This document shows positions 1-64,000 of a DNA stretch of 64,000 nt, piece by piece; the first letter of the stretch is position 1; each line of letters starts with the position of its first letter. A program made the position numbers and the translations under genes. The notes below the pieces were generated by a model, which saw nothing but the letters and a program-made list of their open reading frames with translations, was not told the origin of the DNA and did no database searches. This DNA is from Polytrichum commune (Eukaryota; Streptophyta; Polytrichopsida; Polytrichales; Polytrichaceae), in contig OX485804.1 of the NCBI GenBank assembly GCA_950295325.1, positions 26,040,001 to 26,104,000 on the forward strand, in the 5' to 3' direction.

Positions 1-376
1 CACCTCCAAACTCATGTAGTGTGGTCACGGACCCTCAAGTGTAGTGTGAAGGCATATATGACCGGGCCCTCAACCAAATGCTAAATTCAATGAATTTAAA
101 TTCATGTGGGTTCTCACACATGATAAAACATGATAAATCAACGGTTGTGAGCGTTCAGAGTGCCATGGTTTCCTAGTGTTGTGTTAGGCCTACCTCTAAG
201 AGGTGGTTTTTGAAAACAGTCGAAGTGACCATGACACATGATGCATCTTGCATTCACATACTCCGTTGAACCCTCAAGTGTGAAGCGAACTTGGACCGGC
301 TCTGCCTTTTCCACCAATGAGAGTGCTTGAAGTGCAATGGTCACGGGCCCTCAATCTTGTGTGTGAAGTTATCCCT
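1..376 (+). repeat. Family A MITE (copy A1), left end cut by the window
   Basis: This is the right-hand part of a roughly 500-bp TIR element seen several more times in the window (4945, 21179, 29571, 58482, 58960, 59723). It contains the family's internal phrases such as GTGACCGGGCCCTCAACC near 57 and ends with a decayed terminal repeat, GTGTGAAGTTATCCC. No transposase is encoded. Short open frames inside it recur in the other copies only because the repeat recurs. Confidence 0.8.
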
Positions 377-2185
377 ATGTCACAACTTTTTATTATTATA
401 TATATATATATATAATTTTGAAGCCTTCTATAATCGAGCCCAATTTATATTTGAGGCACTAAAGAAATGTGACTCTCAACCCCACGAACTTTCGTAAACT
501 CCAAAATTCCAACTACTAGAGGTGATAAGCATGTTCAACACAAGTTGGTTTAAAAAATTTGTGGCAAATGTGATGTGTCAATTTTCTATTGGCGGGAATC
601 TCTTCAAAATCCCATGTGTCGTCTCAAAAAGAAAAGAAAAAGTATTTCAACAATGTCAAAATGCCGAACTTGCTTATCATATATGGGAATAAGGAGAATA
701 TGAATGGGGCGCTTAATGGTTGATAGGTGGTACCGAATTTCTCTTTCGGCAAAGGTTACACTAGCTCACGGGGTTTCAATCTATCACAATTTTTTACTTT
801 TTTTCTTAAAACAAAATAAAGATTGTTTTCTATAAGTGTTTGAGTGAGTTGTGTCTCTTTGTTAAGTTTCATATTGAAAGTGGAATGTTGTGTTATAGCT
901 CCCACATGTGTTTGATTTTGTTTGCATGTCAGATGTTGCTTAAATGCACATAGTTTTGAAATCTACTTTGACAAAATAAAGATCTTTGTTTATATAATAT
1001 CATTTAGTCCCTATTTAGTACCTCATGAACTTTGAAAAGTGAAACTCTTAGGGTTGCTTCACACTTTGGTTGTTCAAGTCAAGATGCCATGGGATTGAAT
1101 GGCCAATCTTTGTTGAGAGTCTAAAGAAACAGACCAAAAATAGCCAATAAATATATAGGAATTAAAGCCTTCAGCCGGACATAATGTGACGCCTCTCGAC
1201 TTGGACTTGCCATAGTGTGAAGCGGCCCTTATAAACTAGACTTGTGAAGCTCCGGAACATCATGACCATATGGATGTGATTTGATGATAATCATCTACAA
1301 CTTTGTAGAAAGGTGAATCGACTCTTGAAATCAAGAAGTAATAGTTACCATCAATCTATGAAAGCAAGCATTGCTCGAGCAATCACGAAGTGGTTGAGAG
1401 AATGTGGGGGGTTGACACCATTATTTCCATTTTAAATTACTATTAAATGTAAGTTCCAATTTGACGAAGACAACGTAGAAACGCAACTCCAAAAATTCCA
1501 AGTATCCTTGGGTTCTCGAGAAGACCTCTATAGCCGTCCACACAAAACCTTTAAAACAACTTTGCTTTTCATCAAACAACATTCGGACCCCAAAGGCCTT
1601 TGGAAGAACAATGGTTCAACATAAGCTCAAACTAACAATACAAATGAGACGTTTCTACCTCAACGTAGCGAATGAATTTCACACGAATGATAGTTTAGTT
1701 CATCCGTTCCGGTATCTCGGTGGTTTTGAGTTGGCATATACGTTATGTAACTCCTAGGTAGCCTAGAACCACGGTTGAGTTTGGTACCAAAGCAAAGTAC
1801 CGAAGCACGACCATTTTTATTCACTAGATTAGAAGCGGAGCGGGGCCTAGGTACAAGGACCAATAATAAGTTGGGACAGGTCATCAGTTGGGAGGACAAG
1901 GACCAAGGACCAACCGTTTGGAAATCGGGTGTCATCCTCTCCTCATTGGGTGCCACTAGTACGCCCACCCGCATAACAACAAACCAAGGAAACCGGGACT
2001 CACCTTGCTAGCTCCATCTCATCTCATTCCATTCCCGCTTTGGAGAATTTATACCTATCATTCTTATTTATCTTTTTCCATCCCGTCCTCCATCTCAATC
2101 ACAAACCAATAAATGCTTTTTCTCAAAGCACCCACCCTTCTTTTGAAAAGAAAGAAACAAGCTTCAATTCTTTTATAAACATGTG

Positions 2186-2186
<1 letters not shown>
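377..2186. other. No gene recognised
   Basis: AT-rich anonymous sequence. A short open frame on the plus strand at 1775-2011 and one on the opposite strand over the same bases show no recognisable motif, and I do not regard either as a gene. Confidence 0.5.
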
Positions 2187-2226
<40 letters not shown>

Positions 2227-2325
2227 ATGACATAGACATGCCTTGAATGGATATTTGTTTACTTTATTAGCCCACTTTTCCTAAGATAGATAGGTAGGTA
2301 GGTAGGTAGAAAGAAAGAAAGAAAG
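2187..2325. repeat. Compound microsatellites (AT)n(GT)n and (TAGG)n(AAAG)n
   Basis: Two simple-sequence tracts: an AT run passing into a GT run at about 2187-2227, then TAGG units followed by AAAG units at about 2288-2325. No coding potential. Confidence 0.9.
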
Positions 2326-2372
2326 TTAGAAGCGCCATCGCTTGATGGAGCAAGCATGATCGAAGAGTTCTA

Positions 2373-2734
2373 GGGGCACTTCACACTGAAGATTGAAGTC
2401 ATGTGACCATTGCATTCTAAGTTGTGTTGTTGGTTGAGAAGCCCGATACTGTCCATGTTCACTTTCACGCTAGAAGGTGAAGGCCTTGGGGTCCAAGGGA
2501 ATTCCTATGGATGAGGAGTCTACATGGATTCCTACATGGCAAACTATGGATTGGTGTTTTTATGATATGCCGGGATTTGCGTCACACCCATATGTAAGAG
2601 ATAGGCCTGATGCAAATTCCAATAGACTATGTCACAAACAAGGGCCTTAGATAGCTAGTACGACCCCTAGATGAGATTCAAGGGCTCTCACAATTACATG
2701 GTTTCGGCCTCTGGTTAGTATGTGTGAAGTGGCA
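2373..2734 (-). repeat. Degenerate, short family A MITE (copy A8)
   Basis: It begins GGGGCACTTCACACTGAAG and ends TATGTGTGAAGTGG, a decayed version of the family A terminal repeats. Internal order matches the short copy at 59723-60029 in reverse, including the CTCACAATTACATGG phrase near its right end. It is much more diverged than the long copies. Confidence 0.55.
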
Positions 2735-2740
2735 ATGACC

Positions 2741-2950
2741 AACAAATTCAAATCGAGGTTGTAGTCGTGATTTTTAGAGTTCCTGCATGGTATCTTATGC
2801 ATTATCGAAAGGGGAGGTTTTTTCTTTTTTCTTTTTTTCTTTTATTTTCTTTTTCTTCTTGAATGATCATATAGGTCCCCCCCCCCAATTATGTTGACTA
2901 TTGAACCTAGACTAGTTAACGAATTAAGATAAGAAACCAAATTAAGCAAG
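2741..2950 (+). repeat. Dispersed repeat with poly-C tract (copy 1)
   Basis: The core is ATCATATAGGT, a run of 10 C, then AATTATGTTGACTATTGAACC. Closely similar blocks occur near 19146-19190 and 60945-61010, each with a C run at the same place. The boundaries were not resolved. Confidence 0.6.
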
Positions 2951-4532
2951 TTCCTAATTTTAAATAGAGACATGTGTTTTGTATTTCTATGTAATGGAAT
3001 ACTTGATTATTAGGACACTTATTTGGAGAAACCACATTTTTAAATAATAAGGTGGAGTTTGTATTATGTGCGTATTACAAGAGAAATTTTGACATGCAAA
3101 ATAAGGTAGACCATGAACTCCCTATCATACATGTCATAACATTATTCAATTATGTATCTATGCATTGGAGGGCCAATAATCTGCTAGGCATTATGTGCTT
3201 CCCTCACATTTTGAGTGTACTCAACCTGAGTATCGTTCACCCTTTAACAATAGCAGTTGGATTGATACAAGCAAGGGTTACTGTGGAAAATGCTAGGCAA
3301 GTGTGGACTACATAATATATAATTCACAAAGCACACCACATCCACGACCCACGCCGAGAAGTAAGCTACACATGGTATATTTGAATATATATGTTGTTTT
3401 GCTAACTGGCTAGCCATATTTCTTGGATTTTATGTCAAGCATGAATCTTCCTTAGTAGGGATTGTCTCCATTTAGAAAGGGAGCATATGATAGAACATGA
3501 ATGATGTCATGGTTCCACTTTGAACTCATTTCTTTCTTCTTCTACTTGCATATGTTGGATTGTGTTCCACTACCTACATGCCCACTGCTACGATGTCATA
3601 GTTCTCAATCATCTCGAAATGGTTGTCAATTGTTTGTTCCCTCCATTGGTCCCCAATAGGTCCAAATGAACTTTAAAACACTACATTTGTTCCATCGATT
3701 GTGGTAAGTATATGCATCGTGTGACCTTTGCATCCTTCGTAGTGTGGCCCACATTATACACAATCGTGCATGAAAATAATGTGCAACGCTGGTTACCCTT
3801 TACTCTTCAACCATTGACCATGTTCTCATTCGATCATTTCTAGTTGCAAGTAAGCTATCGAACGAAGGGTAGTTCAAAATGCGTATCTAAAGAGAATACA
3901 CTCACTTCCCAAGTCCAACAATTGAGGGAGAGAACACCAAAATTGACATGCAAGTGTTTCGTGGAAGCTCTATTCAACTAATTATGGAACGATCGTTATA
4001 GCCAAATGGCTACAAACACAAGAAGCTCTACAAGCTAGATTGTTTATTTACTAAAAACGAGCAAGGTTTGAAGGAGATACCATCATTTGTTTCTTGCACC
4101 TCTGATGTCTATGTAACGCTGGTTAGAATAGAAAGTATGCATCCACAATACTCTCGTTGTTGTTTTTAACGATGGGTTTCCTCGGTTATAGTGTGGCCTA
4201 CAATATTCACCATAAATGGTGTAGGATTAAAGTGAAAGTCAATTTATACCCTTTTGACAAAGTCATCGAATCCACCTTCTCTACTATGTAGCGGGCACCA
4301 TCCATCCGAGCCATAAATTTAAGTCTATGTAGCAAGGATATGGCATAGTATTCCTCGCTTGGAGTAATTTTTTATTTTTCTCCAAAGAATTAAATTTGCA
4401 GAGATTATGGAGGACCCCTTTTCGATTTGGTCAATGATTGTTATGCTTGTGCGGAGTTGGTGCCCAAAATGCCACGCAAACATTGACCCAATTGGAATAT
4501 CAAGGTTTTTTTAAAGCTACAAGTGAGTATAA
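2951..4532. other. No gene recognised
   Basis: Anonymous AT-rich sequence. The open frame at 3052-3315 has no recognisable domain and ordinary chance length. Confidence 0.5.
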
Positions 4533-4610
4533 GGGCCTATTCTTACACTAGAGCTTGAGGGCCCTTCAACCTGCGATATACAAACTATGTGATTGGTTCT
4601 TTGGTCCTCG
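4533..4610 (+). repeat. Left arm of family F TIR element
   Basis: GGGCCTATTCTTACACTAG, then GAGCTTGAGGGCCC and CGATATACAAACTATGTGATTGG. The same order is found at 34755, and in inverted form at the right end of the element at 61264-61517. The matching right end of this copy was not located. Confidence 0.5.
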
Positions 4611-4944
4611 AGTCCTCAAAGAGAGTTAAAATGGATGTTGTGTTAGGTCCTTCAAAAAAAAAAACAAGGCACGTCTAATGTAAAACGAAGGATTGTTGCA
4701 CTCAATTAGAGTGTCATTGTCTCCAAAAATCGTTAAATTATCATGATGAGGATTTGAACGTGAACATATGTTGCGGTTTCTCAACATTGGTCCACTTTCA
4801 TTATAAATTAAGCTTGAGGGCCCATCAATTGCAAGATTAGATTTCTATTTCCTAGGGCACGGTCTTTGGATGGTTTTTAAGGACCTTTAGATTCTTATGG
4901 TTATGGCTTTTGATTTGTGTGTAAATTAATGACCCTGAGTGTAA

Positions 4945-5446
4945 GGGCCACTTCACACATGAGCCAAGAGCCGTGACCATGAAATTGTGAGATCCCAAAA
5001 GAAAGTGTCCAAAGGCCACCTCAAGACGCCTCCAAAATCATGTACTAGTGTGATCACGGACCCTCAAGTATAGTGTGAAGCCACATGTGACCGGGCCTTC
5101 AACCAAATGTTATTTCAACGAATTTCTATTTGCGTGGGTCCTCACGCATGATAAAATAGAATAAATCAACGTTTGTGAGCGTTCAGAGTGCCATGGTCTC
5201 CCGGTTTTGTGTTAGACCTACCTTCAAGAGGTGGTTTTTGAAAATAGTCCAAGTGACCATGAACCACGATCCATTAGATGCCATGTAGGAATCCATGTAG
5301 ACTTTACATCCAACTTGCATTCACATACTCCGTTGGTCCCTCAAGCGTAGTGTGAAGCGAACTTGGACCGGCTCCGCCTTTTCCACCAATAAGAGTGCTT
5401 AAAGTGTACTAGTCACGGGCTCGCAGTCTCGTGTGTGAAGTGGCTC
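4945..5446 (+). mobile_element. Family A MITE, Tourist/PIF-like (copy A2)
   Basis: A 502-bp element with inverted ends GGGCCACTTCACACATGAG and GTGTGTGAAGTGGCTC, flanked by a direct TAA on each side (4942-4944 and 5447-5449). A three-base TWA target duplication together with a GGGCC terminus is characteristic of PIF/Harbinger-derived MITEs. No transposase reading frame is present, so it would depend on an autonomous partner elsewhere. Confidence 0.85.
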
Positions 5447-5449
5447 TAA

Positions 5450-6554
5450 GCTATGTAGAAATTTGTGGACATGGTAGATGCCAAGTCCTTGTTCAATAAA
5501 CAAACATGCAAATAATAAATAAACAAAGTTGTTAACCAATAAGCTACAAAGAAGTTTTTTTCTTTTTTTTCTTTTGCGACTTCCTTCACTATGAACTCTC
5601 ACTACTTAGAATACCAAAAATGATTGTTGAGCGTCTCATCAATGTTACAATAAAATCAAAATATTTGGAAGGTAGCTATTGTTCGAAGAGATCTTCAAAG
5701 GCCGGTGGTAATAGGTCCTATGAAGCCCAATAAACTCCCAATAAAGGCTCATAGTAAAGGCTCATAAAAAGGAAAAAAATCGCTATTAATGGGTGGAACC
5801 CTGAAGGTTATATACGGGCATTTATCACGTCAAACATAACGTACATGGACTTCATCTCCTAATTTACAATCACGTTGAATTCAAAAGTACATAACAAAAT
5901 CTCATAGATAGATATGATATGAATGTTAACTAGAGTATGTAGCCGACATGAATGAAGAGCTTCTTTGTCCGCATGCTACCGCCCCTTTAAGGGTACCAAA
6001 CTATATGTTTGGTAACCAAATTGATTATTAGGTTAGAGTTATTTCTTAATCTTAATGAGACTATTCATCGGAAGTTGTTTCAATATCATATTTGCATTGG
6101 TTGTTTTGCATACAAACCAAAGAGATTATTTCTACTTGTGGTTCATGATTGGAGGTGGTGCCCAAGTAGTATTTGAATTCGAACAAAGAACATTATGCAT
6201 TGGTTCAATGAAGGCCAAACTCAATTTTAAACTTCTTTGGCATGCTGAAATGAGTTCGACCCTCAATGAACTAAATTATTATGTTCTTTGTGCAGAACCT
6301 CTTAGCTACCTCCAAGCATCCATTAAAGAAGTCATCGAACTTTGCCAAACAACCAACTCTCAACCAAAAGTCAAGTCGAGTTAAAGGATAACTCTATTTT
6401 CTTAGATATTATCTACTTTCAAGCCTATCAAAGGGTCAACTTAGCTCCACTTGCATTGCTTTTTGGCTTCCTAGACGTTGAGAATGATTTCATTTCATTG
6501 CTAACTCTCGATGACATAAAACCCCACTGACATTTGCCAAAAACACAATAATAT
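5450..6554. other. No gene recognised
   Basis: An open frame at 6055-6384 (109 codons) and an overlapping one to 6530 have no motif I recognise. They could be chance or a worn retroelement fragment. Confidence 0.4.
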
Positions 6555-6770
6555 TTCAACCCTAAGATAGTTACCGTTACTAGTCTTGAATGCATGTGCT
6601 AATTATGTCCATGTCAAGCTATACAAAAGTCACCACCTCATGAACTGTGCACGTGTATTTAATTTAACCCTAAGATAGTTACCGTTACTAGTCTTGAATG
6701 CATGTGCTAATTATGTCCATGTCAAGCTATACAAAAGTCACCACCTCAGGAACTGTGCACGTGTATTTAA
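6555..6770. repeat. 108-bp tandem duplication, two copies
   Basis: The block starting AACCCTAAGATAGTTACC is repeated head to tail at an offset of 108 bp, with only about two differences between copies, so the duplication is recent. No coding potential. Confidence 0.9.
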
Positions 6771-6908
6771 GCTACTGTAACTATCACTGTTTCAATGCTA
6801 CATAGTAGTAATATTTTAGTGTTATAGTGTTGCATTGCACAAATGTTTCATAATCATGATAGGTGTACATGGTCAATTATCCCGTTTTGTTCCCTAGAGG
6901 GTCTCAAT

Positions 6909-7020
6909 AATAATGGACAAGGCGACAATAGATTTTGATGTTTCCCACAATGTTCTCCTCCGGAGAAGAACATCATGGGGAACATCAAAACACAATCCCA
7001 CCTTGCTCTTAATCATTATA
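6909..7020. repeat. Hairpin-forming inverted repeat (small MITE-like)
   Basis: Arms converge on the centre CTCCTCCGGAGAAG at about 6961. The inner stem pairs TGATGTTTCCCACAATG with CATCATGGGGAACATCA. Weaker pairing continues outwards to ATAATGGACAAGG and its counterpart near 7015. The loop is essentially absent. Confidence 0.7.
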
Positions 7021-7589
7021 TAAAACTATGAAATTTCCATCATCTCCCTTAAGAATACCGTAGTACCTTTACCACTTTGGATATTTATAGGCAAATAAGT
7101 ATTGTAATTTATGCTTTTGGATTCAACAATCCCGGATTTAAAAGAAAAATCCAAAATTTTCACATTAATTTTTTTAGATGTCAAAATATTTACATGTATG
7201 TGGCCCCCAAGGTTATATGCTTTGCCATTTCTGACATGGCCAAAATTAGCTTGTGCATTCAAGACTAGCAATGGAACTATGTTGGGGACATTTCAATACT
7301 ATAGTCACAAATCCTAATACAAATGAGATATGGTTATATTAGCACAAAATAGGGATGTGGGCATCTTTGATTGAAGGTGGGAAAAACTAAATTAAACACT
7401 TCCTTCACAAATATTTATAATTTGACCCGAAAGAAAACTTGGATTTTAAGTGTCTTGCATGCCATTTGTTGAGGAAGATGCAATCCTTCAATGGTTACAC
7501 ATGAAACCCTACAACGAATGCCGTAAATGAGGCAATGCACTTATATATAGAGATAGAGATAGAGATAGAGAGAGCTACGAGCTCATATG

Positions 7590-7980
7590 TGACCCAAAGT
7601 GGGTATACTAAACATTTTGATCACAACCTAGTTCCACAAACCCACACATGCCTAACTTGGTTACTTATCTTAATTAACCACCTATGTTTCAGTGGTTTGT
7701 GGTTAGGTGTGGCTACAAGAACAAATGTTAAAAAGACGTGTTAAGAATTAATTTGGACTACCTACTCAGAATACGATAACAACTTTAGGTTCAATAGTCG
7801 ACAGTAGTTGGAGGAGATCTATATGACTAGTTATTGACAACAAGAATTCCCAATTTGACAATATATAAGATATTTTCGTGAGCTCCGAAATAATGGGAAA
7901 GTATCTAGGGCCTTTTAGATTTGCTAATGAACTGGTACTAATCGTATGTTTCATATCCTATGAGAAGTGGGTTAGTAAAA
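7590..7980 (+). repeat. Diverged dispersed repeat, pair of 45600-46000
   Basis: Phrases such as GGTTAGGTGTGGCTACAAGAAC and TTTAGGTTCAATAGTCGACA recur in the same order and spacing near 45730 and 45825, with about 25-30% differences. No coding frame spans it. Confidence 0.5.
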
Positions 7981-8249
7981 AATGGTAACCATTTAGGACT
8001 CATTTACCTCACACATGACCTTAACTTATGCCTAAGATAAAAATGTCCTCCATTCATGCTAGTTGGGTTCATGCCAATTGTTGGTCGGTTGACATCATTT
8101 CTTCCTTTTAAAAAACAAAAAACAAAAACGAATTGAAACTGATTCTTAAAGTTTAGAGAGCCAAAAGGCTTATGACACTAGAAGTACGTCAAGATGGTGT
8201 CAAAAAGGCTAATTCCCTAGAGTTATGGAGTGCAATGACTTTGGTTAGA

Positions 8250-8590
8250 TAGACGTTAATATCTACTTGATAGTCCATTCAGGAGAAAGACTACATACCA
8301 AGTACTTAGTACTACATTATGAAATATGGAGGAAAGAGAAAAGAGCCCTATCTCTATTGGTGTTATAGAGGAGACACTCCAACACAAAGTGTGCCTCATT
8401 TTCAAAACCATTTTTAGAATAGAATTGACACAATCTTTTGAAATGTAGACGTATTCGCACAGTGAAAGTCGCTTTAATTGCACCCCTTTTGTGATAACCT
8501 CCTAAGCCTTTATGTCTACAACAACATGAAGGGAAAGGAATGGACATCTTGCACCAACCTTCGACAATTGTTCCCTCTTTTTGGCCCAAG
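8250..8590 (-). pseudogene. Possible non-LTR retrotransposon tail (zinc-finger-like region)
   Basis: A minus-strand frame of about 90 codons contains FKRLCQFYSKNGFENEAHF followed by VLECLLYN. This resembles the His/Cys region found downstream of the reverse transcriptase in some LINE-like elements (C-x2-C ... H-F-x-x-x-C-P). The second cysteine is replaced by Y and the expected proline is absent. No reverse transcriptase is nearby, so this is at best a short fossil. The similarity is by eye and modest. Confidence 0.35.
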
Positions 8591-8676
8591 TTTGTTTTAG
8601 TTGACCGGGAGGAAAACTAGGTGGATTCCAAAAGGCCACCATGACCCCACTTGGTCAATGAACTTGTTGGCCCAAA

Positions 8677-8723
8677 AGAAGAAGAAGAAGAAGAAGAAGA
8701 AGAAGAAGAAGAAGAAGAAGAAG
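8677..8723. repeat. (GAA)n microsatellite
   Basis: About fifteen uninterrupted GAA units (TTC on the other strand). It opens artificial poly-Ser and poly-Phe frames that should not be read as genes. Confidence 0.95.
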
Positions 8724-10082
8724 ACCACCCCGTGGGCAAGTGTGAACGTGGAAGAGGATGGAAAATAGCGGTGAGATTCATGTTCATGGCCATGGAAGAT
8801 TGGAGGCAAACATGAGGGTTTTGGTTCACAACACTTTTGTATGGGAGGGGGTGGGGATGCCATTAAAAAATGGTCTCTCTCAAGTTTGTCATTGATTCAT
8901 TTCAATTGGATGTTATTGTAGTAAATCTTTAAAACATGGATGAACAAAAATCTCAATTCATTTGGGTCTATAGTGTTTCTTTCTGTTTTCATCACCCTCC
9001 AACCTTATGTGTCATGAAACTTTATCCTAAAACATGGGAGGTAGGCAATGAAAAGGGAAGAGGGCAGTACGATGTTCCATGGCCACTTCCTTGCCAAGCA
9101 ATAGTGCACTTTATCCTTAGCTAAAAGACTAGATGTGAGTGCATGTGTGTATTCCGGAGGGGGGGGGGGGATTGCAACATTTTGTTCTTAGAGAGATAAT
9201 ATATATAGTAGCCCCATTTCCATATGTAGGTGCAAAGGATGTTTTATGATATTTCAAGCCCATATCAACGTCATGAAAATATGGGTATTCCCCATGATTT
9301 GGACCAATTTGAATGCTAAATTGGTGGGGGGGGATCCATGCTTGCCCCATGGGGTGGGACTTTTTTAACACTTGAAAGTGCCCTACGCACATGTAAAATT
9401 AAGCACTAATCAAAATTTCCCCAAGTATTGAAATTTGGAAATGATAGAACAAGCTTATCTATTATGAAAAAAATCTCCTAAATGAACAAATATCCACAAA
9501 ATGTGCATAATAGATGTACCATGCAGTACATGACATCCAAGTAGATGCAAAACATTAACTTGACGTGATTGAATTTGCTTTCAAGCAATCCATACACTAT
9601 CAATGCACACGTTCACCATGTCCAAGATTCAACATCTTCAAATACTGTGCATGAAACGGTAAAATTACAAGCACGCAAAATGCAGTTTCGTGTGACCAAA
9701 CTTTTGAATGTTTTAAAAATAAAGCGCTCATATACTCAACCATGTATGAAGATTTCAAGCATTAAGCAAACACTTGCTTAATGTGACCCGAACGTACATT
9801 ATATCTTCGGCCACCAATTTTTTTATCCATTTCCTTACAATTCCGCACCAATGTTTTGGGGGTAAGGTGTGGGATGAGCCCATCCTTCGGGTAAGGGCAC
9901 GGGTATCACCCGGAGTTGTTCACCGTCCTATGCCTTCCTAAAGAGAAATGATGGAAAGGGGTAGGTGTCCTTTGTATACGAAAAGACCCGGAAGGGCCTC
10001 TCATACCAAGGGTTGTTGGATGCTCATTGTCATTGCCCATGTTGCATTCAATGCAACAAACCCTTGGTTTGGAAAAAAAAAC
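8724..10082. other. No gene recognised; two poly-G tracts
   Basis: Anonymous sequence with a run of about 12 G at 9159-9170 and a run of 8 G near 9326. Short frames on both strands lack motifs. Confidence 0.5.
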
Positions 10083-10401
10083 CACACTAAATATGATATT
10101 TAGTGTTTGACTATATTCAATGTTGTAACCACCCTACCCTTCTCAACACCAATTTTCAATTCCTTGACAATTAGTGTTAGAAGATATACTAGAAGATACA
10201 TTAGAATTCTCTTTTTATTAGTGTTTTTTTTTCATATCCTCACTAACACTAATTTCAAACATGTAACTTCCACATATTAGCATAGTTGATATTTAGTGTT
10301 TGACTTTAGATTTGATGCTACTTACTTTCATAGGGTTATTGACATTTAGTGTATGTGTTTGTGTTTAGTGGATCAAACACTAAATATCATATTTAGTGTA
10401 G
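10083..10401. mobile_element. Family E TIR element (copy E1)
   Basis: The ends are inverted copies of CACACTAAATATGATATT and ATATTTAGTGTAG-type sequence. Each end is itself a near-perfect palindrome built on ACACTAAATAT. Length is about 320 bp and no protein is encoded. Related elements lie at 17136, 18516, 23291, 25901, 56964, 57754 and 62696. The superfamily is unassigned because target duplications are not clear. Confidence 0.7.
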
Positions 10402-10457
10402 CTTCTATTGGTGTTCATAACTTTGATTAGGCTTATGTCTTGCTTCTCTTACCCCAA

Positions 10458-10504
10458 AATCAATGTGGATTTGTCCTTGGAGAAAAGACAAATCCACATT
10501 GATT
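10458..10504. repeat. Perfect 18-bp inverted repeat
   Basis: AATCAATGTGGATTTGTC pairs without mismatch with GACAAATCCACATTGATT across an 11-base spacer. It could form a stable stem in DNA or RNA. It is not followed by a T-run and no gene adjoins it. Confidence 0.85.
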
Positions 10505-12370
10505 ATTTTCTTGTTCAATGATGTTTTCAACCTAAATATGGAGTTGCATATGAGTGTGTGAGAATGGTTAGTCCCAAACTCAATAGAGACCAAGTTGTCC
10601 ACAACTTGCCCCCATTGAGTGACGTTATGCTTGTGGAATGCCAACTCAAACAACTTTCAAGGGACCACATGAATACCCTCCACTAATGTTCACATATTTA
10701 AACATATTGGACAAAGTTCATCATCAAAATTGTCAATACTATGATTTTAATTGTGACTTTTAGCTTTTAAAAAAAATAAAAAATAAATGTCATTAAAAGT
10801 GCTTATTCTAACTTATCTACCACTGAACATATGTAAGCAAGAGATTTACATTCAAACCAGATATTAAGTGAACCTACAATGTTGCATCAAGTTTGGACAT
10901 GATTCTAATGTATACACATAACTATATCGGTGAGTTTTATGATGGAAATGACAAAAACTATTTTTAGATGTGGACCGCATCTCTCGTTGTAAGTAGATTG
11001 CTAGTAACTTTCATATGTGTTAAGGTTTTGTATAAATTGTTGTCACTTCACATACTTCATCAATGATAATTCAAACCCTTGACGTTGATAAATCCCTGGT
11101 GAGGTGTTGGAGACAAGAAAAATGAAATCTTGTTGTTGATAACTTCAAGTGTACTCCCAGAGGTGGCTTACCAAGATGTTCTTAATGAAATTGATTCGAC
11201 TTGGGGGGGGGGTCAAAGGCCTTATTGTGACCTAGAGCAACTTACTTGTCACTTGGAAGGTCAGACCGCATGTGAGCATTATTTCTTGATTTCCACTCAA
11301 GTTGTGATGGTTTGCCCAGGTTGGTTGTACTTTAGATCCTTTTTGTAATTGATTTTTTCAATTTGTGCCTAATTTTTTTTTAAAACCTCAAGTGTAGTCA
11401 CTCTTAGCGAGTTTTCCCTTCTCATAATAGCTTTATATATCTAATGAACTTGTTGTATTGAAGAAATGAGTTAACATAATGTAGTTCAATACATGAAGGG
11501 ATTCAATGTACCATGCTATGCGGGATCTAATAGATTGGCCATTGTTGCTTGACATATTTTCATTTGTCTAACGTTCAATTCATTTGGTTTGTATGTTATT
11601 TATGAGCCTTAGGGAAACAAAACCATAGAAAATAACTATGTTATAAATGTTTCCAATAAAATTTTCACACATGTTTGTTTTTGACAGGTGAAGCTGTTGA
11701 GTTTAGTTTTCAACAACATGGACGTAATCTCTAAGTGGGTTACACCACATTTCCCTTTAGAATAATAACATGTATGAACATTGAATATATTTCATAGGCA
11801 ACAACTACTTCAAAGTTTGGTGGGATCTTCAACCCCACATACAAATAACACAATTTTTTTTAAATGAATTTTGGTATGGTAGTTAACATGAATTATGTTT
11901 TGGGGGGATTGGTAAACCTATGTATTTTATTCTAGAAAAACTAAATATTTAATCAAGTTTTTATATGTCCCATCCTCAACAAAAGAAAATAAACAAGGAG
12001 CAAGCCATGATATTCACTTTTATTTTAGTGTAATATCTCTCCGTTAGATATGGTCTTGAACCACCTACTATCAAAGCACCTATCTTGAAAGGAAGGCACT
12101 ACATCTTATATTGCAAATGGAGAAAACCCACAAAAATATGATCAATAGGCTATCATTCATGCCATACCAAAATATTTTTAAAATGATAGACAATAGTGGT
12201 ATTCACACTCGTTAATTGCCATGACCTTGTGCAAAACCAACACATGAAAGCTAGTTCCTTATGTGCTTGTTGTTTGTGCTAGTTAATTGTCCATCTCGGA
12301 GAGGCATAGAGAGGAATAAATTATTTCCACTGAACAATGATGGGTTTGAGAAGAGAGGTTCTCTTGGTGA
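10505..12370. other. No gene recognised
   Basis: Anonymous AT-rich sequence with a G10 run at about 11203-11212. The open frame at 11130-11348 has no motif. Confidence 0.5.
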
Positions 12371-13110
12371 TGCAATCTAATTTCGCCAAGCACTCAAAAG
12401 GTGGGAATTACACTCGAGAAGTGGGAGCCAACCTATCCTCAATTGCATCAATGAAAACCTCCAAGTCTTCTTCCACATCCAAACCAATATGTTGAGTCTG
12501 GAAGCCATGCTTTCATCCTCTGCCAAAGTGAGAGGGCGAGATGGGGTGAACCTTCCAATGTCATTGTGACCAATGTGTGGAGCCACTTGTAAGACATTGA
12601 TCTCCTAGTGATGGGCTTCCAAGTTGCCAATAGTAGAAACCACATCTACTGCTTGACTTGCTAATTGCTCCAAAAGTTGCATCTCATGCACACAATCAAT
12701 AATTGAGTTATCCTCTTGGTTATATGCTCTCTCATAGTGTCTTGACACTGATGGAGATTGGGTATTTGCTCAAATGGCACCATAGCAAAGCATAATTGAG
12801 TACCCTCCCCCTCATCCGCTCACTCCGGACCATATTCCACTGCCCTACGCTTTGTGCCGAACACCTTGAGAGGTGACCGACACATATATCCCTTATTACA
12901 AGCATATATTGCGTGGTCCCTTTACCTTGTGAGAATCGAATTTGGATGATTAAACAACAAAAATTAAATGTGAGGAGGATGGAGCATGATAGATTGAGAT
13001 CAAGGCATCCTCCACCAATTGACCCATGTGAGTGGTTTTGATTGATCATCATAGCTCGAAACAATTTGCTTCTATTGGCCTTGGGAGGAAAATTGTGAGG
13101 CCAAACCACC
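12371..13110 (-). pseudogene. Possible decayed protein-coding remnant, unidentified
   Basis: On the minus strand several frames carry protein-like stretches separated by stops and frame changes, for example LLEQLASQAVDVVSTIGNLE near 12620-12680 and IGLDVEEDLEVFIDAIEDRL near 12430-12490. An open frame of 125 codons lies at 12732-13109. I cannot name the family. Worn retroelement coding sequence is one possibility and chance is another. Confidence 0.25.
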
Positions 13111-13548
13111 CACCCTTAAGCGTCCTAGTCCAGGTTAGGGAATGGATATCACATTCATATTTCCACAACTCCATTCGACCAAATTCGTGAGGCTCCATTA
13201 CAATTCCCATCAATCATTGCACACCAATACATTCCATAATAATATTACAAGCGTTGACAAACACTCTTTTCTACTATCACAAGCCTACACGCGATATTGC
13301 GACCCCCGCATTACTCCCATCCGAATTCATCCATTACTCCCATCCGAATTCACCCATTACTCCCACAATCTAATGCATCGTGTTTCCCTAGTTTGCTAAT
13401 GAATTAGTTTTATAAATTAATACTAAGTAATGGCCTAATTAACTAGCCATTACCTAACCTAGTATAGTACTATGGACTCCCCTCATTATACCACTTCGTC
13501 TACCCTTTTAGGCCTCTAACTACATCCTTTGAGGCTTAGTATAATAAG

Positions 13549-13822
13549 GTCCAGCAGCTCCTTGCGCTACGGTCTACTCCCAGTCCAGCAGCTCCTTGCG
13601 CTACGGTCTACTCCCAGTCCAGCAGCTCCTTGCGCTACAGTCTACTCCCAGTCCAGCAGCTCCTTGCAGCTACAGTCTACTCCCAGTCCAGCAGCTCCTT
13701 GCGCTACAATCTACTCCCAGTCCAGCAGCTCCTTGCGCTACAATCTACTCCCAGTCCAGCAGCTCCTTGCGCTACAGTCTACTCCCGGTCCAGCAGCTCC
13801 TTGCAGCTGCAGTCTACTCCCC
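13549..13822. repeat. 34-bp GC-rich minisatellite, about 8 copies
   Basis: The unit begins GTCCAGCAGCTCCTTGCGCT and continues with ACGGTCTACTCCCA. Eight copies start at about 13549, 13583, 13617, 13651, 13686, 13720, 13754 and 13788. Copies 4 and 8 have an extra base (GCAGCT for GCGCT), and copies differ at the CGG/CAG/CAA position. Because 34 is not a multiple of three, long open frames occur in all three frames; these are artefacts of the repeat. Confidence 0.95.
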
Positions 13823-16800
13823 TAAGCTCCCTCTAATCACTATATTCCCTAACACACTACACCATCCACACACACACACACACAAGAGAGAGAGAGAGAA
13901 TGAGAGAGAGGAGGAAGGAAGGAGGGAGGGCACCCAAACCACAACCTCCTTAGCCTTCTCCTACTTAGTAGGACCTTATCCTATCCACTAAACCTTCACC
14001 CTTTAAACCAACAAGAGCATGTTCTAATTCAAACATTTAAATCCAAGGACCTTCCTCGTGCTTCATCAACCACTGCTCACTTAATCACAACACTCCCTAA
14101 TATCACTAAGCTTCTACTTAACCACACAGAATGGCTTAAAGCCTAAACATAAACCCACACCAAGCCTCACTCTTTTTATACTTTTAATTGTTTCAATAAC
14201 ACTCCAAATGCAATTCTAAGTAGATCCTAAACATAAAACAAATATGAGCACTCATTTTGGGCTCATAAAAATCCAATGAAATGAAAGGGAACTACTCGCT
14301 TTTGATTTTGAATAAACCAATTGTTTCCATCCTTAATTGACCTTGGTTATGCTTATGTGGGGCCTTGGATTTCAGTCTAGTTCTTCTATGCTAACCAAGG
14401 TAAATCTATTCTCCTCTTGAATTCCTTATACTTTATTTGTACCGCCTACTATAGCTTTTTTCCTTTGCCCAGTTGGTTTTGTACCTCACTTTGGGTTTGT
14501 AGTTGTTTGTGGGATTTTTATAGCATGTCTCGAGGATGTGCTGGCCAACATATTGCCCTAGGACCAAGGATCTACAACTACATGCCTAACATGGGTCTTC
14601 CTAGGTGGTACATAACTTGCCTTATCATCCACTTTGTTAGCCTAAGTGACGAGTTGACCAAAATCCATATGTTCTTACTTTGTAGCCTTAAATTGAGCTA
14701 CATCCTTGTTCCTCATTGCAACTTTTATTGCCACATCATGCTACTCAAATTGCTTTGTATGAATGGCAAGAGGAAAAATGTTTGCTTGAAGTTCCTTGCA
14801 TCCTTTGATTAAATGATATGTAGATAAACAAAAACTATATCTAATATGGAGAGACATAGTCTATGAAAGCCTTAATAGATACTTTGCGATTGAGTTTGAC
14901 AATTTCCAAATCAAATGCACAATTGTGCTCAACATCTAATGAGACACAAAAGTCAGGATTCTTCAAATTAACATTTTATGGGCCACATCCCAACATTGAT
15001 CCAACTTTAGTTGTAACAAGGTAGGAGAGTTCTAAATGCAACCTTTTGATTGAGATTCGCATAGGGAGCTTCAATTTGACATGATGGTTAGGTTAATTGT
15101 AGGCACCCATGGGTGGAAGACACATGTCCCAAATCGCTATAGAATGGATAATTTATTATAACATTCTAAGTAGTATGATGAGAGTCTCCAATGACAAATA
15201 GTTTCATGCCTCATGCTTAAAGCTCATATTGCCCCTCTTGATGCCATAATTCAACAAGGCTAGCCATGGTTTTGGAAAGTCCATTATGGGCTTAGGCCCC
15301 CAAAAATTACAATCGACAAGTGGTCGGACATAGTGGAATATCAACACAAAGCACGTTTAGGTCAATTTGACTCATTTGTTGGTTTAGACTGAAGCAAGTA
15401 ACCACTAGCACACGTTTTCTAGCGATTGGGAAGCACTTCACCCTCTATAGCTTTGAAGGGATTGACCACGTTCCGATTGCCTTCAATGAAAGTCTCCATG
15501 AAATTGCTCAAAATTGACATTGGAGTATCCCCATCCACATTTGGGATAGAGGTTGATTTTCATAGTCCACAAGCATGTGCTCAAGGCTTTGGCAAGGGTG
15601 GCGTTGGCAAGTGTTATGCATTCACAAAAGAGCCTAGATGTCTTGCTTGTGTTTGCACCATGCGAGCGTTGCTTGGTCCTCTTGCCCATGTTGAGGACAT
15701 CTTAGGTCACACACTACTCTAAAAACCTTCAAACTAAGCCTTGTTTTGTGGAATCTAATGGCGCTTCTTGAGTTGGATCACGTTGACATCCCTTGGCGTT
15801 AGAGGAAATAAATCCACCTCAACATCTAGTGTTACGACAACATAGAGTCCTCAAGACTCAAGCAAACCCTAACTTCGTGTTCCTATGCCTCTTTGGAGCT
15901 CTCCTAGGGCATGTCATTGTCAACCTATGCACCCTCGCATTTCATTTCGATGTACGAGAGCAATTTTATAATCAAGATTATACATAGTGTTGTATGGTGG
16001 TTTATTTTTATTGGGGGATCTTAGGAGGTTATAGGGAGTTATTTGGACTCTTTGTGTCTATCTTGTACCTTATTATAGGGCGCACCTTTCCAAGGGAGCA
16101 AGAGCTCTTGAGCGACGAGGCTCTTATTTAGGCAAGAAGGTGGCTTGCAACATGCACCTATATATATGTGTTACTCATCATGATCACATGTTTCTATGGA
16201 TGTCAAACCTACAAGTATTAGTATTTTGAACTTCATGCCTTGTTTAGGTTAAAGTATTAATATCAAATGTGTATTATCATTTGACATGACTTACTCCCAA
16301 ATTATAAGTGACGATATCATTGTGTAGTTAGAGGGTTGATCTCTAATATGAATTCTAAGCATCTTGTTTACACAATGAGTTAGACTGCATAATTGTCTTA
16401 TTCAAACACCTAATTGTTCAATATTCTCTTATAATGGACACTTGTGATAATTATTGGTTGAGATATCCAAAAAAATCAATCCAACGCCCTCTCAACACTA
16501 TCTATTACGGACATGTCTATAGAACTCATTACAAAGAAGTTTCAATTACTTTTTAAACATGTTAGTATCAGAGAGTCTCGAGTCTTTCTTTAAATAAGAC
16601 CATGAAGCCGATACTCACCTCTATCTCAGTCCACCACTCTAGAAAATCAACTCGTTTGACATAATCTTGACTTACTTTTTGATCCCACGAGCCTTTTGAC
16701 TTTACAAACTTTAAAATCATTTCCATTTCATTTTTTATAGCCAAAACTTCAGTGAATTCCAAGCAATCCATGTGGCATCTAAAGTTTGTGTGACGCCTTC

Positions 16801-17135
16801 AACTTGCCGACAATATCCTCATCTCTTTGCAATGAATTTGTGTCCATTCTATTAAAAAAACATGTTGGGTGGTCCACCTTTTTGCTAGGCAAGGATCAAA
16901 GGGTAGAAGATCCAAAGATTGCCCGGTAAAAGCTTAGGAACGATTGGATGCCCACTACCATCACGGTGGTTGCGGTCAAACTTGTGTTCGCTCCCTTCAT
17001 GCGAAAAGTCAAAAGGTAAAAGACCTAAAAAACTTCACATATTTCGGTTTTTTTTATGCAATCAAAGAACATTCCTCTAGGTCGATCGATCATTTTCTTG
17101 GCCTTATTTCATACTCTCAACCGGTTCATATGTAA
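13823..17135. other. No gene recognised; CA/GA microsatellite at 13868-13905
   Basis: A CA then GA run directly follows the minisatellite. The rest is anonymous. Frames at 14417-14812, 15426-15722 and 15793-15987 have no recognisable motif and overlap frames on the other strand. Confidence 0.5.
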
Positions 17136-17502
17136 CTACACTAAATAGTCCCGTTAGTGTAGGTGGGAAAGTTGGCGTGCAAATAGTTAGCGTGGCCATA
17201 CTTATTATCTAGTCAAGGTGAAAATAATGTGGGTCCAGGGTCCCGGGTTTTTCATTGAGTCCTTCACAAAGACTTTCAACCAACACATTGAATATTACTT
17301 GTAGGACGAAAATAGTACAAAAATATAATAATCACCCACATTAAATTCTCTAGGAAACCAATCTTTGTGGCCCACACTAATTTTCTACTAGAATTTCAGC
17401 ACGGGCTGAAAATTATGTGGCTCACACTAATTCTCATCGCGAGAATTATCGTGGGCTCCAGAAAATTACTATGGCCCATAATGATAGGATTGTTTAGTGT
17501 AA
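17136..17502. mobile_element. Family E TIR element (copy E2)
   Basis: Starts CTACACTAAATAGTCCC and ends GGATTGTTTAGTGTAA as an imperfect inverted repeat, about 367 bp. It shares internal phrases with E3 and E4 (AGAATTATCGTGGGCTC and ATTACTATGGCCCA compared with 57210-57245). Confidence 0.7.
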
Positions 17503-18515
17503 TTGTCGATTCTCCCCATTCATTGCGCGTACACACACAAAAACACACACAAATTGCTAGTCCTTTAACCCTTAAAGGACAATGTTGCCCCACGGGCTTG
17601 GTATTATTTTGGGAGAATCTTGTTCAAAACTTCTACTCCATTGCACCAAATGGGGTTTTTAGAATGCCAAATCGAGCACCTTAGCAAGATCTATACTTCT
17701 TTAGAATAGAGCCTATGTAAATTAATTGGTTAACCATGCTTAAAATGAAATTTAAAATATATTTTGGGTGGGTATCAGGAAAGCATATGTCCTTTAAGGG
17801 TTAAGTTAGTGCCGGAGAAGAGAAAGAAAGAGAGAAAGAGAGAGAGAAAGAAAGAAAGAGAGGAGAAAGTATGGGGGTTCGCGTACGCCATACTATGCAT
17901 AAAAGTACTTAAAGAGCACCACATGCACTCCGAAGCTTACTTGCATTGAACTCTAAGGTTAGGTTAAAAGTGGGATGAAACCACCAACGTATCTTCTATC
18001 TACTCTTATCCTTTTGCATGTCCCACAATTTGGAGTCTCGTGGCTCAAGTTCTTTGTCGTCTTTCTATGTTCCGTGCCGTGAAATGTTTCATGTTAGCGG
18101 ACCTTTTTTTGTGTACAAGAAATCCATGTCATTGTGGGAGAGAAGAGAGGAAACTAAGAGTACATAAGCAACTTTCTCATGATGCGTGGTAGGTTCATAA
18201 AAAAATAAAATCATGTAGTTGCAATAACGTGGGGAGACATTTAAGCACGAAATTGGAAACCAAAGTGAATTTGATGATGTCTAGACAAAAAATTGGATTC
18301 ACGTTTTTGTTGTTGTTGTTGTTCTATTTTATATGCACTTAGTGAGGCGTTTGGTCCATGGAAGACTCCGTGTCATTGGGTGGAGGCAAGAGTAAACAAT
18401 GGACATGAGCCGATTTCCATGTGGTATATAACTATGTTAATGGAAGGCATCTTCTAGTTTTAGGGTTTGGATCAACTTTAAATGACCAAAATGAGAAATG
18501 GCCAAATATACAATG
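17503..18515. other. No gene recognised; purine-rich GAAA/GAGA tract
   Basis: A GA-rich microsatellite runs from about 17818 to 17868. CCTTTAACCCTTAAAGG at about 17563 is a short palindrome echoed in inverted form near 17790. A (GTT)5 run lies near 18308. Confidence 0.5.
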
Positions 18516-18838
18516 CTACACTAAATAATCCTACTAGCGTAGGCCACAATCATTTTCTAAAACCTTCAACCATACTTCTCATAATGAGAATCCATGTGGA
18601 CCATGTAAATTGTCAACCACATTACCTATTTTCCTAGAAAATTGATGTGGGTGACAATTTTGTTTTATGCTACTTTTATCTTTGAATTGTAATTGAAAAT
18701 GGTTAGATGAAAGTCTCCATGAACACTTAAGAAAAGGCATGGGGTTTTTAGCCCACATTGTTTCCACCATGACTAGACAATTAGTGTGGTCCACAAACAT
18801 TCATTCTCCACCCACACTAAAAGGACCATTTAATGTAG
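18516..18838. mobile_element. Family E TIR element (copy E3)
   Basis: Starts CTACACTAAATAATCCTACT and ends AAGGACCATTTAATGTAG, about 323 bp. The left end is nearly identical to E4 at 56964. Confidence 0.7.
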
Positions 18839-19019
18839 TTAATGCCAAATGTTGCTTAATCGCCACAAAACCTCAAAAATGTAGACTTAACTTTTGAAGT
18901 TGGAAGAAGTGTAGTGCAAGTACATGGAGTAAAAAGACAGTTTCATACAACACTACATAAAGCATACGTGTGTTATTTGAACACTTTTCACCTTGCACCC
19001 ACTTCTATAGGATACAAAA

Positions 19020-19190
19020 CATGCGATTGGTGTGAGATGATCAACAAATCCATATCTTGCATGTAGCCCTTTGCCTCAATTTTTTTGGAACTCACATGAA
19101 TATCTTATTCATCATCAAAGTGAAGTTTTCCATATTCATTTAATGGTCATATAGCCCCCCCCCCAATTATGTAGACTATTGAACCAAGAA
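19020..19190 (+). repeat. Dispersed repeat with poly-C tract (copy 2)
   Basis: Contains GGTCATATAG, a C run, then AATTATGTAGACTATTGAACC, parallel to 2870-2910 and 60945-61010. Confidence 0.6.
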
Positions 19191-19219
19191 TACAATGATC
19201 TGTAAAGTCTCTCAAAGAA

Positions 19220-19480
19220 GGACAAAATTGTTGGATCGATCCTTCGAGCAAAATTCATTAGTAAGAGCTTGCTAGCTTATCGTGTTTCGGAGCCTATTTT
19301 GAAAGTTGGGTGCACATTTTGGGACCTCCTCTTCCCACCTCTCAAACTTCTAGAGAGTTTTAGGATTTAAAAAAAGGATATGTGCAGCGGACTCATTGTC
19401 CTAAATCCTAGATCGACCTATGTTAGGCTAGCTTGACCCACCCATCCTAGTAGGACAAGCTAGAAACCCATTTTTTAATA
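19220..19480 (+). repeat. Diverged dispersed repeat, pair of 26370-26890
   Basis: Shared landmarks include a GAGCTTGCTAGCTTAT-type phrase, GTTGGGTG followed by TTTTGG, and the end phrase ACCCACCCATCCTAGTA followed by ACAAGCTA. The second copy carries an extra block of about 260 bp. Confidence 0.5.
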
Positions 19481-19714
19481 CCTCGATGCCACTCCGTTGT
19501 GGATGACAATTCAAGCATCCAAAAATCGTGGGCGGCTTGTGGTAATTGTCATAAACTCATGATTTGGGACTAACCCATGATTTCATCCACTTCACTTTAC
19601 AGATAACTCTTAATGAACACGTAGTCGAATCTCTTTTAAACACGTGTCTTTTTGGTATTCGCTCTTAGATCCACATGCTCTCTCAAATATAGGCACCATG
19701 TTGGATCTATCTTA

Positions 19715-20799
19715 GGGCCGCTTTACACCTAGAGCCTGGGCCAATTCATTGTGCAAGAGGCTTGAAATCCTCACTTGTGATTGGCCAAAAAGCTGAAATC
19801 GGCCCCAACCCCTTTACACCTAGAGGCCGGGCTGATTTCGTGGTATGCATTTCTTAATAAAAAAATGCATGGTATGACACGGCCCAAGCTCGTTGAATTG
19901 GGTGCGCCCCAAAATGAAGAACCAATTATTGGCCTTAAGGCCAATAACACACTTCAATAAATAAATAATAATAATAATAAAACTTGTATTTTTAAATAAA
20001 ATATGATTTCTTAGGCGAACCATATTCATTGGATTATGTAGAAATCTGAACGACTCTATGCTAGATTATACTAGATCTAATGGATTATGTTAGATTTACT
20101 GAATCGACCTAGCTTCTTGGCCCTAAGGGCATCTGTAGTGGATCTAGGTAAAGCTCACTGCAAACCAAAACCTATCTTTTGACTGACCTAAAATTAGAAA
20201 CTGAAATTACCATCATTAGAAGCACACCTAAATAAACGTGAGATATTTCTCAAGAAAAAAGAATTGTAAAAATTTGACGTAGGTGAAATCCCTCATTGAA
20301 AACACCACATTTTCAAAATTTAGAGGGAGTACACCAAATCTTGCTTTAAAATGGAAAGATCCTCCCACACTCCCTCCAAATTTTTGACATTTAGAGGGAG
20401 TGTGGGAGGATCTTTCCATTTTTAAGCAAGATTTGGTGCACTCCCTCTAAATTTTGAAAATGTGGTGTTTTCAATGAGGGATTTCACCTACGTCAAATTT
20501 TTACAATTCTTTTTTCTTGAGAAATATCTCACGTTTATTTAGGTGTGCTTCTAATGATGGTAATTTCAGTTTCTAATTTTAGGTCAGTCAAAAGATAGGT
20601 TTTGGTTTGCAGTGAGCTTTACCTAGATCCACTACAGATGCCCTAAGGCCTTTACATATGGGAAAATTGGCCCTCATTATAATCTTATTATAATGTGTAG
20701 TTGAGGCCGACCTCCAACCCAAAATGGGGCTGAAATTAATATCATGCAATCGGCCTCAAGGGGAATTGGCCCGGCCTCTAGGTGTAAATTAAGCGGCCC
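19715..20799. mobile_element. Family C TIR element containing a nested hairpin element
   Basis: The ends are GGGCCGCTTTACACCTAGAG (preceded by TTA) and CTCTAGGTGTAAATTAAGCG plus GCCC, followed by TTC. About 565 bp belong to this element; the remaining 520 bp are the nested hairpin at 20127-20643 with its target duplication. An internal second copy of the terminal motif (CCTTTACACCTAGAGGCCGG) sits near 19812. No protein is encoded. Confidence 0.75.
20127..20643. mobile_element. 517-bp near-perfect hairpin MITE, nested in family C element
   Basis: The whole element is a palindrome. The left end GGGCATCTGTAGTGGATCTA is exactly complementary to the right end, and the two arms of about 255 bp differ at only a handful of positions around a loop of about 7 bases near 20385. 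TAA lies directly on both sides (20124-20126 and 20644-20646), giving a PIF/Harbinger-type target duplication. Near-identity of the arms suggests recent insertion or arm homogenisation. A transcript would fold into a long double-stranded RNA. The open frame inside (20228-20419) is incidental. Confidence 0.9.
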
Positions 20800-21175
20800 T
20801 TCCAGCACTTAATCGACTGCAACCAAGATTGTTTGAGAGGAAATTCGGACCTGAATTTGACACAAATATGAACACATTTAGAGTCTTCCCTGTCACCTTA
20901 TGGACGAGGGCAGCTGTGCTAGGATCGAGTGAGGTCTAAATTTAGGGTTTGGACTTAATTATCGGCATCGTTCATGTATAATATTACACCCTCCATATAT
21001 ACATGACACTCCCCAACTTGGACCTCAAGCGATAAGAATCGCTTCATCTAAATCCACACGATTGATTAGCCCGCCACCTTCCATTGCAAGATTTTGGTGT
21101 AAATAATAATAATAGCGCAAAGGGGCGGAGGTTCAAGTTTTGGACTACGTATGAACCGATGTCGAGAGGAGAATG
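20800..21175. other. No gene recognised
   Basis: Anonymous spacer between two TIR elements. No motif seen. Confidence 0.5.
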
Positions 21176-21178
21176 TAA

Positions 21179-21677
21179 GGGCCACTTCACACACGGGACT
21201 GAGAGCCCGTGACCATTACATTTCAAGCACTCTCATTGGTGGAAAAGGTGGAGCCGGTCCAAGTTCGCTTCACACTACGCTTGAGGGACCAACGGAGTAT
21301 GTGAATGCAAGATGGATGTAAAGTCTACATGGATTCCTACATGGCATTAAATGGAACATGTTTCATGGTCACTTGAATTATTTTCAAAAACCATCTCTTG
21401 GAGGTAGGCCAAACACAAAACCGGGATAACATGGCACTCCGAATGCTCACAACCGTTGATTTACTCTATTTTATCATGTGTGAGGATCTGTAGGAATAGA
21501 AATCCATTGAAATAGTATTTGGTTGAGGGCCCGGTCACATACGACTTCACACTACACTTGAGAGTCCGTGACCACAATACATGATGTTGGAGGTGTGTTG
21601 AGACGGCCTTTGGACACTTTCTTTTGGGCTCTCACAATTTCATGGTCATGGCTCTTGGCTCGTGTGTGAAGTGGCCC
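21179..21677 (-). mobile_element. Family A MITE (copy A3)
   Basis: 499 bp with ends GGGCCACTTCACACACGGG and CTCGTGTGTGAAGTGGCCC and TAA on both sides (21176-21178, 21678-21680). Its internal sequence is the reverse complement of copy A2, and it is one of the better preserved members. Confidence 0.9.
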
Positions 21678-21680
21678 TAA

Positions 21681-22574
21681 GGTAGAGAGGGTGCTTGAAC
21701 CGACGCTCGCTTCATGTGATTGCACATACATGTGGCTATGTGGTTGGTATTTAAAAGTATATTCATATTCGTCTTTTGGCCTAACATAGATAGGTACAAA
21801 GAGAGAAGGTCGAACGAATGATGAATATTCAAAGTCAAAACCACTAGCTTCCTTATTGCAATCCCTAAGCCCCGTGTACGATGACGACCTCGCATATGAT
21901 GAGGACTCCCAACTTCATTGCCTAGAACCGACACAAGATTGCCTAGAACCAACACAACATAGTTGGGTACTAGATCCAAGCTAGATCGATGCCCAACTAG
22001 TAACGGTGCGCAAAGCCACATGGCCACATGGCCACCTCCATGATCCTACTCGGTTCAGTCGCAATACTGTCACCTTGCATCCTGGGTACTGACCCTCTTG
22101 CACATTGGGTACCAACCCACTTTATGCCTTGAACTGACCTTTTTTGTGTGCTTGGTGGGCCTACCCCCTTGGCTTTGTGAATAGCATGGCTATAATTGCC
22201 CCCCTCCCCCCGCGGGTGTATAGGATGGCTAGAATAGGCATTGACCAGCCACCCTAAACCCACCTTGAACCAACCCGAGATAGAGTGGATGCTGCAATGA
22301 GGTGGCACCCCTAAAACTGTGACTCCATGGGCCCAAGCATTCCTACACCCCATGGGGAATGGTTCAAGGTAGTAAAGTGTTGGCAATTGGGAGGTGTTTA
22401 TAGGGTGTTGGTTTTAGCGGCCTATACCTTATACCCATTTAATCTATCCTTGGACATGTTATGCCGGACACTACAACATCCCAACGAGCTTTTCAAGGAA
22501 GGGGTCCCCTTACATGATAAAAGCCGGGCCCCGTGACCCACAATCCTCATGCAACCCTAGAAAAACTTATCTAA
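21681..22574. other. GC-richer anonymous block with minus-strand frames
   Basis: Two overlapping minus-strand frames (21677-22027 and 21997-22386, 116 and 129 codons) lie here. Neither shows a domain, and neither has a plausible splice pattern that I can see. I leave them unassigned. Confidence 0.4.
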
Positions 22575-22589
22575 ACCTGACCAAGAAAC

Positions 22590-22890
22590 GTTGCCTGCCC
22601 CGCTTGACTTCAAAAAGAAGTCGCCCTTTCATTTTCGGAGGCCGTCTAGTCTAGTCCACAAAACGCATATTGAGTCCACCTCGACTTCAAGGCCCAAAAT
22701 CCAATACATACGTTCACTTCCACTTAACAGGAAAGCAATTGATTGGGATTTCATTCCGGACGTGAAACTGCCAATAAAGTATATAATTAACTTGGAAGTT
22801 AGAGACATGAAAAATTCTTCATTAACGAATTTGAGGCGAAATTTTTTTGTGACTTACCGTTTGGAAGGACCTTCGTCAGTTTAAAGCCGA
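22590..22890 (-). repeat. Diverged arm of the foldback element family
   Basis: About 300 bp aligning in order with the left arm of the foldback element at 48540-48840. Shared landmarks are GACTTCAAAAA, CATATTGAGT, TCAAGG...AAAATCCAATA, GATTGGGATTTCATT, CCAATAAAG and TTTTTGTGACTT. Divergence is about 25-30%. Terminal GGGGA and tandem repeats are absent, so it is a single-arm fragment. The 97-codon frame over it is part of the repeat. Confidence 0.65.
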
Positions 22891-22899
22891 GCTTACAAC

Positions 22900-23290
22900 G
22901 ATGTGCTAATCTCAACATGTAGGCAAAATCCCAACTTTTTAGCCTGAAGACACCACCAAAACACGGTTTAAGTCCATTATAGTCATATCTTCATTATTTT
23001 TCATACAAAAAACGATCGGGACTCCTGTTGAGGGCTGCGTCTAGCATTTTGCTCAACCCAACTCCCAACTCTCAACACAAGTCCCTCCCCTCCCCTCCGA
23101 AACGTGTCGCCACGTAGGCGTCCACGTCATACACGGGGCACCTCGGGAAGGGGTGAGCCCCCAACAACCCACACTCTCAATCACACGGATCGACACCAAG
23201 TGAACTAGGACTCTCGACTTGGGATGATGTGCAAGTAAACCGGCCCTCGATGTAGTAGTTGATGTTGTAGTTGTAGTAGTAGTAGGAGTA
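22900..23290. other. No gene recognised
   Basis: Anonymous sequence with a GTA/GTT-rich microsatellite at about 23243-23293. Confidence 0.5.
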
Positions 23291-23505
23291 GTACACCGAA
23301 TACGATATTTAGTGTGACTTATTATTTGGATTATCTTTTTAGTATTGAAACATTTTCTTTGCCGACTGAGTGAAGTCGTCAATGTTCTATAATGTCCAAA
23401 CTACCAATTTAGTGTTGTTAGTAAAAATATGGGATGTACGGTAAATAGATAGAGCATTGCGTAATTCCAAATAGTAAGTCACACTAAATATCATATTTAG
23501 TGTAG
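23291..23505. mobile_element. Family E TIR element (copy E7, short)
   Basis: Bounded by TACACCGAATACGATATT and TATCATATTTAGTGTAG. Just inside, GTGACTTATTATTTGG pairs with CCAAATAGTAAGTCAC, extending the terminal hairpin. A diverged relative, with CAATGTTCTATAATGTCC and TAATTCCAAATA landmarks, lies at about 35740-35880. Confidence 0.65.
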
Positions 23506-23947
23506 TGGTGGCACCCGTCACAGGGAACGGACTGCTGGGGGCATTGTGCAACAAAGGGTAAGTGGCCTGCAGCAAGTACCTTAATTCACGAGACTTTGGA
23601 ACCAAAGCAATGCAAGGACACCGGACTTAAGTAGCATTGGCTGTTATGAATATGTGAGTGAGAGAGAGAGAGAGACCACCCGTATGTGTGTGTGGCCCTC
23701 CCCTCCGGACAATGAACCGAGGGGGGTAAGAGAATTGACCGATACTCACTTAATGTGTACACTTAACTGTACATTGTTCAGTTGTTGTCAACCGTTTTAT
23801 TGTAATAATGTCAGTGTGTTGCTTCACCCGCATTTGTCAACCTGAATATGTTAGTGGAGTGCTATATATGTTGTGAGGATAGCAGAGTGTAAATCCGCAT
23901 GGAACTTGGTTTGTTCCTAGCCCCACCCAACGTATAGACTCAACTTA

Positions 23948-24498
23948 GGGCCGGTTTACACCATGGAGCATGAAGTCAGACCATGGACGATGGCCTTTTC
24001 CATGGGCTAATTTCTTCGATTAACAAAGCATGTGGGCCCCACTCTAGGTGTGAACCAGATGTGGACCAAGAGGAATGATGACCGTGCACCAAAGAGTTAG
24101 TGAATGTGTTGATTCTTTTTTTAAATATGTGCCCAACAATGGGTAGTTTTGAAAAATGCAAAAAAGATTCAAGTTTGATCATTCTCTTGTCTTCATCTTC
24201 TCTTCCCCAAAAACCATTTCATAAAAAATCATAAGATCATTTCCTTGCCATGGGCTCTTGTCTTTATTTATTTATTTATTTTAATAAAGCACCTCTTTTG
24301 CCTCTCCCACCGCAAGGTTCATTGGATCATGTCAATGGATAATGTAGGCCTTCAAATACGTCTTTCGGGGACCTCGAACTCCATGGTCACTCTAACATTT
24401 CTTCCCTTGGTGTAAACCGAAGTCGTTCCGGGACGAGTTCAACAACCAATCACATGCTTTACAAGGCCTTGGGACGACTTCATGGTCCATGGTGTAAA
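23948..24498. mobile_element. Family B TIR element (copy B1)
   Basis: Left end GGGCCGGTTTACACCATGGA, preceded by TTA. The right end is the inverted GACTTCATGGTCCATGG followed by TGTAAAC, with the last few bases lost. Its right third aligns in inverse orientation with 58255-58478. No coding sequence. Confidence 0.65.
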
Positions 24499-24699
24499 CA
24501 ACATGTTACAACTGAACCAATTGAGTTTGAGAAATGACCGCCGTTGAACTTCACAAGTTCAGGAAAATGATCCATTGGTATAGAGGAATCTATGGAATAT
24601 ACCCCAAATTCATCGAGAAAAACTCCGGACGATCACAACATGTGACCATCACAACGGTTGGACTTGAAAACACTTGACATTTTACCGATTATGCCCAAA

Positions 24700-25560
24700 A
24701 ATCTCCCCGGACACCGCCTCATAGCGATATTATGTAGCTTGAGAGAGAGAGATTGAGATTGATGGTTGCATATGAGCGTACCTCTCATTCATTCAACGTT
24801 AAAGATGTGAAGTAGTATGCAACTCGGATGTTATTATATTTAGCTTATTTGACACCAGATTTGACTTCAAAGAACCCGAACGACGATGTTTATGGTAGAC
24901 AATGTCATGTGTGTACATGTGTCACTTGTAACCTTATTTTGAGGAGCACACTAGGTTACACTAATGGCCAACAACTTCACGAGTTAGTGTCACCTCATGA
25001 CACTTGGCATTCAAGTGCACTTGGTACTAGTATCTTGGCACGAGTCTGCTCAATCGTGTTATGAGGTGTATTGTGTTTGTTACACAATGGTCCACAAGTT
25101 GATTGAAATGTACTCAAACGACAAGTCTCGGCATTAGTGCGCTCAAGAGTATCTTCCGCTTGCCTATTAGAATGTAAGCAACCGATACTTGCCGAATGTT
25201 GGTGTGCTCAATAACGTCTTCCCCATGCATACGGAAACGCAAAACTCTAGTATCCCCACGTGCTATGGTAAATTGTACAAGGTAATTACATTTCCACTCT
25301 GAGAAGCTATTTATGTTGACAAACAATATCATGTTGGCAATTAGCGGACGTGACACTTTTGAGACCCTTTTGGCATCTAGTTTAGGCCCTTTGGAAATAA
25401 TGTATGTGACACTAAATATCATAATTGATGTAGTTTAAGTCATTTGAGATGAATCAGCCAAAAACCTATAAGGGGGTCAAGTTTTTATATTGGATGAATG
25501 AGAGGTATGCTCATATGCACAATAGTTCTCTTTCCCCCACACATCGGATACATGTGACAC
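24700..25560 (+). repeat. Composite repeat split by an insertion; pair of 27880-28170
   Basis: The left part (CATATGAGCGTACCTC, CATTCATTCAACGTTAAAG, AGTAGTATGCAACTCGG) matches 27924-27980. The right part (GTCATTTGAGATGAATCAGCC, GAGGTATGCTCATATGCAC, CCCCCACAC) matches 28050-28160. In this copy the two parts are separated by about 540 bp (24890-25437) ending in a family E-like terminus, ACACTAAATATCATAATTG, so a TIR element probably inserted here. Confidence 0.5.
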
Positions 25561-25689
25561 TCGAGTAGCACTAAATCACACGGTCGTAGGCCAAATGACA
25601 AGGCCTTGAAAATCAAAGATTTGAGAGTATGATAACTGGCATGAGATGACCCTAAACCAATAGATGATAGTGGAGAGATATTCAAACTA

Positions 25690-25800
25690 AACGGAGTGGT
25701 TGTTGGTTCGATTCCTGGCTGTGAAATTGTCTCTCTACTTGACGGAAACTAGCCAAGTGGTCAAGCGCCTCCTATGTTTTAAAAAAAAAATAAAAAAATA
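25690..25800 (+). repeat. SINE-like fragment with A-rich tail
   Basis: GTTGGTTCGATTCCTGG at about 25702-25718 matches a pol III B box. About 60 bases further on the sequence ends in an A-rich tail (25779-25800). An A-box-like TAGCCAAGTGGTCAAG at 25750 lies downstream of the B box, which is the wrong order for one intact SINE, so the fragment is truncated or composite. Confidence 0.4.
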
Positions 25801-25900
25801 ACTGGCACGAGGAGCTCAACTATGGGTTATAATTAGTTGTAACTTGTTATCATGAGTCGTGGGCACGGCAACATGAACCCCATAGTTGGGTGACATGTTT

Positions 25901-26271
25901 TACTCTAAATATGATATTTAGTGTCACCAATTCTAATTGTCTTGCTCAATACTAATTGTACATTGTGGTATAGTGTCACCAACACCAAATGTTAACCCAA
26001 TGTTATTTGTCATCCTTGTAATTTTTTGGGGGGTAATAGATGTACAGTGTTGCAAATACTATCACTTACCAAGTGATTTTTCATCCAAATTTCACTCATC
26101 CATGACAATATTTCATCACAAGTTGGTGACAAGTAGAGGTAGGGATTTGGCTGATGGATGAACTCATCCATCATCCACGACAATACTTGTTCACTTATTC
26201 ATTTATTCTTCCAAAAAGTTGCGATGGTGACATAAAATACTGTATGACACTAAATATCATATTTAGTGTAG
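25901..26271. mobile_element. Family E TIR element (copy E8)
   Basis: Ends TACTCTAAATATGATATTTA and ACTAAATATCATATTTAG plus TGTAG, about 371 bp. Both termini are self-complementary as in E1 and E6. Confidence 0.7.
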
Positions 26272-26369
26272 TTAGTCTAGATGGAACCCTTGATTGTAAT
26301 CGAGTTTTTCAATATCCAATGTATAAAGTTGCTCAAAGAGGGATGAATCAAGGAGTTTAACCTCTCTTG

Positions 26370-26890
26370 ACATTTCTATTAAAAGCTCATTAGCTTGTTT
26401 TGTGTTGGGAACCTAAATTTGAATGTTGGGTGAAATTTTTTGGATTTCCTTTTTCAATCCTCGATTTTAGAGGAAGGTTTAGGGCCCGGGCTGGATCACA
26501 TCGTCATTCGGTTGTATTTGTAAAGTCACAAATGTGACAATACCTGGTCAAAATTACAAATATTCAAGTTGACATCACTTTCATTATTCCCAAGTTAATT
26601 AATAGAGTTCCTTCACATGCCAAAGGAGCATAATGGCTTAAGTGACCGGATATTGTCACATTGATTTCCAACAGGGAAGAGTTCCCACACATGTGCAGGC
26701 AGGAAGACCATGTAGTGAAGAAGACATGGAAAAGGCGGGACCCAACCACATGAAAATATGATCTAACCTGGGGCAAGTTTTAGGATCTAAAGTAGGTTTT
26801 GCCAATGAAATCCACCACTCTAGATTATTGGTTAATGTAGACAAAGCTAACATAACCCACCCATCCTAGTATAACAAGCTAAAATGCTAT
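26370..26890 (+). repeat. Diverged dispersed repeat, pair of 19220-19480
   Basis: Aligned by the landmarks given for the first copy, ending ACCCACCCATCCTAGTATAA then CAAGCTA. No coding content is recognised; short minus-strand frames at 26564-26853 are within the repeat. Confidence 0.5.
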
Positions 26891-27080
26891 ATATTCTTTT
26901 AAAGCCCGACAACAGATAGATAGATAGAAACTCCAATCCCTTTTTTAGCAAGGGGCCGGCGTGAATAAAGTGTCCGTTCGTAATGCCAATGACCCGATGC
27001 CCACTGGACAAGGGGACATTGGGACAATACTACTCTCCCCTTTCGAGGATGGACACTATAGTGACACACTATACAAGTTC

Positions 27081-27295
27081 CTAGCTAGCCACTAGTGCCT
27101 TGAAGATACCGGACATGGTATCCCCCCAAAGGGCTTTGAGGTACCCATACAACAAGGTCCAAGGACCCCCCACCATAGTTGGGTGGACTAAGGTGGTGAG
27201 CACCACGCCGGCATGGGGAATAGAACCCACAACCTCCTCATTGGGGGCCATGAGCCCTAACCACCAAGCCAAGGCCCGTGGTGCCTTGCCCGACA
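27081..27295 (-). repeat. tRNA-derived SINE with A and B boxes
   Basis: Read on the minus strand, a tRNA-like head carries an A box, TTGGCTTGGTGGTTAGGG (27257-27274), and a B box, GTGGGTTCTATTCC (27217-27231), at normal spacing. A body of about 140 bases follows, rich in GG and CC runs. Such internal pol III promoters define tRNA-derived SINEs. It is not a tRNA gene because no cloverleaf acceptor closes. The open frames on both strands are incidental. Confidence 0.6.
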
Positions 27296-28221
27296 ACACT
27301 CTACTGCTATGAGGATGTTAATTTCAAACCTTGAGAAAACGAGGGTGACTTTACAAATACACTTTCTAACCGACCTTTTAACCAACTCGCCCGAATTTTA
27401 TCTGGAGACTTTATGAATAACTCCAATGCAATGGACACACGTTTAATCTTAGAATAAGAACGCATGATAAAACATTAAAACTGTCTTGAAGATCGATGAA
27501 AGGTTGATTGACTTAACGCTCATGTGTCCATGTCTCTTGGCATTGGCTTGTTGGTCTTCTATCTCAAAAATAAAATTAAAGATCAAGTCGATTCAAGGTG
27601 ATGATGGTTTTTAAGCACCCAACAACTAAACTTCACCACCGGAAGGTAGTGTGGCCCCCTCGGAGGCTATAGCTATGGGGTGTAGAATCAAGCTCAATAT
27701 TGCCCAATTGGTTACATGTTGTGATCTTTCAGTGTTTCTTCATTAATTTGAGGTATATTCCATAGATTTCTTTAATTTGATCCTTAATTTCCTCAAGTTT
27801 TGAACTTCAAGCGGTTGTTTCTCAAACTCAAGCGGTTCATACGTAACTAAGTGGTCGGTTCTCTTCATTCATTGGTATGCAACAAGGAACTCCCACATTG
27901 AGGGAGGCAGAGAGGGAATTTTCATATACGAGCGTACCTCATTCATCCAACATAAAAGCTCTGAAATAGTATGCAACATGGAGAGGTTATTTTTTAGAGT
28001 TGATTTGATGCCAAAATTAGCTTTACATTTAAAGATTCTGAATCAGTCGACTCGAGGTCATTTGAGACGAATCGGCAACAAACCTCTAGGGGATCAAGTT
28101 TCTATGTTGGATGGATTCGAGGTATGCTCGAATACAATAATACTCTCTCCCCCACATTGAACTGCAAGGTAACTCACATCCACATATTACAACCACAACC
28201 CAACTCCGTGTAACAACCAGT
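27296..28221. other. No gene recognised; includes repeat copy at 27880-28170
   Basis: 27710-27900 shares inverted similarity with 24530-24640 (the GGTATATTCCATAGATT phrase). 27880-28170 is the uninterrupted copy of the composite repeat at 24700-25560. Confidence 0.5.
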
Positions 28222-28960
28222 GTTGGACATGTGTACAGGTGAATGCATGGTATTGATAATCACTAACAAGAATGGTATCGAAGAACCTACTCGTGGATAT
28301 CAAGATTATAATGCCACTGAAGTATTCTATGTATGTTGGGTATGTCGAGGTGAGGGAATATTTCTATACTTAAATTAATATTTGGGATACTGCCATTCTA
28401 GACCACATCGATACTAGGGTGGTTTTGCCTAGGTATGAAAGTTTTTGTATGGTATATAAACCGGATTGGTATCAAAAACAATAATACGATCAAATATCTA
28501 CACCCTATTGATAAAAAAGAAAGAAAAAGAAGTGAAATCCTCATTATAGATATCCATATGGCATCTTATTATTATTAAAAAAAAGCGATACCGAGCCAAC
28601 GCTGGTCACAAGTTACAAGCAACATTGGACCCCAGTGTAGGTGAATGCATAGTATCAAGACCCAATACCAATAATGGTATTGGAAAACCTACCCAACCAA
28701 TATCATAATTGTAATTTCCAATCAAATATTGACGCTTGGTGGGTATCACAAGAAAAGACAAACTTTTTATGCCCAGATCATTATTATTTGGGTGTGTGCC
28801 ATTCTGATGCCATAATAAAATTGACCATTTGTAAACTTACCTAGCAATGAAGGTCCTTGATTAATATATAACCCAAATGACATAAATAAATAAATAAAAT
28901 AATCTCAAATACATGTACCCTATTAGTACCAAAAACAAAATATAAAATCCTCGTCATATG
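28222..28960. repeat. Diverged tandem duplication, unit about 400 bp
   Basis: 28222-28560 and 28622-28960 share, in order, GGTGAATGCAT, AATGGTAT, AACCTAC, GGGTAT, ATTTGGG followed by GCCATTCT, GTACCAAAAAC-type and ATCCTC landmarks. Differences are numerous, so the duplication is old. Confidence 0.5.
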
Positions 28961-29570
28961 AAACACACGATTAGCACAAGATGCTTAGCAGATCCAAATA
29001 TAGGCCATGGCCACTTTCCATTCTCATGTTCTTCGTGAGAAAGGTATCATAGAAAGGCGAGACCAGTCTTTCTTCAAAACAAGGATGAAATCTCACACAT
29101 ACCAGTAGAATTTAACAGAACCAAACAATTCCTCTTATTTTCTTGAACTCACAGTCACAAACTTCTGAGTCTCTTTTGAGCGTCAACAAGATGACCAGGC
29201 AAACAATGATAATCAAACTTTGAAAAAAGGCACATAGTAAGCGTTTCCCTTGACATCGATGAACATAACATTCTTCAGATCCATAACAGTGAAGAATATT
29301 CCATGGAATATTGTCAATCCTGCAAAACATTGCTATGAACCTGAATAATGTTATTGAAACTAAAAATCCAAATCATCAAGGTAAATTCAGAAAATAATGT
29401 AAAATATAGAAATAATGGATGACCTCTCTACTCTGACACAGCTACGAGGCAACACTGAAGCAAATGTGTGAAAATTCAACAAAACAATTTTTGGAAGACA
29501 CGCAACCAAAACCTTCATCACCCCGAAGAGCGATGACCTAACTCGGATCACGTTGCAAAGTAAAGGCTTA
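28961..29570. other. No gene recognised
   Basis: Minus-strand frames at 29112-29330 and 29387-29668 show no motif. The second runs into the MITE that follows. Confidence 0.4.
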
Positions 29571-30034
29571 GGCCACTTCACACACAAGCCAAGAGCCGTG
29601 ACCATGAAATTGTGAGAGCCCCAAAGAAAGTGTTCAAAGACACCTCCAAAAGCATGCAGCGTGGTCACGGATCTTTAGGTGTAGTGTGAAGTCATATGTG
29701 ACCGGGCCCTCAACCAAATGTTATTTCAATGAATTCTTATTCATGATAAAATAGAATAAATCAATGCTTATGAGCGTTCGGAGTGCCGTGGTCTCCCAGT
29801 TTTGTGTTAGGCCTACCTCCAAGAGGCGGTTTTTGAAAAAAATAATCCAAGTGACCATGAAACATGATCCATGTAGGAATCCATGTAGACTTTGCATCCA
29901 TCTTGCATTCACATACTCCGTTGGTCCCTCAAGCGTAGTGTGAAGCGAACTTGGACCGGCTCCGTGTTTTCGACCAATGAGAGTGCGTGAAGTGTAATGG
30001 TCACGGGCTCTCAGTCCCGTGTGTGAAGTGGCCT
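29571..30034 (+). mobile_element. Family A MITE (copy A4)
   Basis: Begins GGCCACTTCACACACAAGCC after CTTA and ends TCCCGTGTGTGAAGTGGCCTC before TA. One terminal G is missing and the interior is shortened by about 35 bp relative to A2 and A3. Same orientation as A2. Confidence 0.8.
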
Positions 30035-33000
30035 CTACTGTTGACAATGATAGACGAAACTAAAGGAAACCCAAGCTCAATGATTCCAAATCATCATTGC
30101 AGAATCGAAAAAAATGCGGTTTCCAAGTTCCAAATTCCCAAAAGGACACGGTCTACAAATAGCTTCACCACTCCAAATGCAATCTCATCTCGACAGCGAT
30201 GACACTGAGAGCATATAATTAGGCCAGAAACCTGGATAATTTATTACACTGGTCAACACTGGTGATACTAGAGGTAGAAGGCTCCTCATTTGAAGATTGC
30301 GGTGTACCCAAAACGACAAGGAAATCAAAGTTGAATGAATGAGATTGTTGATGTCATCTGCCAGCTTGGATTAGTACACGCGAATCAGTCTACGTGGGAC
30401 GTGACTACAACTCGGAGTTCAAACTGTTTGTTCTTCCTAAAATGTTTCTGTAAGAGTAGTAGAGTGTAGAAGCAACATTGAATGTATCACTAGTGTGACG
30501 TACATTCCCTGTGCCGTTGCAGTAAACATAACTACTGAGAGAGCTCTGGTGAATTTCTTGTGATTCATCACACGCTTGTGCATTCTTTTATAGCATCGCT
30601 AACGATTGAATTTCCTGTGAAATTGAGTCGGGACAACAATCAAAAGCTTGTCAATTACTCAGAAAACAAGTCACGCTGAGTTTGTAGGAAATCAAATTCG
30701 GCCATTGAATTCTTCTTTTGAAATTTGCAATACATCGTAAGTGGAATTATACATGGTGATTCTGAACGACGGCAAAACTGCAGCTGCCAAATCCATTTGG
30801 TGGAGTACACATTCGGAATATTATAAGCTTACATGAGTAGCATATGCAATGTAGCTGAAGTCAGGAAATAGTTTCCAAACTTGAAGAGTTTTATGGCACC
30901 CCAACTCGTGGCTTTTAATAAACTGCACAACAGAACACATTCAACGACATCATGTGAGCAATAATGAAAGACTGTACGCCCTAAACCAGGACTTTAGCAC
31001 TCTGCAAAGTAAACACAAACTACAGTAACATGATGAGGACAACTCTTGCACTATTCTGATGTAATTTAAGTGGTCATTCACCAAGCAGTTCATGCAGAAC
31101 AACATCCGACATCAAATTTGTGAAGATGCTTCGAGCAATCAATCCATGGAGAATAAAAAATTTGATGACGGTTCACACAGGAGCATGTATTACTCATATA
31201 TATATATATATGCTTGTTGCTAGATCAATTCTCCACAACTTCTAATTCTACCATCTCTTACACTCTAGAGTAGCTATCTGGTTCTTGACGTTCTGGCAAT
31301 AAATGACTATTCATGAGTAGAGCATCCTAAGCTCACTCTAGACTAGTAATATTAATATTGGACCGATCTATAGGTTCATCTGCCATCTCCGTAGATGTTA
31401 GAACCCATGACATCCAAACATCATATCTGTGCATCAATTCATGGCAACTATTTAATTTATAACACTAGAGAAGCATGTTCAGTACTGCGTTCTTGACCGC
31501 GTTAATGTCAGGTTATTGAGCACAATAATGTCACCAATATGACAGTTCCTCTCAGTGGAAACTAAGGATGTCACAAACTTGACAAACGAACATGACGTCA
31601 AATCCATGGATTCCAGTAGTGGTTCTGTTATGATCTATGAGCTTGCTGCTAGGCCGATACTCCAGTAACACTTCTAAATCTAGAATTTCCTACGCTCTAG
31701 AGTTGCTATCTGGCTCTGTGATGTTCCTGCAACAAACAACCAATTGATGAGTAGAGCATCCTAAAACTTCCCAGACTGGTAATATTGTACTGAAGTCTGG
31801 AGCTTCAACCAATTATTTTCTCAAACTCAACCAGTTCATCTGTAACTAGCCGTTGATTCTCTCTGTTCATTGTCCCGGCCATTTGTCATCGTAGTGTCTT
31901 GTCCGAATCTGGTCACTTCTATTAGCACAAGGTTATCTCAGGCCACTGTAATGTAGTCCAGGTCATTTTACGTGAGTGCAACCTTGTTGAAGAAAGGCCT
32001 GATATTCTTGGCACCTAATCTCACCAAGACTTTTCAATTGCAAATCTGACCCGAGGCGTACATTCGCAACCCACGGTCACTCAGAAACTGGCCCCAGGCC
32101 TCACTCAACACCACAGATTTTGTTGCTGCAAAGTTCTACAACAAATAGAAATAAATGTGATCAGTTAGGATGTAGTATACTACCAAGGGCATGCAGGTTC
32201 TCCTAACACGTGGCTTCAATATTTCAACATGCTGAATAATATAGATTGTCAAGCGCACAGTGTCTGATTACCATGGGTGGCAACTATCTGTAGCACCTAT
32301 TGGAGCTCATAAAAATTTAGCATTTCTAAAGAAGCTAGCATCATAATATTTTGAAGTTGTTTTCATCGCGCGTATTATAAGCATTTCCAGGCCCCTTTGT
32401 GACATCTAAAGTGACGAGTGCGAGTGTCAAACCACTCGTGTAACTACTAACTTCAGGTTGGGATGCACATCAGGTTGGGATGCACATCTCTTGCTTCCCC
32501 GATTCGAAGTCTCTTCAACAAGAAACTGGGAGCATCGACAACATATTGGCTGAATCAACTCCCACTATCATGGACAATGGTAGATGTGCCAGAATTGTGA
32601 ATCAGCAGTTGCTTACATAACTAAAGCAGTGCGTGTTTGTTCATGTGGGCCCTAAGAACATAAACATGGGATGCCGCAACTGCTTCAATAAGAAGGTTCT
32701 TGATATTGTTTCAGTGGTTCATGATGTCGTTGTAAATCCTCTTGCCGCCGGCCTTTAGAATCAATCGTTCCCTGTCTCACTGCTTGTTGTGATCTATGCA
32801 TGTAACGTGGGATTTGGGAGCTCATGGATCCATAAACCAATTGCCAGGACTTGATGTTTAACTACATGTCATGAGAATGTAGACTTTTAAAGAATGGACG
32901 GTGAATCTAAGAAATCCTCAGGAGGATAGACACAACTACGACCTCGAAGTCGCACATAGACAAAATGTATGCATGGGAAATTGACTCGAGCCCAACTTCG

Positions 33001-34019
33001 AAAGCAACAAATCGCGGGAGAGGAAAGGCTCTCATCTGCACGAAATCGATTGAACGTGCTTCGAGTTATTTGTAGTTCGTCATCACATCAGGTGTCTATA
33101 TGTAGAATTTGTAAATGTTTGCAGCACTAACGTGAATTTGTGATGCATCTTCAATCTCCATAACCACTATCTCTTACATCACCATAACCCAAAGTCTTTA
33201 GTTAACGAATCAAGATTTTACGTGCTTCCTCTTGGGGTGGACTCCTCATACCACATATGAGCTCATGTGAGTGTAAAAATGGGTGTAATGATTTGAGGTA
33301 TTAGTATACATAGTATACATAAGGGAGAGGTATTGTGGTTTTTTTCATGTAGTGTGTAGATTTAAAAAGCCTATTCGGAATTTTGAAGTAATGGCAACTG
33401 TGCAAAAGGAGCCCAAAATTTAGAGAAAAATATGACAATAAATGTGCTACTTTCATTCATTGTTGTCATATGGTAATAGTCCCTAATGACTTGAATATGT
33501 AATAAACGCTTATTTCTTTCATGAATTCCGTTTTGTGTATGTAGTGGAGGCATTTATCGCATTTTATTGAAAGGCTTCGTACAAATACATGAGTCCATTT
33601 TCTAGTCTACCACCAATACGTATGAAATTTATCTTTCGTCATGGAATTATTGTCCATAGAGGGTTGTATTTCATAGTCACCCATGCATGTCATTTAGGCT
33701 TCCACTGAAGAAACTACCTCATCTAGCTTAAAACACTCTACAAACCCAAATGTGTGGCCACCAAATTTTCTAGTGGGGTCCAAACCCATTAGTTGGCAAT
33801 CTATGTGGATGATTGGCATGTATATGTACGGTGTGACCCCAAGTCCTACTTGGACTATAATAACATTGACAAATACTTCTGTCACAAGCTTCATGGATTA
33901 TTTTGTAGGTTTGGGGGGTGGCCCCATTAGCCACCCAATATACCTTATTGCATAATCAGGCCATTTGCCAACATATATCCTATATACCTAAATAAAGTTA
34001 AAACCCTAGGCTTAACCCT
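30035..34019. other. Anonymous, less repetitive stretch with a local duplication
   Basis: No coding gene was recognised on either strand. 31210-31370 and 31642-31800 are diverged copies sharing CTCTAGAGTAGCTATCTGG-like, ATGAGTAGAGCATCCTAA and TGGTAATATT-like phrases. CAGGTTGGGATGCACAT is repeated at about 32453 and 32471. 32627-32682 matches one arm of the palindrome at 58133-58253. Short frames near 33371-33955 are unassigned. Confidence 0.45.
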
Positions 34020-34165
34020 GCAACAAGTAGTCCAAACCAACCCAATCAACTCAGTTACATGGATAGTCTACAAACAACCTCCCGGAGGCAACCTATGAGA
34101 ATCGAACCCACACCCCTAGAGGTGCACACAACTACATTATACAAACATCAAGCTAATATACCCCA
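34020..34165 (-). repeat. tRNA-derived SINE-like element
   Basis: On the minus strand an A-box-like TATTAGCTTGATGTTTG (34143-34159) is followed at tRNA-like spacing by the B box GTGGGTTCGATTCTC (34097-34112), then CATAGGTTGCCTCCGGGAGG. A different family from the SINE at 27081. Confidence 0.55.
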
Positions 34166-34754
34166 CCGTACCAACCACCCCCTCCCCTCCCCTCCCCTCC
34201 TAGCACACCAATAGGGAACACCTCAAGAGTGCTTGTCCCATCATAGCCTTGGTCAAAAAACCATTTGAAGTTCACATATGAGATGGCGGCTATGATGAAG
34301 GTCAAAGCGTCTCTCATTCACGCCAGCCCAAGAAGGCCAGAGCTCTCTCTCTTTCTAACATATATATATATATATATATAAGAGGTATACTTAAGTTATA
34401 GAACTTTATATAATCTTGAAGTGATTTTAACACATATATAGCCACTTTAATTAAGTTATAGAACTCAAAATATATGTCTCTTATATAGCTAATATATTTT
34501 ATAAGACATATGTATAGATATAGAGATATATATGTATATAATCATATGTAACACATACATAAATTAAATATATTTGTGAACATATATATGTCAACATATA
34601 TATGTCAACTTATATAACATTTGGGCCACTTCGTATAAATTATGGAACTTGAGATATATGATTTTCCTATAAAATATAGCATGTCTATTATATCTTAAAA
34701 AAAATTAATGTATATAACATATACAATTGGAATATATATATAACACTTAGGGTT
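34166..34754. repeat. AT-rich low-complexity region
   Basis: Contains TA microsatellite runs (about 34361-34382) and loosely repeated phrases such as TTAAGTTATAGAACT (twice) and CATATATATGTCAAC (twice). CCCTCCCCTCCCCTCC at about 34183-34200 is a short pyrimidine tract. Confidence 0.7.
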
Positions 34755-35130
34755 ACTTTTACATTAGAGCTTGAGGGCCCTTGACTCGTGATATACAAAT
34801 TATGTGATTGGTTGAAAAGTCGGACTTGGTCCAAATCTACTCAAAGAATCTCTAAGTTTTGGGAGCACCTCTTCTGACAACCAAATAATATAGTGTGAAG
34901 AAAATTCCCTAGGTGGTGGACTCTTCAGTAGAAACTCAAATGACATGCATGGGACACTATGAAATTAAACCCCTTATATATGAGAAGTTAATATTAGAAA
35001 AACAATTGTATACATACTAACGACAAGCTAGAAAATGGATTTGTGTATCTACTGTATACTAAGCTTTTCAATTTACTGTGATAAATGTCTCCACTACACA
35101 CACAAAAATAGAATCTACGAACTAAATAGG
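34755..35130 (+). repeat. Family F arm followed by dispersed repeat (pair of 56630-56850)
   Basis: GGGTTACTTTTACATTAGAG then CTTGAGGGCCC is the family F left arm. From about 34900, phrases GGTGGACT, CCCCTTATATATGAGAAGTT, TAACGACAAGCTAGAA and ACTAAGCTTTTCAATTTACTG match 56645-56800 with roughly 20% difference. Confidence 0.55.
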
Positions 35131-36396
35131 CCTTTATTATGAATAAAAAAACCATCTTTTACTTTCCAATGAGAAAGTCATTGAACATTTTTTCATCATA
35201 GCAGTAAGTCAATAATTGCATCAAAGAAACAAAGACAAGAGCATAATAACTTAGCCACTATCTGAAGAGCAATATCTCAGTGTAGCCCATGAGCACCCCA
35301 AGAGCCTCTGGTCTATAAAACCTAGAACCCAAATGCAAATCATGACACGAATGTACAAGGTAGTCATTGAGTATTATCACCATATGACAACAATGGAAAA
35401 CATGAATTGAATGAAACTAACACATACATTGTCAAATTTTCTCTAAACCTTAGGGCCCCCTTTTGTAGATTCACCCTCTGGGGAAAACTCCCATCCTGCA
35501 AAAAACTATGCCCAACCCCAATGGGCAAGATATGAAAAGTTTCTCAAATTTTTGGAGCTTCCCCACATATCAAGGCTATATTCATATGTCAATTTGGCCT
35601 ATCATATTTGTTCAAATATTCTTCAAATTTTGACAATACGAACATAAGGTACATTGATTATCCCATTTAGTGCATGTTACTTTTCAAAGCTACACAATGC
35701 TAGAACTATTTAATGAGAATGTAATATTTTACCAAGAAAAGTCATTTATGTTCTATAATGTCCGAACAACCTATTGAACTTTCATTACTAAAAGTTGAAC
35801 TCATGAGTAAGACGCTATTGCGTTATGTAATTCCAAATACCTAGTAACACGCACTAAATGGGATATTCCGTGTAGTTTAAGGTAGAGAAACCGAAAACAG
35901 TTAATGACCACTACTAATGCACCAAACTAAAGGTAGAATGATTCTTGTGTGAACCCAAAATGGCTAATTGTAAAAGCGGTGGCCTGAAAAGGATCTTAGT
36001 GATAAGTGGGATGTAGTGATTGGCCAGATAGGTGTTGTCTCACAGCACTTCCGATCACTTTTGGGTGCCATTGAGTTAAATGTTTTGTGTGCATTCATAT
36101 GCAAAATAGGATAATTAGCGAGACTCTATTGTACAAGTAGGGGGGTTTGACTTATTTGCCTCTTTAAAAAAAAAAACTAATTATTTACATGGAATGAAAT
36201 TATGAAACAACTTGCATTCCTCATCATTTCGTCTACTCTATCTCTGAAAAATATTGAACAAATTTCAAGCCACTCTTTCTGGCTGAATCAGCTTACTTTC
36301 ACCGTTCATATTCACAGCGCCTCAGTGACATAGATCACGAATGCTGCAAAATTGCAACTACTCAGACAAATTCTCAATTGATGCAGCAGTCAGAAG
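35131..36396. other. No gene recognised; family E-like remnant at 35740-35880
   Basis: 35745-35880 resembles the interior and right end of E7 (TTCTATAATGTCC, TAATTCCAAATA, CACTAAATGGGATATTC). The rest is anonymous. Confidence 0.45.
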
Positions 36397-36540
36397 ATTT
36401 TCATATGTCTCATTGACCATTGCCTTGACTCTACTGGAGACTACTAGGAGGCACTTTTGATAAAACAAATTTTCATATGTCTCATTGACCATTGCCTTGT
36501 CTCTACTGGAGACTACTGGGAGGCACTCTTGAGCAAACAA
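36397..36540. repeat. 72-bp tandem duplication
   Basis: TTTTCATATGTCTCATTGAC is repeated at an offset of exactly 72 bp. The unit is a multiple of three, so a 60-codon minus-strand frame stays open through both copies with the repeat VSSRxKAMVNETYENL. No start context, partner exon or known domain supports translation. Confidence 0.8.
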
Positions 36541-37469
36541 ATAATACTAATATCAAAGGGCCCATTAGAATTTGAGCCTTCTTTGGACAATGAGCCTTCT
36601 TATGACAATGAGCTCAAACTACAAGGCTTATAGCTTACTTACCTATTTTCTGACAATGACATTACCATAATTGTCAAATTATGATGGCGTAAGCAATTCA
36701 TGGAGCGAGAGAATTATTCATAAAGTTTTATAGTCAAACCCTGGATAAGTTGGAATGCAGTCTGATGTTTAAATAAAGATAGTGTTGAGTATATTGAATG
36801 AGTTGCAGCAATGGCGGAAGTGAAATAGACCCCCTGTCGCACAGTGAATGAATCAGGCAATCTCATTTTCACTGTTGATAACTAATGTAGGTAAAGTCCA
36901 GTTGTATATGTGCCATTCTTCTGGATTTACATTTGCAATAATCCAACATTCGCCCAAAATCCAACACTACAGTAGAGCCGTAGAATTTAATAGCACCCAT
37001 AAAAATAGTCAGATACCTTACTCTCAATGAGGTCATCAGGATAGTTCAAGCAGTACTTTTAAGGTCCAACATGCTCTGGATTGAAAGCTGCCAACAGAAG
37101 AAACAGAGTAGACACACAAATAACCGCAAGAAGTTTCAAGGTGTATAGAACCCAAGAATCAACCGCAAGGAATCTGGATAACAAGTTCTCGGAGATGTAT
37201 TCAATTTCTGAAGAATGATGATAAGACACATACATTCTGTGAATGCCTAAAGTCCTTGATCAAAATATGCAAGACCACCAGAGGGCCGGTGGTTGGAGCA
37301 TTTAGCTGAAGGAGGATTCTAAAATTCTACCCCTTCGTGTGCAGCCATGGTTATAATATACTCTACTTGCCAGCCCACAAAATTTGAATCTGTAAAGCTG
37401 CAGCTTGCTTCCTCACCAATTTCTGCACCTGTGAATATGGTTTGATATCTAAATTACAATTTCATGTGT
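36541..37469. other. 3' flank of the Hsp70 gene
   Basis: Downstream of the Hsp70 stop codon. The last few hundred bases probably include its 3' untranslated region, but no clear polyadenylation signal was fixed. No other gene seen. Confidence 0.4.
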
Positions 37470-40893
<3,424 letters not shown>

Positions 40894-41041
40894 GTCGCAA
40901 GACCTCTACAACAGCAATGAAAATTGCTCAAGCCCTTAATCCCTAATTTTTCTTGGCTGCCGCGAGTTCTTCCACCACAAACCACGGATTGGGTCGCAAT
41001 TTGTGTGTGTGGATAACTTCGAGCGAGCTCTGGACCCTTTA

Positions 41042-41043
<2 letters not shown>

Positions 41044-41077
<34 letters not shown>
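41044..41077. repeat. (CT)n microsatellite in the Hsp70 leader or promoter
   Basis: About 16 CT units on the plus strand (GA on the Hsp70 sense strand), 150-185 bp before its start codon. GA-rich leaders are common in plant genes, but no function is shown here. Confidence 0.9.
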
Positions 41078-41078
<1 letters not shown>

Positions 41079-41689
41079 GCAAAACTGTTTGATACAAAGC
41101 CGATATGATCCTGTGGAGAAGCTCTTATAGGAGGTGCAGGGGAAGAAGGATTACAACAATTCGGGCGGAGGCAGCCATGAGCCATCCATACAAACGGAGG
41201 CGATTGAGGGATCACGGTCAGGGTAATGTTTTTTCCCAAACCTGCCCGAAGGACTCCGTGGGCATATCCCAGCCGTTGGATGCGCTGTTCGATCTTGACT
41301 TGGCTGCCCGAGGCGATTCCTCTAGACACTTCTGCTGAGTTCTGGACGTAAGCTGCGACGTGGACAAGCCCTTGGTGCCCCTGACATGGCGCTCCAGGTC
41401 ACCGCTAACTGGATGTGAGGCTTGGATTGCAAGGCACTGCGAGGTGGCCTTTCCAATTGGACCATCTTTCTGGGCCAGTTGGTAATAAGATAAAGTGGAT
41501 TCTGGTGTTGTTGAACCCTCGTGGGTGAAATAGTTTTTCAAGTCTCCCTTGCTTAAAGTGGTTTTGAAAGCGGGTGGAATTTATGATTCTCCTTGTCCGA
41601 AGGGTGTTTTGGAGAAAAAGCTGGCAATCATATGCGGTGGTTGGAGAGACGAGCACCTGTCCAGCATCGGTGATGTTTGCTGTGAAGTT
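41078..41689. other. Hsp70 upstream region; unassigned frames
   Basis: Overlapping open frames occur on both strands (41105-41338 plus; 41039-41329, 41218-41541 and 41405-41656 minus). None has a recognisable domain. No convincing heat-shock element (alternating nGAAn units) was found close to the gene. Confidence 0.4.
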
Positions 41690-42260
41690 TGAAGTCAGAG
41701 ACGCTCATTTTCTTGATTCCAGGATCATCTATTAGCCTCTAATATGTTTCACTTGCCTGAGAGAAAGTGAGCTCCAGACTCTGCACTGATGGAGCAACCC
41801 ATTGTGAGATTCTCTGTGCTTTAGCTCCATGATTCTCAACATAGGAACTCAGAGAAGCTCAACTTCTTGTTTCCAGTATTATCTACTTATGAGCCCTCGA
41901 AGTTTCAGTTGCCTGAGAGAGAGAGCAAGCTACGGATTCGGCACAGATGCCTGACCCACTAACTTCACTTTACCCATTTTGACATATGATATGATACCAG
42001 TTCACCACATATAAGTGTCCTCAAATGTGAAAACATACCACCAGAAGGCCAATGATTTTCGTTGGTTTAGCTCCATGATTCTTCACATGTGAACTCAGAG
42101 AAGCTCAACTTCTTGCGTCCAGGATTATCTATGAGCCTCTAATAGGATTCACTTGCCTGAAAGAGAGTGGGGTGATGATAAATTAACTCTACCCATTGTG
42201 GGACATGACTTGATATCAGTTCACCATATACCTCACTGACAACATATCACCAGAGGGCTG
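41690..42260. repeat. Diverged tandem repeats, period about 247 bp
   Basis: TTTAGCTCCATGATTCT...GAACTCAGAGAAGCTCAACTT occurs at about 41820 and 42067, and TATTAGCCTCTAAT-like plus CACTTGCCTGA phrases recur at about 41730, 41885 and 42130. Two to three degraded copies are visible. No coding frame spans them. Confidence 0.6.
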
Positions 42261-42998
42261 ATGGTTTTCCTTACTACTAATACCATGACAATATTGAGAC
42301 CTCATCAACTTGACCGTGCTGCTCTAGAATACTGTTACATATTTGTGGGGTATACCAATAATACTTCGAATGTATATATCAAAGATCAAAGCCAAGACAG
42401 TATCATGCATACAAGACAATTGCTGCAAGTCTGCAGAGATTCCTATGTAGCTGTAATCGTGATCAAAACACCTAAATCTGGGAAGAGAGTTCTGCCAGAC
42501 AGCCTTGGTAAGTGATACACTTCCCTCTTAAAACATACAACACATGAAACGTCAAGAATCAAGGTGCTATGTGCACCAAATATAGGAAGCTGTTGGAGGG
42601 TTACCAAAAAGTAATGAACAGGATGACCATCAAACTGGGAATCATCCAGTATATCTAAGGAACCGAGTGAAACAATCACTGGAGTAGAACAGTGTGAAGA
42701 CTGACTTTATAACAGAAACCCCAAGCACATGGGGTAGTTTTCTTTGATAGAATATGTAAAATACACATTTAGCTCAGATATATCAAATGTTCACTCTACA
42801 CAGACACTTTCCCTCTGAAGACAAGTGAAAATCACTGTCATCTTGGCAAACTATGCCTGCGTTCAAAAATGTACAAGAATTGAATGAAGCTCAAGTATGA
42901 ACTGGTTGATTCCCTTCCATGGCCTGCTTTGCTTTTCATTAATATAGAGTTAGGAGAAAAGCAGCATAGACCAGGAGCTTCATAACATGTCAACACGC
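42261..42998. other. SPT4 3' flank; possible isolated plus-strand exon
   Basis: On the plus strand, CTGCAG precedes an open block ending CAGCCTTG followed by the consensus donor GTAAGTG at about 42510. The peptide includes DSYVAVIVIKTPKSGKRVLP. No partner exon was found, so this stays a suggestion. Confidence 0.25.
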
Positions 42999-44282
42999 TT
43001 ATGAACGGGGCACATACCGAATATTATTGTCATCACAAATTGCCTACAAAAGTAACACAAAGAGAGTTAGCTAGGAGCTATCAGTGAGTGCATTGGATAG
43101 CATTTATACCATTCAAGAAGATGATATTTTGAGAAACTTTAAAAAAGATGAAAGGAAGTGACGATATTACCTGCATTTCTTCAGAAAGTTCGCCAGTGAC
43201 AGTCAGTGCATAACATCCAGGGACAAACTTGCCTACACGTAGCAATCGTACATTTGTCAAAACTGGCACATAAAGAATGAACGTATATCAAAGGTGACAA
43301 ACACACCAAAACTGAGTTCTTCTGAATGCACGAATACTATCTTAAAGTTACAATACTTTCACATAGAGAATCAGATAATCAGTAACAAGCTGTCATGTTC
43401 ACAACCTAATAACTATCTTAGAGCAAATGTGTGCCACTGATGATCCTATTGATTTCAAAGAGTAAATTGTGAGTGTTGCAAGAATTCCGCCACTCTACTC
43501 TCCTATATTGCCCCATTATTTATGGTTCCAACCAAGGAGGACCACATATATCAGACGGATAAGAAAATGCCATACTAATTCGAAGCCATCGAGCAGCCCA
43601 ACTGCTTGTAGGATCCATACACGAGATGACCCTGCACAACCATGCTGTGCAAATAAGCCACAAGCCTCATTGACTACCTTTGCATTCAAAGTTCACCAGG
43701 TTATCTTTTTTGAATCTTCCAAATTAGAAACTTAACATACTCGAGCCATAAAACGCTGGCATCTTTTCACAACAGTCACTCCGTGCATTATTTTTAAAAA
43801 CAATGTTTTAGACCTAATCTAAATCATTACATTGCATAGAGAATGTGATCGATGTTAACCTTTAGGTAAACAATCAGGCAAATCGCCGGTCCAACAACAC
43901 ATTGAGAAGTACATACAGACCAGGAATTGTGACATTGTGGGTTCAAGTTATTCTTACCCTGCAAAATTAGGTGTTGTGCATTCTAGGACCCGGTCGTGGT
44001 CTTTATCCATGTTGAAGAACATGCAATTCTCACACCCGTTCTCTTTGAACTGCAATGTACAACATCGCAGACCAGATGAGTCAAATTGGTCTGCAGTGCT
44101 GAGTGCTGGGCACATCAGACCGCGTATTCATTCTGTACCAACTTAATCAGTCTTCCGAAGCAAAGGGCGGGGAAGAAGAATAAGCTTGAAACCTGGTCAT
44201 AAGTTTTCATGAGCGCACAGCGCAAGCACACTCGCAACTCGCGCCCAAAACTTGTAGGAACCTGTGCAGCATGGCTCCCCAT
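42999..44282 (-). CDS. SPT4: Transcription elongation factor SPT4, five small exons
   Basis: SPT4 pairs with SPT5 (DSIF) to control RNA polymerase II elongation in the nucleus. Exons on the minus strand: 44282-44193, 44049-43958, 43631-43576, 43232-43171 and 43043-42999 (90, 92, 56, 62 and 45 bp). They join to 345 bases, 114 residues plus stop; the family is about 116. All introns are GT-AG and phases agree. Motifs: VPTSFGRELRVCLRC near the N-terminus, zinc ligands C19, C22, C36 and C39 (GCENC), then MDKDHDRVLECTTPNFAG, MDPTSSWAARWLRI and KFVPGCYALTV, ending CDDNNIRYVPRS. The last residues are shorter than the usual YVPPKR-type end, and the usual RIGKF reads RISKF across the exon 3/4 junction. 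The start is the ATG before GSHAAQVPTSFG. Telo-box-like motifs lie upstream. It shares its strand with the Hsp70 gene, about 2.1 kb away. Confidence 0.93.
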
Positions 44283-44360
44283 CGCACCCTACCTCCGAGC
44301 TCCCTCGAAGCACTCCACGTTTCTGCCAATCTTCAAACCCTCGCGCCAAGTGCGAATTGG

Positions 44361-44540
44361 AACCCTAAATTTTTCCTTTAGGGTTCGTAATATTCTCGTT
44401 TTACATTAAACAACAAAAAAATCTCACAACTGGTACTAAGTTGATAGAGATGGAACGATTGCGAACGCTTCTTAAGATTGATAGCGAAGGTGATTGATAG
44501 CGCTTTCGACAGAAGACGTGAGCACTAAACCCTAAACCCT
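44361..44540 (-). promoter_or_regulatory. Telo-box-like motifs upstream of SPT4
   Basis: AACCCTAAA at 44361-44369 and TTTAGGGTT at 44377-44385 form an inverted pair 80-105 bp before the SPT4 start. AAACCCTAAACCCT at 44527-44540 is a second site about 250 bp upstream. AAACCCTAA boxes are known promoter elements of growth-linked plant housekeeping genes. The match is seen; a regulatory role is inferred. Confidence 0.5.
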
Positions 44541-45599
44541 GAGTGCATGTACTCTTTGAATTCTAGAATGTACACTTTCTACAAAGGAAATGAACATTGT
44601 CTCCTGCACCAAACTCATAATATTGTTGTGGGTGGCTTAATATTAAATGGGTCTGGGTCCAAGAAATTAGGGTTCAAGACACCAAGATTGACTTTGCTTT
44701 TCAACTCAAGATTGGATCCAAATGTGAAGCTTGGTTTCTCAAACTAACTCGGGAGCAATATTTTCTTGAGTGGGGACCACCAACAATTGTCGGAGAAGTG
44801 ATAGCATAAACTCCTTGGGTCTAGAATTTTGCTCTCGATTGATAAGATCGCTTGATTATGGAAGTTTCTTTGGCCTTTGACCTTAAACCCTGAAGCCCAC
44901 TCTGAGGCATGAATATGTTAATCATTTTGCCTAGACGGTCGACTTAGGCAGCCCAGCATGTGTAGCGTAAGTGAAAACATGGGCGATTCAAATTCGTCTT
45001 GATGTATACAATACAACCCATTACTCTTGGTACAATGACTTTTGTTTTCTTGGTTTGGGGGTGCTCCCATAAGGAGCTTGATGATGATGTTATGCTCATT
45101 GTTGTAAACCCAAGGAGTGCACTCTACATTTCCGTAAATAATTGTGTGGGTGCATGGAAGGGATTTTATTTGGATGTCTCCCGCAAATTGTACACATAGA
45201 GAGGGATGTTCTTTTAAGTGAGGTTTCTATGTATATGGTGCTATAATTATGTAAGGCCGCCTAGAAAATGTAAATTTGCATTGGGGCTATGTCAAGACTA
45301 TATTGGGAAATTTGGTCATTCATTTTGTAGAAAAAAATAGTATATCTTGCATATGAATGCATTAGCCTTTTTTAAGCACCCTATTTTTTGTATACATGTG
45401 TGAGGCGTTTATCTTGTTGTATAATCTCTCTCTCTTTATCTTTCCCTCTCTATTTATATAAACCATGTCATAATTTTGGTTCTACTTAAGGAGAACATAA
45501 AGTCCAGTCCCATCAATCTTATGTCTTAATCAATATGATTTAGGGGTTTAAACCATATTGATCAAGACATAGGTGATTTTAAATGGAATAAATTTGGGA
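44541..45599. other. No gene recognised
   Basis: Short plus-strand frames at 44547-44747 and 44999-45199 have no motif. A small CT-rich tract lies near 45425. Confidence 0.5.
45519..45572. repeat. 24-bp imperfect inverted repeat
   Basis: TTATGTCTTAATCAATATGA pairs with TCATATTGATTAAG-like sequence (actual right arm CCATATTGATCAAGACATAG) across a 5-base loop, with three mismatches. Confidence 0.7.
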
Positions 45600-46000
45600 A
45601 ACAATCAAAATTGGTAGTAAAAACATACATATTTTTTGTTGATTGCACAATACCCAAATTGAACTATGAGGGAAGCATGCATATTCACCTACTCATCTTA
45701 AACATACACCTATATTCAAGTGGTGTGTAGTTAGGTTTGAATCTAAGAACGGAGATGGAAAAGACATGTGTGTTTTTTTTTAGAGATTGGACTAGTAGTA
45801 CATGCTCTAAATTTATTAACCATTGTAGGTTCAATCGTCAACATAATGGGGAGGGATATGAAAATCTTATAAGAAAGAGAATCGTCACTTTGAAGATGAG
45901 TGAGATACTCATATGAACTCCGAAAATGACAATGGATTGGACTGCCTAAATCTAGATTGCTCATCATGTCCATTGAAGGCTTGCTTACCTTAATTGTTAG
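45600..46000 (+). repeat. Diverged dispersed repeat, pair of 7590-7980
   Basis: AGTTAGGTTTGAATCTAAGA and GTAGGTTCAATCGTCAACAT parallel 7690 and 7780. No coding frame spans it. Confidence 0.5.
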
Positions 46001-46648
46001 TCGAAATACCTTGGCACTTTCAAGAAAGCAGTGTCCAACAAAGTATCAATTACCAAACCATCCATTTGATATTCCAATAGTTTCCAACTTTCATCCAACA
46101 TGTATACAAATTTTGATCAAACAATCATCCAAACCATTATCAACAGTTGTAAAAGCAAACTAACTTAGTCAAACCCACCAATGAAGGAGTGTATAAGATA
46201 GATAATTCTCATTTTGCCCCCTACTTAATTCCAGCCCTATACCCACCTCTCCATTAGTGTACCCTTATTAAATGTGTGTTAGTTATGTGGCTCCAAAAAG
46301 GTCGACATTAGATATGGTGAATGCCAAGGGAGGGCTCACAACGGGCGTGTCAAACTATAAAAAAGGTCGATGAAAATGAATAAAAGTACCAGATGGAGTT
46401 CATTTGATTTGTTGTAAAGCGATTTCTTGGCTTTCCTGTTACGGTTTTGTATTTTAAATGTTTAATTTGTAGTTGGTCGACTGTTTGCCCGCAATTGAAG
46501 ACAAATAATTCTAGTATTGAAGTGTATCTTTGAAATGAATTAGAAAGGATGTAACTTATAGGGGTCTCGCCACTGTGTCTTGATAATGAAATGATGGTAT
46601 GCCCTTGACAATGCAAATGTGTTCGTATTCCTTCTTTGGAAATTACTG
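46001..46648. other. No gene recognised
   Basis: Anonymous sequence between the dispersed repeat and the pogo-like element. Confidence 0.5.
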
Positions 46649-46650
46649 TA

Positions 46651-47129
46651 CAGTAGCCTCCCGCCTAAGTACGCACCCATTTAAGTACGCATCCCGGTAA
46701 AGTACACATTATTTTCCCGAAAAAATAGGGTTCAGATTTATTCAGTTCAACATGTCATGGATTGTCATTTGGCGCAAGTTTTGAAGATTCTTGCATTTGG
46801 CTTTCAAGGTGACAGCCCGGACCTTACTTTGAAACGATTCAAACTTTCTAAGATCATCGAATGTTTCCTCAACCTCTTCTGGAACTTCGGAGCAGAGCAA
46901 TTGATCCTCTATATCAACCACTTGCTTATAAAGTGACTCGAATCCGTCTTGCTCAGCTTTGCTATGATCTCACATCGCTGGGACTCATTGAGGCGTTTCC
47001 CATTCGGTTTCTTCGACATTGCAGCTGAATCAAGCGATTTGGAACCCTAAACCCTAAAGTGCGCACCTACCGGCTAAGTACGCACAATCCTCCCAGGTTC
47101 AAGTTGCGTACTTAGGCGGGAGGCTACTG
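46651..47129 (-). mobile_element. Internally deleted pogo-like (Tc1/mariner superfamily) element
   Basis: A 479-bp element with inverted ends CAGTAGCCTCCCGCCTAAGT and ACTTAGGCGGGAGGCTACTG, flanked by TA on both sides (46649-46650, 47130-47131). CAGT termini with a TA duplication are the hallmark of pogo/Tigger elements. The interior keeps both ends of a transposase gene on the minus strand (46742-47019). Inner copies of the motif (TAAGTACGCA and close variants) sit near both ends. Confidence 0.85.
46742..47019 (-). pseudogene. Fused N- and C-terminal remnant of a pogo-like transposase
   Basis: Starts ATG at 47019 with MSKKPNGKRLNESQRCEIIA, the shape of a pogo/CENP-B-type helix-turn-helix N-terminus (basic start, then LNExQRxEII). 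About 28 codons in, the frame breaks. In another frame an acidic C-terminal segment continues (YKQVVDIEDQLLCSEVPEEV ... NLRQMTIHDMLN) to a TGA at 46742. The DDE catalytic core is missing, deleted between the two parts. The protein is not functional. Confidence 0.7.
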
Positions 47130-47131
47130 TA

Positions 47132-48430
47132 TCTACTCTGTAGGATAACTTTAGTTGTCTGTCCTGCGAATACTGCATCGTTAAGTTAATTGAGAACAAA
47201 AGTGTTTCGGCAGAAAAGTATATTATGCAATAGATATGCAAATTCACTAAGCTGAATTTCTCTTCATATTTGTAAAGCTTAGCACTAACTAATTGAGTGT
47301 TACACACGTACATCACTTGGTTTTCAACTTCTGCTTCTGACAAATCCTCATTTGGTTTCATTTTGCCACCAACTTGTACATTTTCTTAGCAATGATGCGC
47401 CCGTTGTCTGTGTTTCTTCATGTCTATGTATGTCGACATGTGAAATCAGGTTGACCCATATTAATTTGTTGACATTTCAGACTATTTGAACATATTATCG
47501 CAGGATTAATATACATAAAAAAAAAACCATTAACTGGGGTTGAATAAGCAAAGTTGTAAGTTGTTATGACCTCGTTTGACCTAAGGTAACTTGCATGGAT
47601 AAAAAGCCAACTTATTCGTGAGTCAACCTAATTGCACCTATTAGAATAATGAATGAATACGATTGTCCGTTTGCATGTCAACAAATACTATATATGTCTA
47701 TTACACCCATGTCAACAACATCAATGGATGCATTAGGAACATTAATGGTTGAACAATTAGAGACCCTTAAACTTGTGGCCAAGACTCTGACATGTTTAAT
47801 AGGGTTGTAATGTGGCATGTTCATGTGACAATACTCTAACAATGGCAACCCTCAATCAACCCATAACACTTTTTGCTGTCAAAAATTGTGCCATAGATGA
47901 TAGAATAAGAGTTCATACAGTAACGGACAAGATTGTTTGTAACAAATTGTGTTATAACATATTATCTTTGCTATGATCTTTCAAGTTCATCTTCAAATGT
48001 TTCGGGAAGAGTGCATGGATACAAGAATTGTTTCAATTAACAAATTGAATGGTAGAAAGAGGTGTTGCATACAAGCTAGCTACCCCACAACTGTTTAGAC
48101 ACCTCAAATTAGAGTCTTTGCAAGCATGCATTTTCCCAGAGATGTTTGAAAGGTAAACATCATATATTCTAGAACCTATGGCTTACGACACCATTTCTCT
48201 ATGTGAATATTTCCTTTGGTGGTAAAATTATTTTTACATAGAAATCATCTGCTACATAACAAATCGTCACTCATCTTGTAGCTCTCTATTCAATAATCTC
48301 CACTTGGCATGCCATGCGTTCAATTGAAACCTAAGCTCGACACTTCAACAATAGCCTCCTACTCACTCTCCTCCTTGCATATGTGTTCCTCACATCAAGT
48401 CCTGACAATACCCAGTTCCCAGTCTTGTAG
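47132..48430. other. No gene recognised
   Basis: Anonymous AT-rich sequence. No motif seen. Confidence 0.5.
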
Positions 48431-50058
48431 GGGGACGCTAAAGTACCCCCATTGAACTTATAGGGGAGGCAGATTCGGGCAAGGGCAGCCGCCCGCCCAA
48501 AAATTTTAAATATTTTGGATCCGACCGAAAATTGTTGCCCGCCCGCCCGACTTCAAAAAAATCATTGCCCTTGCATTCTTGAAGACCACTTATCCACAAA
48601 TTCCATATTGAGTGCATTTCACCTTCAAGGTACAAAATCCAATATATATGTTCACTTCCATTGAGTAAATAAGCGATTGACTGGGATTTCATTTTCAAAA
48701 TGTAATCGCCAATAAAGCATGTAAATAACTAGGAAGTCAAAAAAATTATAAAACCCTCATTAGCACGGAGGTTATGATTTTTGTGACTTGCCATTGCAAG
48801 GGTCTTTGTCATTCTAAAATGGAACTAAAATTAGTGGTTTTATTTTTAGTATGTTCAGTATTATAATCTTTTAGTTAATACCTTCTACTTTCACAAAGTT
48901 TCAAACACATTTAAACTAATTAAGTGTGATTCAATGTAATTAAGTCTAGTTAATTCTAGCATAACACATTTGCAAATATGCATTGAGCGCATAACACATT
49001 TTTCAAAATGTGGATCTAGTGCATGACACATTCGTAGACCTGGATGTAGTGCATAGCACATTTGTAAATTTGAATATGATGTATGACACATTCACAAATC
49101 TGGATCACGTGCATGACACATTTGAATATGACGCATGACACATTTGTAAATATGAATATGATGCATGACATATTTGTAAATCTGGATCTTATGCATGACA
49201 CATTTGTAAATATGAATATGACGCATGACATATTTATAAATATGGATTTGGTGCATGACACGTTTGTAAATTTGGATCTAGTGCATGACACATTCGTAAA
49301 TATGAATCTAACAGATGACACATTTGTAAATTTGGATTTAGTGCATAACACATTTGTAGATTTGGGACTGTCATATAACACATTCCAGAGATTTTGATGC
49401 ATAACACATCCGAAGAAACAGTTTGCATAACACATTAGCAAATGTGGTTGAAAACCGATGGGAAGGAGATAGGGAACGTTCCCAATGCTCGGAAGAGGGT
49501 CCATGGCTCGAAGGATGACTAACGTCGTTGGAGCTAACTCCGTCCAAGGTTACATTGAATCACACTTAATTAGTTTAAATGTGTATGGAAACTTTGTGAA
49601 AGTAGAAGGTATTAACTTAAAGATTATAATACTGAACATACTAAAAATAAAACCACTAATTTTAGTTCCATTTTAGAATGACAAAGACCCTTGCAATGGC
49701 AAGTCACAAAAATCATAACCTCTGTGCTAATGAGGGTTTTATAAAAATTTGACTTCCTAGTTATTTACATGCTTTATTGGCGATTACATTTTGAAAATGA
49801 AATCCCAGTCAATCGCTTATTTACTCAATGGAAGTGAACATATATATTGGATTTTGGACCTTGAAGGTGAAATGCACTCAATATGGAATTTGTGGATAAG
49901 TGGTCTTCAAGAATGCAAGGGCAATGATTTTTTTGAAGTCGGGCGGGCGGGCAGAAGTTTTCGGTCGGATCCAGAATATTTAAAAATTTTGGGCGGGCAG
50001 CTGCCCCTGCCCGAATCTGCCTCCCCTATAAGTTCGATGGGGGCACTTTAGCATCCCC
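48431..50058. mobile_element. Foldback-type element: 0.51-kb inverted arms around a tandem-repeat core
   Basis: The left arm (48431 to about 48941) and right arm (about 49548 to 50058) are inverted copies about 95% alike, each beginning GGGGAYGCTAAAGTRCCCCC. Between them lies the 30-bp tandem array at 48960-49440. The 86-codon frame found in mirror image in both arms (48438-48698 minus, 49791-50051 plus, MKMKSQSIAYLLNGSEHIYW) runs outwards to the tips and has no known domain. Long arms with repetitive interiors are typical of foldback elements, some of which are Mutator relatives. No clear target duplication was found. A diverged arm lies at 22590-22890. Confidence 0.85.
48960..49440. repeat. 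30-bp tandem repeat array inside the foldback element
   Basis: About 16 degenerate copies of GCATGACACATTTGTAAATA plus TGAATATGAT. The unit is ten codons long, so open frames appear on both strands with decapeptide repeats (plus strand MHDTFVNMNM; minus strand TNVSCTRSKF). These frames reflect the period and are probably not genes. Confidence 0.9.
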
Positions 50059-50442
50059 TGTTTTTATATACTATAATTTTTAAAATTATGAGATGTTATT
50101 AGTAATTTCTAAAATTTCTAAAATTAATCTTTTTATATTAAACAATGTAGTTTAATTAAAATATTGTTTATTTATCAATAAATAATATTTTATTTTAATA
50201 GTTTGATGAGCAGTTAGCCTTATAATCCCGATCTTGTAATAATATAATTTTTTTCATTTAATACATTCATAATTAAATAAATTTTATTGAAAAATTTAAA
50301 TATATTGATAAAATAGTATTTAATTACCTTGATTATTAAATATTTATTATAATATTTATATAAAGCCTTTAGGTTAGGCTATTCTAACCCTTCATTTGGT
50401 ATAGACATGTTAGGATTAATTCAAAAAACAATCATTTGCGCA
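50059..50442. other. Very AT-rich flank, probably decayed plastid DNA
   Basis: Continuous with the clpP remnant. The clpP third exon was expected here; a short minus-strand match to MIHQP-like sequence at about 50420-50440 is too weak to claim. Confidence 0.35.
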
Positions 50443-50730
50443 AAACGTAGGGTAGCGCAAAACATTTAGTAATTCTTTCGCTAGTTAAAGTAAAATATCC
50501 CATTGAAGCAGTTAATTCCATACAAATTGCATGTACATCGGGAACTACAAATTACATAGCATCATTAACATATATTCATGGTAAAACTGCTCCACCAAGA
50601 GAGTTAATATATAAATAAATATTTTTATTTTCATCTTCTACATTTAAGTACATTATAATACTAATGACTTTATTTGCAATGTCATCGTCTACATGTTGAC
50701 TTAAGAAAAAAAAATTTGATAAAGTCGGTT
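50443..50730 (-). pseudogene. clpP: clpP exon 2 remnant in nuclear-inserted plastid DNA
   Basis: Plastid ClpP is the proteolytic subunit of the Clp protease. The minus strand reads NRLYQIFFF, shifts one base within a T run, then reads [42 protein letters not shown] and [20 protein letters not shown], aligning throughout with clpP exon 2. The block is 288 bp against the usual 292-294. In-frame TGA and TAA codons and the frameshift make it non-functional. The catalytic-serine context MGLAASMGS reads MELTASMGY. Confidence 0.85.
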
Positions 50731-50754
50731 AAGTGGATTAGATTTTTTTTTTTA

Positions 50755-50788
50755 AAACCGTACAAGCATTTTTAAAAGCAAATGGCTC
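50755..50788 (-). ncRNA. Group II intron domain V (clpP intron 1 remnant)
   Basis: On the minus strand GAGCCATTTGC, a loop TTTTAAAA region, then GCTTGTACGGTTTT forms the domain V helix. GAGCC pairs with GGTTT-type sequence, as in the conserved GAGCCGTATG...GTACGGTTC form. It lies about 25 bp before clpP exon 2, exactly where domain V of the first clpP intron belongs. It is a fossil in the nucleus. Confidence 0.75.
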
Positions 50789-51229
50789 GAGTAGTTGTAA
50801 ACAAATTTACCTCTTCTTATTTTCTAATAAGTTTAAATTTTTTATTCTTTATAAATTTTAACTACTTTTAGTTCAATTTTTTATTATTTATTGAATGGTC
50901 TATTATTTAATAATATATTTTGTAAATTTCGTTTTTTAAAAACATAACTATTTAAAACATAACAATTTATGATATAAAAATAATTTTATTCATTTAAAAA
51001 CAAGTTTTTAATTATATCTTTGGGTTTATGCTCTACTTCACGGAAAAAAAATCCAATTTTTACTTACACATATAGAATAAGTAGATTTAATGATCTTGCA
51101 GACAAAAGAGAAATTCTGGGGCTCGTAACAATTTTATGAGCGTTCAATGTTAATGTTTGTGGGATGGTTCATATTTTTGTTGATGTTGATAGGAGTGTGT
51201 GTGAGCAAGCCCTTTATCAAAGCCACAAT
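50789..51229 (-). other. Probable clpP intron 1 remainder, AT-rich
   Basis: AT-rich sequence upstream (minus sense) of domain V. No exon 1 could be placed with confidence. Confidence 0.4.
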
Positions 51230-51810
51230 GGTATTTGCATGTGGTTGCAACCCTCTGAGCTTAGATGACCCGACCCTGAGTTCATGAGATGCAGACTTCG
51301 TTGCCTACAAGCCTGCAGTTCATAGTGCATTCAAGCAGCTCATGGTAGATGACGTTGATGCACAGCAGAGGGCCCTGGAGTCGGTGACAGTGCAAGACTG
51401 CCCGGAGTTGGCATGGGCTATTATGAAGTTAAAACAAGGGCCTGGAGTTGTGGAGGCCATAGAGGGACTAAGGAGGAGACATGTGTACAAGTGGTTGTTC
51501 TTGGATTGTCCGATGTCATTTATAAATGTTGATGTCTTTGTTTCATTTATCCGCGGAAGAAACCCAATGCTTACAGATCTCGTGGTCTGGTTGAAATGCA
51601 AATTCGATTCGAGGCATGCTTGCGAGGCCTGCCCATCGGTGAGCTCCAAAACTTCTTCTTCTTCATCATGGACTCTCGGTACTTTCATTATAGAGCGATA
51701 CACATTATTGGGAAGCCCGAATGGTCCCAGGATAAGTTGTCAACATCAACGACATGTTTCAACACTCTGTACATGCCACTGTATTTTTTAGATATTATTA
51801 TTATATGATA
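51230..51810 (+). other. GC-richer block with unidentified open frame
   Basis: The plus strand is open from about 51310 to 51791 (ADFVAYKPAVHSAFKQLMVD, then DVDAQQRALESVTVQDCPEL). A second frame takes over near 51596 (LRGLPIGELQNFFFFIMDSR), as if one protein had suffered a frameshift. Base composition differs sharply from the plastid-derived flanks, so it looks inserted. I do not recognise the protein. A minus-strand frame of 127 codons overlaps it. Confidence 0.35.
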
Positions 51811-52072
51811 TTAATATTATTATATCATAGATATTTTATCTATCAAAATATTGAATATATTGAATATTAAATGGGACCAATCTCGGCATTGATATCGGAA
51901 ATATATAAATGCTAAATTATTTCGGCTTGTCTTTATTAGTTTTCTTAAATTTTAATATTTTTACTTGAAAATAAAAGCTTTTAGAATTTAGAATTTGTAT
52001 TTTATAGTATATTTCTTAATCAATGCAAAAAATTTACTAATTTCTACTTCTCTTTGAAAAAGGGGTATTTCC
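51811..52072. other. AT-rich spacer upstream of psbB remnant
   Basis: Corresponds in position to the clpP-psbB spacer of plastid genomes. Nothing further could be assigned. Confidence 0.4.
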
Positions 52073-52568
52073 ATAGGTTTACCTTGATATTGTGTTTATG
52101 TTATTGTATTAATTAATCATCATCGCTTAATTGTTGTACATTGAATGCATAAAGCTTTAGTTTCTGATTGGGCTGGTGATTTGGCGTTATATCAGTTAGT
52201 TGGTTTTTTATCCCTCTAATCATGTTCTTGATCCTATATGGAGACAAGGTTTGTATGTTATACCTTTTATGACTTGTTTGATAATAACATAATTTTGGGG
52301 AGGTTGGAGTATTACCGGATAAACGGAAACTAATGCACGTCTTTGGAGTTACGAAGACGTAACTACAATACATATTGTGTTATCAAGTTGCTTTACCTTC
52401 AGTCAAGCTACTTTTCCTATTTTTTTCTCCTTTGGACATATTTGGCATGGTGCTAGAACATTATTTAAAGATGTTTTTGCTAGTATTGATTCGGACTTAG
52501 ACACTCAACTTGAATTTGGAGCATTTCAAAAATTAGGAGATTTTACTACTAAAAGACAAATAGTTTAA
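52073..52568 (+). pseudogene. psbB: psbB (CP47) pseudogene with about 1 kb internal deletion
   Basis: CP47 is the photosystem II core antenna protein. The N-terminal part is readable across frame changes: IGLP*YCVYVIVLINHHRLI (start ATG now ATA, W now TGA), [34 protein letters not shown] and FWGGWSITG. After [16 protein letters not shown] it jumps directly to the C-terminus: [46 protein letters not shown] and RQIV then stop. About 335 of 508 codons are missing, including most chlorophyll-binding loops. Order and strand match plastid psbB relative to clpP and psbT. Confidence 0.9.
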
Positions 52569-52722
52569 ATTTTGTATTAAATTGTTTATTTCCTATTTTT
52601 AAAATAAAAATATGTTTACATATATTATTCTAAATTTCATATATATAATCATAGACTCCTTGAATGAATATATTTTTCAATTAATACAAAAGCCATCTCC
52701 ATACTCACTTACAATCAAATAT

Positions 52723-52837
52723 TTGGAAGCATTAATTTATACATTTCTATTGGTAGGTACTATAGGAATTTTTATTTTTATTTTTTTCAAGAACCACCTA
52801 AAATTCAAACTAAAAGAAAAAAAAATAACAAATAACA
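52723..52837 (+). pseudogene. psbT: psbT remnant
   Basis: A small photosystem II subunit with one membrane helix. Reads LEALIYTFLLVGTIGIFIFI then FF, matching MEALVYTFLLV...FF with the ATG changed to TTG. The following REPPK motif is broken by a one- or two-base change: the next frame gives PPKIQTKRK. It lies about 155 bp after the psbB stop, as in plastid genomes. Confidence 0.85.
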
Positions 52838-52872
52838 AATTTGCACCTTCCCTAAAAAATGGAAGGTCGTTA

Positions 52873-53013
52873 CTAATGAATAAAGTCTTGATGTTCTTCA
52901 AAAGGATCTCTAAGTTCTTTAGAGGGTTGTCCAAAACCTATATAAACAACATAACCAGTAAAACTTATAAGTAAACAATATATAAATATAGCGGCAAAAG
53001 TTGTAGTTTTTAT
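52873..53013 (-). pseudogene. psbN: psbN remnant, frame still open
   Basis: A photosystem II assembly factor with one membrane helix, encoded opposite psbB/psbT as usual. The minus strand reads [20 protein letters not shown] then [20 protein letters not shown] and HQD, 43 residues as expected. It then runs three codons (FIH) past the normal end to TAG. Only the start codon (ATA for ATG) and the stop are altered, with no internal stop or frameshift, unlike its neighbours. Confidence 0.85.
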
Positions 53014-53112
53014 TTTTTAATCTTTCTAAAAGAATGGTTTGGTTTTAATTAATATAATAGTACACAAAGTTCATAAATATCAACTACCAACTAATCTAAT
53101 AATATTTTATTT

Positions 53113-53180
53113 ATGACTACACTAATTATTGATAATACTCCTAATACTAAAGGAAGACCTACCACATGCATAATTCATAA
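53113..53180 (+). pseudogene. psbH: Probable psbH 5' fragment
   Basis: ATG at 53113 begins MTTLIIDNTPNTKGRPTT, resembling psbH N-termini of the MATQxIDNTSKT type. It sits about 100 bp from the psbN start on the plus strand, the position of psbH in plastid genomes. Similarity ends near 53170, where non-plastid sequence begins. Confidence 0.5.
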
Positions 53181-53189
53181 TGTTCTCTT

Positions 53190-53780
53190 ACTACTGTGTG
53201 TCTTACTTATTGTTAAGGGTATGGTTGAGAGCTTTAGGACACCTGCCCAATAATCACCTGGAGTCTCAAAGTGGATTGCGTACAGACGATAATAATTTCA
53301 AGTTTCATTCCGGTTCCTATATGCAACCAAATAACCGGTATCCCATTCCGAGCCCCCCATTCGATTTGGCTTGCCTCTAGGTTTGCACCTGATTCATCAC
53401 AACCTTCATTGACGTCTTGTCTTTGGCTATGCTTGTTAATATGGTGCCCAGTTTGTCGCACAGTGCGTCCACGGACCGTAATGTGACATCATCATCGGGA
53501 AAATATTTTTCAAAGATGTCCCACACCCACCAATCAAGTTGTGCTATGGCATTGAATGCAACCACAATGAATTTGGTGTTGTACGCAATCATTGATGGGC
53601 TCTCGCAGAGAGCAACAACCTCGTTAGTGATCATCAGTGGCATCAGCCCCCTGCAGCCTCTACGGCGCGGGGCAAGTGTTGCTAATGTGTGTCCCTCCAC
53701 GATGTCCTCACAACTTAACCCAAGCTCAGCATCCAACGCTTTCCAAAATCGTTTTCCTGAAGGCCACAACTATTAAGGTT
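53190..53780 (-). other. GC-richer block with unidentified 130-codon frame
   Basis: The minus-strand frame at 53769-53377 reads FWKALDAELGLSCEDIVEGH ... AIAQLDWWVWDIFEKYFPDD and SVDALCDKLGTILTSIAKDK, and looks protein-like (mixed composition, amphipathic stretches). A continuation in another frame (53461-53234) is open too. It abuts the truncated psbH directly. The family is not recognised. A retroelement or captured nuclear gene fragment is possible. Confidence 0.35.
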
Positions 53781-56629
53781 ATCATCGTTTGAGAATGTTA
53801 AGAATGTCATATTTGTGATATTATTAGATAAGCCGCTTCACAAAGTGACCTAGTTGTTGTTGTTGCATCTAATCAAGATTGGTATATTTGAATTTAGCAT
53901 ATGATATTTTAAAACTATCAAACTAGCTTGGATGATGTTTAAATTTATTTTGAACATATCTTTTCATCATATTAATATTCCTTATTAATTATATGATTTA
54001 AATAATTATTTTTTATATTTGAAAAATCTTAAATTTTAAAATATATTAAAATATTAATGGCTTTAGATTTCTAGTCCAAAATACATTCTTGGTACAATTT
54101 AAAGTTGTTTTATTATAATATATCTTCCGGTTTCAAATTTTAATTATCCATAAAAATTTATTATTTTGATGAAGGAATATGAAATAGAATTGACCATAAA
54201 TTTTTTTTAATAAAATATTTTCATTTTATTTGTTCTTCAAGGCTCATAAATTTTTAAATCTTATGTATTTCATGAGTTTTTGTAGTTATAAGTTGCTTTC
54301 ATTGAATTGATAGTTTTTTATTATTATTTGTTAAAATCTCTTTGTTGTAGGTTGATACAAACAATCCTTCACAACATTCAACTTTCAAATATTATGATGC
54401 ATTGGAGTTGAATATTTAGTCAACCTCTTTTTATGTGAAAGCAAATGTAATTTTTGACGAATCATTTGTTTGATTCAAAATCAATGATTGATAATCTTCA
54501 GTTTCAAACGTATTTAGAATCAAGGTTTTTAATTCTTTTATGATGTTTGCTCTCAATGTCTTTGATTCAATCTACTTTTATATTAGATTTTTTCAAATTA
54601 GAGAAAATATTTATTCATGGATATAGACTTGAAAAAGTAATAGTTTATGTCCCATTAAAAGAAATCATATAAAAAATAAGATCTCACCTTATAATTAATA
54701 AATTCTTCATCATATAGATTAGGAAAAAAATATGTGCAAATTTTGATAATATAAAATATAAAATTAAATCAATTAAATTTATTTAAATCAATAAGAAACC
54801 TTCAAAACTTATAAACAAGATGTTCTTGGTTTGGAATGGAATTCATTGTTTGCAAGTGTCAAGATCAATTGTTGATGAGGTTCATTGTTTAGATGTAAAT
54901 TGATACATTTCAATTGAGATCATTTAGTTGAATTCACCATTTAATATTCAGTACAATGTATGACCTCAACAAATCATTTTTTTCTATGTATTTTTTATAT
55001 TTATTGATGTGTTCTTTATTCATATTATGACCTCTTTATTTTATTGCTTATTGATTTTGTATGGGTTATTTTTGTCATATTGTACATTCACATGTAAAGA
55101 CCAATTTCATTCATCAATTGTATCGGATGTAAGCTATTGAAATCTTCCCTATTGAGAACCTCAAAAACTTTTGACACCTGAACAATATAAAACATCAATC
55201 ACAAAAATAATTGCAACAGCATACATGCTTACACATGATCTTTTTTTATTACTTATATAATATCAGTTTCATACCAAACCTTAATTTTTTTCACAAGTTT
55301 CATATTATTATGTTTGTCTTAACATGAGATTGTTGACACATGATATTTGGCTAAAAACAATTATTTGAATTTGTTCCAGAACATGGCATGTATATTGAAG
55401 GGATCGTTGGGTTTATGAATATAATAATGGATGCAAAACGAGTTAGTTTGCTTGACACTTAGTGTGGAAGGGAGAAAGCCCACTCACCTCGCCCCCCCCC
55501 CCCCGCCTCCAAGAATTAAACCTATAAAGCAAACACAATATGTATCCCTGCCACTTCACTTCGTATATATGTGATGCATTCATACCAAGGATACTACAAC
55601 TTATTTCATCACAAGTCTAAAGTCTAAATGCCCAAGAAGCCCAAATGTGTCAATTGCACGTGTTTTTGGAAGGTTTATGGAACTTAATTTTAATCTAATT
55701 TTTTGAAGTTTTAGTGTGTTGGGTGCTATACAAATTGAAATGCATTGGTCTAGAATTTACCAAATCATAGGAGATTTGAGGCCTATATAATTTTTAAAGT
55801 TTCATCCGTTTCGTGTTTGTAGGTGAACTAGGCCAGTTGGAGAAGTTTGCACATGACATGTCAGTCACTCCCCTAAGGGCATGTGGCTTTGCTTGGGAGT
55901 TGCCCACTATCTACCCATGGACATGTGCCTATCTGGGCCCAACTTGAACCAAGACAATGGCAATGTTAATGTGGGGTTTAAAGGCTAGCCCTCTCACCAC
56001 CCTCCTCCAATAGTGAACGCTCCCCGAATTTTAAGCCTTGTACACCTGACAACTACTCATGAGGCTTTTGTTGACAAAGGAGCTCTCCTTGAACAACAAC
56101 CATAGCCATGCTTCCTTCAACAATAGTTGCATCTAATTTCGTGAGCAAAACGGGAATTAAATTTGCATTCAAGATGTGAATCAATTGACAACAACAACCC
56201 ATTACTTGGGCGGACCCAACTCCTTTGCACTTCTTTTAGCACACCCCCCCCCCCCCGAGGTGCCCAAGGTGCCCGTTCATGACCCCAGATAAAAAAATCA
56301 CAATTTTAGGCAACTTTGGCTATATCTGCTCAATATTGGATTTTGGTAGACCTCGTTCTTGCAAATTTTTTAATTACTCTCTTAATATCTACCATATGGA
56401 TTTTCAATTTAATGCTTTGAGTACATGTTCTAAAATATTCGGTCTATCTCCCGCAATGCCGATATGCATTACAAGGGTTCTCCAAAATTAAGAATGTCAT
56501 CTTTTGGGAAGGTGAAAGTCTCATGTGGTAGAGATCTACAATAGATTTTCAAAGATATAAACCTAATTACATTGAAGCATTTATGGTATACAATTGGATA
56601 AGAAAACAAAAAGTTCACATTCTAGGACA
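53781..56629. other. Very AT-rich anonymous region with poly-C tracts
   Basis: No further plastid gene (petB, petD) was recognised after psbH. Runs of 12-15 C occur at about 55488-55503 and 56244-56258. Around 54350, TTGTAG precedes an open stretch VDTNNPSQHSTFKYYDALEL, an isolated exon-like piece with no partner. Confidence 0.45.
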
Positions 56630-56850
56630 TCGTGGCACTCCCAAGAGGTGGACTTTTGATTAAAAACAGTGGGCCTTTCATAAAAAAAAACCCCTATATA
56701 TGAGAAGTTTATAGATAAATAAATAAATTGTCTACGTGCTAACGACAACCTAGAATATGGATTCATGTATTTATACTAAACTTTTCGATATATTGTAGTA
56801 AATGGCTCTACTACATATACATAATATAAAATTTGAACTAAATAAGAAAT
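56630..56850 (+). repeat. Dispersed repeat, pair of 34900-35130
   Basis: Shared phrases: GAGGTGGACTTTTGATTA, CCCCTATATATGAGAAGTTT, CTAACGACAACCTAGAA and ACTAAACTTTTCGATATATTG. Confidence 0.55.
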
Positions 56851-56963
56851 ACACCTTCTTACTCTAGATATATTTGAGCAGTAGCAATTTGGCATAGAGT
56901 TTTAATAAGACTAAAGTGACAACAATGATAGCAAGTTGTACGAGATATAATTTTCCACATGTA

Positions 56964-57266
56964 CTACACTAAATAATCCTATTAACGTGAAAATAATTAG
57001 AGTGAGCCACACTAATTTTTTAATCAAGGTGGAGATAACATGGTTCCAATACCCTAGGTCTTCCACTAAGTTTGTATGAAGACTTCCAGTCAACACATTG
57101 AATATTAGTCATACGTCAGGACAAAAATAACACAAAACATAATCATCATCCACATTAATATTCTAGTAAAACAATTAATATGGCCCACAATAAGTTTCAT
57201 CAGGAGAATTAGCACGAGCTCTAGAAAATGACTATGGCCCAACAATATTAGGACTATTTAGTGCAG
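56964..57266. mobile_element. Family E TIR element (copy E4)
   Basis: Starts CTACACTAAATAATCCTATT and ends TTAGGACTATTTAGTGCAG, about 303 bp. Closely related to E2 and E3. Confidence 0.7.
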
Positions 57267-57753
57267 CTTAATCAATTTGGCAAATCTCTTACTCCGAGTT
57301 TCACATGAATAAGCCTTGGGAGCTTCTCTCCCTTTCTATGTAGGCTTGAGGAACAAGTTAGTAGAAATAGGGGTCCTCATTTTTTGAAAGAATCACCGGG
57401 CATAATCATTGCAAGTTCCTATTTGAGTCCATTGTGAAAAATTAAAGATGTAAAGCATTCACATATTCTCGTATTAAAGCTTAAAATTGTACAAGATTCT
57501 ATACATGAATTTCGATTCTTCCATCATAGTGCACTAAATTAGTGATCCATACACAAAGTAAATATAACTTTAGTTCCATATGACTCCTTAAGTTTGAACA
57601 TTCTATCATGTAACGCAGTGTACTTTGTACCACAAGAGTGAAAGAAACTTCTAACTGCATGGATATTATCTTTAGGTCAATTCCATGCATTTCTCTTCCC
57701 AAAAATAAGTCACTTCATAAAGTTATTCAGCCTTTCATCCTAGACTATCGACA
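57267..57753. other. No gene recognised
   Basis: Anonymous spacer between two family E elements. The minus-strand frame at 57499-57702 has no motif. Confidence 0.5.
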
Positions 57754-58097
57754 CTACACTAAATAGGTAGATTAGTGTTGGAAACACTAATAGTCGACGA
57801 AAACGCTAAATGTAAATTGTCTCTATAGTGTTAGAACACTAAATGTCAACTCTAACACTATTTGTACCAAGTAGTAACTTTAAATATTTACATGAGCGCA
57901 TTTAATGTTAGATGATATTTTGTAAATCTTGGAATGAAGAATTGAAGGAAGAAGAATATGAGAACCTCGTAAAAGGTATGATTTGTTCAAACCCTATTCA
58001 AACACTAATTGTAATATCAGTTGAAAATTAGTGTTTTAGGTAACTATTGCATCTAACACTAATCTTCATCTAACACTAATCTACCTATTTAGTGTAG
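57754..58097. mobile_element. Family E TIR element (copy E5)
   Basis: 344 bp with the clearest termini of the family: CTACACTAAATAGGTAGATT at the left and AATCTACCTATTTAGTGTAG at the right, perfectly inverted over 20 bases. AACACTAA motifs are scattered inside. Confidence 0.85.
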
Positions 58098-58132
58098 CGG
58101 ATAATCATCGAAGGTTCATAACATTATCAAGC

Positions 58133-58253
58133 AATGTGCGTTCATTCATGTGGGCCCCCGAGAATACAGCCATGGGATGTCGCAATTTTGAGTTTGCACT
58201 AGTTGTTGCATCCCATGGTTATATTCTCAAGGCCCACATGAACGAAGGCACAT
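58133..58253. repeat. 121-bp palindrome
   Basis: The left arm AATGTGCGTTCATTCATGTG, then GGCCCCCGAGAATACAGCC, pairs with the right arm ending CCCACATGAACGAAGGCACA, with few mismatches across about 48 bp; the spacer is about 19 bases. A single arm recurs at 32627-32682. Confidence 0.8.
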
Positions 58254-58254
58254 T

Positions 58255-58478
58255 ATTTAATAAGGGGTTGTTGACATTATGGACCGTGAAGTGGTCCCAA
58301 GTCCCTGTAAAATTTGTGATTGGCTATTGAACTTGTCCCGGGACCACTTCGGATTACAACAAGGGAAGAAAAAAATGTTAGAGTGACCATGGAGTTCGAG
58401 GTCCGCAACATACATATTTCAAGGCCTACATCATCCACTGATGTGGTCCAACTTCATGGTCCATGGTGTAAACTGGCC
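58255..58478. repeat. Family B fragment (copy B2)
   Basis: Inverse match to 24340-24498 (GAAATGTTAGAGTGACCATG, GAGTTCGAGGTCC, ATTGGTTGTTGAAC-type phrases). Ends CATGGTCCATGGTGTAAACT plus GGCC, directly before the TTA that flanks A5. Confidence 0.65.
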
Positions 58479-58481
58479 TTA

Positions 58482-59482
58482 GGGCCACTTCACACACGAG
58501 CCAAGAGCCGTGACCATGAAATTGTGAGAGCCCAAAAGAAAGTGTCCAAAGGCCGTCCCAACACACCCCCAAAATCATGTTGTGTGGTCACCGACCCTCA
58601 AGTGTAGCGTGAAGTCATGTGTGACCGGACCCTCAACCAAATGCTTTTTCAATGGATTCTTATTCATGCGGGTCCTCACGCATGATAAATTAGAATAAAT
58701 CAATAGTTGTAAGCGTTCGGAGTGCCATGGTCTCCTAGCTTTGTGTTAGGCCTACCTCCAAGAGGTGGTTTTTGAAAATAATCCAAGTGACCATGAAACT
58801 TGATCCATTCAATGCCACGTAGGAATCCATGTAGACTTTACATCCACGTTGCGTTCACATACTCCGTAGGTCCCCCAAGTGTAGTGTGAAGCGAACTTGG
58901 ACCAGTTCCACCTTTTCCACCAATGGGAGTGCTTGAATTGTACTGGTCACGGGCTCTTAGAGCCACTTCACACACAAACCAAGAGCCGTGAACATGCAAT
59001 TATAAGAGCCCAAAAGAAAGTGTCCAAAGGCCGTCCCAAGACACTTCCGAAATCATGTAGTGTGGTCATGGACCCTCAGGTGTAGTGTGAAGTCATATGT
59101 GACCGGACCCTCAACCAAATGCTATTTCAATGAAACTCTATTCATTTAGGACCTCACACATGATAAAATGGAATAAACCAATGGTTGTCAACGTTCGGAG
59201 TACCATGGTCTCCCGGTTTTGTGTTAGGCCTACCTCCAAGAGGTGGTTTTTGAAAACAGTCCAAGTGACCATGAAACACGATCCATTCGATGCCATGTAG
59301 GAATCCGTGTACACTTTACATCCATCTTGCATTCACTCACTTTGTTGGTCCCTCAAGCGTAGTGTGAAGCGAACTTGGACTAGCTCCACCTTTTCCACCA
59401 ATGAGAGTGCTCGAAGTGTACTAGTCACGGGCTCTCAGTCTCGTGTGTGAAGTGGCCTTTAGTCTCATGTGTGAAATGGTCC
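58482..59482 (+). mobile_element. Family A MITE (copy A5) split by insertion of A6
   Basis: A5 begins GGGCCACTTCACACACGAGC after TTA (58479-58481) and is collinear with A2 up to GGGCTC at 58956. Its missing last 21 bases, GTCTCATGTGTGAAATGGTC plus C, reappear at 59462-59482 after A6, followed by TTA (59483-59485). Removing A6 and one TTA restores a full-length element of about 500 bp with intact TTA duplication. Confidence 0.9.
58960..59458 (+). mobile_element. Family A MITE (copy A6) inserted in the terminal repeat of A5
   Basis: 499 bp, starts GAGCCACTTCACACACAAAC and ends CTCGTGTGTGAAGTGGCCT, with TTA on both sides (58957-58959, 59459-59461). Same orientation as its host element. Confidence 0.9.
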
Positions 59483-59722
59483 TTATTAATGTCACGTTAG
59501 AGCAAATCGTTCTAGAATCTTCTTACTTCTAAAATAAATAAATAAAAATCTTCAAACATGCATTGGTTCCGGTCAAGACCCCCCCGGGGTTCACTCAAGG
59601 AGTGGAGAAAGTTGGGGGAAAATATTCCGAACCCTTTCGCTGCTTTCACACTATTCAAGGATCAGTGTACATGTTTTTTCTGCCTTTACATGTATGAGGG
59701 GGCAGGCCGGCCTTGACTCCAA

Positions 59723-60029
59723 GGGCCACTTCACACATGAGCCAAGAGCCGTGACCTTGTAATGGTGAGGACCCTTGACTCTCATCCAAAGGCCGTACCA
59801 TGGCTGTTGGGAAAATTGTTTTCTGTAGTCATGGGCAGACCATGTATCTTTATCCACAACCTGCTCTGTAGGACTCCCTGTAAACTTTTCATCCACGAAC
59901 TTTTCTTTGGGCCTTCAAGCCTTCACCCCCTAGTGTGAAGTGAACTTGGACAGTCTTCGCCTTTTCGACCAATGAGAGCTCTTACATTACCATGGTCAGG
60001 GGCCTTCAGCCTTATGTGTGAAGTGGCCC
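59723..60029 (+). mobile_element. Short family A MITE (copy A7)
   Basis: 307 bp with good terminal repeats (GGGCCACTTCACACATGAGC and TGTGTGAAGTGGCCC) but a diverged, shorter interior. Left flank CAA, right flank TAA. It belongs to the same subfamily as the decayed copy at 2373. Confidence 0.8.
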
Positions 60030-60809
60030 TAATATTAAAACACTCATCTGATTGATTGAGCCCCGGCCATTGCATGCAAACTGTAGGCTAGAGGTGTCTT
60101 AATTACTTGCTTTCTGTGACTACACTTGTTTGGTATAATTAGTGTGGATCGGAAAGGCATTTGGGTTGGAAATTAGCATGGCCCACATTAGTTTTATATT
60201 TTTCTCCCTCTTTAGTATGACACGTTTGGGAAACACAAAAAAAGTAGTCGTATTATCGAGGTGTCGTCTTCTCATGAATATGACAAATGGCGTAAAGTTC
60301 TCGAATTATTGAGGGAATACGAAAACCTTAGTAATATAAGCTTAAAAAAATACAACGAGTTTAAGCAATATAGATGGTATGAAATAGTAATTTATAACTT
60401 CAAACAAATGCAAATATTCTCAAGAAACTCTTGAAATAGGAGTCCAAAGAACTTTGGTGTTGCCTACTCAAGTTAGCAACTGTCATCTTATCTAAATTCA
60501 ATACAAACTTTTGAGAACAGATAATTTCATTAACACCAAAATATAAAGAGTTCTCTAATATGAAACTAAACAACAATGATACATGACATTTAGCAACATA
60601 CTAGGCAGGAGGCCACTCTAACCCTAATCATGTCCATTATGCACTAGTAACCCTAATCCTCATTAAGTTCCCAATGATAAGTGAAGTTCCCAAGTAGTTT
60701 TGAAGTGAATATGGATGTATTTTAATTGTAATATATAAAATAGTATGGGTAATTGGGAATTAGTGTGGCCCACACTAATTAGATAAAACAGTGTATCAAG
60801 CTTCTCGTA
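60030..60809. other. No gene recognised
   Basis: Anonymous AT-rich sequence. TTAGTGTGG motifs near 60140 and 60760 recall family E interiors, but no element could be delimited. Confidence 0.5.
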
Positions 60810-61020
60810 GGGTATGAAACATGTAATTAGTACGAGGTAAACTGAGTATGAGATGGCTAGCAAATTTAAATTGGGGTTGTAGCCCCTTTCCTCATAATTT
60901 TGGAGTTGATATTAATATCTCATTTGTTGTCAATTTAGGTTCATTAAGTGGTCATATCGCCCCCCCCCCCCCCCAACACACACACATGAGTTGTATTGAG
61001 TATTGAGTCTAGAATAGTTA
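60810..61020 (+). repeat. Dispersed repeat with poly-C tract (copy 3)
   Basis: GGTCATATCG followed by 15 C (60960-60974), a short CA run and GTATTGAGTCTAGAA, parallel to copies at 2870 and 19146. Confidence 0.6.
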
Positions 61021-61263
61021 TCAAATATTGAGCACATAGGCCAATCTTTTTCAAACACATGCTTTTTGGTTTCCCTTCTTGGAGCCACACCACGTAAAGT
61101 TTAAATATAGGTGTCCTAAGTACTAAGAAAATCAATTGAATAAGAGGTGTCTACCTCAAGTTAGATTGGTTGCTAGACCTAAATCACCATAGTTTGTGCA
61201 TTTTTAGTAAGAAAATAAATTGATGTTATGGATTAAATCTCCTTGAATTAGTTGACTCTCTTG

Positions 61264-61517
61264 AGGGCATGCTTACACTAGTGACCATACGGTTCCTTTT
61301 TGTTAACTCTCATCGGTAGTGATGGTCCCACTTTATTTTACACAAGATCACCAAAAATAAGAGAAACCACGGGTGAGCATGTCAGAATATGAATGAGAAA
61401 GTGACATGCCCATAATGTCTAGTGTAAAGTGAACTTGGACCATCTCTAGCTTCTCACCCAATCACATAATGTGTATATCACGAGACAAGGGCCCTCAACC
61501 TCTATTGTAAAGTGGTC
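61264..61517. mobile_element. Family F TIR element (copy F1)
   Basis: About 254 bp. Left end GGGCATGCTTACACTAGTG. The right end is an inverted arm containing GGGCCCTCAACCTCTATTGT then AAAGTGGTC. The same arm appears at 4533 and 34755. Confidence 0.5.
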
Positions 61518-62014
61518 ATAGAATCATCATATTTTGTTTAGTTTTGTGCCATTTAATGAACGTGACATGCTGCAGTTTACCCAACATGATGATAATGTTG
61601 GTGGGAATGCATCCATTGTTCATTTTGGTTACCAACCTCTCCCTCTTCTACAATTACAAACCTTGCAAGAGATTGGGGTCCCACATGCTGCCAAAGAACA
61701 AACCTACACCACACATCAAACACTATTGGTTCAATATAATCTAGAGCATCCGTGTAATGGACTAATTGGGAGATGGAATTTTGAGATGATGAAAACTGCA
61801 GGGATGGATATCCAAGGGTAAGGATGAAAACAAGCTAATGGATGAGAAATAAGATATATGTGATCTAATTCTAGAAGATAGAGGATCATACAATGAAATT
61901 ATCTATGTATATAGATAGGAAAGCTTCAATCTACAATATAGTAAGACTTGAGAATATAGTAAGCATCTCTTAGATACTATGGTTAGGTATAAGGTGTGGG
62001 CGAAGGATAACACA
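61518..62014 (+). other. Unassigned open frame 61534-61821
   Basis: A 95-codon plus-strand frame (FNERDMLQFTQHDDNVGGNA ... HPCNGLIGRWNFEMM) looks more protein-like than most nearby frames but matches nothing I recognise. No splice partners seen. Confidence 0.25.
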
Positions 62015-62119
62015 TGTAACATGTTTTGTATGTGTCTCCAAGTTGTGAGGCGAGCCTTTAGATTGGAAATTGTAAAATTGTGAACAATTTAGCGTGCTTA
62101 GATTTAGAGGTATGTTACA
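62015..62119 (+). mobile_element. Possible short LTR of a retroelement
   Basis: Begins TGTAACAT and ends ATGTTACA, an exact 8-base inverted pair with TG...CA ends, immediately before a primer-binding-site-like sequence. At 105 bp this would be unusually short for an element with gag, so the true 5' edge may lie further left (for example near 61860). The second LTR is outside the window. Confidence 0.4.
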
Positions 62120-62123
62120 ATTT

Positions 62124-62135
62124 TGGTATCAAATC
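62124..62135 (+). other. Primer-binding-site-like sequence
   Basis: TGGTATCAAATC resembles the TGGTATCAGAGC site complementary to the 3' end of initiator methionine tRNA, which primes many plant LTR retrotransposons. It stands 4 bases after the candidate LTR and upstream of gag. Confidence 0.55.
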
Positions 62136-62269
62136 ATTTTGTTTTGTTGATTGCATTGTGTTAAGTTTTGCTTGTGATTTTTTGGTATTGATGTGATCTT
62201 GTTTGGTAGTCTTCCACAAAAAAATTAAAAAAAATAAAAAAATCTGAACCCTAAGCTATTGTCTAAGCC

Positions 62270-62695
62270 AATTTTTGAAGCAATCTCCCAAGCCGTTGTT
62301 ATGGCTATGGAGAAACATACATACAATTGTGGAAAAGAAAAAGAAAAACTAAAATCTCCATCATCTCCTACTTCTTCCTCTTTTTCTAACCACTCCTCAC
62401 ATCCTTATGAGACAAGCAAAAGAGAATAGATAGATGAAAGCAAAGAGAGGGAGGAGAATAAGGATAAGAACAAAGTCTTGCACGACGTCCATTAGAGCAT
62501 GCAATCACCAACTTTCTCTAGTGGAATTACCTTTAGCCCAAGACAATGTTATCCTTGTTAGGAATGGTGGAAATTTTGTTTGATGGAGAGCTTTTAGAGA
62601 AAGAAAAAATGAGGGCGGTTTCCTTCTTGTTGAGAGACCGAGCCTATCTTTGGTGGACTCGGATTAAGACCAATAGAGAGGAGACCGACAAAGGT
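62270..62695 (+). pseudogene. gag remnant, 5' part (Ty3-like retrotransposon)
   Basis: Readable pieces include ISQAVVMAMEKHTYNCGKEK and, near 62570-62690, LLEKEKMRAVSFLLRDRAYL followed by WWTRIKTNREETDKG. The latter matches the retrotransposon gag pattern in which a helix ends A-x-x-WW. Stops and frame changes separate the pieces. The frame is cut by the family E element at 62696. Confidence 0.6.
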
Positions 62696-63084
62696 CTACA
62701 CTAAATATGATATTTAGTGTTTGATACACTAAATTCGAACGCTTACATTAAATGTCAATAACCCTGTGAAAGTAAGTAACATTAACTATAAACTCAAACG
62801 CTAAATATTAACTATGGTCATATGTGGAAGTTACATGTTTGATTTTAGTGTTAGTAAGGATACGAAAAGAATGCCATCGACTTTGGCAGATGAGAAACCA
62901 ACAAGCAGGAAGGTAGGACACCATCCCTAAAATCACAAGTCCAATGAAATCCATGCTTCACATGAAGGGAGGTGGCAGTAGGGAAGATATCAACACATTT
63001 ATGTCTAACACCAATTGTCAATAGCAATGTAGGGTGGTAACAACATTAAATATAATCAAACACTAAATATCATATTTAGTGTAG
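62696..63084. mobile_element. Family E TIR element (copy E6) inserted in gag
   Basis: 389 bp, ends CTACACTAAATATGATATTT and AAATATCATATTTAGTGTAG, perfectly inverted over about 20 bases. The gag frame resumes directly after it, so it is a younger insertion than the retroelement. Confidence 0.85.
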
Positions 63085-63700
63085 TGGTCTAAGTTCAAAG
63101 AGTTCTTCTTAGACTATTTTTTACCATGTGACCACATTCATAACATTCAAATCGTGTGGAAAAATTTAGACATGGTGCATTGTCATTTCGAGATTACAAA
63201 GATACGTTCGACGAGTTAGTTGAATATTTCCCATATTTGTCTGACAAAGACAAACATTATTTATTTATTTATTTTGGAGGGGGGGGGGGTTACAACCCTC
63301 CTATAGCATGGTCCTCACATTTGAGGTTAAGAATGTTGAGTTAGCCAAAGAGGAGAAGTCTGCTTTTGAAGTCTCTCATAGAGATCATGTGGTAAAAAGA
63401 CTTGGGAATTAGAAGAGGTCCCAAAGATTTATATGTCCGGAAGGACAAAACAATGCCCAACCAAGCGGAAGACTTAACTACAAAGACCAAGTAGAATATT
63501 AAAAAAATAGAATTGTGTTATAATTGTCACGAGTCGGGGCATATTGTTAAGAATTATTTGCGACCAACTAGTAAATGTCCTAAACAATCAACATCATTAA
63601 TTGTGAAAGCAAAAACACGAATCACATCCGAGTGCAAAGAGGTGGTTCTTGTGTTCGCTGCAAGTTGTGAGCAGCATGTAGCGAGTGAATTGATAATGCT
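63085..63700 (+). pseudogene. gag remnant, 3' part with broken zinc knuckle
   Basis: Continues the gag pattern: WSKFKEFFLDYFLPCDHIHN, then after a frame change FRHGALSFRDYKDTFDELVE and YFPYLSDKDK. Near 63515 CYNCHESGHIVKNY is a CCHC zinc knuckle in which the final cysteine has become tyrosine. A G10 run at about 63281 disrupts the middle. Non-functional. Confidence 0.7.
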
Positions 63701-63734
63701 TTAGGTTTAAGGTACCATTGGCAATCGATCAACT

Positions 63735-64000
63735 TCTATGTTGGTTAATTTAGGGTCAACCCATAACTTGATGTCGTCAGAGTTTGCATCAAAGTTAGGA
63801 TTGCCAACCACCAAGATATCTTGCAAGGTTTTCTTACCCAATGGCGAGTCAAGCCCATTTGAATGTCTATTATTGGAAATCCATGTGTTATTGCAAGGGA
63901 CGCATACCATTGCAAAATTTGAAATTTGGACATGGAGTCAATAGGACGTCATTTTGTGAATATCATGGCTCAATGGTTACTTGCAAGCATGGAGAGGTTC
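63735..64000 (+). pseudogene. Retropepsin-like protease remnant, cut by the window end
   Basis: Reads MLVNLGSTHNLMSSEFASKL then GLPTT and KVFLPNG. This matches the LVDSGATHNFIS active-site region of Ty3-type aspartic proteases, but the catalytic D-S-G has become N-L-G. A later TAG (WTWSQ then stop, DVIL) lies where YDVILGMxWL is expected. Pol should continue beyond position 64000. Confidence 0.7.

Follow-up and report, generated by a model that had tools for sequence, protein, structure and literature searches.

A decayed plastid DNA segment with shuffled HECT-family gene fragments in a nuclear contig of the moss Polytrichum commune

Plastid DNA that has become part of a plant nuclear chromosome (nuclear plastid DNA, NUPT) is exposed to several known fates, which in a review of the subject (PMC7037861) include decay biased towards C>T, deletion, rearrangement and the uptake of non-organellar DNA. 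A bias from C/G to T/A was reported for NUPTs of 17 species and ascribed there to methylation and deamination (PMC6376042). The segment described here resembles these plant NUPTs: it is collinear with plastid DNA, lies in a nuclear chromosome and shows the fates listed in the review (PMC7037861). It does not differ from them in kind, but its host is a moss, and shuffled pieces of a HECT-family gene lie in the middle of the block. Among the papers listed in a literature search, no title concerned NUPTs of bryophytes, which is not proof that no such paper exists. The block is an ordinary but well-preserved NUPT of a known process, and it leaves knowledge of organelle-to-nucleus transfer unchanged. 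Its interest is that of a clear old case of plastid DNA wear in the nucleus of a moss, where each change can be read against the parent plastome of the same assembly. It displays both the methylation-type decay described for the NUPTs of 17 plant species (PMC6376042) and what look like microhomology scars.

The plastid block and its native counterpart

The window analysed is a stretch of 64,000 nucleotides (C2:26040001-26104000) on contig C2, which is 70,291,532 bp long and was taken as nuclear; the assembly comprises 407.8 Mb in 64 contigs. We compared the whole window by blastn with contig C8, the plastid genome of the same assembly. Positions 50061-53158 proved to be decayed plastid DNA, made up of five plus/plus pieces collinear with C8 (Table 1). 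The identity of the pieces to C8 is 82-95%, and the three largest score 908 (the best), 817 and 747 bits. Even the smallest piece, of 39 bp, reaches 62.6 bits, against a maximum of 52.7 bits in 100 dinucleotide shuffles of the block. The divergence from C8 amounts to 298 of 2372 aligned bases (12.56%), and the pieces contain 16 deletions and 4 insertions relative to C8. Order and orientation are those of C8: rps12-rpl20 spacer, clpP, psbB, psbT, psbN, psbH. An initial annotation, made from the letters of the window, had described an old plastid insertion preserving the order clpP-psbB-psbT-psbN-psbH. The five collinear pieces and their 12.6% divergence bear this out, and its gene list was right, the native counterparts on C8 matching the expected Pfam or PDB families. 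The limits that it gave, 50443-53180, have to be replaced by true ends at 50061 and 53158, with a non-plastid interval inside.

Table 1. Features of the plastid block and its flanks. Positions are those of the window; positions in the HECT reference copy (C4 copy) count within C4:2984500-2988500.
Feature	Position	Strand	Match or basis
Foldback element in high copy, with long inverted arms and termini GGGGGACRYTAAAGT	48430-50059	.	adjoins left end of plastid block
Plastid piece, from the rpl20/rps12 exon 1 spacer	50061-50254	+	82% to C8:111366-111568
Plastid piece, rpl20/rps12 exon 1 spacer, after ~40-bp loss	50258-50296	+	95% to C8:111609-111647
clpP piece (intron 2 part, exon 2, intron 1 part)	50298-51097	-	83% to C8:112585-113376
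clpP exon 2	about 50444-50740	-	native exon 2 matches ClpP
Group II domain V region, clpP intron 1	about 50757-50791	-	alignment, by eye
HECT-family fragment a, out of its place between b and c	51093-51141	+	88% to C4 copy 1969-2017
HECT-family fragment b	51140-51513	+	85% to C4 copy 1506-1879
HECT-family fragment c	51510-51784	+	79% to C4 copy 2118-2394
Plastid piece, psbB start (codons 1-104) with its upstream region	51780-52389	+	88% to C8:113798-114407
psbB codons 1-104	52073-52386	+	
Plastid piece, psbB end to psbH start	52387-53158	+	85% to C8:115437-116247
Last ~60 psbB codons, of 508	up to 52568	+	
psbT	from 52723	+	alignment to C8
psbN	52882-53013	-	alignment to C8
psbH, first ~15 codons	53113-53158	+	alignment to C8
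5' part of HECT-family copy, opposite in orientation to fragments a-c	53204-53771	-	78% to C4 copy 833-268

The native plastid genome, C8, spans 146,561 bp, including 32,500 N. Its psbB is unbroken (508 aa), as is a further member of the psbB family, by its length psbC. Matches in Pfam or PDB back psbB, clpP, psbT, psbN, psbH, rpl20 and rpoA on C8, and rps12 exon 1 is weakly matched (20.9 bits, with the Pfam cut-off at 22.3). No ccsA-type match was found on C8; liverworts keep ccsA. The gene rpoA has been reported to occur in Polytrichopsida and to be missing from Tetraphis and the arthrodontous mosses (PMC4035505). With 9061 bp shared by its two ends, C8 forms a circle of ~126,254 bp, compared with 126,323 bp for the published Polytrichum commune plastome (PMC8128170). 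The single-copy stretch between its 394-bp inverted ends measures 18,874 bp and does not match the small single-copy region of 16,717 bp given in that publication, whose parts do not sum to its total; the remainder would be 18,893 bp (PMC8128170).

We consider it nearly certain that the block is an old NUPT derived from the plant's own plastid. Its five plus/plus pieces follow the order of the plastid genome of the same organism, and that genome exists separately and intact. It is flanked on one side by a foldback element of high copy number and on the other by part of a HECT-family copy, and both recur on other large contigs, which places the block in the nucleus. The block has also decayed without purifying selection and with an excess of C>T and G>A changes, although a neutral simulation fits it imperfectly.

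Decay of the genes and base composition

The start codons of psbB and psbN have changed from ATG to ATA and that of psbT from ATG to TTG, as had been read initially; psbH departs from that reading in keeping its ATG, and is cut off at about codon 15. Within psbB codons 1-104 there are four stops (W5, L24, K73, E83) and a 1-bp insertion (+1). The frame of clpP exon 2 likewise holds four stops, two inside the exon (G27 and Q35) and two past its likely end. Change of tryptophan to stop, which had been presented as a general mark of decay, occurs once, at psbB W5, and the other stops within psbB and clpP exon 2 derive from L24, K73, E83, G27 and Q35. The psbB remnants comprise the last ~60 codons, as noted from the start, and the first 104 rather than ~110 codons. 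The group II domain V noted initially lies beside clpP exon 2. It is discernible by eye in the alignment, but none of the Rfam families attains its gathering score in the 64-kb window.

Changes from GC to AT affect 131 of 623 sites, compared with 66 of 1749 for AT to GC. By context, C>T changes are found at 18 of 66 CG, 18 of 84 CHG and 59 of 473 CHH sites. With this pattern, the decay looks methylation-driven. The A-T transversion distance of the block, a measure taken from PMC6376042, is 86/2372 = 0.036; the old NUPT class of that study spans 0.04-0.06, in other species and at other base compositions, and hence serves as a rough scale for the block.

The coding count covers 327 of 330 codons, three being left out for gaps. 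Codon positions 1, 2 and 3 carry 53, 38 and 21 changes, and the coding changes comprise 7 synonymous, 89 missense and 6 nonsense. In a working gene, or in DNA from a foreign plastid, change would be concentrated at codon position 3. Outside the coding count, 185 of 1388 sites (13.3%) are changed. The synonymous share is 0.069, compared with 0.138 (range 0.085-0.202) in simulations without selection. Simulation at non-coding rates predicts 51.3 changes (40-63) at position 2, where 38 are observed, and 41.7 (31-54) at position 3, where 21 are observed. The simulation without selection thus fits imperfectly, and the departure runs opposite to purifying selection on proteins. Purifying selection is unsupported because it would lift the synonymous share above the neutral value, and the decay of the block bears no sign of it. 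The misfit most likely arises because changes on the native side, in the plastid spacers, also enter the non-coding rates, the two branches being separable only with an outgroup plastome.

The plastid-derived parts have a GC content of 23.4%, the native plastid stretch 27.4%, and the two 10-kb flanks 41.4% and 35.8%. The AT-richness of the block is mostly inherited, because the native stretch already stands at 27.4% GC. The initial statement that the block is far more AT-rich than its surroundings holds against the 10-kb flanks and fails for positions 54001-55200, which are equally AT-rich (22.6% GC) and gave no convincing plastid matches in blastn against C8. Seven weaker matches of the window to C8 score 44.6-49.1 bits, six of them in 53988-54794 and one at 34346-34380. 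We do not count them as plastid DNA, their scores being comparable to those of shuffled sequence: 100 shuffles of 53772-56871 gave a maximum of 46.4 bits, with two at or above 45 and none at 49.1, and shuffles of the block reach 52.7. A 58-bp match of 54739-54794 to C8 111016-111073, at 49.1 bits, just exceeds the shuffles of this flank and may yet be plastid DNA. This C8 interval is close, in the plastid, to where the left end of the block maps.

Other plastid insertions and the origin of the block

With C8 111001-116600 as query, we obtained 38 matches in the genome: four on C8, five in this block and 29 elsewhere. The latter are distributed over C1-C7 at 72-99% identity, and two of them are secondary matches inside other copies. 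The block is the longest strongly diverged match among those listed; the others are shorter and mostly less diverged, with two shorter ones more diverged (78% and 72%). Judged by its divergence of 12.6%, the block appears relatively old, yet it is apparently not the most diverged plastid match in the genome. Going by these matches, plastid DNA has repeatedly entered or been copied. The psbN-psbH region at C3:48936975-48937620 is 99% identical to the plastid, hence a recent insertion. The block comes from the same plastid source region as this copy and a NUPT at C2:59431711 (92%).

The block and the latter NUPT, C2:59431711-59432502, might go back to a single nuclear insertion, later copied within the nucleus, and not to two separate plastid transfers. 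We regard this as possible but rather doubtful. At 528 three-way sites, nine changes from C8 are common to both copies where 2.85 are expected (p 0.0006, or 3 of 5000 shuffles within base class). Two of the shared changes are Ser-to-Tyr replacements in clpP, at residues that read Ser and Ala in four bacterial ClpP alignments; the ancestral plastid is therefore unlikely to have had Tyr there. The three amino-acid changes of this comparison fall within the clpP exon. Shared changes in non-coding sequence, on the other hand, may have arisen later in the native plastid itself, and C>T is a recurrent change. In the C2:59431711 copy, too, a deletion begins in the rps12-rpl20 spacer and reaches clpP intron 2. 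The left breakpoints of the two deletions nearly coincide (C8 111647 and 111653, 6 bp apart), but the right ones, 112585 in the block and 112376 in the other copy, are ~209 bp apart. Changes private to one copy are far from balanced: the window copy has 59 and the other 22 (totals 68 and 31). Nor do the 4.5 kb around C2:59431711 share flanking DNA with the flanks of the block; outside the plastid parts, their sole match is to a repeat at about 26 kb in the window.

Horizontal transfer from the plastid of a foreign plant lineage is very improbable. A distant donor would add differences mainly at third codon positions, which here have the fewest (21, against 53 and 38, in 327 codons). The 29 other matches, graded from 72 to 99% identity to C8, are as repeated uptake or copying of the plant's own plastid DNA would give. 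With C8 as the sole plastome compared, the source would fit the plant's own plastid lineage, and a fern or gymnosperm donor does not seem to be called for. The exons of cox1 put the mitochondrial genome on contig C9, and no match on C9 was listed for either of two plastid queries; this gives no support to a passage of plastid DNA through the mitochondrial genome, although a copy on C9 may have been lost or masked. Of 13 cox1-family matches, nine lie outside C9 (C3:2519443, C2:59342556 and C4:23304529 among them), several with stops, and nuclear contigs probably contain mitochondrial insertions too. Misassembly or plastid contamination is the least credible origin of all, since mis-joined plastid reads should hardly differ from C8, the plastid of the same assembly, from which the block is 12.6% diverged, and the methylation-like decay and the interruption by nuclear repeat families also argue against it.

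Junctions, HECT-family fragments and the foldback element

The NUPT derived from the plant's own plastid is interrupted between clpP and psbB by a nuclear insertion that is absent from the initial reading. Positions 51098-51779 are not plastid DNA: three shuffled HECT-family pieces stand in place of ~421 bp of plastid sequence. Fragment c carries an intron-like stretch, as judged by eye, and ends in the HECT domain; an open reading frame at 2134-2466 of the reference copy matches the Pfam HECT family (PF00632, E 5.3e-13). Beyond the right end of the block lies the inverted 5' part of a HECT-family copy, which nine other loci in the genome match. The 45 bases between them (53159-53203) gave nothing beyond 13-bp words against the plastome.

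An origin of the HECT pieces from a spliced mRNA, considered for the 238 bp missing between fragments b and c, was rejected: fragment c keeps its intron-like stretch, and fragment a, placed ahead of b, supplies part of the missing segment. A single inversion accounting for the plus and minus HECT parts was rejected by reasoning, as both plastid halves keep one orientation. Templated insertion would be the simpler explanation.

The 1-kb hole in psbB, recognised at the outset, is a deletion of 1032 bp (344 codons' worth) between two AGGTT words at C8 114403 and 115435. Where the HECT insert meets the psbB upstream region, both parent sequences carry TGTAT. The remaining inner joints overlap by 1-4 bp, a length that chance can give, and the outer ends were judged by eye. 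The scars fit microhomology-mediated end joining.

The foldback element adjoining the left end is 1.6 kb long. Its arms are 96% complementary between 48431-48741 and 49748-50058 and 99% complementary between 48746-48902 and 49588-49744, with a 30-bp tandem repeat in the middle. A first look at the genome gave 2918 candidates for the family, of which 40 were scored, giving 42 matches. By eye, four of five other copies have 9-bp target duplications, the fifth being ambiguous, and these duplications would suggest a MULE-like element. The two 9-bp flanks of the window copy agree at five of nine bases; the right flank, GTTTTTATA, fits plastid CTTTTTATA at eight of nine. No plastid match was seen to the left of the element.

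We propose that a plastid stretch of at least ~4.9 kb (C8 ~111366-116247) was joined into the nuclear chromosome, probably at a double-strand break. Breaks in the block, later or at the same event, would have been mended by microhomology-mediated joining. Such repair could have removed the 1032 bp of psbB between the two AGGTT words, as well as ~937 bp where the rps12-rpl20 spacer now meets clpP intron 2, and exchanged ~421 bp upstream of psbB for shuffled HECT-gene fragments with overlaps of 1-5 bp at the joints. Either one complex repair or several events would account for this. Plastid DNA once present to the left of the block may have vanished beside the foldback element. Since then, the block would have changed as unselected and presumably methylated nuclear DNA.

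A combined account, in which the block and the C2:59431711 copy are paralogous through multiplication of plastid DNA in the nucleus and the gap between clpP and psbB was mended by copying shuffled and inverted pieces of the adjacent HECT gene, is more tentative still than common descent of the two copies taken by itself. If true, plastid DNA in a bryophyte would have multiplied inside the nucleus besides arriving anew.

The HECT gene is part of a unit of 11.2 kb that is 98.8% identical between C4 and C3 (644-11797 of C4:2976500-2994500) and in which clear terminal repeats were not seen. Within the ~4.5 kb fetched from each, C6 and C1 carry 3.4-4.0 kb of the unit at 97-98% identity. The 11.2-kb unit looks recently dispersed.
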